Notes under the pieces: generated by a model
What the model saw: only the letters and a program-made list of their open reading frames with translations
What the model was told of the DNA's origin: nothing
Databases searched by the model: none
Position numbers and translations under genes: made by a program
Shown here: positions 1 through 64,000 of the stretch, in pieces
Layout of the letters: each line of letters opens with the position of its first letter
Position numbering within the stretch: position 1 is the stretch's first letter
Source of the DNA: Thiohalorhabdus sp. Cl-TMA
GTDB taxonomy: Bacteria; Pseudomonadota; Gammaproteobacteria; Thiohalorhabdales; Thiohalorhabdaceae
Length of the DNA: 64,000 nucleotides
Assembly: GCF_041821045.1 (NCBI RefSeq)
Contig: NZ_JBGUAW010000002.1
Span: 248,001 to 312,000, forward strand
Direction: 5' to 3'

Positions 1-1
1 C

Positions 2-271
2 GGAAGCGATCCCGGGGTGTACCTCACCCTGCGCAACTGGGTACGGGAGCAGCTGGAGGCCCAGGCGTTCTATCGGGACCTCGATCTGATGGCCGACCTT
101 TTGCTGGCCCAGGTGTACGCCCAGTACATCAAGGCCATGGCGGAAGGCATGCTGCGAACGGATTTCGGGTCGAACAGCGAGGACCCCAGCGAGCACGTGC
201 GCAAGCTGCTGGGGATCGACGAGCAACGGCTCAAGGGGCGGTCCCGCCTCAAGGGCGAGTCCGAGGGCTGA
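2..271 (+). CDS. sHdr operon conserved hypothetical (hyp), C-terminal part
   Basis: This frame is open from the first bases of the window, so only the C-terminal ~89 residues are seen; a GTG at 17 is unlikely to be the true start. The fragment is helical and charged, with no cysteine or other cofactor motif. It sits directly upstream of hdrC2-hdrB2. In sulfur-oxidising bacteria the order hdrC1-hdrB1-hdrA-hyp-hdrC2-hdrB2 is conserved, so position suggests the small protein called hyp. The identity is inferred from context; the upstream genes lie outside the window. Confidence 0.6.
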   Translation, partial: GSDPGVYLTLRNWVREQLEAQAFYRDLDLMADLLLAQVYAQYIKAMAEGMLRTDFGSNSEDPSEHVRKLLGIDEQRLKGRSRLKGESEG

Positions 272-338
272 AGGGGTTACCCGGTTTCGTCGAGCCCACG
301 GGGCGACGCGCCGGATGAGGCCTGGCTAGGAGTCAGTA

Positions 339-1058
339 ATGGCGATTCATGAAAAGTCTCTGATCGATGCCGAAAACATAATGGAGGAGGAGGACCTCAC
401 CGTTGACGGTGTGGATGTCTCCGGCCATTGGAACACCATGATCCGCCCGCGGTACCTCACGGATTACGATCCGGAGCTCCGCAAGGAGATCGCGGCCATG
501 CCGCAGGCGGAGAACGTGCACCGGTGCTGGCAGTGCGGCTCCTGCACCAATTCCTGCACCGTGTACGCCCTGAATACCGACTTCAATCCGCGGTATTGGA
601 TCTACCTGATCAATCTCGGGCTCAAGGACGAGCTCCTCAAGGACAAGGACATCATCTGGCAGTGCGTGTCCTGTAACAAGTGCACCAACATCTGCCCCAA
701 GGACGTGCGTCCCGAGGGGGTGATGAAGGCCACGGCACACTGGCTGGAGGAGAATGGGTACACCGATACCACCAACTCCACGCTGTTCGACGAGGAGTTC
801 ACCGAGCAGATCCTCGAGCGCGGTCGCATCGAGGACGGCGAGGTTCTGAAGAATTTCTACAAGAAGAGCAACCAGTCCCTGTTCCAGGAGTGGATCGTGG
901 AAATGGGCAAGCGCATGGTGAAGCACTTGCCCTTCAGCCACCTCATGCACATGGGGCTTGCTTCGGTGTTCCGGCCGAAGTCCAAGTCCTGGGGCAAGAC
1001 CGGCGAGGTGCTGCGCGAATACATCCGGGAGCAGAAGGAGGCCAGGCAGCATGCCTAA
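339..1058 (+). CDS. hdrC2: sHdr subunit HdrC2, 2x[4Fe-4S] ferredoxin-like protein
   Basis: This 239-residue protein carries two cysteine clusters of ferredoxin type: C63-x2-C66-x2-C69-x3-C73 (CWQCGSCTNSC) and C109-x2-C112-x2-C115-x3-CP (CVSCNKCTNICP). That is the HdrC pattern. It should pass electrons inside the cytoplasmic sHdr complex, which oxidises sulfur bound to lipoate-binding proteins. The last 8 bases overlap the start of hdrB2, so the two are translationally coupled. The numbering as the second HdrC copy is inferred from position after hyp and before hdrB2. Confidence 0.9.
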   Translation: MAIHEKSLIDAENIMEEEDLTVDGVDVSGHWNTMIRPRYLTDYDPELRKEIAAMPQAENVHRCWQCGSCTNSCTVYALNTDFNPRYWIYLINLGLKDELLKDKDIIWQCVSCNKCTNICPKDVRPEGVMKATAHWLEENGYTDTTNSTLFDEEFTEQILERGRIEDGEVLKNFYKKSNQSLFQEWIVEMGKRMVKHLPFSHLMHMGLASVFRPKSKSWGKTGEVLREYIREQKEARQHA

Positions 1059-1965
1059 TAAAGTCGCTTACTACCCGGGCTGTGCCCTGGAGGGGTCCGG
1101 CGGTCCCTACGACAAGTCCACCAAGGCCCTGGTGAAGGCCCTCGGTCTGGAGATGGAGGAGGTCTCCGACTGGAGCTGCTGCGGCGCCATGGAGGCCAAG
1201 AACGTCCATCCCATGCTGCAGACCTACATGTCCTCCCGGGTCATGGCCATCGCGGCCGAGCAGCAGGGCTACGACACCGTGATGGCGCCGTGCAACGGCT
1301 GCTACCACAACCTCAAGAAGGCCGAGTACGAGTGCGCCACCGACGAAGAGACCATGGGCACCGTCCAGGATCTCGCCAAGAAGTCGGACGACCCGGTCTA
1401 CAACGGCGACGTGCGTACCGTTCATGCCCTTGAGTGGTTCATGGAGGAGCTGGGCCCCGAGGGCATGAAGGCCAAGATCAAGAAGTCCCTCAACGGCATG
1501 AAGATCGCCAACTACTACGGCTGCATGTACACCCGGCCGCGGCAGATCTTCCCCGAGAAGGACCAGGGACCGGGCAGCGAATCCTCCTACCGGCCCCATT
1601 TCATGGACGACCTGCTGGAGTCCGCCGGCGCCGAGAACGTGGAATACCCCCTGAAGACCGCCTGCTGCGGCGGGGCCCACACGTTGTCCGACGCCGATAC
1701 CTCCACGCAGCTGGTGCTCAACCTTCTGCAGGCCGCGGAGGACGCCGGCGCCGAGGTGATCGCCACCGAGTGCCCCACCTGCCATTCCGGTCTGGAGATG
1801 CACCAGATCCGGGCGGAGAAGGAGTTCGGCATCGAGACCAACGTGAAGATCATCTATTTCACGCAGCTGCTCGGTCTCGCCATGGGGCTCTCGCCGCGCA
1901 AGCTCGGCATCCATGAAAACATCAGCGACTCCATGGATCTGCTCAAGCAAAAAGGCGTCGCGTAG
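1051..1965 (+). CDS. hdrB2: sHdr subunit HdrB2, CCG-domain protein
   Basis: The start is the ATG at 1051, which overlaps the hdrC2 stop; a longer reading frame upstream lies inside hdrC2. The 304-residue product has two CCG modules. Module 1 is C11...C43-C44-G...C81-x2-C84 (WSCCGAM, CNGC). Module 2 is C158...C205-C206-G...C241-x2-C244 (TACCGGAH, CPTC). In the HdrB family these bind the noncubane [4Fe-4S] clusters that cleave disulfide-type substrates. Both modules are intact. It is the catalytic partner of HdrC2 in sulfur oxidation. Confidence 0.9.
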   Translation: MPNKVAYYPGCALEGSGGPYDKSTKALVKALGLEMEEVSDWSCCGAMEAKNVHPMLQTYMSSRVMAIAAEQQGYDTVMAPCNGCYHNLKKAEYECATDEETMGTVQDLAKKSDDPVYNGDVRTVHALEWFMEELGPEGMKAKIKKSLNGMKIANYYGCMYTRPRQIFPEKDQGPGSESSYRPHFMDDLLESAGAENVEYPLKTACCGGAHTLSDADTSTQLVLNLLQAAEDAGAEVIATECPTCHSGLEMHQIRAEKEFGIETNVKIIYFTQLLGLAMGLSPRKLGIHENISDSMDLLKQKGVA

Positions 1966-2032
1966 GTCCCGGGAATCCGGAAGGCGGGCCGCTCGGGAGC
2001 GGTACCGCCTTTCGCGTCTTTAGAGGGCGCTC

Positions 2033-2479
2033 ATGGAGTGCAACGGTTGCGAGATCCGTCCGGAGCTCTATTACGACCCGGACTTCCAGATCTGGGCCCG
2101 GCGTGAGGAGGACGGCAGCCTCACGGTGGGCATGACCGACTACTCCCAGTCCATTGCCGGAAAGATCCTTCATGCCCGCGTCCGCAAGCCGGGCACGAAG
2201 CGTCCGGCCAACAAGCCCATCGCGACCCTGGAATCCGGCAAGTGGGCCGGTCCGGTGCCCAACTTCTTCGACTGCGTGATCGTGGAGCCCAACGAGGAGA
2301 TCATGAAGGATCCGACGCTCCTCAACCTGGAGCCCTACGAGGCGTTCATCGCGGTGGTGGAGCCCGTGAACGGGGTGGAGTCCGCCCTGACGGGGATGCT
2401 CACCGGCGATCCGGCGTGCGAGGAATTCTGCCGGCGCGCCCGGGAGGAAGGGTGGGAATGCAGCCGGGACATTCGCTGA
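2033..2479 (+). CDS. lbpA: Lipoate-binding protein LbpA (GcvH-like)
   Basis: This 148-residue protein has the GcvH-like fold signature and the lipoylation site ESGKWAGP with the acceptor lysine at K70. LbpA proteins are the sulfur-carrying substrates or partners of sHdr and are distinct from glycine-cleavage H proteins. The N terminus has a CxxC (C3-C6) and the C terminus further cysteines, which GcvH usually lacks. It follows hdrB2 by 67 bp. A second, different LbpA lies at 3024-3461, so the locus encodes two. Confidence 0.87.
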   Translation: MECNGCEIRPELYYDPDFQIWARREEDGSLTVGMTDYSQSIAGKILHARVRKPGTKRPANKPIATLESGKWAGPVPNFFDCVIVEPNEEIMKDPTLLNLEPYEAFIAVVEPVNGVESALTGMLTGDPACEEFCRRAREEGWECSRDIR

Positions 2480-2511
2480 GCGGTACCCGGTCCTATTAGA
2501 GGGTTTGGGCC

Positions 2512-2898
2512 ATGGATTTCGACGAGGCCGAAGATCAGCTGGTCATCTTCCTGATGACCAGCGGCCCGAGCACCCCCCAGCGGTGCGCCACGCCGTTCTA
2601 CCTGGGGTCCCTGCTCGCGGCTATGGACTGTGACGTGAAAATCTTCTTTACCATGGAAGGCGTACGCCTGCTGCAGAAGGGCGTGCCGGAGAAATTGACC
2701 GCCATGGAAGGCGGTAAATACATTCATACGTTCATGCAGGAAGCCAAGCGCTCGGGGGTGGAGCTGATCGGATGCAAGCCCGCCCTTCCGGGGTACGAGC
2801 TGGAGCCCGGCGAGCTCATCGACGAGGTGGATGAGGTGGCCAACGCCGGGCGGCTGGCCGATCTCATTCTGAGCTGCGACAAGCTCATCACCTTCTGA
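2512..2898 (+). CDS. DsrE-family sulfur transfer protein (DsrE3-like)
   Basis: This 128-residue protein has a DsrE/DsrF-like Rossmann-type fold: an N-terminal strand (LVIFLMTSGP), a central helix and strand (DVKIFFTMEGV), a candidate active-site cysteine C88 in IGCKPALPG, and a C-terminal SCDKLITF. DsrE-family proteins bind persulfide on a cysteine and pass it to partners. Here it sits between two lbpA genes, so a role in delivering sulfane sulfur to sHdr/LbpA is likely. DsrE3 subtypes are common at sHdr loci; the exact subtype was not determined. Confidence 0.8.
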   Translation: MDFDEAEDQLVIFLMTSGPSTPQRCATPFYLGSLLAAMDCDVKIFFTMEGVRLLQKGVPEKLTAMEGGKYIHTFMQEAKRSGVELIGCKPALPGYELEPGELIDEVDEVANAGRLADLILSCDKLITF

Positions 2899-3023
2899 TG
2901 GGGCTGAACGCGGAGGCGGGTGGCGGTGCCGTCCCCTCCGCCGGGAGCATAGAAGACAGGCAGTAGCATTGGAGCATGCCGGCCGAGGCCGGTCTTACCC
3001 CGTACCTAATAGGAGGATTGTCG

Positions 3024-3461
3024 ATGGGGACCGTTCGCGGGTGCAATATTCCGGAAGACCTCTATTACAACGTCGAGAACAACGTCTGGGCGCGCAAAGA
3101 GGACGACGGGTCCATCACCATCGGGATGACCGCCTTCGCCGCGGCCCTGGCCGGTGATCTGGTGGCCTACACCCCCAAGAAGGAAGGCAAGTCCATCAAG
3201 AAGGACAAGTCCGCCGCCACGGTGGAGTCCGGCAAGTGGGTGGGCCCGGTGAAGAGTCCCGTGGCCGGGGACGTCACCGCCACCAACGACCAGGTGGCCA
3301 ACGACCCCAGCCTGGTGAACCGTGATCCCTATGGCGACGGCTGGCTGGCCAAGCTGACCCCCGCCGACTGGGACGGCGATTCCGGCGACCTGGTCACCGG
3401 CCAGGATGCCCTGGATGCGTTCGAGAAGAAGATGGACGCGGACGGCTTCGACGGCTGCTAG
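3024..3461 (+). CDS. lbpA: Second lipoate-binding protein LbpA (GcvH-like)
   Basis: The start chosen is the ATG at 3024 because a perfect AGGAGG lies at 3011-3016; an in-frame ATG at 2976 lacks such a site. The 145-residue product aligns over its N-terminal half with the upstream LbpA (CNIPEDLYYN...VWAR; GMTAFAAALAGD) and has the lipoylation motif ESGKWVGP with the acceptor at K71. The C terminus diverges. Two paralogous carriers at one locus match the LbpA1/LbpA2 situation in some sHdr organisms. Confidence 0.88.
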   Translation: MGTVRGCNIPEDLYYNVENNVWARKEDDGSITIGMTAFAAALAGDLVAYTPKKEGKSIKKDKSAATVESGKWVGPVKSPVAGDVTATNDQVANDPSLVNRDPYGDGWLAKLTPADWDGDSGDLVTGQDALDAFEKKMDADGFDGC

Positions 3462-3623
3462 TCGGGACGGGGCGGGGAAGGGGCCGACCTCCCCGCCTCC
3501 AGCGAGTGCGGCAGCGGGGACCCGCGGGTCCCGGCGATGGGCTCCCGTGAGCCCATCGCCGGGGGCCGGACGCAACGAGGCCAGCCGTACACCGATGGTT
3601 AGGGACCGAGAGGCGACCCGATA

Positions 3624-4670
3624 ATGCTCGACTGGCAGACTGCCATTGGCCAAGTAGAGGCCCTGGAGGATCTGGACCTCGATCACGGGCTCATCCGCGA
3701 GATGCAGGATACCCTCACCCGCCTGCCCGCGGAGCGCGCACCGAATATCAATTTCTACGTTCCCTCCTTCAAGCATTTCGAGACCGACGAGATCGCCGGC
3801 TGCGGCAAGAACCGCTTCCCGGCCGTGTCGGTCACGGGACCCCGGTGCAAGCTGCAGTGCGACCACTGCAAGGCCAAGGTCCTGGAGGGCATGCAGCCGG
3901 CGGAGACTCCGGAGGAGCTGGAACGGCTGGTGGAGGAGGAGTTCATCCCCGACGGGGCGCGCGGCATGCTCCTTTCCGGCGGCTCCAACCACCAGAACGT
4001 TATCGACTACCCGCGCTACTTTCCCACCATCCGCAAGCTCAAGGACCGGTATCCGGACTTCCAGATCGCCATGCACACGGCGCTGGTGGACGACGATTAC
4101 GCCGCCGAGATGGACGCGGCCGGTGTGGACGTGGCCATGCTGGACGTGATCGGCGCCCAGGAGACGGTGCAGAAGGTCTATCACCTGAAGCGGCCCGTGG
4201 AGGACTTCGAGAAGTCCGTCGCCGCGCTGGTGAAGACCGACATGAAGGTGGTGCCGCATATCGTGCTCGGCCTGCACTACGGCGAATTCCTGGGGGAGTA
4301 CAACGCCCTGGAGATGATCGCCCGCCATAGCCCGGATGCCCTGATCCTGGTGGTCACCGAGCCCTATTTCGCCCCCAGCAACCGGCCCTTCAAGGTCCCG
4401 GACCCCAACGAGGTGGGCCGTTTCTTCATGGACGCCCGCCAGCGCATGGGCGGCGAAACCCCGGTGCTGTTGGGCTGCGCCCGGCCGGGCGGTACCCAGC
4501 GGGTGGTTACCGACACCTATGCGGTGATGGCGGGCCTGGACGGAATCGCCTTCCCGTCCGACGGCATGCTGGAGCTGGCCGACACCCTGGGGATCCGGCA
4601 CCGCACCACGCCGTCCTGCTGCTCCGTCATTGTCGGGGAGGAGATCCTCCCCGTGGCCGAGACGGCCTAG
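3624..4670 (+). CDS. Radical SAM sulfur-insertion enzyme, LipS1/LipS2 type
   Basis: This 348-residue protein has the radical SAM cluster motif C75-x3-C79-x2-C82 (CKLQCDHC), followed by a glycine-rich SAM-binding stretch (LLSGGSN). Further cysteines (C60 and a CC pair near the C terminus) could hold an auxiliary cluster. Lipoate assembly by the two half-enzymes LipS1 and LipS2, instead of LipA, is established for archaea and sHdr bacteria. The flanking lbpA, ligase and LipT genes point to that role. Which half-enzyme this is was not decided; the other candidate is at 6994. Confidence 0.82.
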   Translation: MLDWQTAIGQVEALEDLDLDHGLIREMQDTLTRLPAERAPNINFYVPSFKHFETDEIAGCGKNRFPAVSVTGPRCKLQCDHCKAKVLEGMQPAETPEELERLVEEEFIPDGARGMLLSGGSNHQNVIDYPRYFPTIRKLKDRYPDFQIAMHTALVDDDYAAEMDAAGVDVAMLDVIGAQETVQKVYHLKRPVEDFEKSVAALVKTDMKVVPHIVLGLHYGEFLGEYNALEMIARHSPDALILVVTEPYFAPSNRPFKVPDPNEVGRFFMDARQRMGGETPVLLGCARPGGTQRVVTDTYAVMAGLDGIAFPSDGMLELADTLGIRHRTTPSCCSVIVGEEILPVAETA

Positions 4671-4679
4671 GAGGGCCCG

Positions 4680-5780
4680 GTGGCGGAGCGTCCCACCTGG
4701 CGGCTCCTGGATACGGGCCTGCGCGGCGCGGCGGAGAATATGGCCCTCGACCAGGTGCTCCTGGAGAGCCACCAGGAGGGCCATTCCCCGAATACCCTTC
4801 GCTTCCTGCGCTTCGAGCCCTGCGTCCTGGTGGGCTACCACCAGAAGGTGGCGCACGAGGTGTGGGAGGACTTCTGCGCCGAGCACGGTATCGCCGTGAA
4901 CCGTCGCATCACCGGCGGCGGCACCATCTACTTCGATCCCCTGCACCTCGGCTGGGAGCTGTATTTTGACCGCGCCTTCCTCGGCACCGGCGACATGGCC
5001 GCCCTGTCGGAGCGCATCTGCCGCGCCGCTGCGGGCGGTCTGCAGCGCCTGGGCGTGGACGCCCACTTCCGGCCCCGAAACGACATCGAGGTGAACGGCC
5101 GCAAGATCTCCGGAACCGGCGGCGCCTTCGACGGCAGCTCGGTGGTGTTCCAGGGCACCGTGCTCATCGACGCCGAGCTGGAGAAGATGCTGGGCGCCCT
5201 GCGCGTGGCCCCGGAAAAGCTCTCCAAGCGGCAGATCGCCGACATCGGCGAGCGGCTGACCACCGTCAAGGAAGTCCTCGGCGGGCGCGAGGTCCCCTGG
5301 CCGGAGGTGAAGCAGAGCCTGGCCGACGGCTTTGCCGAGGAGCTCGGCATCGACCTGGAGCCCGGAGACCTGAACGCGGTGGAGCAGGACAAGCTCCCCG
5401 AGACGCTGGCAGAGATGGAGGACGAGGAGTGGATCCATCTCCATGCCCCGATGGGCGATGAGGACGCCACCGTGGTGGAGGCCACCCATCGAAGCGAGGG
5501 TGGCCTGGTGCGGGCGGCGGTGGCCGTGGAGGCGGACCGCGGCATGATCAAGCACGTCACCTTCAGCGGCGACTTCTTCGTCAATCCCAAGCGAATGGTC
5601 TTCGACCTGGAGTCCACCCTGCGCAATCTGCCCATGGTCCGTCTGGAGGAGGCCGTGCGGGACTTCTTCCGGCGCTCCGAGGTGGAGATGCTGCTGCTGG
5701 GTCCCGAGGATTTCCTGAAGCCGGTCCAGAATGCTCTGGCGGAGCTGAGACCCTCCGGCCAAGGGGAGGCCACCCCTTGA
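4680..5780 (+). CDS. slpl(AB): Lipoate:protein ligase sLpl(AB)
   Basis: Translation starts at a GTG (4680) with AGGAGGG overlapping the previous stop. The 366-residue protein has the LplA motifs RRITGGGTIYFD (residues 75-86) and NDIEVNGRKISGTGG with the catalytic lysine K142. It continues into a C-terminal LplB-like accessory domain (about residues 240-350), hence a fused A+B ligase. It should load octanoate or lipoate onto LbpA. The stop overlaps the next start by 4 bp. This fused type is characteristic of sHdr-linked lipoate assembly. Confidence 0.85.
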   Translation: MAERPTWRLLDTGLRGAAENMALDQVLLESHQEGHSPNTLRFLRFEPCVLVGYHQKVAHEVWEDFCAEHGIAVNRRITGGGTIYFDPLHLGWELYFDRAFLGTGDMAALSERICRAAAGGLQRLGVDAHFRPRNDIEVNGRKISGTGGAFDGSSVVFQGTVLIDAELEKMLGALRVAPEKLSKRQIADIGERLTTVKEVLGGREVPWPEVKQSLADGFAEELGIDLEPGDLNAVEQDKLPETLAEMEDEEWIHLHAPMGDEDATVVEATHRSEGGLVRAAVAVEADRGMIKHVTFSGDFFVNPKRMVFDLESTLRNLPMVRLEEAVRDFFRRSEVEMLLLGPEDFLKPVQNALAELRPSGQGEATP

Positions 5781-6880
5781 GCGCGGCGGCGGTCTACGAC
5801 GTGCTGGTCGTGGGGCTGGGGCCAGGTGGCGGCTCGGCGGCCCGGGCTGCCGCCGCCCGCGGCCGCCGGGTGCTCGCTGTGGATCGCCGCAAGGTGGTGG
5901 GCCAGCCCGTGCAGTGTGCCGAGTTCCTGCCCAATCCCATGCTCCGGCACGGCAATCTGCCCGGCGTGCTGGTGCAGAAGATCACCGGCATGAAGACCTT
6001 CCTGCCCTCGGGGAAGCGCGAGGATTCCGATTTCCCGGGGCTCATGATCGATCGCGGCAACCTGGACCGCGCGGTGGCCGACGAGGCGGCCGCGGCCGGA
6101 GCCGAGCTGCGCCTCGAGACCCGGCTCCTGCACCTGGACCCGGAAACGGGCGAGGCGCGCCTGAAGGGGCCCGGCGGCGAAACCACGGTCTCCGCGCGGG
6201 TGGTAATCGGCGCCGACGGGCCCCATTCCCCGGTGGCCCGAGCGGCCGGGCTGCCGGCGCAAAAGACCGTGCATACCCGTCAGCACACCCTGCCGTTGGC
6301 AGATACCTACCCCGACACGGACATCTTCCTCTCCCCGGATTTCCCCGGAGGCTACGGCTGGCTCTTCCCCAAGGGGGAGGTGGCCAACGTGGGCCTCGGC
6401 ATGGACCGGCGCTTCGGCGAGGACCTGGGCGGCCCGCTCACGGACCTTATCGGCCACCTGGCCGAGCGGGGGCTGGTGGAGAACCGCCTGCTCGGGCGCA
6501 CCGGAGGCTCCATTCCGGTGGGCGGGCTGCGGCCCATGGTGCATCCCGGACCGATCCTGCTGGTGGGGGACGCCGCCGGGCTCACCCATCCGATCACCGG
6601 TGCCGGCATCCCGGCGGCCCTGATCTCCGGGGAGCGCGCGGGAGAAGCCGCCGCGGACTACCTGGAGGATGGGGATGCCGAGGCGCTGGCGGATTTCGAG
6701 GAGGACGTGCGCGACCAGTTCGAGACCTCCGTTGCCCGGGGCGTGGAACGGCGCGAGGAGCTGGAGCGCATCTGGGGGAGTCCGGCGGCGGACGCCGACG
6801 GTCCCCATCGCCGCGGCTGGATCGCTTTTTCCGAGTATTTCGGTCGCGCGGAGGCAGCACCGGAAGCCGTGCCCCGGTAA
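5777..6880 (+). CDS. lipT: LipT-like FAD-dependent oxidoreductase
   Basis: The likely start is a TTG at 5777 overlapping the TGA of the ligase gene. The 367-residue protein has an N-terminal dinucleotide-binding motif (VVGLGPGGGSAA), a second FAD motif (LLVGDAAGLTHPITGAGI) and the overall layout of geranylgeranyl-reductase-like flavoproteins. In sHdr-linked lipoate assembly a flavoprotein of this kind, LipT, is thought to serve electron transfer to the LipS enzymes. Context, a tight operon between the ligase and the second radical SAM gene, supports this over an archaeal-lipid type role. Confidence 0.78.
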   Translation: MSAAAVYDVLVVGLGPGGGSAARAAAARGRRVLAVDRRKVVGQPVQCAEFLPNPMLRHGNLPGVLVQKITGMKTFLPSGKREDSDFPGLMIDRGNLDRAVADEAAAAGAELRLETRLLHLDPETGEARLKGPGGETTVSARVVIGADGPHSPVARAAGLPAQKTVHTRQHTLPLADTYPDTDIFLSPDFPGGYGWLFPKGEVANVGLGMDRRFGEDLGGPLTDLIGHLAERGLVENRLLGRTGGSIPVGGLRPMVHPGPILLVGDAAGLTHPITGAGIPAALISGERAGEAAADYLEDGDAEALADFEEDVRDQFETSVARGVERREELERIWGSPAADADGPHRRGWIAFSEYFGRAEAAPEAVPR

Positions 6881-6993
6881 GGGGCCGGGCTCCGGGCCGG
6901 AAAACCTACTGCACGACGTATCGGTCGCGTAATGACCGCACGCCCCGAGAGGGCCCCGCGGGGCCTGCCGGATAGATCCACGAGGAGGCACCG

Positions 6994-8145
6994 ATGAGTG
7001 AACCGACGGCAGCGCCGATCCAGTTCTACAAGCCGGACCTGTTTACCAAGACCCCGGAGATGCGCTCGCCCGAGTATGTCCAGATGTCCACCGCCGCGGC
7101 CATCTCGCTGGGGCTCATGGACGGGCAGATGTACCGGACGGGCTGCACCCACTGCCTGAATCTCCTGGTCACCTACCCGGAAGGCTGCCGGGCCAACTGC
7201 TCCTATTGCGGACTGGCGCGGCACCGCGAGGAGGACCGGGATTACGCCGACCGCAACTTCATCCGCGTGGATTGGCCAACGGCCAAGCTGGAGGACGTCA
7301 TCGAGCGGGTTAAGGAAGGCAAGGACGGCGGCGCCTTCCAGCGCATGTGCATCTCCATGATCACGCACCCCAACTCCGACGAGGATTCCTTCACCATCCT
7401 GGATCGCTGGGTAGCGGAGGTTCCGCACGTTCCCGTCTCCATCCTGTCCAACCCGACCACCCTGCGGAAGGACGACATCCAGCGGTTCAAGGACCACGGC
7501 GCGGATATCTTCACCGTGGCACTCGACGCGGTGACTCCGGAGATCTTCGAGCAGACCCGCGGCAAGACCGTGAAGTCGCCCCACCGCTGGGAGAAGTATT
7601 GGCGCGCCATCGAATGGGCCGCCGAGATCTTCGGCCCCGAGAAGTTCGGCGCCCACCTGATCTCCGGCATGGGCGAGACCGAGCAGGAGACCATGGAGGT
7701 GGCCCAGCGGATCAAGGATCTGGGCGGCCATAACCACATGTTCGCCTTCTTCCCCGAGCAGGGCAGCCTCATGGAGGATTGGGAGGCGGTGCCCCAGGAC
7801 CAGTGGCGCCGCGTGCAGCTCGGCCGCTTCCTGATCGACTACGGGGGAGGCCACTACGCCGACATGACCTTCGACGAGGCGGGCCGCATCAAGGACTTCG
7901 GCTACCCCGAGGAGGATCTGGAGCGGGTCATCAATTCCGGCAAGCCCTTCCAGACCAGCGGCTGCCCGGGTAAGGACGACGAGGAGGTCTCCGCCTGCAA
8001 CCGGCCCTACGGGGACTCCCCGCCCACCGACATCCGCTCCTTTCCCTTCGCTCTGGACGGGACCGACGTGGAGCTCGTCCGGCGGCAGATGGCGGGAGAG
8101 CAGATCCGTAACCGCTTCGAGCTGGAAGAGGAAGACGACGAATAG
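6994..8145 (+). CDS. Radical SAM sulfur-insertion enzyme, LipS1/LipS2 type (BioB-like)
   Basis: A GAGGAGG precedes the ATG at 6994. The 383-residue protein has the cluster motif C65-x3-C69-x2-C72 (CRANCSYC), an extra CTHC (C51, C54), and cysteines near the C terminus (SGCPGKD, SACNRP) that could bind an auxiliary cluster. The barrel has biotin-synthase-like signatures (HLISGMGET). Together with the gene at 3624 it completes the LipS1/LipS2 pair for adding sulfur to octanoylated LbpA. It is the last gene of the operon: a strong terminator follows 22 bp after the stop. Confidence 0.82.
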   Translation: MSEPTAAPIQFYKPDLFTKTPEMRSPEYVQMSTAAAISLGLMDGQMYRTGCTHCLNLLVTYPEGCRANCSYCGLARHREEDRDYADRNFIRVDWPTAKLEDVIERVKEGKDGGAFQRMCISMITHPNSDEDSFTILDRWVAEVPHVPVSILSNPTTLRKDDIQRFKDHGADIFTVALDAVTPEIFEQTRGKTVKSPHRWEKYWRAIEWAAEIFGPEKFGAHLISGMGETEQETMEVAQRIKDLGGHNHMFAFFPEQGSLMEDWEAVPQDQWRRVQLGRFLIDYGGGHYADMTFDEAGRIKDFGYPEEDLERVINSGKPFQTSGCPGKDDEEVSACNRPYGDSPPTDIRSFPFALDGTDVELVRRQMAGEQIRNRFELEEEDDE

Positions 8146-8167
8146 CGCATCGACGCTCCAATGATGG

Positions 8168-8200
8168 AAAACGGCGGCCTCCGGGCCGCCGTTTTTTTTT
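8168..8200 (+). terminator. Rho-independent terminator of the sHdr/lipoate operon
   Basis: A perfect 12-bp stem (AAAACGGCGGCC at 8168-8179 with its complement at 8184-8195), a 4-base loop and a run of T at 8192-8200. It lies just after the last radical SAM gene and separates the sulfur operon from the porin gene. Confidence 0.93.
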
Positions 8201-8485
8201 GGTGCAGATTCCCGATTGAAGTTGTAGAGAATGGTAAATATAGAAGGATCTCCCGAAAAAAAGTCGGTATTGTTTCGGGAGAATTTTTCTTTCTTGTTCG
8301 GTTATTTCCCCTGAAATACAGCAACTTAAAGAATATATTGATATACAGGATTAATTTTTCTTTCGGACAATAAAATATCGTGATTTTTGGGGTTGTGGTC
8401 CGTGTAGTATCAAGGTCGGTGGTTGTTTGGCACGAGCAACCGGCACGAGCAAAAAAGGGCAATCCTGACAAGGAGGATGCAACCA
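8201..8485. other. AT-rich intergenic region upstream of the FadL-like gene
   Basis: This 285-bp stretch is strikingly AT-rich compared with the surroundings, especially 8210-8370. It holds no convincing reading frame and is bounded by the terminator on the left and the AGGAGG ribosome site on the right. It most likely contains the promoter of the porin gene. No clear -35/-10 pair was singled out. Confidence 0.5.
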
Positions 8486-9871
8486 ATGCGGACCAACCGA
8501 ATTGTCTCTGCCGCGCTTGCGGGGTGGGGAGCCATCGGCCTCGCGACCACGGCCCACGCCACCAACGGCTATCAGCTCATCGGCGTGGGGGCCTACCAGA
8601 AGGGCATGGGAGGTGCGGTCACCGCCAACCCGGGAAGCGCCATGACCGCCATTACCAACCCGGCGGGCATGGCCGCGGTCGGGAACCGGGCGGATTTCTC
8701 CATGGAGCTGTTCATGCCGGACCGGTACAACGATTTCACCGCCACCGGGGGCGACAAGCAGGACAGTGAAGCGAAAAGCTACGGCGTGCCGGCCATCGGC
8801 TGGACGGCGCCGGTCTCGGAGGGCTCCGATTTCTACTTCGGCGGAGGCATGTACGGGACCTCCGGGCTGGGGGTGGACTACGGGGTGACGGACTTCGTGG
8901 TGAATCCGCCCCAGAACACCGACCTGCAATTCACCGGGTACAGCAACATCGCCTTCTGGCAGGCGGCGCCCACCCTGGCCTGGCGGGCGAGCGATCGCCT
9001 TAAAGTGGGCATCTCCCTGAATCTCGATTACCAGTCGGTGGCCTTCCAGGAGCGCATCAGCGGCCAGTTCGGCGGCAACGCCCTGGACACCAACTTCAAC
9101 CTGGCCCGAACCGCCAACGCCTTCGGCTACGGAATCTCCGCCGGGCTCCTCTATGACGTCAGCGAGCGGGTCACGGTGGGCTTTTCCTACAAGAGCCCGC
9201 AGTCCTTCGAGGATCTGGAGTTCCAGCTCAGCGGTGACGGTGCCGGGGGCTCGGTGGACGATATCAACCAATTCCCCAACGGCAAGGGCAACTTCGTCTA
9301 CGCCAACAGCGGCACCTACAAGATGGACCTGGACTACCCGCAGCAGGCCGCCCTGGGCATCAAGGTACAGCCCGTGGAGCGGCTCAAGGTGTCCGCGGAC
9401 GTAAAGTGGATCAACTGGTCGGCCACCCTGGACGATCTGGCTGTCACGGGCGGCTTCGACGTGGTAAGTCCGGCGGGCAGCCCGGTGGCCGGGGGAGCCC
9501 GGGAGGCCGCCCTGGATCCGGGCTGGGATGACCAGATCGTCTACGCCGTGGGCGCGGACTACGCGGCCACCGACCGTCTGCGGCTTCGGGCGGGCTTCAA
9601 CTACTCCCAGACACCCATCGACCAGGAGGATGTGTTCGCCAACGCCATCTTCCCGGCCATGGTGGAAACCCATCTGAGCCTCGGGGCCACCTACCTGATC
9701 AACCGCCACTGGGACGTTTCCCTCGCTTTCATGAAGGCCTTCGAGAACGAGGAGAAGGGCAAGGGGGACATCCCCGAATCCTTCCGCGCCGCCGGGTTCT
9801 CCGAGGACTCCAACGCGAAGATCGCCCTGGAGGAGGAGACCTACAGCATCAACGTGGGCTACCGCTTCTGA
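8486..9871 (+). CDS. FadL/OmpP1-family outer membrane transporter
   Basis: The start at 8486 is chosen for its AGGAGG at 8471-8476 and because it gives a clean signal peptide (MRTNRIVSAALAGWGAIGLA, cleaved near AHA). The mature N terminus ATNGYQLIGVGAYQKGMGGA and NPAGMA are typical of the FadL hatch region. The 461-residue protein ends with aromatic-rich strands and a terminal phenylalanine (YRF), as outer membrane barrels do. The family imports hydrophobic compounds. Its place beside a sulfur operon could suggest uptake of hydrophobic sulfur compounds, but that is speculation. Confidence 0.85.
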   Translation: MRTNRIVSAALAGWGAIGLATTAHATNGYQLIGVGAYQKGMGGAVTANPGSAMTAITNPAGMAAVGNRADFSMELFMPDRYNDFTATGGDKQDSEAKSYGVPAIGWTAPVSEGSDFYFGGGMYGTSGLGVDYGVTDFVVNPPQNTDLQFTGYSNIAFWQAAPTLAWRASDRLKVGISLNLDYQSVAFQERISGQFGGNALDTNFNLARTANAFGYGISAGLLYDVSERVTVGFSYKSPQSFEDLEFQLSGDGAGGSVDDINQFPNGKGNFVYANSGTYKMDLDYPQQAALGIKVQPVERLKVSADVKWINWSATLDDLAVTGGFDVVSPAGSPVAGGAREAALDPGWDDQIVYAVGADYAATDRLRLRAGFNYSQTPIDQEDVFANAIFPAMVETHLSLGATYLINRHWDVSLAFMKAFENEEKGKGDIPESFRAAGFSEDSNAKIALEEETYSINVGYRF

Positions 9872-9887
9872 GCGGGCTCGATGGCCG

Positions 9888-9920
9888 ACCGGGGCGGCCC
9901 ACGCCGCCCCGGTTCTTGTT
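9888..9920 (+). terminator. Terminator after the FadL-like gene
   Basis: An 11-bp perfect GC-rich stem (ACCGGGGCGGC at 9888-9898 and its complement at 9903-9913) with loop CCAC is followed by the T-rich TTCTTGTTT. It begins 16 bp after the porin stop. Confidence 0.75.
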
Positions 9921-9966
9921 TGCGGGCCCGTTTCCGGACGGACCCACGCAAAAGGAGGGATTGATC

Positions 9967-10881
9967 ATGCGCAGCATGTCCATACTCGGCGCGGTGCTGC
10001 TCGTCGGACTGCTGACCCCGCTCGTGGCGGCGGGGGAGCGCCCGTACATCGCGGCGAGCCACCTGGCCGACGGAGGAGTGGCGGAGGTGGTTCCCGAAGT
10101 GAAAACCGCCCTGCGCGGTGCCGGGTTCCGGGTGGCGGGGAGCTATTCCCCCATGGGCCGCAAGGACCGGGCGGTGGTGGTGGCCACCGACCCCGCCCTG
10201 CTGCGTGCCATCGGAAGCCATCCGGAGACCGGGCGCGGCGGCCACCCCATCGCCGGGGCGGGTCTCCGGATCGGCCTGCTTCGCTCCCGGGACGGCGGGG
10301 TGGAGGTGAGCTACGTGAACCCCGCGTATCTCTACCAGGCCTATTTCCAGGAGGCCTATCCGGAGGTGCGGGATGAGGTCCGGGATGCCGGGCAACGGCT
10401 GCAGGAAACCCTGGGCGGACTCGGCGAGGCCTCCGGTGCGCCCTTCGGCGGCGCGGTGGAGGAGCTGTCCCACTACCACTACATGCTCTTCATGCCCTAT
10501 TTCGAGGATCGGGTCACGCTCGCGGAGCACGCGGATTTCCACACGGCGCTCCGGACCGTGCGGGCCAATCTGCGGCGCGGCGTGGCGGAAACGGAGAAGG
10601 TCTACGAGGTGGTGCTGTCCGACGAGGAGCAGGCGGTGCTCGGCGTGGCCATGAACGACCCCGATCACGGCACGCCCAGCTGGTACCCCGAGCTGGTCCG
10701 GCGCCATGTGGCGGCCCTGCCCTACGAGCTTTACGTGGTGGGGGGCACGGTCTACATGCTCCACGGCCGGTACCGGATCGCCCTGTCCTGGCCGGAGCTG
10801 AGTATGGCCACCTTTTCCAACATCATGGATGCCCCCGGGGATACGGAGCGCATTCTGCGCCGCGTGGCGGCCGGAGACTGA
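9967..10881 (+). CDS. Secreted protein of unknown function
   Basis: The start at 9967 follows an AAAGGAGGG ribosome site at about 9951-9959. The 304-residue product has a signal peptide (hydrophobic core ILGAVLLVGLLTPLVAA). The mature part is mixed alpha/beta with no cysteines seen and motifs such as EVSYVNPAYLYQAYFQEAY and a histidine/tyrosine cluster ELSHYHYMLFMPYFED. I do not recognise a family with certainty. It is likely periplasmic. It lies 95 bp after the porin gene but behind that gene's terminator. Confidence 0.7.
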   Translation: MRSMSILGAVLLVGLLTPLVAAGERPYIAASHLADGGVAEVVPEVKTALRGAGFRVAGSYSPMGRKDRAVVVATDPALLRAIGSHPETGRGGHPIAGAGLRIGLLRSRDGGVEVSYVNPAYLYQAYFQEAYPEVRDEVRDAGQRLQETLGGLGEASGAPFGGAVEELSHYHYMLFMPYFEDRVTLAEHADFHTALRTVRANLRRGVAETEKVYEVVLSDEEQAVLGVAMNDPDHGTPSWYPELVRRHVAALPYELYVVGGTVYMLHGRYRIALSWPELSMATFSNIMDAPGDTERILRRVAAGD

Positions 10882-10904
10882 CCCGGTTGGACGGCAGCGG
10901 AAGA

Positions 10905-10940
10905 GGGGGCATTCCCGTTTTGACAAGGGGGAATGCCCCC
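10905..10940. promoter_or_regulatory. 12-bp perfect hairpin enclosing a TTGACA
   Basis: Perfect inverted arms GGGGGCATTCCC (10905-10916) and GGGAATGCCCCC (10929-10940) enclose a 12-base loop. The loop contains TTGACA (10920-10925), a consensus -35 hexamer, and a weak -10-like GAAAAT follows at 10943-10948. No T-run follows, so a simple terminator is less likely. It sits 50 bp before the next gene and may be its promoter/operator. Confidence 0.4.
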
Positions 10941-10990
10941 CGGAAAATCGTATATTCGAGTTTGCTAATCAACCAAGGCAGGCAACCGCC

Positions 10991-11422
10991 ATGGCCAAGA
11001 CGATCCCGCTGCAGGATACCGGCTCGCTGAAGAACGAGCTGCGCAAATACCAGAAGGGGCAGAAGCTTACCATTCAGGAGTTCAACCGGGTGGCGCGTCT
11101 GGCCTATTTCGGCTTCGTGGTGCTCACTCCCCTGGACCCGGAGGACGACGAGGTGGATTCCTACCTCATGTACATCCAGCCGCCGGAGGGACTGCCGGCG
11201 ACCCAGCTGGAGGTCTACGAGGATATGCCGGACTCCATCACCATCCTGGACGGGGAGCAGGGCAACGCCATCGCCGACGTGATCCGCCAGGGCGTTCGCG
11301 ACCGGGTCGATCAGCTCCAGGCCATCAACCGCCGGGAGTTCTATTTCGAGTACTTCTATGAGAACCCCGGTGAGGAGCAGCAGTCCGGCGACTCCGGGGA
11401 GGGCGGCGACGGTTCCTCCTGA
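10991..11422 (+). CDS. Hypothetical protein with acidic low-complexity tail
   Basis: The start at 10991 is the first ATG after the hairpin. The 143-residue protein is soluble, with a helix-rich N terminus (LKNELRKYQKGQKLTIQEFNR), an acidic centre and a Ser/Gly/Glu-rich tail after about residue 125. No known domain was recognised. The following lipoate-ligase-like frame overlaps its end, so the two, and the receiver-like gene after them, look like one operon. Confidence 0.7.
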   Translation: MAKTIPLQDTGSLKNELRKYQKGQKLTIQEFNRVARLAYFGFVVLTPLDPEDDEVDSYLMYIQPPEGLPATQLEVYEDMPDSITILDGEQGNAIADVIRQGVRDRVDQLQAINRREFYFEYFYENPGEEQQSGDSGEGGDGSS

Positions 11423-12503
11423 GCCGGGAAGCGGCGCGCGCCGGGCGCGCTGGCTGGAGGCCGGGCCTCTGGCTCCCTTCGACCTGCACGCCTTTTACCA
11501 CGGCCTGGGATACGCCATGGGGCCGGAGGATGCCCCCATCCTGGCCTGGGCGCGGGCTGACCGGCCGCATATCTCCCTGGGGCCGCACCAGGATGCCGCC
11601 GAGGAGCTTTCCCTGGACGCCTCCGGCCGCGCCGGCGGCATGGAGGTGGTCCGCCGGGAAACCGGCGGCGGAACCGTCTACGTGGACGGGGATCAATGGG
11701 TCTACGCGTTCCTAGTGCCCCGAACCTGGCTGCGGGGCCGGCCGGTGGACCTCTACGGGCACCTGCTGCCCGCGGTGGAGGCCACCTTCGCCCGGTTCGG
11801 CCTGTCCGTGTCGCGCCGCAGCCGCAACGACCTATGGTGCGGCAACCGGAAGATCGGGGGTACCGGAATGGCCACTCTCGGCAATGCCCTGGTACTCGTG
11901 GGCAGCTTCATGCTCCGCTTCCCCGCCGCCCGCTTCGCCGCCGCGGTGAACAGTCCCTCGCCGGCCTATCGGCGTTTCCTGGCCGCCGCGCTGGCGGAGG
12001 CCGTGAGAGGTTGGGACGCCTTCGGCAAGCCGCCCCGGGCGGCGCCGCTGAAGGGCGCCTTCCGGCAGGCGGCGGCGCGGAGCCTGGGCTGGGTCGTCAG
12101 TCCGGATAGGTGCTCCACCGAGGAGGTCGGGGCCATTCGGGAGGCCAGGCACGAGCTCCGGGATCCGGAATGGCGGTGGGAGCCGCTCGGGCACCGCGCC
12201 GTCCGGGAGGGTATCAAGCTCAAGGGCGACGCCTTCCTCACCGAACGGGCCATCCCGACCCTGGGGCGGATCACCGTTCAGACCGAGGGGGGTCGGATCC
12301 GCAGACTCGATCTGGCCGGTATCGATCCCGCCCGGACGGCCGCCTGCACCGGCCTGCCGCTCCACGCCGGACTCCTGGCCGCCAGGCTCGGGGGTGGCGA
12401 GGTGGGCCGCCGGTGGGCGGAAGCGGTGGTTGCCACCGCCGTGCAGGACGACCATGCGGGAGCCACCGGCCACGTGGCCGATCCCGCGGATACGAGGGGA
12501 TGA
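11358..12503 (+). CDS. Second lipoate-protein ligase-like protein (BPL/LplA family)
   Basis: The protein (up to 381 residues) has the ligase motifs RRETGGGTVYVDG and SRNDLWCGNRKIGGTG with the conserved lysine, plus a C-terminal segment (EGIKLKGDAFLTERAIPTLGRITVQ) resembling the LplB-like accessory domain. It is thus a complete second ligase next to the sHdr locus, clearly divergent from the one at 4680. The start is uncertain: conserved sequence begins near 11448, but the only upstream start codons (11358 ATG, 11370 GTG) lie within the preceding gene. Target protein unknown. Confidence 0.75.
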   Translation: MRTPVRSSSPATPGRAATVPPEPGSGARRARWLEAGPLAPFDLHAFYHGLGYAMGPEDAPILAWARADRPHISLGPHQDAAEELSLDASGRAGGMEVVRRETGGGTVYVDGDQWVYAFLVPRTWLRGRPVDLYGHLLPAVEATFARFGLSVSRRSRNDLWCGNRKIGGTGMATLGNALVLVGSFMLRFPAARFAAAVNSPSPAYRRFLAAALAEAVRGWDAFGKPPRAAPLKGAFRQAAARSLGWVVSPDRCSTEEVGAIREARHELRDPEWRWEPLGHRAVREGIKLKGDAFLTERAIPTLGRITVQTEGGRIRRLDLAGIDPARTAACTGLPLHAGLLAARLGGGEVGRRWAEAVVATAVQDDHAGATGHVADPADTRG

Positions 12504-12507
12504 AGCC

Positions 12508-12888
12508 ATGAGTGAACCGACCATCAACCGGCGTCTGCAGCCCGGGTTCATCATCGTCACCACCGACGAGGGTGCCGCCAGGGACCTCAAGGAGGTGGCC
12601 GGCGAGGACTGGCAGGTGGAAGTGGTGCCCTCCATCGAGGAGGCCGGGGAATGGAACGAGATCCTGCTCTACCGGTTCATCCTGCTGGACCTTGCGCAGT
12701 CGGCCGCGGATCCGGTGGAGCAGCTGCAGCGCATCCGCCGGGAGTACATGATCAACACCCCCGTGCTCGGCTTCGGCGGCACCAAGGAGGTCTGGGATCG
12801 GGTGCGTCCGGAGGGCGTCGACCGCCTGTTCGAGCGGGAGGAGATCGTCGGCAAGCTGCCGGAGTTCATGGCGGCATTGGGCTGGTGA
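12508..12888 (+). CDS. Degenerate response-regulator receiver-like protein
   Basis: This 126-residue protein begins 4 bp after the ligase-like gene. Its strand-helix order resembles a CheY-type receiver: strand FIIVTT, strand FILLDL at the place of the phospho-aspartate strand, NTPVLGFGGT at the place of the TA/TS loop, and VDRLFEREEIVGKLPEFM like the last helix. The N-terminal acidic pair and the conserved lysine are missing, so it may be a non-phosphorylated pseudo-receiver. This is a fold-pattern inference only. Confidence 0.6.
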   Translation: MSEPTINRRLQPGFIIVTTDEGAARDLKEVAGEDWQVEVVPSIEEAGEWNEILLYRFILLDLAQSAADPVEQLQRIRREYMINTPVLGFGGTKEVWDRVRPEGVDRLFEREEIVGKLPEFMAALGW

Positions 12889-12917
12889 GCGCGGCCGGCC
12901 GGGGCGCCCGTCGCGCG

Positions 12918-12946
12918 AAGGCCCCGGGCAGCCGGGGCCTTCTTGC
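12918..12946 (+). terminator. Terminator after the receiver-like gene
   Basis: Perfect 10-bp stem AAGGCCCCGG (12918-12927) with its complement at 12932-12941, loop GCAG, followed by a short pyrimidine-rich stretch. It ends the 10991-12888 gene group; the next gene runs on the opposite strand. Confidence 0.7.
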
Positions 12947-12965
12947 GTGTCGGGCGAGGAAGCGC

Positions 12966-13316
12966 TCAGTGGTGGGAGGGTACCTCTTCCTTGGTATCCC
13001 GTTTGGGATGCTCCCAGATGTGGATGGTCAGATCCCGGGTTTCCTTCTCACTGTCCGTTTCCACGGTCAGGAACGCGGGCCGCGCTCCCGGGGTTTCGAA
13101 TTTGGTGGTGCACGAGAAGATCCCGGGCAGGGTGACCTGCTCTTCGCAGATGATCTGGTCGTCGATCTCCAGCCGGGCGGTGGCGGTTCCGGAGCCGTTG
13201 AGGCGGATCTTGAACCGGTAATCCTCGCCCGGGGCTTTCCGGTAATTGTTCGGATCGCGGAATTTGTTGTACTCCAGGCCGTTGATGTTGACCTGTTTGA
13301 TCAGATTCTGGCTCAT
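12966..13316 (-). CDS. Hypothetical protein, beta-rich
   Basis: The start at 13316 is chosen because GGAGG lies 5 bp upstream; an ATG at 13328 overlaps that site. The 116-residue product is mostly beta strand (YRFKIRLNGSGTATARLEIDD, FLTVETD) with two cysteines (IICEEQ, FSCTTKF) and could have an immunoglobulin-like fold. No signal peptide. I do not recognise the family. It stands alone between two converging or diverging operons. Confidence 0.6.
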   Translation of the reverse strand: MSQNLIKQVNINGLEYNKFRDPNNYRKAPGEDYRFKIRLNGSGTATARLEIDDQIICEEQVTLPGIFSCTTKFETPGARPAFLTVETDSEKETRDLTIHIWEHPKRDTKEEVPSHH

Positions 13317-13561
13317 GCCGGCCTCCATGGCTGTGCATCCAATCGGCTATGAAAGGGGACGCTGGAACCGCCCGTTTTTCAGCCGGGGTGGCCCGCCGCG
13401 TGCAGGCCGCCTGATTTTTGGGAGGTTCAAATTATACCGCCCACCAATGAACGCGCGAATAAGCTTTTGTAATGGGCGCTCGGATGTGCTTTATTTGCGC
13501 GCCGGATTCTTGCTCTCGCTTTGAGCAGATCGATGATGGATAATAGGGGGTTCTCAATGGA

Positions 13562-16398
<2,837 letters not shown>

Positions 16399-16402
<4 letters not shown>

Positions 16403-16968
16403 GGGTGCCGGGGGACAAGCGGCTTACGGTCCTGGCGACGGGGCTCGCCGCGGCGGCGGTGCTGCTGCTCGCCGCCTGTGCCGGCAAGGAGGCGCCCGAG
16501 CCCAACCCCCTGGGCCCTCCGGTCCCTGAAACGGTCCAGCCGGAAAAGATCTGGAATTATCTGGAAGGCTCGGATTACCGCCGTTTCTGGCCCGCGCAAT
16601 CGGTGGTCAAGCCCGGCATCCACCGCGGCCGCGAGCCCCACGGGCCCCTGATCGACACCTTCCTCAACGACACGGCCGACAACGCCCGGCCGCTGGGCAA
16701 GGAACCCCTGCCCCCGGGCTCCGTCGTCGTCCTGGAGAATCACACCACCGAGCCCCACGTCTATTCCATCGACGTCATGATCAAGGTGAAAGGCCACAAT
16801 CCGGCCACCAACGACTGGGCCTTCATGCGCTTCAGTCCTGGCGGGGAGGTGCTGGTATCGGACCGGGAGGCCCAGCGCAAGGCCAGGAAGAAGAACCGCG
16901 GCTGCATCCACTGCCACAGCTACACCGAGAGCACCGACTTCCTGTTCGACCCCCGTTTCCGGGACTGA
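16399..16968 (+). CDS. Cytochrome P460-like c-type heme lipoprotein
   Basis: The ATG at 16399 overlaps the ppc stop (ATGA). The 189-residue protein has a lipoprotein signal (VLLLAACAG, lipobox cysteine about residue 28) and a single c-type heme site CIHCH near the C terminus, in the arrangement CIHCHSYTESTDFLFDP usual for cytochrome P460-family domains. It would be a periplasmic, membrane-anchored heme protein. Whether it has the lysine cross-link of true P460 enzymes cannot be told. Its coupling to ppc is odd, since the functions are not obviously linked. Confidence 0.75.
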
Positions 16969-17009
16969 AGTGCCGGGCGGGCACGGCGGCCCGGTCCGCG
17001 CTCCGGAAG

Positions 17010-17270
17010 CTACCGGTCCAGGTGGTCGTACAGCAGTACCCCGCCGCCCACGGCCAGGATGCCGACTCCCCACCAGCCTTCCGATAGGTTCTTGAGCACG
17101 TAGCTGGCATCCAGGGCCTGGCCGCGCCGCGGGCGCCAGGGGTTGGTTTCCGCCTGTCCGCCCAGGGGGATCGTTACCTGGAGCAGGACGCCCCGATCCG
17201 GGCTCCGGGGCGGCTCGGCGGCCGCGGGGAGGGCCGTTAGCAGGGCGGCCAGCAGCAACAATCGGCGCAT
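17010..17270 (-). CDS. Small exported protein with C-terminal membrane segment
   Basis: An 86-residue frame with a good signal peptide (RRLLLLAALLTALPAAA) and a second hydrophobic segment near the end (WWGVGILAVGGGVLLYDHL). No family recognised. It is a single gene between convergent P460 and divergent GlcD-type genes. The signal peptide favours a real gene. Confidence 0.5.
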   Translation of the reverse strand: MRRLLLLAALLTALPAAAEPPRSPDRGVLLQVTIPLGGQAETNPWRPRRGQALDASYVLKNLSEGWWGVGILAVGGGVLLYDHLDR

Positions 17271-17449
17271 GGGGCTCTCCGTGTAAGGGAATGCCCGGAC
17301 AGGGTATACGAAAGCGCCCGGGAAGGGGATACGGCCCCTGTCCGCGATCCGGGGCGTGCCCGGCTTCGCACCGGGCGGCCGGGGCTACTACAATACCCGG
17401 GATCCCCCTTCGTTCGGGGCCGCACGAACCCCACGCCAGGAGCAGGAAA

Positions 17450-18841
17450 ATGGCCGATACTCCCGGCCTGCCCCCGGGTGCCGCGCACGAGCTGGAGCTG
17501 CTGTTCGGACAGGCGCGGTGCCATACGGATCCGGACGTCCTCGCCCTCTACGCCACCGACGACACGCCGCGCAACATCGCGCCGGCGGGGGTGGTCTTCC
17601 CGGCCACCACCGAGGAGGTGGCCGCGGTGATACGCACCGCCCATCGCCATGCGGTGCCCGTGGTGGCGCGCGGCGCAGGCTCCGGTAACGTGGGCGGTGC
17701 CCTGCCGGTTCCGGGCGCCCTGGTGGTGTCCTTCGAGTGCATGGACGCCGTCCTGGAGGTGGATCCGGCCAACCGCCTCCTGCGCGTGCAGCCCGGGGTT
17801 ACCAACCAGAACGTGCAGGAGGCGGCCGCCGCCCACGGCCTGTTCTGGCCGCCGGATCCGGGCAGCTCCGCTTATTGCCAGGTGGGCGGTAACCTGGCCA
17901 TGAACAGCGCCGGGCCCGGCGCGGTGAAGCGCGGGGTCACCCGCGACTGGGTGCTCGGACTGGAGGCGGTCACCGGAACGGGGGAGGTGCTCCGGACGGG
18001 GACGCGGACCAGCAAGGGCGTGGTGGGCTACGACCTGACCCGGCTGCTCATCGGCTCCGAAGGAACCCTGGGGCTGGTTACCGAGGCCACCCTGCGCCTG
18101 TGGCCGCGCCCGGCGGCCAAGCGCACCGCCCGGGCGGCCTTCGCCAGCGTCGCCGACGCCGGACAGGCCGTGCAGCGCATCATGGCCGAGGGCGCGGTGC
18201 CATCCGCCCTGGAATTCATGGACAGCCTGGCCATAGATGCCCTGCGGCGCGGCGGATTCGGCCACGATCTTCCCGAGGGCACCGGCGCGGTGCTCATGGT
18301 GGAGGCCGACGGACCGGAGGCGGCGGTGGAAGAGGAATTCGCCGCCTTGACCCGGAGTCTGGACGGCGCCGGCCTGCTGGAGGTGCAGACCGGTGCCTCC
18401 GCCGAGGAGATCGCCGCCCTGTGGAAGGCGCGCAAGTCCCTTTCCAAGGCGGTGAAGCGGCTCGCACCGCTCAAGATCAACGAGGACGTGGTGGTTCCGG
18501 TCACCGCCCTGGCCACCTTCATCGGCCGCCTGGAAGGGCTGGCGGAGGAATTCGCCCTGCCCATCGTCAACTTCGGCCACGCCGGCAACGGCAACATCCA
18601 CGTCAACCTCATGGTCCACCCGGACGATCCCGACGAGATGGCCCGCGCCCGGGAGTGCCTGAGCCGGGTGTTCGACACGGTGCTGGAGCTGGGCGGGACC
18701 CTCTCCGGTGAGCACGGCGTGGGCTCCGAGAAGGCGCCCTTCGTGGCCCGCGAGCTGGACGCCACCAGTCGCATGCTGCACAACCAGATCAAGGCGGCCT
18801 TCGATCCCAAGGGGATCCTCAATCCCGGCAAGGCTTTTTAA
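17450..18841 (+). CDS. FAD-linked oxidase, GlcD / D-lactate dehydrogenase type
   Basis: The start at 17450 follows AGGAGCAGGA. The 463-residue protein has the PP-loop FAD-binding domain (VVARGAGSGNVGGALP, VGGNLAMNSAGPGAVKRG, IGSEGTLGLVTEATL) and the C-terminal oxidase domain (NFGHAGNGNIHVNLM, GTLSGEHGVG). This is the glycolate oxidase GlcD / D-lactate dehydrogenase family, oxidising a 2-hydroxy acid to the 2-oxo acid. No glcE or glcF follows, so it may act alone; the substrate cannot be told from sequence. Confidence 0.88.
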   Translation: MADTPGLPPGAAHELELLFGQARCHTDPDVLALYATDDTPRNIAPAGVVFPATTEEVAAVIRTAHRHAVPVVARGAGSGNVGGALPVPGALVVSFECMDAVLEVDPANRLLRVQPGVTNQNVQEAAAAHGLFWPPDPGSSAYCQVGGNLAMNSAGPGAVKRGVTRDWVLGLEAVTGTGEVLRTGTRTSKGVVGYDLTRLLIGSEGTLGLVTEATLRLWPRPAAKRTARAAFASVADAGQAVQRIMAEGAVPSALEFMDSLAIDALRRGGFGHDLPEGTGAVLMVEADGPEAAVEEEFAALTRSLDGAGLLEVQTGASAEEIAALWKARKSLSKAVKRLAPLKINEDVVVPVTALATFIGRLEGLAEEFALPIVNFGHAGNGNIHVNLMVHPDDPDEMARARECLSRVFDTVLELGGTLSGEHGVGSEKAPFVARELDATSRMLHNQIKAAFDPKGILNPGKAF

Positions 18842-18856
18842 AGGAGCATATTGCCC

Positions 18857-18888
18857 TGTAGGAGCGGCCTTTTGGCCGCTCCTACAGA
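18857..18888. repeat. GTAGGAGC palindromic element (REP-like), copy 1
   Basis: A perfect 14-bp stem (CTGTAGGAGCGGCC at 18857-18870, complement at 18875-18888) with loop TTTT. The same GTAGGAGC...GCTCCTAC ends occur at 61301-61363 and 62286-62360, so this is a dispersed intergenic family. No transposase (RAYT) is in the window. Here it may also act as a terminator for the GlcD-type gene. Confidence 0.8.
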
Positions 18889-18947
18889 AGGACTTAGCAC
18901 GTTTCTCCGTGTCCTCCGTGGTTAATTGTCTGCTTGAATAGGTCCCA

Positions 18948-20189
18948 ATGACCGAGCCCTTCCGCTTCCTCCACCTCGCCGACCTGCACCTGGACACCGC
19001 CTTCCGGGGGCGGGACGAATCGGTGCGCGAGGCGCTCCGCCGCGCTACCCGCGACGCGTTCCAGGCGGCGGTGGAGACCGCCATCGATCGCGGCGCCCAC
19101 GTGGTTCTGCTGGCCGGTGACATCTTCGACGGCGATCTGCTCACCTTCGCCACCGAGCGCTTCCTGCTCGACGGCTGTCAGCGGCTCGGCGAAGCCGGCA
19201 TCGCCGTGGTGAGCTGCACCGGCAACCACGACCCCGGCGGCACCAGCCACCGCACTCGGGCCCTGGACTGGCCGGACAACGTGCATCTGGCCCACGGCGC
19301 CCAGCCCGTCAGCGTGGAAATCCCGGGCAGCGACGGCGAGCCGGTTGGGCGGGTGGTGGCCGCCGGGCACGCCAAGGCGCGCGAGGACCGCAACCTGGCT
19401 TCCTCCTTTCCGGCGCAGGCCGGCGATCTACCCACGGTGGGTCTGCTCCACACCCAGGTGGTGGGCGCCGACAGCGCCGAGAACCACGACACCTACGCCC
19501 CCAGCGAGCCTGCCGATTTCGACAAGCCCGGCTACCACTACTGGGCCCTCGGCCACATCCACAAGCGCCAGCAGATACGGTCCGACCCGCCGGTGTGGTA
19601 CCCGGGGAACCTCCAGGGACGCCATCCCCGCGAGCCCGGGCCGAAGGGCGGCAACTGGGTGGAGATCCCCCCCTTCGGGCTGGCGCAGGTGGAGTTCGTG
19701 CCGCTGGCGCCGCTCACCTGGCAGACCGTGGCCGTCGCCGATCCCGGTGGTGGGAACCTGGACGCCCTGGTGGCGGACCTCGTCGCCCGGGTGCCGGAGC
19801 CCGATGCGGAGCAGCGGCTGGTGCGCCTGGAGCTGTCGGGGCCGCACCTCCTGGCCGGAGAGCTGGGCGACGCGGAGAACCGCCGCGAGCTGGAGGAACA
19901 GCTCGCCGACCGGCTCGATGCCCTGGCGGTGGAAGTGCGCGACCGCGGCCTCCACCAGCCCGTGGACCGGGAGGGCCTGCGCAGCAGCCCTTCACCGCTG
20001 GCCACCGCCCTGGAGCTGCTGGAGCGGGCGGAAAGCGACGATGCCCTGCTGGATGCCTTGACGCCCGAGGTGCTCAGCCCCGCCGCCCCCACCGAGGACG
20101 AAGAGCGCCGGGCCTACCTGCGCGCGCTGCTGACGGACCTGGAGCCGGAGCTGGTGGATCGGCTGGTGCAGCCGGGGAACGGCGGGTGA
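18948..20189 (+). CDS. Metallophosphoesterase, YhaO/SbcD-like DNA exonuclease subunit
   Basis: The 413-residue protein has the calcineurin-like motifs of Mre11/SbcD: HLADLHLD, LAGDIFDGD, CTGNHDPGG, LLHTQ and ALGHIHKRQ. Its stop overlaps the start of an ATPase gene, the usual pairing of SbcD with SbcC or YhaO with YhaN. The pair likely forms a nuclease complex for DNA end processing. The partner's shape (below) fits YhaO/YhaN better than SbcDC. Confidence 0.88.
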   Translation: MTEPFRFLHLADLHLDTAFRGRDESVREALRRATRDAFQAAVETAIDRGAHVVLLAGDIFDGDLLTFATERFLLDGCQRLGEAGIAVVSCTGNHDPGGTSHRTRALDWPDNVHLAHGAQPVSVEIPGSDGEPVGRVVAAGHAKAREDRNLASSFPAQAGDLPTVGLLHTQVVGADSAENHDTYAPSEPADFDKPGYHYWALGHIHKRQQIRSDPPVWYPGNLQGRHPREPGPKGGNWVEIPPFGLAQVEFVPLAPLTWQTVAVADPGGGNLDALVADLVARVPEPDAEQRLVRLELSGPHLLAGELGDAENRRELEEQLADRLDALAVEVRDRGLHQPVDREGLRSSPSPLATALELLERAESDDALLDALTPEVLSPAAPTEDEERRAYLRALLTDLEPELVDRLVQPGNGG

Positions 20190-22906
20190 AGGTCCGTAGC
20201 CTCGATCTGGCTGCTTTCGGCGCCTTCCTCGACCGGCGCCTGGAATTCCCCGACGGTCCCGCCGTGGTGATGGGCCCCAACGAGGCGGGCAAGACCACCC
20301 TGTTCAATGCCCTCACCACCATCCTCTACGGCTTCGATCCCGCCAACGAGGCCCAATTCCCGTACACCCCGCGCGCCGGGCGCCGTGCCGAGCTGGAAGC
20401 GGACCTCGTCCTCGACAGCGGAGCGAGCGCGCACGTTCGGCGGCGACTCATGGCCAGTCCCGACGCCCAGTGGGAATCGGACGGCGGCCGGGAGAAGCTC
20501 GCCAACCGCCCCCTGCCGGTTGCCGACCACGTGGACCGGCGCCTCTACAAGGCCGTGTACGCCCTTACCATCGAGGACATGCAGTCCCTGGAGGGGGAAG
20601 CCTTCGCCCGCGTGGAGCAGCGCCTGCTCGGCGAGCTGGGCAATTCCTGGCAGCGCCCGGCCCGCGAGGTGGCCGAGGAGCTGGATCAGGCCGCCAAACG
20701 GCAGTGGCGCCGCGACAAGCGGGGCAAGAGCCGCCACGCCGAGCTGAAGAAGGAGCACGGCGAGCGCCGCAAGGACCTCAAGGCCGCCAAGGAGCATCAG
20801 GGCGCGCTGCGCGAGAAGGAGGCGGAGCGCGCCCGTATCGGCGAGCGGCTCGCCGTGCTGGACAGCCGGCGGCACGCCCTGCGCGCCCGCATCGAGCGCA
20901 GCGAGTCGGTGGGCCACCTGAAGCGCGAGCTGGAGCGCCTGGACCGGCTGCGGGAGTCCCTGGGCGATCCCGAGGCGGCGCGGGCCCTGGGTGCCGATCC
21001 GCGCCGGGACTGGGAGCAGCTCTCCCGGGCGGAGAAGGACCTGAATGCCCGACGCCGCGAATGGGCGGAGGCGGTGGCCCGGGAGCGCGCCCGCCGGGCC
21101 GCGGTCACCGTGGAGGACCGGGCGCTGCTCCGGGATCCGGAGGTGCCCGGTCTGGCGGCCGTGGCGGCCAAGGTCGACGAGGCCGGCGATGCGCTCGCCG
21201 GCCAGCGGGAGGCGGAGGAGCGGGCCCGCGTCGAGCTGATGGAGACCGCCGAGAGCGTGCTGGAAGCGGACTGGCGGGAATCCTACGGGGAGACCCTGGA
21301 GGCCCTGACCCCCGCCGACCTCCGGGCCCGCTGCGATGCCGCCGCGGAAGCGCGCGAAGGCCTGCGGGACGCGGAGCGCCGCCTGGCCGATCAGGAGCCG
21401 GCCCGGCCGCGGCCGCGCCTGCCCCGCGCCTACCTCGTTGCCTCGCTGGCTCTGGCTGCTGCCTTCGGGAGTGCCGCCGTCCTCTGGCCGCCCCTGGCGA
21501 TCCCGGCAGTGGCCGCCGCCGCGGGAGCGGCCGCGGTGCTGGCCTATAACCGCGCCATGGCCAGCCTCGAGCACCAGGAGCAGGGCGCCCGGGAGGGCGT
21601 TCGGGAGGCCCTGCAGGCGGAGGTGGATTCGGCCCGCACCGCCCAGCAACGGGCCGCCGCAGCGGTGGCGGAGCTCACGGCGGACCTGCCCCTGCCCCGG
21701 TCCGCCCTTGCGGAGGCCCGGCCGGAGCTGGCCGACCGGCTGGAGGCCCTGCGCGGCGCTTGGCGGCGCTATCGGGCGGTTCGGCAGGAGCGTGAACGGG
21801 CCGAGCAGGACTGGCAGCGGCGGGCGGGTGCGGTGGCGGAGGTGCTGCGGCGCCACGGCGTCCACCGCGAGGCGGGTCCGCTGCATCCGGCCGCTTCCGC
21901 GCTGGAGGAGGATCTGCACGCCGCCCGCCGGCGCCAGGCCGTCGCCGACGAGGCCCGGGAGGCGCTGGCCGATCTGGCCCGGCGTCGGCACGGGCTGCGG
22001 GCCGAGGACGCCGAGCTGACCAAGAACCACGAAGCGCTGGCCGCCCGCCTGGCGCGGGCCATCCCCGATGCCGGGAGCCTGGAGGAATGCCTGGACCGGG
22101 CCGGGGAGGTGGCCGCCGCCTATCACCGCTGGCAGGAAGGCTGGAACGCCCTGCGGGAGCACTATCCGGATGTCTCCGATCCCCGCGCCCGCGTGGCCCT
22201 GGCCGGGGATGACCTGCTGGAGGATACGGCCCTGCAGGAAGCCCGCGAGGAGCTGGAGGAGCTGGACAACGAGCGCACCGGGCTGCGTGAGGAGGCCGCG
22301 CGCCTGGACCGCGACCTGGAGGAGGGGCGGGCCCTGCAGGACGTGGGCCTGATCCAGGGGCGCATCGCCGACATCGAGCAGGAGATGGAGGAGGCCGAGC
22401 GGGAGCACGACCGCCTGCGGCTGCTGGAGCGCCTGGTGCGGGAGGCGGACCGCCGCTTCCGGGAGGCCCATCAGCCGGATGTTCTGAGAAGAGCAAGCGC
22501 TTACCTAGCGGACGTGACCGGCGGCCGGTACACGCACCTGCTCATGGAGGAGGGGGGCGGATCGGACGCCCTGTGCGTGCGGGATGCCGAAGGTCGGCAG
22601 CACATGGTGGACGGCGAGTCCGCGGAGCTTTCGCGGGGCACCCGGGACCAGGTGTTCTTCGCCTTGCGCCTGGCCGTGGCCGACCACCTGGACAGCAGCC
22701 ACGAGCGCCTGCCCCTGCTGCTCGACGAGGTGCTCGTGCACTGGGACGGCGCGCGCCAGGAGGCCGGGCTGCAAGGGCTGCTGCAGATGGCCGGCGACCG
22801 GCAGGTGGTGCTGTTCACCTGCCACCGCGAGTTCGGCGAGCGCATGGCGAGACTGCTGAATACCGAGCCGCTGTCCCTGCCCGGACCGGAGGTGCGGGCC
22901 GAGTAG
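20186..22906 (+). CDS. AAA/SMC-like ATPase, YhaN-type partner of the exonuclease
   Basis: Starts at a GTG (20186) overlapping the previous stop. The 906-residue protein has an N-terminal Walker A (GPNEAGKTTLFNAL), long charged coiled coils (about residues 170-400 and 480-780), and C-terminal signature and Walker B regions (ELSRGTRDQVFFALRLA; PLLLDEVLVHWD). A hydrophobic stretch near residues 415-450 (ASLALAAAFGSAAVLWP) could be a membrane segment, as in YhaN proteins. No zinc-hook CxxC of SbcC/Rad50 was seen, which argues for YhaN. Confidence 0.87.
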   Translation: MKVRSLDLAAFGAFLDRRLEFPDGPAVVMGPNEAGKTTLFNALTTILYGFDPANEAQFPYTPRAGRRAELEADLVLDSGASAHVRRRLMASPDAQWESDGGREKLANRPLPVADHVDRRLYKAVYALTIEDMQSLEGEAFARVEQRLLGELGNSWQRPAREVAEELDQAAKRQWRRDKRGKSRHAELKKEHGERRKDLKAAKEHQGALREKEAERARIGERLAVLDSRRHALRARIERSESVGHLKRELERLDRLRESLGDPEAARALGADPRRDWEQLSRAEKDLNARRREWAEAVARERARRAAVTVEDRALLRDPEVPGLAAVAAKVDEAGDALAGQREAEERARVELMETAESVLEADWRESYGETLEALTPADLRARCDAAAEAREGLRDAERRLADQEPARPRPRLPRAYLVASLALAAAFGSAAVLWPPLAIPAVAAAAGAAAVLAYNRAMASLEHQEQGAREGVREALQAEVDSARTAQQRAAAAVAELTADLPLPRSALAEARPELADRLEALRGAWRRYRAVRQERERAEQDWQRRAGAVAEVLRRHGVHREAGPLHPAASALEEDLHAARRRQAVADEAREALADLARRRHGLRAEDAELTKNHEALAARLARAIPDAGSLEECLDRAGEVAAAYHRWQEGWNALREHYPDVSDPRARVALAGDDLLEDTALQEAREELEELDNERTGLREEAARLDRDLEEGRALQDVGLIQGRIADIEQEMEEAEREHDRLRLLERLVREADRRFREAHQPDVLRRASAYLADVTGGRYTHLLMEEGGGSDALCVRDAEGRQHMVDGESAELSRGTRDQVFFALRLAVADHLDSSHERLPLLLDEVLVHWDGARQEAGLQGLLQMAGDRQVVLFTCHREFGERMARLLNTEPLSLPGPEVRAE

Positions 22907-22942
22907 CCATGGCGGGCCGCAAGGCCGGCCCCTGGCCGGGCC

Positions 22943-24796
22943 CTAGGCCGAATCCCCGGCGGGTAGCCGGATGACGAAGGTGGTGCCGGGCTCGGGGGCG
23001 TTCCGCTCCGCCCAGATCTTCCCGCCCTTTCCCTCGATGAAGGACCGGCAGATGGGCAGGCCGAGCCCGGTGCCCTCCGGTTTGGAAGTGAACCAGGTCT
23101 GGAAGACCTCGTTCTCCAGGCCCTCGGGTTGCCCGGGCCGTTGTCCCGCACCACGATCCCCACCTCCCCGTTCTTTTCCCGGGCGCTGAGGCGGACTAGG
23201 CGCTTGCGGTCCCGGACGCCCTCCATGGCCTGTACAGCGTTGATCAGCAGGTTCAGCAGGCATTCCTCCAGCTGCATCATGTTCCCCAGGATGGGGGGAA
23301 GGTTCTCCGAGAGGCGCAGGTCCAGTTCGACGCTGAATTCCGTCAAGGTGGAGGAGATGCCGGATTGCAGGGAGGACAATAGCTGATTCACTTCGATGGC
23401 TCGGGTCTGACTCCCGTCCCCCCGCAGGTAGCCGCGGAAGTCGTTGACCAGGTTCCGGGCACGGTCGGTCTGGGAGAGCACCTTCTCCAGCACGAAGCGG
23501 AAATCGCTGGGCAGCTCGGATCCTTCCTGGAGCCGAAGGAGCGCGCCTTCCGCGTAGTTATGGATGGTCGATAGCGGTTGATTGAGCTGGTGGGCGAGGA
23601 CGCTGCCCAGCTGCTCCGAGCTTCCCAGCCGCCGCTGCGGTTCCCGCTCCGCCTGCTTTTCCTCCTGGATGTCCGACAAGATGCCGACCACGTAGCCTTC
23701 GGGGTAGGATCGGGCGTTGCCGTCCACCACCGTGAATACCGCCCATTTGGGAACGGTTTCTCCCGACCGCGTCTCCGTCCAGAGCTCGCCCTGCCAGTGG
23801 CCGTTTTCGCGCAGCTCCGACTGGAGCCGGTCCCGGAAATCGGCGCCGTGAATGCCGGAGACCAGGGTGGATATGTTTTGGCCGATCAGATCCTGCGCTG
23901 CATAGCCCGTGGCCCGGGAAAAGGCCGGGTTCACGCGCAGCAGGGTGCCCGCGTGGTCGCTGATCACGGTGGCGATGCCGATCTGGAAGACCTCCGCGAG
24001 CAGGCGGACCTCCGTGTCCCGGGAGGACTTTTCGGAGGGATCCCGGATGATGGAGGAAAAATGCTTCTGGGCGTCCCCGGGATCGTAGTGGGTCATGATG
24101 ATCTGGTTGACGGGCACCTCCCGGCCTTGCGGGTCCAGGAAAGCCGTCCCGCCGATCCAGATGCCCCGTTCCCGGGCCCTGGGCAGACCCTCCTCCCGGA
24201 GCTTTTGCAGGGCCCACTCCGGCTGTTTGCCAGCCGGACTCTCTTCCTCCTTCGCCGCCCGATCCTCACCGGGCGGGACGCCGATACTGGATTCGCTGTC
24301 CTCCCGGAAGCGGTCCAGGCCCCTGGAATCCGCGATCCAGACCACCTCCGGCAGGCTGGCGAGCGCGTCCACCACCCGTTGCCGCCGACGCCAGCTCCGC
24401 TGGGGCTCGCTGGTGGGCCGGACCTGGAAGAGGAACAGTGGTCCGTGGCCGCTATCCAGGTGGAAGGGCCGGACCTCCACGGGCAGGGAGTCGCCGTCCC
24501 CGTTCCGTGCCTGTAGCCAAAGGAACCGCTTCTCGGGCGGTCCGTTCGGCCAGGCGCGCCACGGTCGCGTGCAGCTCGGAATGGTTGGTGGCGCTGAAAA
24601 AGGAAGGAAATAGCCGAGTGAGCGGCTTGCCTTCCAGCTCCCAGGAATCGTAGCCGAACACCCGCTCCGCCTCCCGGTTGAGGAGACGGACGCGCTCCTC
24701 CTCGTCGACGCCTACGAGTCCTTCGGGAAACTGGTGCAGGAAGAAGTCCGTGAGCTCGGCCTGTCGCTCGTGGCCGAGGTTGGGGGTCTCGAACAT
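22943..24796 (-). pseudogene. PAS-domain sensor histidine kinase with two frameshifts
   Basis: Three reading frames join into one kinase. The N-terminal frame (from 24796, MFETPNLGH) encodes a PAS domain. The middle frame encodes a second PAS region (ATVISDHAGTLLRVNPAFSRATGY) and a kinase dimerisation region (VLAHQLNQPLSTIHNYAEGA) with an N-box (NLLINAVQAM) and VRDNGPG. The last frame supplies the G2 region (GTGLGLPICRSFIEGKGGKI). The shifts fall at about 24525-24545 (one extra base) and about 23124 (one missing base), and they compensate. Either a decayed gene or two sequence errors; the protein reads as intact otherwise. Confidence 0.82.
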
Positions 24797-24927
24797 GCCG
24801 GTGCTGCCTGTATTGCCGCCTCTTTCCTTGAAACTTAGGGAACCGTGCCGGAATGAAATTCCCGGTTCCGGGTTTTCCCTGGGAGGGCGCGCTATGCGAG
24901 TCGGGGGACGAGGTCTCGGAGGAAGGA

Positions 24928-25449
24928 CTATACCGCCTGCCGGGCTACGCTCCGGCGGCGCCAGCGGCGCATGGTGTGGACCCGCCAGGCCCACATGAAG
25001 CCGGTATAGCTGAGCAGTGCCGCGGGAATGGCCAGGATCAGGCTGCCCAGCCAGAGATAGGTGGACTGCTGGATGACTACCTGCAGGTAGGGCGCCAGGT
25101 TGGTAAGCAGCTCGGCCGGGAAGTGCTCGCGCAGGAGGTGGGCGCCCAGCCGGTTGAAGCCCCAATACAGCAGAGGCGTGGTCAGGGGGTTGCTGATCCA
25201 GAGGGCCAGGAAGGCGAGGGGGAAGTTCACGCGGAGCCCGATTGCGGCCAGCAGGGTGAGCGGGGTCTGGAGCCCCACGGTTGGAGTAAGGCCGATGAAC
25301 AGGCCGGCCGCGATGCCGCCCGCCAGGGCGCGCCGATGGAGGCTCCATACACCCCGGCGGGCGAATAGCCACCGTTGGGCGCGGCGTTCGCCCATGCGCC
25401 GGCGAAGCCCGTGCTCCGTAGGCAGCCATTTCTTGATCGCGTTGCGCAT
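24928..25449 (-). CDS. DUF2062 inner membrane protein
   Basis: The start at 25449 gives a 173-residue protein with a basic N terminus and three to four membrane segments (GGIAAGLFIGLTPTVGLQTP; FPLAFLALWISNPLT; LGSLILAIPAALLSYTGFMW). The GLTPTVGLQT and ISNPLTTP motifs are typical of DUF2062. Function of the family is unknown. Confidence 0.85.
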   Translation of the reverse strand: MRNAIKKWLPTEHGLRRRMGERRAQRWLFARRGVWSLHRRALAGGIAAGLFIGLTPTVGLQTPLTLLAAIGLRVNFPLAFLALWISNPLTTPLLYWGFNRLGAHLLREHFPAELLTNLAPYLQVVIQQSTYLWLGSLILAIPAALLSYTGFMWAWRVHTMRRWRRRSVARQAV

Positions 25450-25480
25450 TTTCGTGCCCCCCGAATCCGGGGTTGGGGAC

Positions 25481-25759
25481 TCAGAAGGCGTCCACGTACG
25501 CCTCATAGCCGGTGACGATCAACCGGTACAGGCCCTGGCCGATCTGGATGTGCGCCCCTTCCGGCGCGCCGATCTGAATGGTGCCGCTGCCGCTGTTGGA
25601 CATGCCGGCAATACCGAATTTGTCTTCCCGGATCAGGGAGTCGAGGATTTCCTGGAGCTCCTGGCGCGGAGCCTCGCCGGTCTTGTCGGTCAGGGTGACC
25701 TCGCGGCCCTGGTAGATGCCGGTGACCACCTGCTCGTTTGCCTGCCTTTCCCCTGCCAC
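25481..25759 (-). CDS. Hypothetical protein (92 aa)
   Basis: A small soluble protein with an N-terminal strand/helix part (GIYQGREVTLTD; ELQEILDSLIREDKFGIAG) and a glycine/serine-rich SNSGSGTIQIGAPEGAHIQIG segment. No family recognised. It lies between the PmtA-type gene and the DUF2062 gene on the same strand, with gaps of about 30 bp on each side, so the three probably form an operon. Confidence 0.6.
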   Translation of the reverse strand: MAGERQANEQVVTGIYQGREVTLTDKTGEAPRQELQEILDSLIREDKFGIAGMSNSGSGTIQIGAPEGAHIQIGQGLYRLIVTGYEAYVDAF

Positions 25760-25793
25760 TGTGCGCCTCCTGGGCGGCGGGGCGTCAACGGGC

Positions 25794-26435
25794 TCAACCC
25801 TTCGACGCGATGGCTTCCTTGTTGTTCCGGCATTTTAGCATCGACCAGTAGCCGAACAGGTTTACCCGGTGCTGCTCGACCACCTCCAGGCTGGTTTCCG
25901 CCTCCAGGTCCCGCTGGCGCATGTTGGGCCGCCAGCCCAGGGCGCTGGAGAGCGGCGCCAGTGCCCGCTCCACGCCGCCGACGATGGGGTTCTCCGACTG
26001 GAAGTGGTTGACGATCACCAGCTCGCCGTCCGGCTTGCAGACGCGGCGCATCTCGTCGATGCAGCGCGCCGGGTCGGGCACCGTCGTGACCACGTAGGCG
26101 GCGACCACGACGTCGAAGGAGTCGTCCTCGAAGGTGGTCTCCTCGGCGTCCATCACTTCAAGCAGCTTCACGTTCTCCAGGTGCTCGCTGACCTTTTTCT
26201 GGCGCGCCTTTTCCAGCATGGGCTCGGAGATGTCGATGCCGTAGATATCCACGTCGCGCGGATACAGGGGGAGCGACAGGCCGGTGCCCACGCCCATCTC
26301 CAGGACTTTCTCGCCCGGGTTCAGGTCGATGTGCTCCAGCACGGCCTTGCGTCCGGGCTGGAAGATGGCCCCGAAGAAGGTGTCGTAGGTGCCGGCGAGT
26401 CGCTTGTAGGCCTTTTCTACGGAGCTTAGGTCCAT
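25794..26435 (-). CDS. SAM-dependent methyltransferase, PmtA-type (phosphatidylethanolamine N-methyltransferase)
   Basis: The 213-residue protein has class I methyltransferase motifs: VLEMGVGTGLSLPLYP (motif I), IYGIDISEPML (motif II), DSFDVVVAAYVVTTVPDP and a motif resembling PDGELVIVNHF. The motif I continuation GTGLSLPLYP and HF after motif III are characteristic of the Rhodobacter-type PmtA, which makes phosphatidylcholine from phosphatidylethanolamine. A quinone-type methyltransferase is less likely but not excluded. Confidence 0.8.
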   Translation of the reverse strand: MDLSSVEKAYKRLAGTYDTFFGAIFQPGRKAVLEHIDLNPGEKVLEMGVGTGLSLPLYPRDVDIYGIDISEPMLEKARQKKVSEHLENVKLLEVMDAEETTFEDDSFDVVVAAYVVTTVPDPARCIDEMRRVCKPDGELVIVNHFQSENPIVGGVERALAPLSSALGWRPNMRQRDLEAETSLEVVEQHRVNLFGYWSMLKCRNNKEAIASKG

Positions 26436-26665
26436 GGGCTGGGCGGGTCCTCTTGCTGGGGTGCGTGCCCGGGAGCCCCGAATGCCCCCGGAAAAAAGGA
26501 AGTACGATGCCAGACTCCCGAGGAATCCGGCAAGTTAACGGCAGGATGCCGGAAGTTCCTTACCGGAATGTGGTGGAGGCCCTAGGGGCAATCCATTACA
26601 ATACCGTTCGGTGCGCCATCCGGCCTACCGCGAATGCAACCCTGAACGGAACAAAGGATCCCTGC

Positions 26666-27064
26666 ATGCAACGCATCGTTGCCTCCATGGTCCTTGGCGC
26701 GAGCCTCCTGCTTGCCCTGCCAACCAACAGCAAGGCCGCCAGCTACGTGGCCCAGGATGTGTGGTACAGCACCCTATACGGAGCGGCCGTAGGCGGTGTC
26801 GCCGGGACCGGGGTCATGCTACTCACGGACGATCCCCTGAAACATACCGACTACGTGGTAAGCGGGGTCGGAATCGGTATCCTCTCCGGTCTGTTCTACG
26901 GCATCTACTCCTACGCGGCCACGCCGAGCTACGGGGCCCTCGCCAACGTGGACGAGACCGGAGCCACGCACTACTCGGTGCCCGTTCCCCAGGCCTTTAC
27001 CACCGAAATCGGCGGTCAGCGGGAGACGGGCGTTCGCGTGGATCTGATCCGGGGAAGGTTCTAG
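26666..27064 (+). CDS. Exported/membrane hypothetical protein (132 aa)
   Basis: The start at 26666 gives a signal peptide (MVLGASLLLALPTNSKAAS) followed by two glycine-rich hydrophobic segments (LYGAAVGGVAGTGVMLL; VVSGVGIGILSGLFYGIYSY) and a polar tail. Such paired Gly-rich helices recall small outer-membrane or glycine-zipper proteins. No family recognised. Confidence 0.65.
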   Translation: MQRIVASMVLGASLLLALPTNSKAASYVAQDVWYSTLYGAAVGGVAGTGVMLLTDDPLKHTDYVVSGVGIGILSGLFYGIYSYAATPSYGALANVDETGATHYSVPVPQAFTTEIGGQRETGVRVDLIRGRF

Positions 27065-27323
27065 GAGCAGCGCTCCCGCAGCGCCGCTTCGGGAAAGGGG
27101 GCCGGGCGGGCTTCGCCCTGACGGTCGGACCGGCAGGATGGACCCGCCTTCGGATCGCTCCGGAGCAAGCGGCTCCTGGAGTGTTTCCGGGGCTTGATGG
27201 GACCACGCAGCACGCGGGGTGGACTGCCCGGAATCCCGACTGGAATACTCGGTCCAAGGAACGAATATCCCCAACCTGAAGCCACGGGTCGCCCGGCAGG
27301 GACCGAACCGACGGGAAACAGCC

Positions 27324-27758
27324 ATGAGCGATGAGCAATCCAGCATAGTCGAACGATTCGAGCGCAGCGACGACGCCCTGCGCGATTGGGAGCGCCGCAT
27401 CAATGTCGGCGAGGAGGTGGATGTCTGGGACTCCACTAACGCGGCCATCGATATCCTGAAGGACCTGATCAAGGCCTACCTTCTGGTCCTCGACCGGGAG
27501 TGGGAAGGCACCGAGGACGACCTCCTGGCCCTCTGGAAGGTGGCGGTGAAGAAGAATCCCAGCCTCAACACCATTCGGGACAACTGCCGGGAGCTCATCT
27601 ACTACTACAACTGCGTGGACATGGACCGGCGGGACGCCCTGCCCGAGAACGCCCACAAGCAGGCCATCCGCACCGCCCGGCACGTATACCTCTATCTGCG
27701 CACGCGCGCCGAAGAGTCGGGCGCTCTTGAAAAGGCGCAAGGCCTTGGGGCAGGCTAA
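27324..27758 (+). CDS. Hypothetical helical protein (144 aa)
   Basis: The start at 27324 is the ATG following ACAGCC. The product is soluble and all-helical with acidic N-terminal half (ERFERSDDALRDWERRINVG) and a tyrosine-rich YYYNCVDMD. No family recognised. It is the last chromosomal gene before tRNA-Lys and is probably in its own unit. Confidence 0.6.
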   Translation: MSDEQSSIVERFERSDDALRDWERRINVGEEVDVWDSTNAAIDILKDLIKAYLLVLDREWEGTEDDLLALWKVAVKKNPSLNTIRDNCRELIYYYNCVDMDRRDALPENAHKQAIRTARHVYLYLRTRAEESGALEKAQGLGAG

Positions 27759-27884
27759 GTTCCGGCTTCCTGGCCGCTAAAGGCCGAGGGAGGCTGTAAG
27801 CGCGTTCACGCTCCGGCCAGAAGGGTAGAGGAATTGACCTTTGCCCATTCCATTGGCAAACTTCAGCGCTTCTCGACGACTGTC

Positions 27885-27960
27885 GGGCCGTTAGCTCAGT
27901 TGGCAGAGCAGCTGACTTTTAATCAGCGGGTCGCAGGTTCGACTCCTGCACGGCCCACCA
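27885..27960 (+). tRNA. tRNA-Lys (anticodon TTT)
   Basis: A 76-base cloverleaf with GGGCCGT acceptor pairing ACGGCCC, D-loop TTAGCTCAGTTGGCAGAGC, anticodon stem-loop CTGACTTTTAATCAG (anticodon TTT), T-arm GCAGGTTCGACTCCTGC, and encoded CCA. Its 3' 47 bases are the left attachment repeat of the integrated element, so the 3' half and terminator are now supplied by the element. An imperfect promoter (TTGACC at 27834) precedes it. Confidence 0.97.
27914..27960. repeat. attL core (47-bp direct repeat, tRNA side)
   Basis: Identical over 47 bp to 35720-35766. It covers the anticodon loop through CCA of tRNA-Lys, so integration rebuilds a functional tRNA. Confidence 0.95.
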
Positions 27961-27968
27961 AGTAAATC

Positions 27969-28003
27969 AAGGCTCTACGCGGAAACGTGTAGAGCCTTTT
28001 TAA
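27969..28003 (+). terminator. Terminator supplied by the element behind tRNA-Lys
   Basis: A 12-bp stem (AAGGCTCTACGC at 27969-27980 with GTGTAGAGCCTT at 27987-27998, one G-T wobble) followed by TTTTTAA. It replaces the original tRNA terminator, which is now at 35775-35810. Confidence 0.88.
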
Positions 28004-28006
28004 TTT

Positions 28007-28027
28007 GGGGTGAACTGTTGGGTGAAC
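28007..28027. repeat. Candidate integrase/excisionase arm site, left
   Basis: Two GGGTGAAC octamers 12 bp apart (28008-28015 and 28020-28027). The whole 21-bp unit recurs at 35568-35588 with one mismatch, in the same orientation. The position just inside each attachment core suits arm-type binding sites. Confidence 0.65.
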
Positions 28028-28208
28028 TGACCCCTTAAGTTTGGCCAGCCTGGGTGTAGGAATGAGAGTAGGTGCCTAGGTCCTATTAGCTCGGGAGTGT
28101 GCGGTTCCAATCTCTGGCTAGCATTAATTTGTTGGCTTATGCAAATAAATCTCCTTCTTTTTTAGGTGGGAAATTGGGTCGAGAAGATATATAAAGCGAG
28201 GGAGAATA

Positions 28209-28952
28209 ATGTCAGAGTTTAATCCAGGAGAAAGGGCGTACGTCCCGGTTTCTAGGGTGGATGGATTAGATAGTTGGGATTTCGCGCTTCAGCAAACGGA
28301 GATTCTTGAACGGGAAGCTAATAGCGTTAAGGTTAAATTGGATGATGGCACCGCTTCAGATTGGATTGGAGTTTCTTTACTTCACAAAAAAGTAGGAGTT
28401 TTGATAATAAATATTGGGGATCTGTCTACCGAAGAATACCTTATGGACCCCTTGGCCAAATCAGTTGGCCAATTTTGCAAGCTTCTAATTCCAGATGACC
28501 AATTTAGGCAGATTAGAGTTCGGAGTTTAGAAGAACTTAAAATCCTATGGCACAAAGAGCAAGGTATCTATTCACATGTTATTTGGATTGGTCATGGAAA
28601 AAGTAATGGGATACATTTTGCCGTTGATGGATGGGTAGGTCCCGAAAAGATAAAGCGCGCTTTACATGTAAGGGGAGGTACTAAGAAAACGTATATTTCT
28701 TTATGTTGTAAAAATGGGTATAGAGATTTTGGGGGTGAGCTATCTCGTTCTACAATGTGCAAAAATTTTATAGGGCCATTTCACTCTGTTGATGGGGCAA
28801 CTGCATCCCAGTTTTGTCAGACCTTTTTAACTAAGCATTTTTTGGGTGGAAGTACTCCAAAAGTATCTTTTAGGGAGGCACGAAACGCCACTCCTGGGAA
28901 CGTTAGTTTCAGGCTTTGGAAAGGTGGGGGATTAGAAAGCACAACCGATTAG
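28209..28952 (+). CDS. Caspase/CHAT-like cysteine protease, probable defence or toxin cargo
   Basis: This 247-residue protein is AT-rich, unlike the chromosome. Residues 1-58 look like a small beta-barrel (VKVKLDDGTASDWIGVSLL). From residue 61 the order is strand KVGVLIINIGD, helix, strand QIRVRS, helix, strand YSHVIWIGHGKSNG with candidate catalytic His129, then strand TYISLCCKNG with candidate catalytic Cys167 (Cys166 adjacent). A C-terminal ATASQFCQTFLTKHF...FREARNA follows. This is the His-Gly...Cys pattern of caspase-fold (clan CD, CHAT-type) proteases. It stands alone at the integrase-distal end, where cargo is usually placed. The family call is a motif-based inference. Confidence 0.65.
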   Translation: MSEFNPGERAYVPVSRVDGLDSWDFALQQTEILEREANSVKVKLDDGTASDWIGVSLLHKKVGVLIINIGDLSTEEYLMDPLAKSVGQFCKLLIPDDQFRQIRVRSLEELKILWHKEQGIYSHVIWIGHGKSNGIHFAVDGWVGPEKIKRALHVRGGTKKTYISLCCKNGYRDFGGELSRSTMCKNFIGPFHSVDGATASQFCQTFLTKHFLGGSTPKVSFREARNATPGNVSFRLWKGGGLESTTD

Positions 28953-29129
28953 CCCTTCCGGGGAAATTTTTTATAAAGGGTACAGTATTGTTTAATTTTT
29001 CTTCTATGGGAAATAAAGGTGCTGGTTGTAAGCGGTAACTGGCATATTAAATTCTGAAAAGAAAATAGTCTTCAGGGTAAATTTGGGAATTAATTATTAC
29101 GAAGCATTCTAGATTCGCAGCAGGCCGGA
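28953..29129. other. AT-rich gap between convergent cargo and satellite genes
   Basis: No reading frame or clear terminator is seen. The stretch is AT-rich like the cargo gene, suggesting they were acquired together. Confidence 0.4.
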
Positions 29130-29408
29130 TTATTTATGTGGTCGCCTTCTTAGCGTAATTATTCTATCCGAATATGATTTCTTCTGCGGTTTCCCACCTC
29201 GATCTAATTCAGCATTATCCATCCCATGCACCAGGGCGGCTATCTCGGAGCTAACAGGTATCTTTTCCCGAGGAGTATATTCCCAGTCTTCATGTAAAGG
29301 TTCGTTCGCTAGGGCCACAAGGCTCGCAATATTAGTTATTTTCATCCTCTTCTCTGAGCTTTCCGCCTCCAGATGCTTTAGCCTGCGGCGTTTATCGTTT
29401 ATCCCCAT
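29130..29408 (-). CDS. Hypothetical satellite protein (92 aa)
   Basis: A small basic protein (INDKRRRLKHLEAE at the start; RIITLRRRPHK at the end), AT-richer than the primase gene. Its start overlaps the end of the DUF5681-like gene by 17 bp, so it is last in the leftward operon. No family recognised. Confidence 0.55.
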   Translation of the reverse strand: MGINDKRRRLKHLEAESSEKRMKITNIASLVALANEPLHEDWEYTPREKIPVSSEIAALVHGMDNAELDRGGKPQKKSYSDRIITLRRRPHK

Positions 29409-29817
29409 CGTTTGTCTCTCCTTGTTCTAAGGCCGAAATACGGCGCTCCAGTTCGTCCATCTCAATAGCCTTGGCGTAGTTGCCCAGGGCCGCTAATAGT
29501 CGCTCCCCTGTATCGGGAGGTACTTGGCCCGTACCCACCGCCGCCATGATGGCCTTTGCCTTATCCGTCATAGAGGATGCCTCCGCCAAGCCAGGCACTT
29601 CCACGGGGCGTGCCTCGGACTTCGGAGGCGGGGCCAAGCGGTCTAGGCAGAGCCTTAGGGCAGTGGCGTCTCCTTGGAGAGCCAGGGTAACGGCCTGACT
29701 CACCAGATCGTCGCGGCAGGGCTCCAGTAGCTCTCGGACCTTTTCCGCCTCGGGCTTCCGGCCTTGGGGGTTGCCGGATTGTCCGGCCAGGAAGCGGCCC
29801 TTATTGTCTCGCCTCAC
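29392..29817 (-). CDS. DUF5681-like phage protein
   Basis: The 141-residue product begins MRRDNKGRFLAGQSGNPQGR, which matches the DUF5681 N-terminal signature (GxFxxGQSGNPxGRP) found in phage and satellite proteins. A C-terminal helical segment (MDELERRISALEQGE) follows. The start overlaps the preceding stop by 4 bp (translational coupling). Function unknown; a packaging- or DNA-linked role has been suggested for similar proteins by context only. Confidence 0.72.
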   Translation of the reverse strand: MRRDNKGRFLAGQSGNPQGRKPEAEKVRELLEPCRDDLVSQAVTLALQGDATALRLCLDRLAPPPKSEARPVEVPGLAEASSMTDKAKAIMAAVGTGQVPPDTGERLLAALGNYAKAIEMDELERRISALEQGETNDGDKR

Positions 29818-30245
29818 CCTGTTCTCCCCTGCATATCAGGACCGCCGGCCCCACTGAGCCCCGGATGGGGCACCACGTCCCGTAGCATGGCCTCCAGGAC
29901 CTCCGGCTCCGGCAGGCCGGACCAATCGCCGCCGCAGAACTCGCGGAATGCCTCTCGGCTCCAGCCGTACCGCTTCGCCACCGCCACGGCGGCCTCCACC
30001 TCCTCATCCGTGACGGGCGGCGGGGTCGGGCGCTCACCATTGGGCAGCGTAAGCAGCCGCGCCCACTGGCCCGTCTCCCAGGGGTAGCAGCGTTCGCACC
30101 ACCACCCCCCGGCGCGGTCCTCCCACCAGCGGGCGGAGCCGCAGGCCGGGCAGGGGGCCTCGGGTTCTTCTTTCTGGGGCTGGGGCTCGGTTTCGGCGGA
30201 ATCGTCTAGTAAGTCACTGACGGCATCTAGAAGGCTCATTTCCAA
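29814..30245 (-). CDS. Hypothetical protein with zinc-ribbon-like motif
   Basis: The 143-residue protein has CPACGSARWWEDRAGGWWCERC (CxxC-x16-CxxC), a likely zinc ribbon, and a C-terminal helical part. It is the first gene downstream of the iteron array on this strand and is overlapped by the DUF5681-like gene. A role in satellite DNA handling is possible but not shown. Confidence 0.65.
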   Translation of the reverse strand: MEMSLLDAVSDLLDDSAETEPQPQKEEPEAPCPACGSARWWEDRAGGWWCERCYPWETGQWARLLTLPNGERPTPPPVTDEEVEAAVAVAKRYGWSREAFREFCGGDWSGLPEPEVLEAMLRDVVPHPGLSGAGGPDMQGRTG

Positions 30246-30259
30246 ACCTCCGAAAAGGA

Positions 30260-30456
30260 CCGGAACAACCGGAACAACCGGAACAAGGCTTCGTGTGGCC
30301 GGGCTTTGTAGGTGTTCCGGTAGATGTTCCGGTGCTGGAACAACCGGAACAGGTATCCTCTCGGGTGTTCCGGTATTGGCGTGACCGGAACAGGGGGCGG
30401 AACAGGCAAATTCCCCGTCATGCTGGGCTCCGTTCCGCTTGTTCCGGGGGTTCCGG
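30260..30456. repeat. Iteron array CCGGAACA, candidate replication origin
   Basis: Nine exact copies of CCGGAACA or its complement TGTTCCGG: direct at 30260, 30269, 30278, 30344, 30385; inverted at 30313, 30325, 30366, 30440; plus near-copies at 30397 and 30448. The first three are a tandem 9-mer. The array lies between the primase-helicase gene and the next gene. In phage P4 the alpha primase-helicase binds octamer iterons (GGTGAACA type) at ori and crr; these repeats have the same size and context. Confidence 0.8.
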
Positions 30457-33123
30457 TTGCGAATCGTCGTTCAGGATTTGCTCCCGGACGGCATAGAAGC
30501 GGGGCCGTTTCCCGCCCACCGAATGTAATGAGCGGTGCCGGCTGGCGTCGTTCTTGTAGAGAAGGCCCCGCCGGTCCAGCTCATTGGCAACGGTCTTGGA
30601 GTCGTGCCCGCCGCAGGCTTCCCGGAAGCCCTCGGGTGTGAACAGGTACAGGGCGTTTCCCTCGTCGTGGTAGCCCACCCGCTCCCGGACTTCGGGGCCG
30701 CCGCTCTTGGCCTGGAAGCGGGCTCCGTGCCGCAGGATGAAAGCCTGAATGGCCTCCACCCCCCGCTCCGCCTCGGATTGGGTCTCGGCACTGGCGAGCC
30801 ATTTGTCCACCACCACCCGGACGGCTTGCTCCACCTCCTCATCCACGAAGGGAACCAGCCCCGCCCGGCGGGCCAGCCACCCGGCCACCAGGACGAGGCC
30901 GTACCGGCGGAGAACACGGCGCTGTTCTGCCGGAAGGTGGTCGGGGGTGAGACGGTGGGCGGCCCGGTCGAGAAGGGTGGAAACGGTGTTCCGCAGGTCG
31001 AAGGCATCATCCGACTGCCCCACCAGGTACTCCACCAGGGCGGGGCCTGCCGTGCCGTAGTAGCGCCCGCAGGCCCGCTTGAGGGCATCCCCGAAGTCCG
31101 CCACCGGCTCCCCGTGGGTATCCGCCAGGACCGGGTCCAGGGCCAGGTCCGCAATCCGCACAAGCTGCCCGCCCTTGGCCTTCTTGCCGCCCTCGGCAAT
31201 CTTGGCGGCGGTGGACAGCTCCCCCGTGGAAAGTAGGAGGGTCCGCCAGGAACGTGGGGCCTTCAGGTTCCGGTTCTGGCTCATGGCGGCGCGGCCCTGT
31301 CCGCCGGCCACGTTGTAGACCAACGCGCCGAAGTCCCGGGCGGAGCACGTCCCGATTTCGTCCAGGCACAAGGGGGCGTCATTGTGCGCGGCGGCCAGCC
31401 CCTCCACTGCATTGCCGGTGGCGTTCCATCGCCGGATAAAGGCCGTGTCCGGGTTCTGGGCCGGATCGGCCCCGCAGCCGAACACGGAGGCCGCTACCTG
31501 AAGCCACGTCGTTTTCCCGGAAGTTGTGGTGCCGTACAGGTGAAAGCCCCCGGATTCCAGCTCCGCAGCCCGTAGCAGGGGTGCCGCCAGCCCGGCGCAA
31601 ATGGCGAAGATCAGGGAGGGATTCCCGTGGCATGGGGTGGCGACGTGCGCCCGCCATTCGTCCAGGGTGCCGGCGGCATGGATGGTGCGGGCGGTAGGGC
31701 TGTACCGCTCGGGCTGGTAGACCACTTCCTCGTCGCCGCCGGCGGTAATGACGCGGTGGGGCTGGACGTACGCCAGGGCACCACCGGAATCATCCAGCCA
31801 GCCCAGGCGCTCCACGGAACGGACGCGGGCGGTGGGAGCGCAGCTCCCCAGGAATTGGGCCAGTTTGCGCTCCTTGCCGGGAATCACGGCCAGCCCATCG
31901 TCCGCCAGCTCTTGGGCTAGGGTGTTGCCCTGCTCATGGAAACGGCTGTAAGGAATGGCCCGCTCTTGGGGATTATGGTCGCGGTCCAGCCACCGGACCA
32001 CGCCACCCCAGCCGCCGCCGTGGGGGTTGCGGGTGAGGGCGGCCACCCATACCGGGGCCAGGGCCACCCAATCCTCGTTCCCGTCGTCATCCACCCGGTG
32101 GACTCCGCTTGCAGAAATCCGCCATCCCGGCGGGGTTTCGGCTTCCCTCCACGGCGGCCCGGTCTCCGGGTCACGGTCTTCGCCCGCCGGTGATTCCTCT
32201 TCAGGGTTGGGGGCGTATGGTGCCGCCAGGGCCTCGGCTACCGCCTCCAGGCCGTAGGCTTGGGCTAGGTCGTTGAAGTCGCCGGGTTTCGGCGGTACTG
32301 CTACCAGCCCGCCCACCGCCCCGGCGGCGGCGCGGGCCTTGGCCTGCCCGGTGCCCGACTCGTCATGATCGGCGGCCACCACCAGCTCCACCCCCAGCAG
32401 CTTGTCCCGCAGGACGCGGACCACCGGCTCCAGGTTGCCGGCATCGAAGGCAACGGCCACGGCGTCTCCGGTGGCCTCATGGATGGATGCGGCGGTGGCG
32501 TAGCCTTCGGCAACGTAAAGGCGGGCGGAGGGCCGGCCTATGGCGTGGTAGGAGCCGCGCTTGGTGCCGCCGCTTAGGAACCGCTTGCCACCGCCCCCGT
32601 CGATGAACTCCAGGGATCGAAGGGCGCCGCCGGCGTCGCGCATAGGAACCACCAGGGCGTCGCCATGCTGGCGGAGGCCGTAACCTCCCACCCCCTTGGC
32701 CTGGAGATAGGGGTGATCCGCCGGGGCGGGGTCAGCCTCCTCCCATATACGGGCAGCCTTGGCGGAGGCCTCTTCCGCCCGGCGCTGCCGTTCCACCTCT
32801 CGCTGCCGGCGGGCTTCCGCCATTCGCTCTTGCCAGGCCCTGCGCTCCGCCCGGCTCATGGTCCGCCGGTCGCGGTCGCTCCAGGTATGGGAGCCATCGT
32901 GCCGCCAGCTGCCGAACGCGCCGCCGGCCCCGTAGTCGCCGGGTGGGTACAGGACGGCCCAGCCGGTGCGCTGGCCTCGGCGGTCGTCCGGGGCATCGAA
33001 GCGGTGGAGGTCACCGTCCGCAGGGATGGGCTCGGGCGGCTCCAGGCCCGCCTCCTGCATGGCCTCCCAGAACCGGGCCTCGATTTCGCCGGCGGGGCTC
33101 GGACTCGGTGCGGCTTCACCCAT
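30418..33123 (-). CDS. Toprim/DUF927 primase-helicase of the satellite
   Basis: The start at 33123 is preferred: the 102 extra residues of the longer frame are low-complexity and overlap other genes. The 901-residue protein has a charged coil (about 90-130), a Toprim domain (ARLYVAEGYATAASIHEATG; VVAADHDESGTGQAKA; PGDFNDLA) and a DUF927 helicase domain with Walker A GTTTSGKTTWL and Walker B-like APLCLDEIGT. This type starts satellite replication at iteron origins. Iterons lie at its 3' end, two of them inside the gene. Confidence 0.88.
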   Translation of the reverse strand: MGEAAPSPSPAGEIEARFWEAMQEAGLEPPEPIPADGDLHRFDAPDDRRGQRTGWAVLYPPGDYGAGGAFGSWRHDGSHTWSDRDRRTMSRAERRAWQERMAEARRQREVERQRRAEEASAKAARIWEEADPAPADHPYLQAKGVGGYGLRQHGDALVVPMRDAGGALRSLEFIDGGGGKRFLSGGTKRGSYHAIGRPSARLYVAEGYATAASIHEATGDAVAVAFDAGNLEPVVRVLRDKLLGVELVVAADHDESGTGQAKARAAAGAVGGLVAVPPKPGDFNDLAQAYGLEAVAEALAAPYAPNPEEESPAGEDRDPETGPPWREAETPPGWRISASGVHRVDDDGNEDWVALAPVWVAALTRNPHGGGWGGVVRWLDRDHNPQERAIPYSRFHEQGNTLAQELADDGLAVIPGKERKLAQFLGSCAPTARVRSVERLGWLDDSGGALAYVQPHRVITAGGDEEVVYQPERYSPTARTIHAAGTLDEWRAHVATPCHGNPSLIFAICAGLAAPLLRAAELESGGFHLYGTTTSGKTTWLQVAASVFGCGADPAQNPDTAFIRRWNATGNAVEGLAAAHNDAPLCLDEIGTCSARDFGALVYNVAGGQGRAAMSQNRNLKAPRSWRTLLLSTGELSTAAKIAEGGKKAKGGQLVRIADLALDPVLADTHGEPVADFGDALKRACGRYYGTAGPALVEYLVGQSDDAFDLRNTVSTLLDRAAHRLTPDHLPAEQRRVLRRYGLVLVAGWLARRAGLVPFVDEEVEQAVRVVVDKWLASAETQSEAERGVEAIQAFILRHGARFQAKSGGPEVRERVGYHDEGNALYLFTPEGFREACGGHDSKTVANELDRRGLLYKNDASRHRSLHSVGGKRPRFYAVREQILNDDSQPEPPEQAERSPA

Positions 33124-33346
33124 CGGCCACCCCCGTTTTCCGTAGTAGCTCCCGGGGGCGGGCACCGCTAATCTGCCGGCGCTGGAACCAGCGGAGAACC
33201 AGGGCCGCCAGGACTTCACGGACAAGGACGGGGGAGCCGTTGCGGGGCCGGTTAGCATCGGGGTACGCTTGCCCCCAATCAGGCGAGACCCCTTGCCTCC
33301 GGCCCGCGCCCCCTCCCGGGTGCGGGCCTTCGCACGTCCGGGCCAT
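33116..33346 (-). CDS. Small hypothetical protein between AlpA and primase
   Basis: A 76-residue frame starts 3 bp after the AlpA stop and overlaps the primase start by 8 bp, as expected of an operon gene. The C-terminal half is helical and basic (VREVLAALVLRWFQRRQIS). No family recognised; the N terminus is of low complexity. Confidence 0.45.
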   Translation of the reverse strand: MARTCEGPHPGGGAGRRQGVSPDWGQAYPDANRPRNGSPVLVREVLAALVLRWFQRRQISGARPRELLRKTGVADG

Positions 33347-33349
33347 GGG

Positions 33350-33559
33350 TTAGTCCTCCCCCGCCGCCGGGCGGGAAGCCAGCCATTCTTCCAGGTCCTC
33401 CACGCGCCAAGCCACGGCTTGGGGGCCAAGCTGGATCGGCTTGGGGAATTTTCCCTGGCCCATCAACCGATAGACGGTGCTTCGGCTGAGCCCGTACCGG
33501 TCACTAACTTCGCGTAGACGAAGTACGCGCTTTTCGGCTTGTTCGATAGGGGTAGGCAT
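33350..33559 (-). CDS. alpA: AlpA-family DNA-binding regulator
   Basis: The 69-residue protein has the AlpA/MerR-like winged helix: LRLREVSDRYGLSRSTVYRLMGQGKFPKPIQLGPQAVAWRVEDLEEWL, read here as RxxEVxxxxGxSRSTVYR...G.FP.P..LG...W...E.E.W. AlpA proteins activate integrase or act as excisionase in P4-like elements. It is transcribed with the primase genes. Confidence 0.92.
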   Translation of the reverse strand: MPTPIEQAEKRVLRLREVSDRYGLSRSTVYRLMGQGKFPKPIQLGPQAVAWRVEDLEEWLASRPAAGED

Positions 33560-33646
33560 AGAAAAGCCTCCGTTAAGGTTGATTGGGAACGGAGGCTAGT
33601 TTCGGAATGCGGGAAGCGAATGGCAGGGGAAATGATTGTGGGAGCG

Positions 33647-34210
33647 TTACCCTTGACGCTGGCGTTTTTCTACGTTCTGGCAGATTTTCTTTACCGAAGC
33701 TTCAGGGTTTCCAGAGCGGGCCCATGAATCTGAGAAAGAAAAAAGCGCTTCACTTACAATACTTACGGAACTAGGGCGGTTCTTGCTTTCCCCGTAAAGA
33801 TGTATTCCATATTCGCTAACAAGTCTAGTGCAGGCCCTGTATATTATATAGTCCCTGGCCTTATTTTGTTTGGGGTCCTTCCCTGGTTTTTGCTTTGGAG
33901 GCTTTAGTTCTCCTCGTAAAACCTTAGCGTGAAAATCTTGGCAAAAACTAGGCACCACCCCTGATTCTTTAACGCTTGTAATTATGAAATCAATTAATGC
34001 GTGGTACTGGTAAATATCTATACTTTCTGGGTTGGCCTGGGCAATCCATTTTAGTTCTTCTAGAGCCTCTTCTTCCCATCCCTCTTTAGGCACCGCTTCC
34101 GTCTCCTCGATGCGCAAAAGGGCCTGCCAAGCCTCATTCGGGTTATCGCTATAACCCAATTCCTGGAGGCATTGTTTGGCTCGATCCAATAATTCTTGCT
34201 TGTTCAACAA
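33647..34210 (-). CDS. Hypothetical satellite protein (187 aa), AT-rich
   Basis: This helical, soluble protein (AWQALLRIEETE; ARDYIIYRACTRLVSEYGIHLYG) has lower GC than its neighbours and no recognised domain. It sits between the integrase and AlpA. Its composition, like that of the caspase-like gene, suggests a separate acquisition; a defence or regulatory role is possible but unsupported. Confidence 0.6.
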   Translation of the reverse strand: MLNKQELLDRAKQCLQELGYSDNPNEAWQALLRIEETEAVPKEGWEEEALEELKWIAQANPESIDIYQYHALIDFIITSVKESGVVPSFCQDFHAKVLRGELKPPKQKPGKDPKQNKARDYIIYRACTRLVSEYGIHLYGESKNRPSSVSIVSEALFSFSDSWARSGNPEASVKKICQNVEKRQRQG

Positions 34211-34263
34211 AGTGACCTTTTTATTTGCTCCCGTTTCGCCGGACTTAGTGGCTGGTGCAAATC

Positions 34264-35556
34264 TTAGGCATTCGAGGCTTTTCCTTTCAGCCCATTAGCC
34301 AACTCCACCACCGCCGCCCCTTGGCCCTGCCCGGAGAAGGTGGCTCCCAAGTCCCGCTCCCAGGCTTCCAGGGCTTGGCGCTTCTCCTTATCGTAGCTGT
34401 GGCGGTCGTAGACCCCGCCCACCGTTTGGTCCTTGTGGTTCAGCAGCTTGTCCACTACAAGCCGGTTAAACCCTATCTCCGTGATGAGGGTGGCGGCGGT
34501 GCGCCGCAGATCGTGGGGGGTGGCCCGGTCCATGATAGGCTCCGCCTCCGGGTCGGCATCCTTGCCGGGGCGCTCGGCTGGATTGATGGCGCGGCGCATA
34601 GCTTGGCCCATGGCGTACTCGCTCAAGTGGTTGGCGCCCCGGCTGGCAGGAAATACCCACTGGCTACCCCCGGCCACTTCGGCGGCCTGGTCCAGGATGG
34701 CTAGGGCCTTTTCCGTCAGGGGCACCACATGGGCCTCCCCGTTCTTGGCCTTCTCCTTGGGGATGATCCACTGGCCCCGCTCCCGATCCACGTCCGCCCA
34801 CTCCAGATTGAGCACTTCCCCGGGGCGCTGCGCCGTGCGGAGGATCAGCTCCAGGGCATCGCGGGTGGCGGGCCACAGGTTCATGCTGTCCAGCTCCGCG
34901 AACAGTAGCCGGATTTCCTCCCGGCTCAGAACCCGGTCCCGGGCTTTCTCCCGGCTCTGCTTGATGTGGGTGGCGGGGGAGTGCTCCAGCTCGCCGCGCT
35001 CTACGGCAAAGTTCATCATGCGCCGCACCACCGCTAGGGTGCGGTTGGCCTGCACCTCCGCCCCCCGGGCGCGGATGCCGTCCACCAGCTTCACAAGGTC
35101 CTTGCGCTCCACCTCCGGCAGCTTGAGCTTGCCCAGCCTCGGCACCACTTCCCGATTAAGGACGCGCTCGTCTTCCTCCCAGGACTTCTTGTTCGGCTTG
35201 GCCCACCGCTCCAAGTAGGTCTCCGCGAAATCGGCCACGGTGGGGGTGCGCTTCTTTTCGGCCTTGGCCTCCGCCTTGGCCTGGGCGGGGTCCACGCCTT
35301 CGGCCCGTTGCCCCTTGGCGGCCGCCAGGGCATCGCGGGCGGCGCTCAAGCTCATGGTGGGCTTGGTATCCCCGGGCTTTTTGTAGGTGCCCAGGGTCAG
35401 GCGGCGCGTGCGGCCATCCTCCTTGTAGAAGTAGAAAAAGGACTTGGTCCCCTTGGGGGTGACGCGCAATCCCAGGCCACCGGGCTCCGTAACCTCGTAA
35501 CGCTGGGATTGAGGCTTGAGGGATTCCATGCGCTTCGCGGTGAGCTTTTCGGCCAT
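34264..35556 (-). CDS. int: Tyrosine-type integrase of the tRNA-Lys element
   Basis: The 430-residue protein has an N-terminal arm-binding DUF4102-type domain (GGLGLRVTPKGTKSFFYFY), a SAM-like core domain and the catalytic residues of tyrosine recombinases: R in TAQRPGEVLNL, H-x-x-R in HDLRRT, and tyrosine in VYDRHSY. This P4-integrase family targets tRNA genes. It is next to attR and reads inward. Confidence 0.96.
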   Translation of the reverse strand: MAEKLTAKRMESLKPQSQRYEVTEPGGLGLRVTPKGTKSFFYFYKEDGRTRRLTLGTYKKPGDTKPTMSLSAARDALAAAKGQRAEGVDPAQAKAEAKAEKKRTPTVADFAETYLERWAKPNKKSWEEDERVLNREVVPRLGKLKLPEVERKDLVKLVDGIRARGAEVQANRTLAVVRRMMNFAVERGELEHSPATHIKQSREKARDRVLSREEIRLLFAELDSMNLWPATRDALELILRTAQRPGEVLNLEWADVDRERGQWIIPKEKAKNGEAHVVPLTEKALAILDQAAEVAGGSQWVFPASRGANHLSEYAMGQAMRRAINPAERPGKDADPEAEPIMDRATPHDLRRTAATLITEIGFNRLVVDKLLNHKDQTVGGVYDRHSYDKEKRQALEAWERDLGATFSGQGQGAAVVELANGLKGKASNA

Positions 35557-35567
35557 GGGTGAGCCTC

Positions 35568-35588
35568 GGGGTGAACTGTGGGGTGAAC
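35568..35588. repeat. Candidate integrase/excisionase arm site, right
   Basis: A 21-bp sequence with two GGGTGAAC octamers, 20 of 21 bases identical to 28007-28027. It lies immediately upstream of the integrase start, so binding could also repress int. Confidence 0.65.
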
Positions 35589-35719
35589 CATAGACCTTGG
35601 CTTTGGCGGGAACGCCTGGGACGTTCTAAGACGGATGTTGCCCGGTTATGCGTGGTTATACAAGGGCTTGGAAGGAAGGGCTAGGAATAGAATGAAAACG
35701 GCAGGAAAGGTAAAATGCA

Positions 35720-35766
35720 GACTTTTAATCAGCGGGTCGCAGGTTCGACTCCTGCACGGCCCACCA
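35720..35766. repeat. attR core (47-bp direct repeat)
   Basis: Exact copy of the 3' 47 bases of tRNA-Lys. It is the original chromosomal tRNA end, displaced by the insertion, and is followed by the old tRNA terminator. Confidence 0.95.
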
Positions 35767-35774
35767 TCTGAATC

Positions 35775-35812
35775 AAGGGGTTATAGCTTCGGCTATAAGC
35801 CCTTTTCTTTTT
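35775..35812 (+). terminator. Original tRNA-Lys terminator, stranded behind attR
   Basis: A stem with a TTCG tetraloop (AAGGGGTTATAGC at 35775-35787, GCTATAAGCCCTT at 35792-35804) and a T-rich tail. Before integration it ended the tRNA-Lys transcript. Confidence 0.88.
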
Positions 35813-35891
35813 GGGGCCTATAGCCGGAATCCATACTAAAGCTCCCAAGTATGTCGGCGTCCGGGCTCTTCGGAGGGGGAGCCTTACCGGG

Positions 35892-37241
35892 CTAGACGTT
35901 GGGAAACCAAACGGTTACCCGTAGCCCCGTGCCTTCGGCTCCTTCGCCCATTTCAAGGAAGCCGTCGTGAAGCTCCGCCACCCTGGCCGCGATGGGCAGT
36001 CCCAAACCGGAGCCCTGTCCGGTACTCTGGTTGCCCCGGTAAAAACGCGCCAGGGCCCTCTCCCGTTCCTCCGGGGCCAATCCCGGCCCGTTATCCTCCA
36101 CTTCCAGCGACGGCGGATTGCTATTCAGGCGCATCCGCACCCGGCCATCCCTGCGACCATACCGGATGGCGTTGTGTATCAGGTTGGTCAGCAGGGACTC
36201 CAGGGCCTCGCTACTGCCCTGGACGATTACGGGGTCCTCGGGCAGGGAGGTCTCCAAGCGGATCCTGGCCTCCTTGGCCTGTCCCGCCAAGACCTCCCTT
36301 GCCCGGGTGATTACCCCCCGCAGGTCAACCGGCTCCTTCGGGAATTGCCCTGACTCGTCTAGGCGAGCAAGGGTCAACAGCTGATACACCAGCCGATCAG
36401 TCCGATCCGCGCCGGCTACCAGCTGGTGCAGGGCATGTTCGCGCTGTTCGGGCTGGGGGCTGTCCAGGGCGACCTGGGCCTGGGTTTTCAGGGCGGCCAG
36501 GGGGGTGCGTAGCTGATGGGCGGCATCGCCCAGGAAACGTCGCTCCCGGGCCAGAGTCTCGCGCAGGCGTCCCAGGAGCCGGTCGATGGCTGCGAGTAGG
36601 GGGGCTACTTCCCCGGGAGACTTGTCGCTGCCGCCCAAAGGCTCCACGGCGTCCGGAGTCAGGTTCTCCACCCGCCGGGCAGCCGCCTGAAGGGGCTTCA
36701 GCCCCCGGCGCACCGCGAAGCTGATGGCCAGGGCCAGGGCTGGAAGGCCCAGCAGGAAGGGGAGCGTCAGCCCGGCAGCAATGCGGTTGGCCAGGCCATC
36801 GCGGATGGCCAGCCGCTCGCCCACCACCACTCGGGGGGCCTCCCCGTTCGCCGGCGCGGCGTAGACCCGCCAGCGCTCGTTCCGCGCGGTGGCCTCGGAA
36901 AAGCCTGACGGGGTCTGGCTGAGGGGGTTCTGGGGGGCGCCGTCGGAGCGCGAAAGCAGTTGGCCGTTCAGGGACCAGACCTGGCAGGCCAGGCCCTCCG
37001 TCAGCGTCGTTCCTCCCGCACCCTGCATGGGGTTCTGCCGGCCGGGGTCCGGAGCGGTCGCCCCGTGCCACAGGTTCTGGACCAGGTTGGCGGACTCCAC
37101 CAGCTTGGCGTCCAGGACCCCGTTTACTTCGGCCCGCAGGGCCACGAAGATCCAGCCCGCCGCGGCGGTCCATACCACGGCCAAGGTCCCGGCGATCACC
37201 CAGAAGAGCCGGCGCCGTAGCGAGGGTGGGCTATTCTTCAT
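35892..37241 (-). CDS. Sensor histidine kinase, QseC/PmrB-like
   Basis: The start at 37241 overlaps the regulator's end by 11 bp. The 449-residue protein has two membrane segments (LFWVIAGTLAVVWTAAAGWIF; LTLPFLLGLPALALAISFAV) around a periplasmic sensor of about 130 residues, then HAMP, a HisKA box (GDAAHQLRTPLAALKTQAQVAL) and HATPase motifs (NLIHNAIRYG, VEDNGPGL, GSGLGLPIA). It pairs with the OmpR-type regulator upstream. The stimulus is unknown; metal or thiol stress is a guess from the divergent operon. Confidence 0.9.
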   Translation of the reverse strand: MKNSPPSLRRRLFWVIAGTLAVVWTAAAGWIFVALRAEVNGVLDAKLVESANLVQNLWHGATAPDPGRQNPMQGAGGTTLTEGLACQVWSLNGQLLSRSDGAPQNPLSQTPSGFSEATARNERWRVYAAPANGEAPRVVVGERLAIRDGLANRIAAGLTLPFLLGLPALALAISFAVRRGLKPLQAAARRVENLTPDAVEPLGGSDKSPGEVAPLLAAIDRLLGRLRETLARERRFLGDAAHQLRTPLAALKTQAQVALDSPQPEQREHALHQLVAGADRTDRLVYQLLTLARLDESGQFPKEPVDLRGVITRAREVLAGQAKEARIRLETSLPEDPVIVQGSSEALESLLTNLIHNAIRYGRRDGRVRMRLNSNPPSLEVEDNGPGLAPEERERALARFYRGNQSTGQGSGLGLPIAARVAELHDGFLEMGEGAEGTGLRVTVWFPNV

Positions 37242-37890
37242 GGAAGCGGTACCCCACCCCGCGCACGGTCTCGATGTGGTGGCTGCCCAGCTTGCGCCGC
37301 AGGTTGTGGATATGCACTTCCAGGGCGTTGCTGGCAACCGCCTCGTCCCACCCGTACAAGCGCTCCTCCAGGTGCTCCCGGGCTACCACGCTGCCTGACC
37401 GTTCCATGAGCATGCTCAGCACGGCGACCTCCCGGTGGCCCAGGGGATGCTCTGCGCTGTCCACGCGCACCCGGAGCTGCTCCGGCTCCAGTTCCACCGC
37501 ACCCACCACCACGCGCTCGGCGGGGGGCACGGTGCGGCGTCGGGCCAGGGCGCGTAGCCGGGCGGCCAGCTCCTCCAGATCGAAGGGCTTCGTCAGGTAG
37601 TCATCCGCGCCGGCGTCCAGCCCGTCCACGCGGTCCTGCACCGCGTCGCGGACCGTCAGCATGAGCACGGGCACCGTGAGGCCGGCCGCGCGCAGGGTCC
37701 GCAGCACCTCCAAGCCCGAGCGCTCGGGCAGCATCCAATCCAGCACCACCAGGTCGAATGGCTCGGCCCGCAGGGCCTGCTCGGCCGCCCCGCCTTCGGT
37801 TACCCAGTCCGTGGTGAAGCCCTTGGCCCGGAGGCCGGCCTGGATGCCGTCCCCGAGCAGGGTGTCATCTTCCGCGATCAAGACCCGCAT
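37231..37890 (-). CDS. OmpR-family response regulator, QseB/PmrA-like
   Basis: The 219-residue protein has a receiver domain with acidic pair D8-D9, phospho-acceptor D51 (VVLDWMLPERSG) and YLTKPFD lysine, and a winged-helix output domain (HREVAVLSMLMERSGSVVAREHLEERLYGW; VHIHNLRRKLG). It is of the QseB/PmrA subgroup. Two CTTAA-type boxes upstream match the binding site of that subgroup. Confidence 0.93.
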   Translation of the reverse strand: MRVLIAEDDTLLGDGIQAGLRAKGFTTDWVTEGGAAEQALRAEPFDLVVLDWMLPERSGLEVLRTLRAAGLTVPVLMLTVRDAVQDRVDGLDAGADDYLTKPFDLEELAARLRALARRRTVPPAERVVVGAVELEPEQLRVRVDSAEHPLGHREVAVLSMLMERSGSVVAREHLEERLYGWDEAVASNALEVHIHNLRRKLGSHHIETVRGVGYRFHEE

Positions 37891-37927
37891 GCGTTCCTCC
37901 CCTGGAGCCCCAGCCTGGCCGAACAGC

Positions 37928-37985
37928 CTTAAATGGACCTTAAGCCGCCGTCACAGGGAAGGGCGGGGTTTAAGGCGCCGTTAAG
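37928..37985. promoter_or_regulatory. Two PmrA/QseB-type boxes in the divergent promoter region
   Basis: CTTAAA-N5-CTTAAG at 37928-37944 and TTTAAG-N5-GTTAAG at 37969-37985. The known PmrA/QseB box is two CTTAA(T/G)-like hexamers 5 bp apart. The sites lie between the regulator gene (left) and the DsrE-like gene (right), so phosphorylated regulator probably controls both directions. Confidence 0.72.
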
Positions 37986-38031
37986 CCTCCTGCGCCATGC
38001 TGTCCGCCGAACGCAATCAGAGGAGCAGATC

Positions 38032-38520
38032 ATGGCGGACGATTCGAGCGTTTCCTCCCGCCGGCAGTTCCTGGCTGCAGCCGGGAGCGTGGTGGGCGGA
38101 GTCGGTTTGGTCCCGGCAGCCCGGGCGTCGGAAGGGGGGTTGAGCTTCCCCGGCGAGGATCCGGAGATCCGCATCGTGTTCCAGATCAACCGGGATGATC
38201 CGGAGTACTACGACCGGATCCTGTTCAGCATGGGCGAGATCCTGCGCCAGTTAGACAACCGGGCCGAGCTGGTGGGTGTGGGCTTCGGACCGGGATTGAA
38301 CCTTCTGCTCAAGGACCCACCGGCGACGGTGCGCAGCGACCACGGCGACAAGGTCAGCAGCCTGATGACCTACGGGGTCGGCTTACGGGCCTGCGAGAAC
38401 ACCATGCAGGCCCTGGACGCCACCGGAGACGACCTGCGGGACGGAGTGAAAACCGTCCCCGCCGGCGTGCTGGAGATGGCCGAACTGCAACAGAAAGGAT
38501 TTTCCTATGTGGCCTGGTAA
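38032..38520 (+). CDS. Tat-exported DsrE-family protein
   Basis: The start at 38032 follows GAGGAG. The 162-residue protein has a twin-arginine signal (SSRRQFLAAAGSVVGG...PAARA) and a DsrE-like domain (RIVFQINRDDPEYYDRILFSMGEIL; AELVGVGFGPGLNLL; LRACENTMQALDATGDDL). The single conserved cysteine (RACENT) could carry persulfide in the periplasm. It heads an operon with thiol-disulfide proteins. Confidence 0.82.
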   Translation: MADDSSVSSRRQFLAAAGSVVGGVGLVPAARASEGGLSFPGEDPEIRIVFQINRDDPEYYDRILFSMGEILRQLDNRAELVGVGFGPGLNLLLKDPPATVRSDHGDKVSSLMTYGVGLRACENTMQALDATGDDLRDGVKTVPAGVLEMAELQQKGFSYVAW

Positions 38521-39109
38521 CCTGAGGCCGCGCTCCCTCCTGCCCATGCTAGCGGCGGCCGTGGCCCTGTTTCTGGGCGGGAATGCCGCCCATGGGCAGT
38601 CCGGGGCGGACGCCTGGACGGTTCTGGAGAAGGAGGCCCACTGGATCCCCGCCGGGGCGGAGGAGCCCGAGCGGGTCATCTATGTCTTCACCGACCCCAA
38701 CTGCCCCTACTGCCACGACCTCTGGAAGGTGACTAAACCGTACTACAGCGAGGGCCTCCAGGTCCGCCACATCCTGGTCGGCATCCTGAAGCCGAGCAGC
38801 CCCGCGAAGGCGGCGGCCATCCTCAGTGCCAATGACCCCGCTGCCGCGTTGCGTAGGCACGAGAAAAACTACGAAGACGGCGGCATCGCCCCTGCGGAAG
38901 ATCCGGCACAGCTGGTGCGGACCCAGTTAGAGAATAACCAGCAGCTCATGCGTCGGTTCGGCGCGCGCGCTACGCCCACGGTGGTCTATCGGGACGGGGA
39001 CGGAGGGGCTCAGGCCCTTTCCGGTATGCCTCGCTTGCAGGCCCTGCCCGGGATCCTCCGGCTGCCTGCGCAGCCCATCGAAGACCCCGATCTGCAGAAG
39101 TACCTCTGA
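38507..39109 (+). CDS. DsbG/DsbC-like periplasmic disulfide protein
   Basis: The 200-residue protein overlaps the DsrE-like gene by 14 bp. It has a signal peptide (LLPMLAAAVALFLGGNAAHG) and a thioredoxin-fold active site CPYC in TDPNCPYCHDLWK, with the cis-proline region ATPTVVYRDG. It lacks the N-terminal dimerisation domain of DsbC/DsbG, being about 40 residues shorter. A role in handling disulfide or persulfide in the periplasm is likely. Confidence 0.82.
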   Translation: MWPGNLRPRSLLPMLAAAVALFLGGNAAHGQSGADAWTVLEKEAHWIPAGAEEPERVIYVFTDPNCPYCHDLWKVTKPYYSEGLQVRHILVGILKPSSPAKAAAILSANDPAAALRRHEKNYEDGGIAPAEDPAQLVRTQLENNQQLMRRFGARATPTVVYRDGDGGAQALSGMPRLQALPGILRLPAQPIEDPDLQKYL

Positions 39110-39144
39110 TTGCCCACTTGCCCAGGCCACAGGAGACTGCGCCA

Positions 39145-39438
39145 TTGCGTAGCGCCTGATCCAGCCGCCCCGCCCTGGGGGCCCTTCTGCTTGTTGTCGC
39201 CCTGCTTGCCGGGGTCCTCGCCGGCGGGGGTGCCTGAGCCCGATCCAATATTCCGCAGCCCGGAGAGGCATTCCAGGTCTCGGCCAGGGCCTCGGGCCCG
39301 GGAACCGTCCGACTCACCTGGGACATTAGTGCGGCCACCTACCTCTACCGGGACAAGTTCGAACTGGCCGTGGTGCGACCCGAGGGGCCGAGGTGGTCGC
39401 CACCGAAAGCATACGAAGGAGGCCATTGTGCGAGCTAG
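39145..39438 (+). pseudogene. DsbD N-terminal domain remnant
   Basis: In one frame a hydrophobic signal-like segment (ALLLVVALLAGVLAGGGA) is followed by an in-frame TGA (39235), then PGEAFQVSARASGPGTVRLT and WDISAATYLYRDKFEL, the typical start of the DsbD alpha domain (W-I-YLYRDK). A stop at 39436 ends it; another TGA is at 39157. The rest of DsbD is missing. It lies between the DsbG-like and TlpA-like genes, so it looks like the decayed part of a DsbD once in this operon. Confidence 0.65.
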
Positions 39439-39507
39439 ATCGGCCCCGCCCCGGAGCCGGCTAGCCGGATTAGCCACACCTTCGTCAGTCAGACAGGAGG
39501 TATGCTC

Positions 39508-40320
39508 ATGCTGTCCGTCGGTTTGGGTCCTTTGGCCTTCTCGGTAGGACAAGTATTGATCGCCCTGGCCACGGGCGCGGCTCTGGCTGCGGCCGGGCTT
39601 GCCGCCCGCGAGCCCAGTCAGCGTGCCGGCCCCCTTTTGCTTCACGCCCTGTTGGTTGGCGTGATAATGGCGCGTGTAGCGTTCGTCCTCGGCTCCTATC
39701 CCCAATATCAGGGTGACTGGTTCGCCATGCTGGACATGCGCGATGGCGGTTTCCTGGCTCTCCCGGGGGCGGTCTCGGGAGCTGCGTATCTGGGATGGTG
39801 GTTTTGGCGAGCACCCTCCAAGCGGCGGCCCCTAGCCATGGGAATTTTGGTTGGGAGTTTGGTCTGGGGGGTAACCGCAGGCAGCATCGCAACCATCGAA
39901 AGCACCAGTCGGGGATTGCCCCAAAGTCAGCTGGCGACCCTGGAAGGCGACCCGGCCCACCTCGGCGAATTCCGGGGAAAACCCATGGTGGTGAACCTAT
40001 GGGCATCCTGGTGTCCACCCTGCCGGCGGGAAATGCCCCTTTTGGAGCAAGCCCAGGACCGGCGCGACGGCATTTCCTTCGTCTTCGTGAATCAAGGTGA
40101 GGGGCTCAAGGCCGTTGGATCCTACCTGAACAGGGAGGGCCTGGAGCTCGATAACGTCCTGCTCGATCGAGCTCGGGCGGTGGGGGCTGAAGTGGGGGCC
40201 AATGGTCTTCCCACTACCCTGTTCTATAACCGAGCAGGGCACCTAGTGGACGCGCATACGGGGATGCTTTCGGAGGCCACACTGCATCGGGGTCTGAAGC
40301 GCATAAAAGGCGGGTCGTAA
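39508..40320 (+). CDS. TlpA-like thioredoxin with N-terminal membrane domain
   Basis: The start at 39508 is chosen because AGGAGG at 39495-39500 is 7 bp upstream; an ATG at 39502 is too close. The 270-residue protein has a membrane part with three to four segments (about 1-130, resembling the prolipoprotein diacylglyceryl transferase-like domain fused to some TlpA proteins) and a TlpA domain with active site WASWCPPCRREMP and cis-proline loop LPTTLF. It should reduce periplasmic disulfides; DsbG-like and DsrE-like proteins are candidate partners. Confidence 0.85.
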   Translation: MLSVGLGPLAFSVGQVLIALATGAALAAAGLAAREPSQRAGPLLLHALLVGVIMARVAFVLGSYPQYQGDWFAMLDMRDGGFLALPGAVSGAAYLGWWFWRAPSKRRPLAMGILVGSLVWGVTAGSIATIESTSRGLPQSQLATLEGDPAHLGEFRGKPMVVNLWASWCPPCRREMPLLEQAQDRRDGISFVFVNQGEGLKAVGSYLNREGLELDNVLLDRARAVGAEVGANGLPTTLFYNRAGHLVDAHTGMLSEATLHRGLKRIKGGS

Positions 40321-40823
40321 GCGGCATGGAGCCCCTAGAGCTCTTTTATCCACTCAACCCCCCCAACCGTCGTCAATGGTCGCATTTTGTGCGATTAACC
40401 ACCCCCGCTGGCCACTTTTAGCCAGAAATCGCCCGCCCACCTGATGGGGGCGGTCCCTTGATTTCGGGAGGCGGGCGGAAAATCCGTGGGAGGCCAGGAC
40501 TTGCCGGTGAGGCAGGTTCCCGCCTCGGGCTTCTCCATGTTGGTACGGACATTGCTTATAAAGCGGGCAAGGGGTTTCATCCCGTTCCCGCCGGATCGGG
40601 GAGCTTTCATACGAAGCCCTTCCCAGAGATTCGTCGTTAGCCGCACCTTGAGCCCGCGCTACCGGTTAAACCTCCCCGGCGCTTCCCGCTGTGCGCCGGA
40701 CCCGCATTGACGAAAGCGGCTTGAGGACACGCCACCACCACCAAACGGCGGCGGATCTCTGGGAAGGGCTTCAGCCCTCCCGGGCCAAAGGGGGGCCAGT
40801 CTGCGGAAGTCGGATCCGCCCTT
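40321..40823. other. Intergenic region with an 18-bp inverted repeat
   Basis: No convincing gene in about 500 bp. It contains a perfect inverted pair, GAAGCCCTTCCCAGAGAT at 40613-40630 and its complement at 40755-40772, 124 bp apart, with imperfect extension on the inner side. The small frames that cover it show no recognisable domain. Confidence 0.5.
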
Positions 40824-41684
40824 CTATCGCGCCGGGCCGCTCTTGGCGTCCGATCCCTCCGCAGGCCCTCCCCGGGGGGTAAGCAGGTAGGAGCGATGCC
40901 TCCCCAGCAGTCCCTTCTTCCAGCCGATAATCTGTCCCGCGCCATTGATGTCCTGGATCCGCAGGTCGTCGAAGTATTCACGGCCGGGCTGGAACTTCTC
41001 TTCCACGGGGAATTCCGGGACATCCGCCGGGTCTACCAGCGTCCCGAGCGCGTGCTTTGATAGGGCTTGCCGCACCCATCGTTCCGTAGGGCTGGGCGCG
41101 TCGTTGGGAAGTGCGTCCGGATGCGGCTCCATGCCTACCTCCTCGGTCCAGCGGAAGCGCGTCTTGCGGCCATCCGCCCCCCAGGTCCATCCGTAGATGG
41201 CTCCCTCGGGCGTGATCTTCTCGGCCGCGCCTCCTTCCCGGGCGGCGCCCGGCAGCTCCCCGAGGTCCCGGATCTGGCCCTCGGCATCCCAGGAAACCGG
41301 GTCCTGTTCCGGGGAATAATCCCCGCCCCCGGATCCCACGGCCGTGCCCCGGTCGTTGATATCCCGCACCTTGGCCACCGGATTGCCGCCCGGGTCGCCT
41401 CCGGCCTTCTTCCATTTCGGAAGAAAGGGCAGCACGGTTACCTCCTCCGCGCCGGGCTTCCAGCGCCAGGGTGCCGTCCATACGGTACCGATATTGCCCA
41501 CTACGACCCCCTGGTCGTTCAGGGCGCGGGCTCGAAGGTCCGCGTCGCCCTTGCCGATCGGCATTACATCGAAGGTGGGGAGAATGCGTTGGGAAGAATC
41601 GGGCTCCGCTGCGGCGGGCCCGCAGAAAAGGACCAGGAAAACGGGGAGGGATAGCGCCGCGCGGGGCAGCGTGGGCATGAGCAT
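40824..41684 (-). CDS. Exported HAF-repeat protein
   Basis: The 286-residue protein has a signal peptide (LPRAALSLPVFLVLFCGPAAA) and repeated strands of the type ALNDQGVVVGN, DINDRGTAVGS, DINGAGQIIGW, which are the HAF (extracellular repeat) signature. There is no PEP-CTERM tail. The protein at 42212 has more repeats of the same kind and a sorting tail. Function unknown. Confidence 0.78.
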   Translation of the reverse strand: MLMPTLPRAALSLPVFLVLFCGPAAAEPDSSQRILPTFDVMPIGKGDADLRARALNDQGVVVGNIGTVWTAPWRWKPGAEEVTVLPFLPKWKKAGGDPGGNPVAKVRDINDRGTAVGSGGGDYSPEQDPVSWDAEGQIRDLGELPGAAREGGAAEKITPEGAIYGWTWGADGRKTRFRWTEEVGMEPHPDALPNDAPSPTERWVRQALSKHALGTLVDPADVPEFPVEEKFQPGREYFDDLRIQDINGAGQIIGWKKGLLGRHRSYLLTPRGGPAEGSDAKSGPAR

Positions 41685-42211
41685 GCTCCTTCGTCTGCGG
41701 AACGGGAAGGCCGGGAGCCTGCCTCCGGGGATCTTTCTTTATTGTTGGCATACGGGCAGCGAGCCGTCAGTTCCGTATACCCCGGTCGCGCTGGCGCCGG
41801 CTTTGCCACGGAGGGCCGGTCTGCTGGCATGAAGCAAGAACCGGGGGCTCCGGAAAAGGGGGAAGAGTCGGGACGAAGGGGGATTACTTTACAGGCTGGG
41901 GTCTCGTGGCTTAACCGGGCCGGAAAGGGGTAAGGCCGATCGCGGCCGGGTTTGGAGGCCCCCCTGGCTACCGGGGAATGAAAGACAAGCGGCGGGAGCG
42001 TGTCCTGATTCTTTACGGATTGCGCCCTTGCCGTGGCCCGCCCTTTATAGGGGACTGAGCCCCAGCATTTTTCTTGTTGGCCTGATCCTTGCGGAACCGC
42101 GTACAGCGACAGGTGCTGTCTGTTTTATCGAGGACGCGCCTTGTCCGCCGAATTCCTCAAGGGGGGTATTCCCCGGGGCTTTTTTCATGGCCTACACGCA
42201 AGGACCGCATA
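41685..42211. other. Divergent intergenic region of the two HAF genes
   Basis: A long gap without a supported gene. A sigma-54-like promoter is at 42078-42092. A TTTACA half-site is at 41888-41893. A weak GGGG-TATT-CCCC hairpin with a T-run lies in the leader at about 42163-42186. Confidence 0.5.
42078..42092 (+). promoter_or_regulatory. Sigma-54-like promoter of the PEP-CTERM HAF gene
   Basis: TGGCCTGATCCTTGC has GG (42079-42080) and GC (42091-42092) at the exact 12-bp spacing of a -24/-12 element and matches TGGC-N7-TTGC. It would give a leader of about 108 bases. Confidence 0.6.
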
Positions 42212-43342
42212 ATGCGCGCACTTCCTACGACAGCACTTCTTGTCCTCGGAGCGTTCAGCACCGGGGCCTCCGCCGTCCCCACCTACGGTCTGCAGGATCT
42301 CGGGGATCTGCCCGGCGGGGACGATTACACGGTTGCCCATGACATCAACAGCGCGGGCCAGGTGGTGGGGGTCAGTGCTTCCGGCGACGGCTATCGCGCC
42401 TTTCTCTGGGATGCGGGGAGTGGCATGAGCCAGCTCGGCACCCTGTCCCCCGGGGCGGCATGGAGCAGCGCTTCGGGGGTCAACGACCAGGGGAAGGTAG
42501 TCGGTTTCAGCGGGGCCGGTCCGGGCTTGGATACGGATCAGGAAGCCTTCCTCTGGGACGGGGCCTCGGGCATGCAGGGCTTGGGGGCCCTGCCGGGCGG
42601 TGAGGACCGCAGCCAGGCCATGGCCATCAATAACGACGGTCAGGTGGTGGGCTTCAGCGGCGGGCCCTTCGAGGAGCGGGCCTTCCTCTGGGACTCGGCC
42701 GGCGGCATGCGGCGACTGGGCGCCCTGCACCCAGGGGCGCCCAGTGTGGCCTTTGCCATCAATAACCAGGGTCAGGCGGCGGGGTGGGCTGGCACGACCT
42801 CGGGAAAGCACGCCTTCCGGTGGGAGGCGGGCAGCGGCATGACCGACCTGGGGGTGGCCGCCGGGAGCGCTCCACACAGCTACGCCACGGCGATCAACGA
42901 CCAGGGCCAGGTGGTGGGATGGAGCGGGCACGAGCCCGGAAGCGGAGGTGCCCGCCAGGCCCTCCTCTGGAACGAGGGCGAGGGAATGCGCCGCCTGGAG
43001 GACGGGCTCGGCCCGCTCGGACGACGGTCCGCGGAGGACATCAACGAGGACGGCCGGGTGGTGGGCGGCGACGGTGCCGGTGCGGAGCCCTTCCTTTGGA
43101 CCGACGGGGCGGGAATGCTGTCGCTGGAGAGCCTGATCGCCGAGGCCGACCGCTTTCCGGGCATGGATCTAGGCTCCGCCCGGGCGATCAACGACCAGGG
43201 GCAGATCGTGGCCGGTAGGTATCTGCTGACCCCGCTCGGCGATGGGGCACCGCCCAACGGCACTCCCATTCCGGCTCCCGGCGTACTGGCCCTGCTCGCA
43301 CTGGGCCCCGTGGCCTGGCGCCTGCGGGGCCCGGATAGGTAA
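42212..43342 (+). CDS. HAF-repeat protein with PEP-CTERM-like sorting tail
   Basis: The start at 42212 gives a signal peptide (MRALPTTALLVLGAFSTGASA). The 376-residue product has about seven HAF-type repeats (DINSAGQVVGVS, GVNDQGKVVGFS, AINNDGQVVGFS, AINNQGQAAGWA, AINDQGQVVGWS, DINEDGRVVGGD, AINDQGQIVAGR). It ends IPAPGVLALLALGPVAWRLR, a variant PEP-CTERM signal (P-P, hydrophobic span, basic end). It would be processed by an exosortase outside this window. Confidence 0.82.
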   Translation: MRALPTTALLVLGAFSTGASAVPTYGLQDLGDLPGGDDYTVAHDINSAGQVVGVSASGDGYRAFLWDAGSGMSQLGTLSPGAAWSSASGVNDQGKVVGFSGAGPGLDTDQEAFLWDGASGMQGLGALPGGEDRSQAMAINNDGQVVGFSGGPFEERAFLWDSAGGMRRLGALHPGAPSVAFAINNQGQAAGWAGTTSGKHAFRWEAGSGMTDLGVAAGSAPHSYATAINDQGQVVGWSGHEPGSGGARQALLWNEGEGMRRLEDGLGPLGRRSAEDINEDGRVVGGDGAGAEPFLWTDGAGMLSLESLIAEADRFPGMDLGSARAINDQGQIVAGRYLLTPLGDGAPPNGTPIPAPGVLALLALGPVAWRLRGPDR

Positions 43343-43370
43343 CCGCGCTCCGCGACGGCCGGTAGTCCCG

Positions 43371-43402
43371 GACGGGCCCGCGCAACCAGGCGCGGGCCCG
43401 TC
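43371..43402 (+). terminator. Hairpin after the HAF gene
   Basis: A perfect 13-bp stem (GACGGGCCCGCGC at 43371-43383, complement at 43390-43402) with loop AACCAG. No T-run follows, so it may work poorly alone. The rest of the gap, 43403-43722, shows no gene. Confidence 0.5.
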
Positions 43403-43722
43403 ATGCGTTCCGGGTCCCCCCCTCCTTCCATCGCCGACCGCCTTTCCTCGGCTTTTCTTATCGGAAAAACAAGAGACTTCCTAACCGGCTCCCTGCGTCC
43501 CGGGCCGCCTCGGCCCCATCGCGAAATTTTTATTGGCCGCCCCGGGAATTTTCCGGATGAAAAATCTTCTTATGGGTTTTGGGAGATTTCCTTAAGGCGA
43601 AACCCTACGCCCCTAAGGTGAAGCCCGGGCCAGCCCGGATCCGGTAAGGGCTTGTTTCTGAAATCCTAATAACTGCGGTGGGTGCTTGCGCGCCCTTCGT
43701 CAATGGCTCAAGAGGGAGCACC

Positions 43723-44913
43723 ATGTCGCATATCCGCCTCGCTTTGCTTCTTGGCGCTTCGATCGCCGTTAGCCCTCTGGCCCTGGATGCCAGCCTGCCC
43801 GCCTTTCCGGCGATTGCCCAAACACTGGGCGTTTCCACGCAGGACGTGGGCCTGACGGTAAGCATCTTCCTCCTGGGGCTGGCCCTGGGGCATCTGGTGG
43901 GTGGGCCCCTGTCGGACCGCTACGGTCGTCCGATGGTGATGCGCGCCGGCCTGGTCATGTTCGTCGGCGGCAGCCTGGCCATCGTCGGGGTGGAGTCCCT
44001 GACCTGGCTGCTGGCCTGGCGGATACTCCAGGCGCTCGGAGCGGGCTTCTGCCTGGTGAGCGTGCCGGCCATCGCCCGGGACCACTCCGACGGTCCCGAA
44101 TCGGCACGCCTGTTCAGCCTGATCGCCCTGGTCACGTTCCTGGTCCCGGCCGTCGCCCCTTTCATCGGTACCCTGACCCTGGAGTTCGCCGACTGGCCGG
44201 GCATCTTCGCCCTGATGGCCACCTATGCGATCGGCATCAAGCTCATGCTGCGGCGCACTCTGTTCCGGAGCTATCCCGTGCAGCCGGATCGCAGCAAGCC
44301 GTTGCATACCCTGGTGACCGACTACCGTCTGGTGCTGGGCCACGGCACCGCCATGCGGCTGCTGTTCATCCTGGCCCTGGTGTTCAGCGTCAACATGCTG
44401 TTCCTGACCCATGCCTCCTTCGTGCTCCAGGAATGGTTCCGGCTCACCCCGGAGGTGTTCTCCCTCGTCATGGCCGGCACGGTGGGGGCCATGGCGGGGT
44501 TCAACCTCTTCAATAGCTGGCTCCTGCGCCACTTCGGACCGGCCTCCATCCTGCGGGCCACGGTGGTTCTCCAGGCCCTGGCCATGATCTACCTGCTGGT
44601 GGTCACCCACATGGGACCCTCCCTGGCGCTTTTCCTGCCGGGCGTGCTGCTGGCCATGGGCACTTTCGGTGCCGGGCTGCCGAACATCTTCACGCTGTTT
44701 CTGGAGTTCTTCCGGGAGATCGCGGCCACCGCCTCCGCCATGCTCGGGGCGCTGCAGTTCAGCGCGGCCGGGGCCATAAGCGGCTTCTCCTCCTTCCTCG
44801 TGGGCGGGGATCTGACCGCGGTAGTAATGATGATGGCGGTCTGCTCGCTGGCGGCCCTGGCCCTGGTCTGGGATACGCCGGGTGCCGTGGCGCGCAGCCA
44901 AGGGGTGGAATGA
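43723..44913 (+). CDS. Bcr/CflA-type MFS efflux permease
   Basis: The start at 43723 follows AGAGGGAGCA. The 396-residue protein has about twelve membrane segments, the MFS motif GGPLSDRYGRP after helix 2, and VSPLALDASLPAFPAIAQTLGV, which resembles the start of Bcr/CflA drug transporters. Substrate unknown. Confidence 0.86.
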   Translation: MSHIRLALLLGASIAVSPLALDASLPAFPAIAQTLGVSTQDVGLTVSIFLLGLALGHLVGGPLSDRYGRPMVMRAGLVMFVGGSLAIVGVESLTWLLAWRILQALGAGFCLVSVPAIARDHSDGPESARLFSLIALVTFLVPAVAPFIGTLTLEFADWPGIFALMATYAIGIKLMLRRTLFRSYPVQPDRSKPLHTLVTDYRLVLGHGTAMRLLFILALVFSVNMLFLTHASFVLQEWFRLTPEVFSLVMAGTVGAMAGFNLFNSWLLRHFGPASILRATVVLQALAMIYLLVVTHMGPSLALFLPGVLLAMGTFGAGLPNIFTLFLEFFREIAATASAMLGALQFSAAGAISGFSSFLVGGDLTAVVMMMAVCSLAALALVWDTPGAVARSQGVE

Positions 44914-44946
44914 GCCCCGAAGCCGTGGCCCGAGCCGGATGGAGGA

Positions 44947-44985
44947 CGCCCCCGGCGGGGAATTCGCCGGGGGCGAAATTTTTTT
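44947..44985 (+). terminator. Terminator after the MFS gene
   Basis: An 11-bp perfect stem (CGCCCCCGGCG at 44947-44957, complement at 44965-44975) with a 7-base loop, then AAATTTTTTT. Confidence 0.92.
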
Positions 44986-45074
44986 CGGGAAGGTACTAAA
45001 GTCCGGGCGCCCGCTGACGACAAGGTCAGGATATAGACCTACCCGAATCCACGCCCTAAGCGCGATTGACGCGC

Positions 45075-45103
45075 AAAAAGGGCGGCCCCTTGAGAGGCCG
45101 CCC
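45075..45103 (-). terminator. Terminator of the DUF3015 gene
   Basis: Read on the minus strand: GGGCGGCC stem, 8-base loop, GGCCGCCC, then TTTTT. It lies 25 bp after the DUF3015 stop. Confidence 0.85.
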
Positions 45104-45127
45104 CGATGCTTCCGCATTCTTTGCCGA

Positions 45128-45592
45128 TCAGGCGGTGGTGCCGGCAGCCACCTGCTTCAGGTTCTTCACCACCTTGCCCGCGGTGACGGCGTCGCCCGCG
45201 TAGATGGAAGCGAAGTTCTCCTTGGCGGCCTGATAGAAGGCAGTCCGTTCGCTTTCCGGCACGTTCATGAGCTGCGCCACGGAAGCGAGGGTCTCCCCGC
45301 CGCCGGATGCCATGTCGCCCGCCAGCTTCTCCATGTTGGAGGCCACGAAGGTGGTCAGGGCCGCTTCGTGCTTCACCACGCCGTCCTGGTCACAGCCCAA
45401 GGTGCCGGAGGTGATGCCGAAGGTCTGATTGCCGGAGGTGCCGTTGGTGGTTACGGCAAGCACCTGCGGGACCACGCCGGATTGCCCGTCGAAGATCATG
45501 GTGCCCACACCGCAACCGGTGCTGTCGGCGGCATTGGCGGCGGACATGGGCAGGGCCGCAAGGGCGGCGATAACGGCGGTTTTCTTCCACAT
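45128..45592 (-). CDS. DUF3015 exported protein
   Basis: The 154-residue protein has a signal peptide (TAVIAALAALPMSAANA), then STGCGVGTMIFDGQSG, a TNGTSGNQTFGITSGT stretch and a single later cysteine (LGCDQDG), which fits the DUF3015 family of periplasmic proteins. The two cysteines could form a disulfide. Function unknown; it is a single gene with its own terminator. Confidence 0.85.
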   Translation of the reverse strand: MWKKTAVIAALAALPMSAANAADSTGCGVGTMIFDGQSGVVPQVLAVTTNGTSGNQTFGITSGTLGCDQDGVVKHEAALTTFVASNMEKLAGDMASGGGETLASVAQLMNVPESERTAFYQAAKENFASIYAGDAVTAGKVVKNLKQVAAGTTA

Positions 45593-46183
45593 TACCGGTT
45601 TTCCCCTTTTAGGTTCTGTGGTCGATTGAGGTTGGCTTTATTGGGCCTCAGGTTCCCGGAAGTGTCAAGCAAGACAAGGAGTTGCCGGCAGACGCGGATG
45701 GAAATGGCCCGCAGGGCGCGGGAATCCCTCGGCCGCAAGTGTGCTGAACCCTCCAGCTGGCATGGCGGGCCCTGGCGCCTTCCCGGTTTTTTCTATTCTT
45801 TCGCGGAATCCATTTCCGGAGGGGCGGAGAAAGTGTCGTAGCGTGGCCGCGCGAAGACCGCCCGGGCGGTCGGGCCTTTCGGGGGCCGCACCGGGAAATG
45901 CGGGCCCCGGGAGAAAGTAAGCGAGGAAATCCGTGTTTTCGGGAGCGCCCCCGACCGGGAGCGTAGAGAATCCGGCTCCGGGCCCAAGCCCGGAGGCAGA
46001 ATTCGACCGGTTCAGTGGGTCATTGCGGGACTTTTCCCTTATGTTCTTATGTACAGGACCCGCTTTCCGGGGGATTCCCGCGAAACGATAGGAGCTCCCC
46101 GGATTGCCGCCCTTCGCCGATGGTGTAAAAAATTCCTTCAGAGCATAACCAACGGCGTAATCAAAGGGGGGAGGGCTCCCGCG
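45593..46183. other. Intergenic region, nothing recognised
   Basis: About 590 bp between divergent genes. An open frame on the minus strand (45665-46243) is proline/glycine-rich without domain features and is judged spurious. Promoters for both flanking genes should lie here but were not identified. Confidence 0.45.
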
Positions 46184-46393
46184 ATGTCTTACCGCAAATC
46201 GGTGTTTTCCTATTTCGATCCCGTCGAGATCTGGCACTTCCATCCCGACTGCCCCGACTGGCCCGCCAGGAACTATGAAGAGCGCTTCTGGACGCCGTCA
46301 CACGGACAATTCTGCGACCGGTGCGTGGTGGAATCGGAAGCGCGGAGCAGCGAAATCGCCGAAGCGCCCACCGGCTATCGGATGGCGGGGTGA
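46184..46393 (+). CDS. Small cysteine-containing hypothetical protein
   Basis: A 69-residue frame with FHPDCPDW and FCDRCVVE, giving His/Cys ligands that could bind zinc. A GGGGGAGGG precedes the start. No family recognised. It may be a small zinc-binding protein; the composition is unlike an antisense shadow. Confidence 0.55.
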   Translation: MSYRKSVFSYFDPVEIWHFHPDCPDWPARNYEERFWTPSHGQFCDRCVVESEARSSEIAEAPTGYRMAG

Positions 46394-46493
46394 ATCCGGT
46401 CGGTTTGTCTCTAGGCATGCATGACCGGGAGATGACTGCGGTCGGAATGAAGCCCCGGCGACCGCGACCGCGGCCGCCGGGGAGGGGGAGGGG

Positions 46494-47231
46494 TTACGCC
46501 TCGGACTTCCTGCCCCGGATGGCACCGAACGCGAAGAGCGAGGCGCCGAGCAGCGCCAGAGAAGAGGGCGCCGGAATGGTATCCAGCTCGGTACCCACTT
46601 TTTGGGTCAAGACGGGCTCGAGGTCCTCGAAGGAATCCGCGTCAAAATCCGAGGAGCCGCTAGGATTCCAGGTACAGTCCGCCGAATTGCCGATCCCGAG
46701 GCAGTTTACTTTGGTATAGCCGTCACCCAAGGCTTGCTGGGAGGCGAGCGAGGGGCTGTAACCGGTGTTGTGCTCGCCGTCCGTGGAGACATCGATGAGC
46801 TTTCGGAAATCGGTGGAGAAGGCTGCCGGCCCGAAGCCCGATAGGAAGCTGTCCATATTGATCCGGCTACGTTCAATGCCGCTGCCGATACTGGTGCTGC
46901 CGTCCAGCTGGCTCATGTCGTTAATGGCGTCGACGAGGGTGTCCCGGTCGGAGGAAGACTCGATGCGGAGGGCGGTCTGCTCCAATTGGGCGTTGCTGGA
47001 GAATTGGACGAGATTGACCGCGATACTTCCATTCGCGGGGACGAGGCTGGCATTGCCCAGGACCGAGGCGTAGGCATTCTGCTGGGTGGCGAATTCCGAG
47101 CCGGATATGCTTCCGGAGCCGTCGATCACGATCCCCAGTGCGGTTTCCATGGGCACCGCCTGGGCCGAGAAGCTGGCCGTTGCCAGGGGGATGGCCAGTA
47201 AGAGGCTGCCGATTACCTTGGAGGTTTTCAT
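46494..47231 (-). CDS. DUF1194-type VWA protein with PEP-CTERM signal
   Basis: AAGGAG precedes the ATG at 47231. The 245-residue protein has a signal peptide (GSLLLAIPLATASFSAQA), a von Willebrand A domain with the metal site DGSGSIS and TSIGSGIERS, and a C-terminal sorting signal IPAPSSLALLGASLFAFGAI followed by RGRK. Such proteins are exported and processed by exosortase. A sigma-54-like promoter and a palindrome lie upstream. Confidence 0.88.
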   Translation of the reverse strand: MKTSKVIGSLLLAIPLATASFSAQAVPMETALGIVIDGSGSISGSEFATQQNAYASVLGNASLVPANGSIAVNLVQFSSNAQLEQTALRIESSSDRDTLVDAINDMSQLDGSTSIGSGIERSRINMDSFLSGFGPAAFSTDFRKLIDVSTDGEHNTGYSPSLASQQALGDGYTKVNCLGIGNSADCTWNPSGSSDFDADSFEDLEPVLTQKVGTELDTIPAPSSLALLGASLFAFGAIRGRKSEA

Positions 47232-47276
47232 GTTAAATCTCCTTACTAGTGTGGTGACTGGTTCCCTCCCGTCTAC

Positions 47277-47290
47277 GCATTCTGCGTGCC
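47277..47290 (-). promoter_or_regulatory. Sigma-54-like promoter of the PEP-CTERM VWA gene
   Basis: On the minus strand GGCACGCAGAATGC has GG and GC at the 12-bp spacing of -24/-12 promoters. It matches GGCACG at -24. Transcription would start about 35 bases before the ATG. Confidence 0.65.
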
Positions 47291-47355
47291 TATTGGAAAA
47301 TTAATTTAAAAAACAGAAATTTGGTTGCATTCCCGGACTTCGGGCGTAAGCGAAG

Positions 47356-47372
47356 CTTTACAAGATGTAAAG
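47356..47372. promoter_or_regulatory. Palindrome CTTTACA-AGA-TGTAAAG upstream of the sigma-54 promoter
   Basis: Perfect 7-bp arms around AGA, about 70-80 bp upstream of the -24 element. Position and symmetry suit an enhancer site for a sigma-54 activator; PrsR-type regulators of PEP-CTERM genes are a candidate. Beyond this and the promoter, the gap 47232-47585 shows nothing else. Confidence 0.55.
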
Positions 47373-47585
47373 ATTTTCTACGGGTAGTGATCCGCACGGC
47401 GTGCGGGGCTGCACCTAGTTCGGGAGCGGGTATGGCGCTTTTGGCCTCGGCTTGGGCTGGGCCGAAGCTGTAAAAAATCCTGACGGCGGCGCTGAAAACC
47501 CCCGGAATCGGCAGGGGGGATTGTCCAGGATAAGGAGAGGAGGAAGGCGGGCGGAGCCCGGCAGGGACACCGCCTGGGTAGCCGT

Positions 47586-48467
47586 CTAGTGGCTGGGCTG
47601 CGGAGGGATCCAGATCGGCGCACCCTGCGGCCACTCCACCTTGCCGCCAGCCACGGGTACCGGGGCTTCCGTTTCCCGGGCGCGGCCCTGGAGCTCGTAA
47701 TAGGTTGCCCGGGATTGGCGCGGGACCGGGGCGACGTTGCCGCAACCGAGCGCCGCGCACAGATCGAGGAGGACGGCCAGGTCGCCCTGGGTATCGCCGT
47801 AGACGGAATCCAGCACATCGGCCTCCTCCAGGCCTTTGCCCGCCATGGTCCGGCCCACCATCTCCCGCAGGTAGGCCGGGTAGGCCTCGATCTTCTGAAC
47901 GGGGTCCTCTTCCTCCCAGCCCCGCACCTCCTGGAGAAAACGGCGCTTGCGCAGCGGCGCCTCCGAAAGCGGAAATTCCCGGATTTCCGGGGAATCCGGC
48001 AGGAACAGCCCCCAGGGCTGGAAGGCCCACGCCCGGCCTTCCTCCACCTCCTGGATGGGCCAGATGAGCGTGCCCGCGCGGCTTTCGGCTTCCTCGAGAT
48101 CCGGGGCCAGCAAATACGGACGGACCGCCTGATCGCCGGCGAGCCGCACGCCCAGGGTGATCCGGTTGCGCAGGCGGGGCTCGACATCCCCCAGGGCGGG
48201 ACCGGAGGGGTCGTATTGCCGGAATTCCGCGGCGAGCGGTGCCTCCCTCATCTGGTGCTCCGGAAGCAGCCCCCGGGCCAGCACGGGGCGCTCCGGGTCG
48301 GCCAGCTGCAGGCCGCCGTCCGGCAGCCGGAACCGGGTGGCGGCCCGGAGCCCGGCGAGCAGCCATTCCTGCACCAGGGCATCCTGGTCCAGGCCCTGTT
48401 CGCGCAGATTGCCGGGCATGGCTTCGAGGAAAGGCAGGGCGGCGGCGGTCAGGTCCAGGGGCTCCAT
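47586..48467 (-). CDS. Hypothetical protein (293 aa)
   Basis: A soluble alpha/beta protein without signal peptide; it has proline-rich short strands (GGKVEWPQGAPIWIPPQPS) at the C terminus and no recognised domain. Codon use fits the chromosome, and the frame is open over its full length with no competing coding frame of better quality. Function unknown. Confidence 0.6.
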   Translation of the reverse strand: MEPLDLTAAALPFLEAMPGNLREQGLDQDALVQEWLLAGLRAATRFRLPDGGLQLADPERPVLARGLLPEHQMREAPLAAEFRQYDPSGPALGDVEPRLRNRITLGVRLAGDQAVRPYLLAPDLEEAESRAGTLIWPIQEVEEGRAWAFQPWGLFLPDSPEIREFPLSEAPLRKRRFLQEVRGWEEEDPVQKIEAYPAYLREMVGRTMAGKGLEEADVLDSVYGDTQGDLAVLLDLCAALGCGNVAPVPRQSRATYYELQGRARETEAPVPVAGGKVEWPQGAPIWIPPQPSH

Positions 48468-48641
48468 CGGTCTTCTCGCTTGCGCCGTGGCGGGGGGGGA
48501 CGGGTCGCGTAGACCCGGCCTCGGGACCTTACCGGAACCGGCGCGGGTTGGCGACCCGGGCGCCCCTTTCCCAAATCGGAGAGTGAACCTACCGGCTGCG
48601 CCGGGGGAGTCCAGCCGGCCCGGAGTGACGGGATGCGGCTA

Positions 48642-49145
48642 TTACGGCGAGGCGTTGTCCCGACGCCCCGATTGGTCGCCATACCGGAAGTCGATCCGGA
48701 CGACGTCGTCGGGATCGGAGAGCGCGAATTCCTTGCTGCCGTTCAGGAAGAAGGGGCGGGTACGGGGCTCGTTCGCCGGCTTCCCCGTGTAGGTGATCTC
48801 CGCGCGGGTGCTCAATTGGGCGTTGGTGGCCGTGATCGTCTCGCCGTTTTTCAGAGTCACCCGGATCCTGGAATCCGACCCCACATACCGGTTGGCCGTC
48901 TCCCTGACGCGCAGGAAGCGCATGGAGTCGATGCGCGGCAGCTTGATGTAGTATTCCTTGTTGTCCGCTTCCAGCTCCACGCCCCGGTTGGCCAGGAGTC
49001 CGTCGATCTTGATGTCACTGGCCTTCAGGGTATCCCCGCCCCGCAGGTGTACCACCCCCGGCACCTTTTCCTCCTGCACGTCCTGAGCGGTTGCCGAGGA
49101 GACGAGAAGCGCGGCGAGGATCGCGGCCGCCCCTTTGCCCTTCAT
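48642..49145 (-). CDS. Exported hypothetical protein (167 aa)
   Basis: The start at 49145 gives a signal peptide (GKGAAAILAALLVSSATAQ). The mature part is beta-rich with repeated hairpins (VVHLRGGDTLKASDIKI; RVTLKNGETITATNAQL), suggesting a small beta-barrel or SH3-like periplasmic protein. No family recognised. Confidence 0.65.
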   Translation of the reverse strand: MKGKGAAAILAALLVSSATAQDVQEEKVPGVVHLRGGDTLKASDIKIDGLLANRGVELEADNKEYYIKLPRIDSMRFLRVRETANRYVGSDSRIRVTLKNGETITATNAQLSTRAEITYTGKPANEPRTRPFFLNGSKEFALSDPDDVVRIDFRYGDQSGRRDNASP

Positions 49146-49352
49146 GGGGATCTCCGTTTCGCAGGGGATATTTGCCTCCAAAGAACCAGGGTAGACAAGG
49201 GCGGCGCCCGAGCCTATTGGGGCCACCCGTAAGGCGGTGGCGCACGGGCCGGCTCCCCGGCTTGCCAAAGGGTTGAAAAACGTGATGCAAGAGGGGGAAG
49301 GTCGGTACCCGGCCCCTTCTGGCCCCGCGGATACCGGAAAGGCACGGAGCCC

Positions 49353-50123
49353 ATGGAGAAGCTGCCGCCCCTGATCCCCTCGGCCCGGACCGTGCGGAAA
49401 TGGCTGCGTGCGGGCTGGCGGGAGATCCGGATCCTTACCGCCGTCATGCTGCTCACCGGGGGGCTATGGACCTTCGCCGAGCTGGCCGACGAGGTAATGG
49501 AGGGGGAAACCCACCGGTTCGACCGGTTCGTCCTGCTGGCCCTGCGGAATCAGGCGGATTTGAGCGACCCCCTCGGCCCGGCCTGGTTCGAGGCCATGGC
49601 CCGTGACATCACCAGCCTGGGGGGCGTGGTGATCCTGCTCATGGTCTCCGCGGCCGCGGTGGGCTTCCTGTTCCTGGTCCGGCGCCCCGCGGCGGCGCTG
49701 CTGGTGGTGGTTTCCGTGGGCGGGGGAACGCTCCTGAGCACCCTGCTCAAGATGGGATTCGAGCGGGCACGGCCGGACCTGGTGCCCCACGCCACGGAGG
49801 TGTTCACGGCGAGCTTCCCGAGCGGCCACGCCATGCTCTCCGCCGTGGTCTACCTGACCCTCGGCGTGCTCTTGGCCCGCACCCAATCGCGGCGGCGGGT
49901 GAAGGCCTACCTGCTGACCATCGCGCTGCTCCTGACCGGAATGGTGGGCGCTAGCCGGGTCTACCTCGGCGTGCACTGGCCCACGGACGTGGTGGCCGGG
50001 TGGTGCATCGGCTCGGCCTGGGCCATCCTGTGCTGGCTGGTGGCCCGCTGGCTGCAGTATCGCGGCCGCATGGAGCCGGAGGCCTTCCTCCAGGAGCGCA
50101 ACGGTGTCGGCCAGGGGCGCTAG
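49353..50123 (+). CDS. PAP2-family membrane phosphatase
   Basis: The 256-residue protein has the three phosphatase motifs: KMGFERARP, FPSGHAM and SRVYLGVHWPTDV, each with its catalytic residues, set between five to six membrane segments. It should dephosphorylate a lipid such as undecaprenyl diphosphate or phosphatidate; substrate not determinable. Confidence 0.9.
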   Translation: MEKLPPLIPSARTVRKWLRAGWREIRILTAVMLLTGGLWTFAELADEVMEGETHRFDRFVLLALRNQADLSDPLGPAWFEAMARDITSLGGVVILLMVSAAAVGFLFLVRRPAAALLVVVSVGGGTLLSTLLKMGFERARPDLVPHATEVFTASFPSGHAMLSAVVYLTLGVLLARTQSRRRVKAYLLTIALLLTGMVGASRVYLGVHWPTDVVAGWCIGSAWAILCWLVARWLQYRGRMEPEAFLQERNGVGQGR

Positions 50124-50276
50124 CGGGCCCCGGTCGGTACCGAGGTCCCTAGCCCATGGTCCGGATCGGATCTGTTATTCTTTGATTCCCTTCGCAGGAT
50201 CGGGATTGCGGCGGCCGAAATCGGCCGGGCCGCCGGTCCCCCATAGCCGACCACCGTAGCCGAAGAGGATACTTTC

Positions 50277-50474
50277 ATGGACAGTACGCCCGCCCGCATG
50301 ATCGAGGACGAGTTCGGCGGCTGCCGTGCACTGACCCCGGAGCAGATCCCCACGCTTCTGGCCCAGGCCAGTGAGCGCGGCATGCTGGACGTGACCGTCG
50401 AATACGTCGAATACCGGCGCCCCGACCTCGGCGAGGCCATCCGGTCCAACCTGGGCGGGCAAACGGAAGAATAG
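50277..50474 (+). CDS. Small hypothetical protein (65 aa)
   Basis: A GAAGAGGAT precedes the ATG. The product is soluble with two helices (LTPEQIPTLLAQASERG; LGEAIRSNLG). No family recognised. A GGGCCCCGG hairpin (50517-50545) without T-run follows. Confidence 0.5.
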   Translation: MDSTPARMIEDEFGGCRALTPEQIPTLLAQASERGMLDVTVEYVEYRRPDLGEAIRSNLGGQTEE

Positions 50475-50635
50475 GGCCGTCCCGTACCGCTTTCCGACCT
50501 TCCCTCTTCGACCGGAGGGCCCCGGTAACGGAAAGGCCGGGGCCCGATCCGCCTCCCCGGGGCTAAGCTCCGTCCCCCGCGGTAGGCACGGGCATCTTCG
50601 CCGAGCCCATCCCCAGCCGTCGGATCCGCACAGGC

Positions 50636-52429
50636 ATGTCAGGAAGATACCGCCAGACCGAGCCGCCGGAAGGCAATCGCCGCGATTTCCAGAACCTTCG
50701 GGCCCTGCTCCCCTACCTGTGGGACTACCGCGGCCGGGTGCTGGCCGCGCTGGGGGCGCTGGTGCTGGCCAAGGGCGCCAACGTGGCGGTGCCCCTGGTC
50801 CTCAAGGATGTGGTGGACGCCCTGGACCGCCAGGAGGCGGCCCTGGGGCTTCCGGTGGTCCTGCTCGCCGGCTACGGCCTGCTGCGCATCGCCAACAGCC
50901 TGTTCACCGAGCTGCGCGACATCCTCTTCGCCCGGGTGCGCCACCGCGCCATGCGCCGGCTAACGGTGCGGACCCTGGAGCATCTGCACAATCTCTCCCT
51001 GCGCTTCCACCTGGACCGCCGGACCGGGGCCATCAGCCGCGACCTGTCGCGCGGCGCCGGCAGTCTGTCCACCCTGCTCAACTACATGGTCTTCTCCATT
51101 CTCCCGGTAGCGGTGGAATTCCTGCTCGTGGCGGGGATCCTGCTCGGGCAGTACAGCTGGCTATTCGCCGTGGCCATATTCGCCGCCGTAGCGGTCTTCA
51201 TCGCCTTCACCGTCGCCCTTTCCAACTGGCGCCTGGAGGACCGCCTGGAATCCAACCGCCTGGAATCCGCCGCCAACAATCAAGCGGTGGAGAGCCTGGT
51301 GAACTACGAAACGGTGAAGTATTTCAACAACGAGGACCTGGAGGCGCAGCGCTACAGCGAAACCCTGCGGGATTGGGAGGACACCGCGGTGCGTGCCCAG
51401 ACCAGCCTGTCGCTTCTGAACTTCGGCCAGGGGGCCATCGTCGCCCTGGGAGTCACGGCGGTGATGTTCCTGGCCGCCGACGGGGTGCGGGACGGCCGCC
51501 TCTCGCTGGGCGACCTGGTGGCTATCAATGCCCTGCTGCTGCAGCTCTTCATGCCGCTCAATTTTCTCGGCACCGTGTACCGGCAGATCCGCTATGCCCT
51601 GGCCGACATGGACCGCTTGGTGCGCTTGCTGAGCGAGCCGGCGGAGGTCACCGACGCCCCGGAGGCCCGCCCCCTGCACGTGGAGCGCGGCGAGGTGCGG
51701 TTCGAGCACGTGGATTTCGCCTATCAACGGCGGCGGCCGATCCTGCGGGACATCACCTTTACCATCCCGCCGGGGCGTAAGGTGGCCGTGGTGGGGGCTA
51801 GCGGGGCCGGCAAGTCAACCCTGGTGCGGCTGCTCTTCCGCTTCTTCGACGTTACCGGGGGCCGGGTGACCATCGATGGCCAGGACCTGCGCGGCGTGAC
51901 CCGGGACAGCGTGCGCGAGAACATCGCCATCGTTCCGCAGGACACCGTGCTGTTCAATGAGACCCTGTTCTACAACATCGCCTATGCGCGCCCGGGCGCC
52001 ACCCGCTCGGAGGTGGAGTGGGCCGCCCGGGTGGCCCACCTGGAGGGGTTCGTCGCCAGTTTGCCGGAGGGCTATGAAACGGTGGTCGGCGAGCGCGGCC
52101 TGAAGCTCTCCGGCGGCGAGAAGCAGCGCGTGGCCATCGCCCGGGCCGTGCTCAAGGGCGCTCCAATCCTGGTCTTCGACGAGGCCACCTCCTCCCTGGA
52201 TTCCCGGTCCGAGCAGGGCATCCTGGAGGCCCTGCGCGAGGCCTCCGCGGACCACACCACCCTGGTCATCGCCCATCGCCTCTCCACCATCGTGGACGCG
52301 GACCACATCCTGGTGCTCGAAGCGGGCCGGATAGTGGAGTCGGGCACCCACCAGGAGCTGCTGGCCCAGGACGGGGAATATGCCCGGCTCTGGACCCTGC
52401 AGCAGCAGGAAGCCCGGGCGCTTACCTGA
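50636..52429 (+). CDS. Atm1/HMT1-type ABC exporter (fused membrane and ATPase domains)
   Basis: The 597-residue protein has an N-terminal six-helix exporter domain and a C-terminal ATPase domain with Walker A GASGAGKSTLVRL, signature LSGGEKQRVAIARA, Walker B ILVFDEATSSLD and H-loop VIAHRLSTI. The segment NNQAVESLVNYETVKYFNNE is typical of the Atm1/ABCB7/HMT1 group, which exports glutathione-linked sulfur or metal conjugates. This is consistent with a sulfur-rich lifestyle, but the substrate is inferred. Confidence 0.9.
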   Translation: MSGRYRQTEPPEGNRRDFQNLRALLPYLWDYRGRVLAALGALVLAKGANVAVPLVLKDVVDALDRQEAALGLPVVLLAGYGLLRIANSLFTELRDILFARVRHRAMRRLTVRTLEHLHNLSLRFHLDRRTGAISRDLSRGAGSLSTLLNYMVFSILPVAVEFLLVAGILLGQYSWLFAVAIFAAVAVFIAFTVALSNWRLEDRLESNRLESAANNQAVESLVNYETVKYFNNEDLEAQRYSETLRDWEDTAVRAQTSLSLLNFGQGAIVALGVTAVMFLAADGVRDGRLSLGDLVAINALLLQLFMPLNFLGTVYRQIRYALADMDRLVRLLSEPAEVTDAPEARPLHVERGEVRFEHVDFAYQRRRPILRDITFTIPPGRKVAVVGASGAGKSTLVRLLFRFFDVTGGRVTIDGQDLRGVTRDSVRENIAIVPQDTVLFNETLFYNIAYARPGATRSEVEWAARVAHLEGFVASLPEGYETVVGERGLKLSGGEKQRVAIARAVLKGAPILVFDEATSSLDSRSEQGILEALREASADHTTLVIAHRLSTIVDADHILVLEAGRIVESGTHQELLAQDGEYARLWTLQQQEARALT

Positions 52430-52848
52430 GCCTCTTCCGGTCCATCCCGCTCCGGCGCCAGCGAGCGGTTTCTCGGAGTGCTTCCCCGAGACCTCCCGGA
52501 GCCCCTCCATCGGCCTAAAAATCCGCAAAATATGCAAATGGAGCGCATGCCGTCGCCCGACGTGTAAAGCAGGCTAAACAGGATTTTCCCTCTTTGGGCG
52601 GAGATTTGGCGTGCGCATCTCGGGTCCGCGGTAAAAATGGAGGGATGGTTTTCGCGCATTGGCGGGGGCCAAGAGGGCCAAGGAGTTACAGGTCTTCCTT
52701 GTTGAATGTGTAAAGAAAAAAGACAGCCATGGACCGGAATAGGGAAAAGTGCATTGGCGTATGCGTTGGCCCTAATGGAGGCAGCGCCGCATTTTTCCTA
52801 CTTTCTACCCATAGGGAGATGACAATCTTTTGGTCCATGGAGGCGAAA
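52430..52848. other. Intergenic region upstream of the small outer membrane protein
   Basis: No supported gene. GTGTAAAG occurs at 52562-52569 and again at 52708-52715, and a TGGCGT...TTGG at about 52754 only half-matches a sigma-54 site. The upstream extension of the next gene (from 52729) is not considered coding. Confidence 0.4.
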
Positions 52849-53385
52849 ATGCCTGTTTACAGTTTGATCCTTGTTGGGGCGCTCCTGGGTATGGCGCCAA
52901 TGGCTGTCTGGGCGCAGCAGGACGACAACCCCTACGGCCCCGAGGAAGGGGACCAGGAGCTCACGATCTCCGGAACGGGAACCAGCGATACGGAATTCGA
53001 CAACAACCGGATGGGGCTTTCGGCCACCTACGGTATGTACTTCCAAGATCGGCTGAAATTTAGCCTAAAACAGCAGCTGAACGTGACGGACCTCACCGAT
53101 GACAGCGCCTGGACCGGATCCACGCGGGTGGCGGCCGACTACCACTTCGATGTGGGCCGCTGGTGGCCCTATGTCGGATTGCACGGAGGCTTTATTTACG
53201 GGGATGGCGTCAAGGACACCATGATTGCGGGGCCCGACGCCGGAGTGAAGTATTACGTGAAGAACAAGACCTTCGTGTACTGGGAGACGGAGTACCAGTT
53301 CCTGTTCACCAGCACCAATGAAGCCGAAGACGTGATCGACGACGGCTCCTGGGTGCATACGGTGGGCGTCGGCTTCAACTTCTAG
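52849..53385 (+). CDS. Small outer membrane beta-barrel protein
   Basis: The start at 52849 follows GGAGG at 52840-52844. The 178-residue protein has a signal peptide (VYSLILVGALLGMAPMAVWA) and alternating strands (MGLSATYGMYF, RVAADYHFDV, YVGLHGGFIYG, FVYWETEYQFLF) ending in VGVGFNF with terminal phenylalanine, as in OmpW/OprF-like small barrels. Function unknown. Confidence 0.78.
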   Translation: MPVYSLILVGALLGMAPMAVWAQQDDNPYGPEEGDQELTISGTGTSDTEFDNNRMGLSATYGMYFQDRLKFSLKQQLNVTDLTDDSAWTGSTRVAADYHFDVGRWWPYVGLHGGFIYGDGVKDTMIAGPDAGVKYYVKNKTFVYWETEYQFLFTSTNEAEDVIDDGSWVHTVGVGFNF

Positions 53386-53497
53386 CGGGACGGACTCGCT
53401 TTCCTGCCGGGAAAATTCCCCGATTCTCCCTCCCTCCGGGGTCCGGCCGCACGGCCCGGGCCCCGTTTGGTTGGGAGTGCGCGCTCGCGGGGCGCGG

Positions 53498-53881
53498 TTA
53501 TCCCAGCCGGATCAGCGGCAGAACCCCGAACCAGAGAATGAAGGTGAGCGCCGTGACCAGGGGGATCGGCAGGCTGGTCCAGGAGACCCGCATGTGGGGC
53601 CGGGCCAGGCGGGGCAGAAGCATGCCGTCGAGCACCAGCGCCAGGTAGATCAGCGGGCCATAGAGGTCCGCCGCAGTTGACCGGTGCGCGAGCCACCATG
53701 CGGGAACCGCGGAGAGCGCGCCTGTGGCCGCGGCCGCCCGGGTAACCTTGCGGGGTCCCCAGCGTACCGCCAGGGTGCGAAGCTCCACGCCCGCTTTCCG
53801 GAGGACTGCTCCGAAGGCGCGGAACAGGGCGTCCCCGAAGCTTTCGCGGCGGGGATGGCCGAGGATCAGGAGCACGCGCAT
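53498..53881 (-). CDS. Flavodoxin-like N terminus joined to membrane segments
   Basis: The first 40 residues (MRVLLILGHPRRESFGDALF) match the start of NAD(P)H:quinone oxidoreductases, in which the loop after HP binds the flavin phosphate. The remaining 85 residues are two to three membrane helices (LYGPLIYLALVLDGMLLP; PIPLVTALTFILWFGVLPL). The rest of the flavodoxin fold is absent. Either a chimeric remnant after a deletion or a small membrane protein of its own. Confidence 0.55.
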   Translation of the reverse strand: MRVLLILGHPRRESFGDALFRAFGAVLRKAGVELRTLAVRWGPRKVTRAAAATGALSAVPAWWLAHRSTAADLYGPLIYLALVLDGMLLPRLARPHMRVSWTSLPIPLVTALTFILWFGVLPLIRLG

Positions 53882-53902
53882 GCCGGTCTCCGCTTCGTTC
53901 CG

Positions 53903-54388
53903 CTATTCGATGGGAGCGGTGGCCGCGTCGAGCTGGTTCCCGAGGCCCTTGCGCCCCTCCTCCATCAGAGTGCGGAAATTCCACCGGAACAGGGCCTGGG
54001 TCAGGGGGACCCAGCGCTTCATCCAGGGCTTTTGAACGTCCACGGCGAGCTGGAAGCCGACCCGCGTCTGCGCCTCGTCGCCGCTCAGCCGCCATATGGC
54101 GCTTCCGGCCAGGGAGCCCTCCACCGTTCCCGCCAGAAGGCGCGGCGGCTCCCGCTCGGTGAGCTCGATCTCCATGGGTAGCCGGTAGGGGAGCCTGCCC
54201 CGCCACTGAAACCGGTATCGCCGCCCCGGCCCCGTTTCCCTGTGCGGGGCGACCTCCACGGCCTGTATGCATCCCGGCCACCACTGCGGCCACAGCGGGG
54301 GATTGGCGATCTGGTCCCAGACGTTTTGCACGGGAGCCTCGATCCGCCATTCGGAGGAAAAATCATAGTCCGGCACTGCGGGCTCCAA
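53903..54388 (-). CDS. SRPBCC (START-like) protein
   Basis: The 161-residue protein has the SRPBCC pattern: strand EWRIEAPVQNVWDQIANPPLWPQWWPGC, strands RYRFQWRGRLPYRLPM and EGSLAGSAIWRLS, and a long C-terminal helix (WNFRTLMEEGRKGLGNQL). These bind hydrophobic ligands; the specific role is unknown. It lies 15 bp after the HAD gene and 22 bp before the flavodoxin-like gene, all on the minus strand. Confidence 0.82.
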   Translation of the reverse strand: MEPAVPDYDFSSEWRIEAPVQNVWDQIANPPLWPQWWPGCIQAVEVAPHRETGPGRRYRFQWRGRLPYRLPMEIELTEREPPRLLAGTVEGSLAGSAIWRLSGDEAQTRVGFQLAVDVQKPWMKRWVPLTQALFRWNFRTLMEEGRKGLGNQLDAATAPIE

Positions 54389-54403
54389 TACGGAATCGGG
54401 AGG

Positions 54404-55084
54404 CTATGGGGCCTGCGCCTCGGCGATCAGGATCTTCTCGGCGAGGTCGAGCAGGTCACTTCCGGAGAGATCCGGGGGCGGGGAAAAGGGGTCGGGGGAT
54501 TGTCCCGGACGGGCCACGAATGCCGTTGCGCAGCCCGCTGCGGAGGCACCGGCGAGGTCCCAGCCGTGGGCGGCCACCATGCGCATATTCGCCGGCGGGA
54601 TGCCCAGCTCCGAGGCGGCCATCCGATAAGGCTCGGGAGCGGGCTTGAGCCTCCCCGCCTGGTCCACGGACAGCTGCCGCTCGAAGAATTCCGCCAGTCC
54701 CGCGTTCTGGAGCTGCTCCTGCATGGCGCCGGGGGGCGAGTTGGTCAGGGCGGCCAGGCGCAGGCCCCCGGTCTTCAGCCGCTCCAGGGCCTCGGGTACC
54801 TCCGGGTGTGGGGGGAGGCGGCGCATGGTCGCGGCGACTTCCGCCTTATCCGCCTCGCCGAGGGTGCGCTGATAACGATCGGCCAGGGCCTGTAGAGCGG
54901 CGGCGCCGATGTCGGTGAAGCGGTGGTAGCGCCCCAGAACCGTGGCCACCAGGGCCCATTGCAGCACCTGCGAGAACCATTCCCTGCGTACGGCGGCATC
55001 GCCGAAGAGCCGCTCGAATACGGGGTCGAGGCCCCGGAGGTCGAGGAGCGTTTCGTTGACGTCGAAGACCAGTGTGCGCGCCAT
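54404..55084 (-). CDS. Haloacid dehalogenase type II (HAD superfamily)
   Basis: The 226-residue protein has HAD motifs: FDVNETLLDL with the nucleophile aspartate, LTNSPPG, the lysine in GRLKPAPEPY, and MVAAHGWDLAGA. The type II 2-haloacid dehalogenase group is favoured by VFDVNETLLD and AHGWDL. The physiological substrate may differ. Confidence 0.87.
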   Translation of the reverse strand: MARTLVFDVNETLLDLRGLDPVFERLFGDAAVRREWFSQVLQWALVATVLGRYHRFTDIGAAALQALADRYQRTLGEADKAEVAATMRRLPPHPEVPEALERLKTGGLRLAALTNSPPGAMQEQLQNAGLAEFFERQLSVDQAGRLKPAPEPYRMAASELGIPPANMRMVAAHGWDLAGASAAGCATAFVARPGQSPDPFSPPPDLSGSDLLDLAEKILIAEAQAP

Positions 55085-55314
55085 TACTTCCTTCCCGGAT
55101 GGGCCGGTCCATTTTCATACCGTAGCGGAAAACCGCGCCCGGCAACCTGCGGGCGGGTCCCCATGGTCTGGTTTTTCGGGAAAAAGTCCAGGCCTGCGAG
55201 GGACTGAGGGCTTGGACTGCGGGGGAAGCGACAGGAATCACGGGCGGACCCCCAATGGGAGGGGACGGCATTCTCCGACATGCTGGGAAAAACACTGTGC
55301 GATGAGGCAGAGCC

Positions 55315-55680
55315 ATGGCCGAAGCCGACATCCCGATCACCGCCCTGAGTGCCGTCACCGTCGGTGTCTCCAGCATGGCCCGCTCCGTGGCCTTCTATCG
55401 GGGGCTGGGATTCGTCATGCGCTACGGCGGCGAGACCGAATCCTTCACCAGCTTTCATGCCGGCGCCGGCTACCTGAACTTGGCCCACTATCCGGAGCGC
55501 TCGGCCCACTGGTGGGGGCGGATAATTTTCTACGTGGATGATGTCGACCGCCAATACCGGCGCGCCCTGGATCAGGGCATCGACCCGGAGTTCCCTCCGG
55601 AAGACGCGCCCTGGGGGGAACGGTACTTCCACATCATCGATCCCGACGGGCACGAGATCAGTTTCGCTAAACCCCTATGA
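55315..55680 (+). CDS. VOC/glyoxalase-superfamily protein
   Basis: The 121-residue protein is one VOC module: VGVSSMARSVAFYRGLGF at the start, IIFYVDDVDRQYRRAL in the middle and PWGERYFHIIDPDGHEISFAKP at the end, with a likely metal site (His/Glu). Members isomerise or bind small compounds; the substrate is unknown. Confidence 0.85.
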   Translation: MAEADIPITALSAVTVGVSSMARSVAFYRGLGFVMRYGGETESFTSFHAGAGYLNLAHYPERSAHWWGRIIFYVDDVDRQYRRALDQGIDPEFPPEDAPWGERYFHIIDPDGHEISFAKPL

Positions 55681-55792
55681 AAGGCTTGGTCCTAGAACGG
55701 TTCCCTCTCCTTCACGCCAGTTCCCCCGGCTAGCCAGGAGAGCAGGTTAGGTAAGAAGAAACCCATGCCAAGGGTAGCTGCAAGGAATTTAG

Positions 55793-55883
55793 AAACAATA
55801 TTTTCATTGTTTAAACGTTTTTTAATATTAGGAATTAATGCGGAAAATGTTTTTCTTGCAAAAAAACCAAAAAATTGTGCAAG
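55793..55883. promoter_or_regulatory. AT-rich promoter region of rcoM with two palindromes
   Basis: AAACAAT-N6-ATTGTTT at 55793-55812 and CTTGCA-N17-TGCAAG at 55855-55883 lie in an AT-rich stretch directly before the regulator gene. They could be operators, possibly for another regulator or for self-control. Confidence 0.4.
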
Positions 55884-55894
55884 AGTCTTAATTA

Positions 55895-56653
55895 ATGGAC
55901 CGAATCTTTGGAAAAAAGTGGGGGCGGAGTTTGGAAAGCTTTTCCCATCAGCTGCAAAAGTTCGACCCCGGAATCGTATGGCTGGACGCCGGGGACCAGG
56001 TTTCCGCCATGAACGGAGTGGCCGCTCGGGTCCTGGGAGTGAACCCCGGGGAGGCTATTGGTCGGGAGATAACCCAGTTTCATCCCATCAAGAGCCGGGA
56101 AAAGGTCCGGTGGCTGCTGAATAGCGGTGCCACCTGCCCCATGGATTCACCACCTCCCATGACCATGCTTATCAACATTCCGGATCGGGTCCTCATGATC
56201 AAGGTGTCCAAAATGCTCGGTACGGAAGGCGGGGGGGCCGGAACGTGCATGGTCTTCTATGACCTCACCTCAGTGACCACCGAGCCCGCAGGCCCGGAAG
56301 AGGAGGGCATGTGGCCCCGGCGGATGTTCAAGATCCCCGTCTATCGGCACAGCCGATTGATCCTGCTCGACCTGGGTGAAGTCCTCCGCCTGGAGAGCGA
56401 TGGCCACTACACCTCCATCCACACCATGGACGGCCACTACCTTTGCAACCTCTCCCTGTCCGACCTGGAGGCGCGGCTGGACCCCCAGCGTTTCCTCCGG
56501 GTGCATCGCCGCCACATGGTGAATATCGACCACGCCCGCGAGTTCTGGAAGGAAGGCAATCGCGCCCGCCTCTATCTGGACGGCTACCGGGATCCCGTAC
56601 CTGTGAGCCGCAGCAAGGAGCGGGAGCTACGGGAGGTGATCGGCATGGAGTGA
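55895..56653 (+). CDS. rcoM: RcoM-type PAS-LytTR heme-based CO sensor/activator
   Basis: The 252-residue protein has an N-terminal PAS domain (about 15-130) and a C-terminal LytTR DNA-binding domain (about 145-250; LILLDLGEVLRLESDGHYTSIHT, RFLRVHRRHMVNIDHAREF). In RcoM-2 of Burkholderia xenovorans the heme ligands are His74, Cys94 and Met104. Here His63 (FHP), Cys81 and Met91 fall at nearly the same spacing (18 and 10 residues; 20 and 10 in RcoM-2). It lies just upstream of the cox cluster, which RcoM activates. The start has only a weak ribosome site. Confidence 0.87.
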   Translation: MDRIFGKKWGRSLESFSHQLQKFDPGIVWLDAGDQVSAMNGVAARVLGVNPGEAIGREITQFHPIKSREKVRWLLNSGATCPMDSPPPMTMLINIPDRVLMIKVSKMLGTEGGGAGTCMVFYDLTSVTTEPAGPEEEGMWPRRMFKIPVYRHSRLILLDLGEVLRLESDGHYTSIHTMDGHYLCNLSLSDLEARLDPQRFLRVHRRHMVNIDHAREFWKEGNRARLYLDGYRDPVPVSRSKERELREVIGME

Positions 56654-56710
56654 TCCCGGACCCCGTTCCAGGGCCGGAAAATTATTATTTTATTAACAAA
56701 CTTTTATGCG

Positions 56711-56763
56711 GTTCCCGTTCAGGCGCCCCGGTAACCATTCGTGAACCCCATTTCCCATTGAGG
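56711..56763. promoter_or_regulatory. Triple direct repeat, candidate RcoM operator of cox
   Basis: Three copies with exact 20-bp period start at 56711, 56731 and 56751. The consensus is about kTtcCCrTTcaGg: CCCGTT (56714), ACCATT (56734) and CCCATT (56754), each followed by a G after 4-5 bases. LytTR proteins bind direct repeats spaced about two helical turns. The array is about 105 bp before coxM. Confidence 0.7.
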
Positions 56764-56868
56764 AATCTTCTGTTGGCTCCTTTCGCGATCCAGGCGAGGT
56801 TGAGGAGCGAAGGGCAATTCCCGAGCAGTCCCGCCGGTCCCTGGGGGCCGGCCCGATAGGAGGTAGCC

Positions 56869-57738
56869 ATGATTCCCGGGGAATTTGAATACCACGCCCC
56901 CGGTACCATCGACGAGGCCTTGCGCCTTCTCGGGGAGTACGGGGACGAAGCCAAGGTGCTGGCCGGCGGGCACAGCTTGCTGCCCATGATGAAGCTCCGG
57001 TTCGCCGAGCCGGAGCATCTGGTGGACCTGAACGGCATCGGCGAGCTGCGCGGCATCCGCGAGGAGGGCGGGCACATATACATCGGTGCCATGACCACCG
57101 AGAACCAGCTTATCGATTCGGATCTGCTGTGGGGAAAGTGCCCCCTCGTTCCCGAGGTGGCGGGCTGGACCTCGGACCCGCAGGTGCGCAATCGCGGCAC
57201 CATCGGCGGCGACATCGTCCACGGCGATCCGGGAAACGACCACCCGGCCGCAATGCTGGCTTTGCAAGCGCACTTGCTGTTGGTGGGTCCCGACGGAGAG
57301 CGGGAGGTGCCCGCCGACGACTTCTTCATCGGCACCTACATGACCGCCATGGAGGAAGGCGAGATCCTGCGCGAGATCCGCATCCCGGCCATGGAGGCGG
57401 GTGGTGGCCAGGCCTACGCCAAGCTCAAGCGCAAGACCGGTGACTATGCCACCGCCGCCGCGGCGGTGAATCTGCGCATGGACGGAGACACCGTGCAGTG
57501 GGTGCACATCGGCCTGACCAACGTAGGGCCCACGCCCCTCAAGGCCGCGGACGCCGAGGCGGAGCTCACCGGCCAGGCCTGGGACGAGGCCCGCATCAAG
57601 AAAGCGGCCGAGGCCGCCATGGCCATCACCACGCCGGTGGCCGACCTGCGCGGCGACGAGGAGTACAAGACCCACATGGCGGGCGAGATGACCAAACGGG
57701 CCCTGCGCCTGGCGCGCGACCGGGCCAAGGGGAGCTGA
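56869..57738 (+). CDS. coxM: Carbon monoxide dehydrogenase medium subunit (FAD)
   Basis: AGGAGGT precedes the ATG. The 289-residue protein has the FAD-binding motifs of the xanthine oxidase family medium subunit: [10 protein letters not shown] (AGGHS) and [17 protein letters not shown] (TIGGD). It passes electrons from the Mo-Cu site through the iron-sulfur subunit to the quinone pool. First gene of the cox operon; coxS begins 2 bp after its stop. Confidence 0.95.
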
Positions 57739-57740
57739 CC

Positions 57741-58238
57741 ATGGCGAGCAAGACGCCCATCAAACTGACGGTAAACGGCCAGCAGCGCGAGGTGCTGGTC
57801 CATCCCCGCGAGCTGCTGATCCATACCCTGCGCGAGCAGCTCGGCCTTACTGGAGCGCACATCGGCTGCGAGACCAGCCATTGCGGTGCGTGCACCGTGG
57901 ACCTGGACGGCGCCTCGGTGAAGTCCTGCACCGTGCTCGCCATGCAGGCGAACGGTTCCGAGGTGCTGACGGTGGAGGGACTCGCCCAGGGGGGCGAGCT
58001 GCACCCCGTGCAGGAGGGCTTCATGCAGGAGCACGGCCTGCAGTGCGGTTTCTGCACGCCGGGTATGGAGGTGCGCGCCTACCGCTTCCTGCAGGAAAAC
58101 CCGGACCCCACCGACGAAGAGATCCGCAAGGGCCTGGCAGGTAACCTCTGTCGGTGCACCGGCTACCAGAACATCATCAAGGCGGTGCGCTACGCGGCGA
58201 GTAAGCTCGCCACGGAAAAGTCCCGCGAGATGGCCTGA
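57741..58238 (+). CDS. coxS: Carbon monoxide dehydrogenase small subunit (2x[2Fe-2S])
   Basis: The 165-residue protein has an N-terminal plant-type [2Fe-2S] site (CETSHCGAC...C) and the second site CGFCTPGM...CRCTGY. Both clusters are complete. It links CoxL to CoxM. Confidence 0.96.
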
Positions 58239-58250
58239 GGAGAGGGGACT

Positions 58251-60653
58251 ATGACGACTGTAACCGAATCCCAAGTCCGTGCCGACGAGCAGCAGAACCG
58301 CGGCTGTTCCCGCAAGCGCAAAGAGGACCCGCGCTTCATCCAGGGCAAGGGCAACTACGTGGACGACATCAAGCTGCCGGGCATGCTGCACGGCGACTTC
58401 GTGCGCAGCCCCTTCGCCCACGCCCGTATCAAGTCCATTAACAAGGAGCCGGCGCTCAACCACCCCGGCGTGCACGCCGTGCTCACCGCCGAGGACTTAA
58501 AGCCCCTGAACCTGCACTGGATGCCCACCCTGGCGGGCGACATGCAGGCGGTGCTGGCGGACGAGAAGGTGGCCTTCCAGAACCAGGAAGTGGCCATGGT
58601 CATCGCCGACGACCGCTACATTGCCGCCGACGCCACCGAGCTGGTGGAGGTGGAGTATGAGGAGCTGCCGGTGCTGGTGGATCCCCACCACGCCATGGAC
58701 GACGACGCCCCGGTGATCCGCGAGGACATCGCCGGCAAGAAGGAGGGCGGCCACGGTCTGCGCCTGCACGACAACCACATCTTCACCTGGGAGGTGGGCG
58801 ACAAGGACGCCACCGACCGGGTATTCGACGAGGCGGAGGTGACCGTCAAGCAGGACCTGCTCTATCCGCGGGTGCACCCCTGCCCGCTGGAGACCTGCGG
58901 CTGCGTGGCCAGCTTCGATTCCATAAACGGCGAGCTCACCGTGCACCTCACCTCCCAGGCACCCCACGTGGTACGGACGGTGTTCTCCCAGCTCTCCGGC
59001 ATCGCCGAGAGCAAGGTCCACATCAATTCCCCGGATATCGGCGGCGGCTTCGGCAACAAGGTGGGGGTCTATCCCGGCTACGTGGTGGCCTCCGTGGCCT
59101 CCATCGTCCTCGGCCGGCCGGTGAAGTGGGTGGAGGACCGCATCGAGAACCTTTCCACCACCGCCTTCGCCCGCGACTACCACATGACCGGCGAGCTGGC
59201 GGCGGACAGCCAGGGCCGCATCAAGGCCCTGCGCGCCAATGTGCTGGCCGACCACGGCGCCTTCGATTCCTGCGCCGACCCGCGCAAGTGGCCCGCCGGA
59301 TTCTTCAACATCTGCACCGGCTCCTACGACATCCCCACCGCCTACGCCCGGGTGGACGGCGTCTACACCAACAAAGCGCCCGGCGGCGTGGCCTACCGCT
59401 GCTCCTTCCGGGTCACCGAGGCCAGCTACCTCATCGAGCGCATGATCGACGTGCTCGCCCAGAAGCTGGACATCGACAAGGCGGAGATCCGGCGGCGCAA
59501 CTTCATACAGCCCGAGCAGTTTCCCTATTCCACGCCGCTCGGCTGGGAGTACGACAGCGGCAGCTACCCGGCCGCCCTGGAGCGCGTGCTGGAGGCGGTG
59601 GACTACGAGGGGCTGCGCAAGGAGCAGGCGGAGAAGCGCGCCCGCGGCAAGCTCATGGGCATCGGCATCTCCACCTTCACCGAGGTGGTGGGCGCCGGGC
59701 CGAGCAAGAATTGCGACATCCTCGGCGTGGGTATGTTCGACAGCTGCGAGGTGCGGGTCCACCCCACCGGCAGCGCCATCGCCCGCTTCGGCACCAAGTC
59801 CCAGGGCCAGGGCCACGAGACCACCTACGCCCAGATCCTCGGCACCGAGATCGGCATCTCTTCCGAGAACATCCAGGTGGAGGAGGGCGACACCGACACC
59901 GCCCCCTATGGCCTCGGCACCTACGGCTCCCGCTCCACCCCGGTGGGCGGCGCCGCCGCCGCGCGGGCGGGGCAGAAGGTCCACGCCAAGGCCAAGCGCA
60001 TCGCCGCCCACCTGCTGGAGGTGAGCGAGGACGACCTGGAGTGGGACGTGGACCGTTTCCAGGTGAAGGGCGTGCCAGACCAGGCCAAGACCATGACCGA
60101 GGTGGCCTGGGCCGCCTACAACGACGTGCCCGAGGGCATGGAGCATGGCCTCGAGGCGGTGGAGTACTACGACCCGCCCAACCTGACCTTCCCCTTCGGT
60201 GCCTACGTCTGCGTGGTGGACATCGACCGCCACACCGGGGAGAGCCACATCCGCCGTTTCTACGCCCTCGACGACTGCGGAACCCGCATCAACCCCATGA
60301 TCATCGAGGGCCAGATCCACGGCGGTCTCACCGAGGGCTTCGCGGTGGCCATGGGCCAGCAGCTGGCCTTCGACGAGGCCGGCAACATCCTCGGCGCCAG
60401 CCTCATGGACTACTTCGTGCCCACCGCGGTGGAGACACCGCAGTGGGAGCTGGACTACACCGAGACCCCCTCGCCGCACCACCCCATCGGCGCCAAGGGG
60501 GTGGCGGAGTCGCCCCATGTGGGCAGCATCCCCTGCTTTTCCAACGCCGTGGTGGACGCCTTTGCCCACCAGGGGATCAGCCACATGAACATGCCCCACG
60601 ACGCCTACCGCGTGTGGCGCACCATCCACGAGCTGGGGCTGGACGCCGACTGA
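58251..60653 (+). CDS. coxL: Carbon monoxide dehydrogenase large subunit, form I (Mo-Cu)
   Basis: The 800-residue protein has the form I active-site loop AYRCSFR with the copper-binding cysteine at residue 384; form II enzymes have AYRGAGR instead. Other family motifs are SPDIGGGFGNKVG and GAKGVAESPHVGS with the catalytic glutamate. It oxidises CO to CO2 with water. The form I signature makes true CO oxidation likely, not another hydroxylase function. Confidence 0.97.
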   Translation: MTTVTESQVRADEQQNRGCSRKRKEDPRFIQGKGNYVDDIKLPGMLHGDFVRSPFAHARIKSINKEPALNHPGVHAVLTAEDLKPLNLHWMPTLAGDMQAVLADEKVAFQNQEVAMVIADDRYIAADATELVEVEYEELPVLVDPHHAMDDDAPVIREDIAGKKEGGHGLRLHDNHIFTWEVGDKDATDRVFDEAEVTVKQDLLYPRVHPCPLETCGCVASFDSINGELTVHLTSQAPHVVRTVFSQLSGIAESKVHINSPDIGGGFGNKVGVYPGYVVASVASIVLGRPVKWVEDRIENLSTTAFARDYHMTGELAADSQGRIKALRANVLADHGAFDSCADPRKWPAGFFNICTGSYDIPTAYARVDGVYTNKAPGGVAYRCSFRVTEASYLIERMIDVLAQKLDIDKAEIRRRNFIQPEQFPYSTPLGWEYDSGSYPAALERVLEAVDYEGLRKEQAEKRARGKLMGIGISTFTEVVGAGPSKNCDILGVGMFDSCEVRVHPTGSAIARFGTKSQGQGHETTYAQILGTEIGISSENIQVEEGDTDTAPYGLGTYGSRSTPVGGAAAARAGQKVHAKAKRIAAHLLEVSEDDLEWDVDRFQVKGVPDQAKTMTEVAWAAYNDVPEGMEHGLEAVEYYDPPNLTFPFGAYVCVVDIDRHTGESHIRRFYALDDCGTRINPMIIEGQIHGGLTEGFAVAMGQQLAFDEAGNILGASLMDYFVPTAVETPQWELDYTETPSPHHPIGAKGVAESPHVGSIPCFSNAVVDAFAHQGISHMNMPHDAYRVWRTIHELGLDAD

Positions 60654-60679
60654 GGCGTCCGGCCCGCCAGGAGCCGGAA

Positions 60680-61288
60680 ATGCAGGTAACACTGGAGAAG
60701 AACATTCCTCTCGACGGCCCGCCCGCCGCCACTTGGGCGGTTCTGCAGGATATCGAGGAGGTCACCGAATGCCTGCCGGGGGCGGAGATCACCGAGCGGG
60801 TGGACGACAGCCACTACAAAGGCCAGGTGAAGGTCAAGGTGGGCCCGGCGTCTAGCACCTTCAAGGGCGAGGTGGAGGTGCTGGGCCTGGACGCGGGTCA
60901 GCACGAGCTCCACCTGCATGGCAAGGGGCAGGACACCAAGGGCACCTCCAGCGCCACCATGGACCTGAAGGCGACGGTCAGGGATACCGGCGATGGCAAG
61001 AGCGAGGTGGCCGGGGTCTCGGAGGTGAGCGTCACCGGCAAGATGGCGAGCTTTGGCGGGCGCATGATGGAGCAGGTGGCCGACCAGATCATGCAGCAGT
61101 TCGCCCGCAACCTGAACGACCGGGTGGCGGCCCGCGGCGAGGGCGCCGAGGCGGAGGCCGCCGCCGAGCGGGTGGCGAGTCAGCCCCGCGAGCTCAACGC
61201 CCTGCAGCTCGCCTGGAGCATGGTGGTCAGCTTCTTCCGGCGGTTATTCGGGCACAAGGGATCCCACCACGGCGAGCACCAGGCGTAG
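60680..61288 (+). CDS. coxG: CoxG, membrane-linked CO dehydrogenase accessory protein
   Basis: The 202-residue protein has the CoxG/SRPBCC domain (LDGPPAATWAVLQDIEEVTE, CLPGAEI, TSSATMDLKATV) and a C-terminal hydrophobic/basic tail (LAWSMVVSFFRRLFG). CoxG is needed to anchor the enzyme to the membrane and to deliver its quinone. It follows coxL by 26 bp. Confidence 0.92.
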   Translation: MQVTLEKNIPLDGPPAATWAVLQDIEEVTECLPGAEITERVDDSHYKGQVKVKVGPASSTFKGEVEVLGLDAGQHELHLHGKGQDTKGTSSATMDLKATVRDTGDGKSEVAGVSEVSVTGKMASFGGRMMEQVADQIMQQFARNLNDRVAARGEGAEAEAAAERVASQPRELNALQLAWSMVVSFFRRLFGHKGSHHGEHQA

Positions 61289-61300
61289 CCGAGGGATCAC

Positions 61301-61363
61301 GTAGGAGCCCGGCTCCGCCGGGCGATCCTGGTTGAAAAATCGCCCGCTAAAGCGGGCTCCTAC
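61301..61363. repeat. GTAGGAGC palindromic element, copy 2 (between coxG and coxD)
   Basis: Arms GTAGGAGCCCG (61301-61311) and CGGGCTCCTAC (61353-61363) enclose GC-rich inner hairpins. Same family as 18857 and 62286. Confidence 0.75.
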
Positions 61364-61399
61364 GGGGCATGGTGGGCATCCAGCCCAAAGGTAGGGGGA

Positions 61400-62272
61400 A
61401 TGGAGGACATCGCCCAATTCCAGAAGCGGCTCGCCGAGGTGGGCTACATCGCCGACAAGCCCCTGGCCGCCACCCTGCTGCTCACCGAGCGCCTGGGTCG
61501 GCCCCTGCTGCTGGAGGGCGAGGCGGGGGTGGGTAAGACCGAGGTGGCCAAGGCCCTGGCCCGCGCCAACGGCCACCCCCTGATCCGCCTGCAGTGCTAC
61601 GAGGGGCTGGACGTCAACGCCGCGGTCTACGAGTGGAACTACCAGCGCCAGCTCCTCTCCATCCAGATGGGTCAGCTGGAGGGCCGCTCGGAGGAGACCG
61701 AGGACCACCTGTTCAGTGAGCAGTTCCTACTGTCCCGTCCTCTGCTCCAGGCCATTCGCAGCCCGGAGCGGGCTGTGCTGCTGGTGGACGAGATCGACCG
61801 CGCCGACGAGGAGTTCGAGGCCTACCTGCTGGAGGTGCTGTCCGACTTCCAGATCAGCGTCCCGGAGCTGGGGACCCTGAAGGCGGTGCATATCCCCCGC
61901 GTGGTGCTCACCTCCAATGCCACCCGCGAGCTCTCCGACGCCCTGCGCCGCCGTTGCCTCTACCACTACCTGGAGTTCCCGGATTTCGGCAAGGAGCTTC
62001 GTATCCTCCAGGCCCATCTGCCGGGGATGAGCGAGCGCCTGGCCGGTCAGATGGTGGCCTTCGTGCAGCGGCTGCGGGCCCTGGACCTGCGCAAGAAGCC
62101 CGGAGTGGCGGAGACCCTGGACTGGGCGGCGGCCCTGGCGGGGCTGGAAGTGGACCGGCTGGAGGTGGAGACCGTGGCCGAGACCCTGGGCTGCCTGCTC
62201 AAGACCCGGGAGGACCAGGCCAGCGTGCCCCGTGAGGTGCTGCAGCGGTTGGCCGGGGAGGCGGGGGAATGA
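61400..62272 (+). CDS. coxD: CoxD, MoxR-type AAA ATPase for CO dehydrogenase maturation
   Basis: The 290-residue protein has Walker A EGEAGVGKTEVAKAL, Walker B AVLLVDEIDRAD, sensor TSNATRELSDALRRRC and the MoxR arrangement. CoxD acts with CoxE and CoxF in building the [CuSMoO2] centre. The REP-like element upstream could separate its expression from coxG. Confidence 0.93.
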   Translation: MEDIAQFQKRLAEVGYIADKPLAATLLLTERLGRPLLLEGEAGVGKTEVAKALARANGHPLIRLQCYEGLDVNAAVYEWNYQRQLLSIQMGQLEGRSEETEDHLFSEQFLLSRPLLQAIRSPERAVLLVDEIDRADEEFEAYLLEVLSDFQISVPELGTLKAVHIPRVVLTSNATRELSDALRRRCLYHYLEFPDFGKELRILQAHLPGMSERLAGQMVAFVQRLRALDLRKKPGVAETLDWAAALAGLEVDRLEVETVAETLGCLLKTREDQASVPREVLQRLAGEAGE

Positions 62273-62285
62273 AGCCGAATGGGCC

Positions 62286-62360
62286 CCGTAGGAGCGGCGT
62301 CCCCGCCGTGATTTCCCGGCCAGGATTGGGCAGGTCGCGGCGGGGACGCCGCTCCTACGG
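62286..62360. repeat. GTAGGAGC palindromic element, copy 3 (between coxD and coxE)
   Basis: A 23-bp perfect stem (62286-62308 and 62338-62360) starting CCGTAGGAGCGGCG. It has a 29-base loop. Same family as copies 1 and 2. Confidence 0.8.
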
Positions 62361-62438
62361 AGGAATTGCCGTTTTCCCGCCTCATTTCTTGAATCCTTTC
62401 CCTTGGTGTTTTCCGTTTCGCCATCCAGAGCGCTTCCC

Positions 62439-63569
62439 ATGACCACCCCCGAACGCCAACTGGTCGGCTTCGCCCGCTTCCTGCGCGCCCACGGGCTCCG
62501 GGTGGGGATGGCGGAGCAGGCCGATGCCCTGCGGGCGGCGGCAGGCGGCTCATTGCTGGACCGTCGCCGGCTCTACTGGGAGCTGCGCGGGCTGTTCTGC
62601 GCCAGCCGGCGGGACTGGGAGGACTTCGAGCGGCTGTTCGAGGCCTACTGGGGCCGGGACCAACCCCGGGGCACCGTGCGTCACAGCGGGAAGGGAGGGC
62701 GCCGCGCTTCCGGGGGTCAAGGGCCGAATCGGGCCCGCCTCGCCCGGGAGGCTGCCGCCGGGGAAGGGGCGGAAGGGGAGTCCGCCACCGCTCCCCGCGG
62801 CGGAGCGAGCCGCGGCGAACGCCTGGCGGGTACGGATTTTCGCGACTTGACCGAGGGCGAAGAGATGGAGGCGGTGGGCGCCCTGGCGGAGCGCCTGGCC
62901 CGGCGCATGCAGCGGCGGCCGTCGGCGCGCTGGCGGCCCTCCCCCCGCGGCCGGCGTATCCACATGCGCCGCACCCTGCGGGCCAGCCTGCGCTACGGCG
63001 GGGTTCCCCTGCGCCCGGTGCGCGCCCGGCGCCGCCTGCGGCCGCCGCGCTTGGTGCTGCTGCTGGACGCCAGCCGCTCCATGGAGCTCTACAGCTTTTT
63101 CTTCCTCCGCTTTGCCCGGGGCCTGTTGGGCGTTTTCCCGCGGGCGGAGGCGTTCGTGTTCCATACCCGCCTGGTGCGGGCCAGCGACGCCCTGCGCCAG
63201 CGGGATTTCACCCGGGCCCGGGAGCGCCTTGCCCTGCGCTCCGCGGGCTGGGGCGGCGGAACCCGCATCGCCGAGAGCCTGGCCGCCTTCCGCCATACCT
63301 ACGGCGGCCGCATGCTGGATCGGCGCACGGTGGTGGTGATCGTCAGCGACGGCCTGGAGACCGGCGACCCCGCCGAGCTGGGCGAAGAGCTGCGCCGCAT
63401 CCGCGGCCGGGCGCGGCGGGTAGTGTGGCTGAACCCTTTGCTGGGCCGGGCGGGCTACGAGCCCACCGCCGCCGGCATGGCCGCGGCCCTGCCGTGGCTG
63501 GACCTGTTCGCTCCGGCCCACAACCTGGAAAGCCTTGCGTCCCTGGAGGATGCGCTCACCCGCCTGTAG
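62439..63569 (+). CDS. coxE: CoxE, VWA-domain protein for CO dehydrogenase maturation
   Basis: The start at 62439 gives 376 residues. The C-terminal half is a von Willebrand A domain with metal site LLLDASRSME and GWGGGTRIAESL. The middle is arginine-rich (RRMQRRPSARWRPSPRGRR). CoxE pairs with the ATPase CoxD, like other MoxR-VWA pairs. Confidence 0.9.
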   Translation: MTTPERQLVGFARFLRAHGLRVGMAEQADALRAAAGGSLLDRRRLYWELRGLFCASRRDWEDFERLFEAYWGRDQPRGTVRHSGKGGRRASGGQGPNRARLAREAAAGEGAEGESATAPRGGASRGERLAGTDFRDLTEGEEMEAVGALAERLARRMQRRPSARWRPSPRGRRIHMRRTLRASLRYGGVPLRPVRARRRLRPPRLVLLLDASRSMELYSFFFLRFARGLLGVFPRAEAFVFHTRLVRASDALRQRDFTRARERLALRSAGWGGGTRIAESLAAFRHTYGGRMLDRRTVVVIVSDGLETGDPAELGEELRRIRGRARRVVWLNPLLGRAGYEPTAAGMAAALPWLDLFAPAHNLESLASLEDALTRL

Positions 63570-63582
63570 CAGGAGGTCGAAA

Positions 63583-64000
63583 ATGTCGAACGGAGACAGC
63601 GTGCTGGAGCGGGCCCGGAGCCTGGAGGCGGCGGGGCTCCCCGGCGCCCTGGCAACGGTGGTCCGGGTGTATTCGCCCACTTCGGGCAAGCCGGGGGACA
63701 AGGCAGTGGTGGACGGTGAGGGCCGTCTGCACGGCTGGATCGGCGGCGGGTGCGCCCAGCCGGCGGTGATCCGCGCCGCCCGGCAGGCCATGGCGGACAG
63801 CGAGTCGCGCCTCATCCGCATCCGCCCCGAGGAAGCGGGAGCCGAAGAGGCCCCCGAGTCGGGGGTGGAGGATGTGGCCATGCGCTGCCACAGCGGCGGC
63901 ACCCTGGAGATCTTCATTGAGCCCCTCACCGTGGCCCCGGGCCTGCTGGTGCTGGGTGGCTCGCCGGCGGCGCACACCCTGGCGGCGCTGGCGGGCCGGG
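63583..64000 (+). CDS. coxF: CoxF, XdhC-like maturation protein, N-terminal part
   Basis: AGGAGG at 63571-63576 precedes the ATG. The 139 residues seen match the XdhC/CoxF family: TVVRVYSPTSGKPGDKAVVD, GWIGGGCAQPAVIRAA and a Rossmann start (LLVLGGSPAAHTLAAL). The gene runs off the window end. It serves maturation of the molybdenum site. Confidence 0.87.
   Translation, partial: MSNGDSVLERARSLEAAGLPGALATVVRVYSPTSGKPGDKAVVDGEGRLHGWIGGGCAQPAVIRAARQAMADSESRLIRIRPEEAGAEEAPESGVEDVAMRCHSGGTLEIFIEPLTVAPGLLVLGGSPAAHTLAALAGR

What the first reader, a model, noticed from the sequence alone, without database searches (positions are those of the whole stretch)
56711..56763. Three-copy 20-bp-period repeat ahead of coxM: candidate RcoM operator
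CCCGTT, ACCATT and CCCATT with shared flanks lie at exactly 20-bp intervals on one DNA face, between a RcoM-type gene and the CO dehydrogenase operon. LytTR regulators bind spaced direct repeats. This gives a concrete binding-site model for this species.
Basis: partly seen in the sequence, partly recalled or inferred. Interest (0 to 1): 0.75.

Follow-up and report, generated by a model that had tools for sequence, protein, structure and literature searches.

The report
RcoM operator of a CO-oxidation operon
Three short DNA repeats, 20 bases apart, sit between a carbon-monoxide-sensor gene and the genes for aerobic carbon monoxide oxidation; they match, across dozens of related bacteria, the landing site that this kind of sensor is known to use, so this is a well-supported but ordinary new example of a known switch.

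Summary
The repeat is real: CCCGTT, ACCATT and CCCATT start at 56714, 56734 and 56754, exactly 20 bp apart. The functional core is shifted 4 bases right: TTCAGGCG, TTCGTGAA and TTGAGGAA at 56718, 56738 and 56758. This is TTnnnG three times at two-turn spacing, the published RcoM and CoxC operator layout. By itself the array is only modestly unusual. The decisive test was comparative. A three-site model trained on 40 other rcoM-cox intergenic regions, without this one, picks exactly these three sites. They are its best hit on both strands of the 64 kb window (23.0; next 15.7). Models trained only on Burkholderiaceae, or only on non-Burkholderiaceae, give the same answer. CCRTTnnnG three times occurs once in the 3.74 Mb genome. 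The same model finds the published CoxC operator and arrays ahead of RcoM-linked anaerobic (coo) CO dehydrogenase genes. It finds nothing ahead of three form I cox loci with no LytTR regulator annotated nearby. The neighbouring protein has the RcoM layout, with conserved heme-ligand positions. Binding, CO dependence and activation remain untested here.

The parts
55895..56653 (+). rcoM-type gene: PAS-like sensor domain plus C-terminal LytTR DNA-binding domain (252 aa)
   Evidence: Pfam LytTR 2.8e-23; PAS 3.9e-4, just under the Pfam cut-off. His63 present in 53/53 aligned relatives, Met91 in 52/53, Cys81 in 43/53.
56715..56725 (+). Operator site 1: CCG-TTCAGGCG (TT at 56718)
   Evidence: Sequence; chosen by models trained without it.
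56735..56745 (+). Operator site 2: CCA-TTCGTGAA (TT at 56738), 20 bp after site 1
   Evidence: Same calls.
56755..56765 (+). Operator site 3, promoter-proximal: CCA-TTGAGGAA (TT at 56758), 20 bp after site 2. Its 11 letters CCATTGAGGAA are identical to site 3 of Burkholderiaceae locus L028
56773..56778 (+). Possible weak -35 box TTGGCT, 15 bp after TT of site 3; Burkholderiaceae relatives have TTGAAT 14 bp after theirs. No convincing -10 box.
   Evidence: Alignment by site 3; the consensus promoter scan found no sigma-70 site in 55650-56900. Inference only.
56858..56863 (+). Ribosome-binding site AGGAGG of coxM
   Evidence: Sequence.
56869..57738 (+). coxM, CO dehydrogenase FAD-binding subunit
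   Evidence: Pfam FAD_binding_5 1e-51 and CO_deh_flav_C 2.7e-27.
57741..58238 (+). coxS, [2Fe-2S] subunit
   Evidence: Pfam Fer2_2 8.1e-33.
58251..60653 (+). coxL, form I Mo-Cu CO dehydrogenase large subunit, active-site motif AYRCSFR at residue 381
   Evidence: NCBIfam TIGR02416, 1449 bits against cut-off 991; motif.
60680..61288 (+). coxG-like gene (assigned by position and length; not searched against a family library)
   Evidence: Sequence; SRPBCC protein at the same position in L018.
61400..62272 (+). coxD-like MoxR-type AAA ATPase
   Evidence: Pfam AAA_5 7.6e-13.
62403..63569 (+). coxE-like VWA-domain protein
   Evidence: Pfam VWA_CoxE 1.1e-64.

Best explanation
The three repeats are the operator of the adjacent RcoM-type regulator. 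When CO binds the heme held by the PAS domain, the LytTR domains of the regulator occupy three directly repeated TTnnnG sites lying about two helical turns apart on roughly one face of the DNA, just upstream of the coxM promoter, and switch on coxMSL and its maturation genes. Shown here: the three sites, their spacing, orientation and distance to coxM, and their conservation across rcoM-cox loci. Inferred from published RcoM-1 and CoxC work: occupancy by this protein, dependence on CO, and activation rather than repression.
For: A three-site model trained on 40 other rcoM-cox loci, window left out, picks TT 56718/56738/56758 as the best hit on both strands of the 64 kb window (23.0; next best 15.7; mean -16.8, sd 6.8). 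Models from disjoint clades pick the same sites (18.4 and 20.0; p=0.005, the smallest value 200 shuffles allow). CCRTTnnnG three times with 10-12 bp gaps occurs once in the genome, the backwards-read control 0 times. All 42 tested regions score higher on the coxM-facing strand than on the other. Distance of site 3 to the coxM start, 111 bp, lies within the 51-138 bp seen in relatives, most of them 77-120. The model finds the published CoxC operator upstream of coxB of A. carboxidovorans with score 24.8 and arrays scoring 31.9-32.4 upstream of cooS-type genes next to three distant rcoM genes, so the array follows the LytTR regulator and not the enzyme gene; three form I cox loci with no LytTR regulator annotated nearby score 2-4. 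The rcoM product has LytTR plus PAS-like domains and conserved His63, Cys81 and Met91. The enzyme is form I CO dehydrogenase.
Against: Among the 41 regions the window's array scores low (23.0 against typically 30-40), because sites 1 and 3 depart from TTCNNGCA. No recognisable sigma-70 -10 box follows it. The nearest two genomes of the genus lack rcoM, so there is no close phylogenetic footprint. The intergenic repeat alone is only at the 1-3% level. No binding data.
Confidence: 0.87

Rival explanations
1. The array binds RcoM but represses, CO releasing it, as the related LytTR regulator CoxC does.
For: CoxC binds the same kind of triplet overlapping the -35 box and represses (PMC11347149). 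The promoter of coxM in the window is not identified, so overlap with it cannot be excluded.
Against: PMC11347149 describes RcoM-1 and most LytTR regulators as activators binding upstream of -35. Here the array ends 111 bp before the coxM ATG and a possible -35 box lies after site 3, as in Burkholderiaceae.
Confidence: 0.08
2. The array is bound by another LytTR protein of the genome, not by the adjacent RcoM.
For: Three other LytTR-domain matches exist in the genome, and LytTR regulators share operator style: the model built on RcoM sites also hits a CoxC operator.
Against: Those matches cover only the LytTR domain (residues 141-251, E 9e-16 to 4e-10), on other contigs; rcoM is the adjacent gene and the rcoM-cox arrangement recurs in about 40 loci.
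Confidence: 0.03
3. Chance repeat in an intergenic region, with no regulatory role.
For: A repeat as good at some period arises in 3% of shuffles, TTnnnG triplets in 1%.
Against: Independent cross-clade models put exactly these three sites first in 64 kb, at a distance to coxM typical of the relatives.
Confidence: 0.02

Closest known systems
RcoM-1 operators of Paraburkholderia xenovorans LB400 (Kerby and Roberts 2012; Dent et al. 2022; both known here only through PMC11347149 and memory)
   Same: Three direct repeats, TTnnnG core, two-turn period, between a heme-PAS/LytTR regulator gene and a form I cox operon.
   Different: Published consensus TTCNNGCA with 12-13 bp gaps (20-21 bp period). 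The window has 20/20 bp; its sites match the six specified letters in 5, 5 and 4 positions; rcoM is co-oriented with coxM and the region holds one array, while several Burkholderiaceae regions hold two.
CoxC operator at PcoxB of Afipia carboxidovorans OM5 (PMC11347149)
   Same: Three TTNNNG repeats, 21 and 20 bp apart in the array found here, bound by a LytTR domain and controlling cox genes.
   Different: The sensor is a membrane MHYT domain using copper, not a heme PAS; the array overlaps -35 and CoxC represses.
Canonical LytTR sites (AgrA, AlgR and similar)
   Same: Direct repeats about two turns apart.
   Different: Pairs of 9-bp repeats rather than triplets (PMC11347149).

Membership tests
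RcoM operator | Three direct repeats with TTnnnG core | tested here: met
   56718, 56738, 56758.
RcoM operator | Spacing of about 20-21 bp | tested here: met
   20 and 20 bp; four of 40 distinct arrays of the set have 20/20, the commonest is 21/20.
RcoM operator | Each repeat close to TTCNNGCA | tested here: inconclusive
   Six specified letters matched in 5 (TTCAGGCG), 5 (TTCGTGAA) and 4 (TTGAGGAA) positions; relatives depart similarly, above all at site 3.
RcoM operator | Located upstream of CO-oxidation genes, next to rcoM, conserved between species | tested here: met
RcoM operator | CO-dependent binding by RcoM | not testable with these tools
   Needs gel shift or footprinting.
RcoM regulator | N-terminal PAS domain and C-terminal LytTR domain | tested here: met
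   LytTR 82.4 bits (cut-off 22.6). PAS 20.8 bits, E 3.9e-4, slightly under the cut-off of 22.6; full-length alignment to relatives supports it.
RcoM regulator | Heme ligands corresponding to His74, Cys94 and Met104 of RcoM-1 (numbering from memory) | tested here: met
   His63 53/53, Cys81 43/53, Met91 52/53 of relatives. The His-to-Cys (20) and Cys-to-Met (10) distances of the Burkholderiaceae members equal those of RcoM-1. RcoM-1 itself was not aligned.
RcoM regulator | Binds heme and CO | not testable with these tools
   Needs purified protein.
Form I aerobic CO dehydrogenase (coxMSL) | CoxL equivalog score and AYxCSFR active-site loop, coxM-S-L order | tested here: met
   TIGR02416 1449 bits; AYRCSFR; order.
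CoxC-type operator and regulator | MHYT-LytTR regulator | tested here: not met
   The window regulator matches PAS and LytTR, not MHYT.

The most novel reading that the evidence does not exclude
The operator is directional: the promoter-proximal repeat has its own form (TTnnnGA, commonly GCC[AG]TTCGnGAAAT) while the two distal repeats read TTnnnGC, which suggests that the three bound LytTR domains are not equivalent. The same operator plan is read by unrelated CO sensors (heme-PAS RcoM and MHYT CoxC), so sensors have been exchanged on one operator code. The window, with GC/GA/GA, would be an intermediate form.
Probability: 0.3. Interest if true: 0.45.

Novelty: new member of a known kind. Interest (0 to 1): 0.33.

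Why it matters
It gives a base-level operator, with an alignment of about 40 relatives behind it, for CO-regulated CO oxidation in a gammaproteobacterial lineage, and the model recognises RcoM-linked operators ahead of both aerobic (cox) and anaerobic (coo) CO dehydrogenase genes. That helps to predict RcoM regulons and to build CO biosensors, but the regulator, the operator layout and the target genes were known before.

Tried and rejected
(1) Shuffle tests on the intergenic region alone: only 1-3% for patterns not chosen after the fact, not enough on their own. (2) An rcoM-upstream autoregulation array: best candidates 55835 (+) and 55864 (-) score 12.3 and 12.5, shuffle p 0.055 and 0.065, inconclusive. 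(3) Sigma-70 promoter and terminator scan: nothing in 55650-56900. (4) Same-family and same-order genomes: only three are held, two lack rcoM. (6) Primary RcoM papers PMC3486110, PMC10210986, PMC11155679 and PMC2347395 are not held; their content is taken from PMC11347149 and memory. (7) L011 and L052 gave no significant array under the Burkholderiaceae-trained model.

Full report
OBSERVATION. The three hexamers are at the stated places, exactly 20 bp apart, in the 215-bp gap between a LytTR regulator gene (55895-56653) and coxM (56869). Every hexamer ends in TT followed by nnnG, so the array can also be read as TTCAGGCG (56718), TTCGTGAA (56738) and TTGAGGAA (56758), each preceded by CC[AG]. 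The generic repeat finder did not report it as a family, because the copies share few letters.

CHANCE. In dinucleotide shuffles of the intergenic region, TTnnnG three times at 20/21 bp, the published layout, appears in 1.1%, and an equally good 12-bp triple at any period of 10-30 bp in 3%. CC[AG]TT three times at 20 bp appears in none of 20,000, but that pattern was defined after seeing the site. The repeat alone is therefore suggestive, not conclusive.

NEIGHBOURS. The downstream genes are coxM, coxS and coxL (Pfam); CoxL exceeds the TIGR02416 cut-off by a wide margin (1449 against 991 bits) and carries AYRCSFR, the form I signature. A coxG-like gene, coxD and coxE follow. The upstream protein has a LytTR domain (2.8e-23) and a PAS-like domain (3.9e-4, slightly under the curated cut-off). 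In an alignment of 53 relatives His63 is invariant, Met91 is kept in 52 and Cys81 in 43; from memory, these correspond to His74, Met104 and Cys94 of RcoM-1. It is the only full-length RcoM in the genome.

LITERATURE. PMC11347149 states that the RcoM-1 operator is a triplet of direct repeats TTCNNGCA with 12-13 bp gaps, and that CoxC of Afipia carboxidovorans binds three TTNNNGCN repeats 18-21 bp apart. The window array fits that layout. The primary RcoM papers are not held.

COMPARATIVE TEST. rcoM relatives were collected from genome contigs, plasmids and whole-genome searches. After removing duplicates, 41 loci including the window have rcoM close to coxM. Exact TTnnnG triplets at 19-22 bp are visible in many, for example L028 GTTCACG / GTTTGCG / ATTGAGG, whose third site CCATTGAGGAA is letter-for-letter that of the window. 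A three-site weight model was trained by iteration. With the window left out it picks precisely the three sites, and with sequence weighting it ranks them first in the whole 64 kb, both strands, at 23.0 against 15.7 for the next. Because near relatives could leak information, two disjoint models were trained. Burkholderiaceae-only: window 18.4, best on either strand (next 17.3), p=0.005. Non-Burkholderiaceae-only: window 20.0, next 16.1, p=0.005. Across tests, 13 of 16 and 25 of 26 regions reach p<0.01, and in all 42 the coxM-facing strand wins. The p of 0.005 is the floor of 200 shuffles.

CONTROLS. CCRTTnnnG three times is unique in the 3.74 Mb genome, with none for the pattern read backwards; two units alone occur 15 times against 12 for the control, so the third repeat makes the signal. 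The model gives 24.8 to an array upstream of A. carboxidovorans coxB, where CoxC binding was shown. In four other plasmid loci with a coxC-type gene it gives 24-31 between coxC and coxM (L076-L079). In three distant rcoM loci (L025, L026, L062) arrays scoring 31.9-32.4 lie on the strand facing away from rcoM; the genes on that side include a Prismane/CO dehydrogenase (cooS-type) frame, tested by Pfam in L026 and L062 and read by similarity in L025. Three form I cox loci whose annotated surroundings show no LytTR regulator (Thermomicrobium, Deinococcus, Natronorubrum) score 2-4. So the array travels with the LytTR regulator, not with the enzyme gene.

MECHANISM. Most likely RcoM with CO bound to its heme occupies the three sites cooperatively and activates coxM. 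Spacing of 20 bp (1.9 turns) places the sites on about one face. A weak TTGGCT lies 15 bp after site 3, where Burkholderiaceae have TTGAAT at 14 bp, consistent with an activator next to -35; but no consensus promoter is recognised, so activation rather than repression is inferred from RcoM-1.

LIMITS. The window array is among the weaker of the set. No binding or expression data exist here. Close relatives with rcoM are not available. Possible autoregulation of rcoM is undecided (p about 0.06).

EXTRA. With the model blanked beyond TTnnnG so that it cannot select for it, site 3 carries A after TTnnnG in 30 of 40 distinct arrays, while sites 1 and 2 carry C in 31 and 31. The effect is very strong in Burkholderiaceae (site 3 A in 23 of 24; sites 1+2 A in 1 of 48) and only a trend elsewhere (p=0.07). 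Related sequences are not independent, so the test values overstate. Whether this was noted in the primary papers could not be checked.

VERDICT. It is a new member of a known kind, with low to moderate interest.

Noticed in passing
Upstream of coxM in 40 distinct arrays; window 56758: The promoter-proximal repeat tends to read TTnnnGA while the two distal repeats read TTnnnGC; strong in Burkholderiaceae, a trend elsewhere.
   Followed up: partly
L074 upstream of coxB; L076-L079 between coxC and coxM: The model trained on RcoM operators also hits the published CoxC operator and similar arrays at other coxC-type loci, so two unrelated CO sensors use one operator plan.
   Followed up: partly
L025, L026, L062: Distant rcoM genes have strong arrays facing divergent genes that include a cooS-type (Prismane/CO dehydrogenase) frame, tested by Pfam for L026 and L062.
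   Followed up: partly
L013, L014: rcoM of Oceanospirillaceae and Amphritea lies next to a SCO1/SenC gene and a chemotaxis-receptor-like gene; in L014 an array (26.6) faces the SCO1 gene. A possible RcoM target outside cox and coo.
   Followed up: partly
Several Burkholderiaceae loci (L019, L023, L032, L036, L041, L048, L051): Two arrays in the rcoM-coxM intergenic region, one near coxM and one about 130-200 bp further upstream, nearer rcoM.
   Followed up: no
window 55780-55894: Very AT-rich stretch just before rcoM in a 66% GC window, with a weak TTnnnG-like array (TT at 55835, spacing 18/21, p about 0.06): possible autoregulation site.
   Followed up: partly
window 61302-61364: REP-like inverted repeat (gtaggagcccggctccgccgggcgat ... 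atcgcccgctaaagcgggctcctac) between the coxG-like and coxD-like genes.
   Followed up: no
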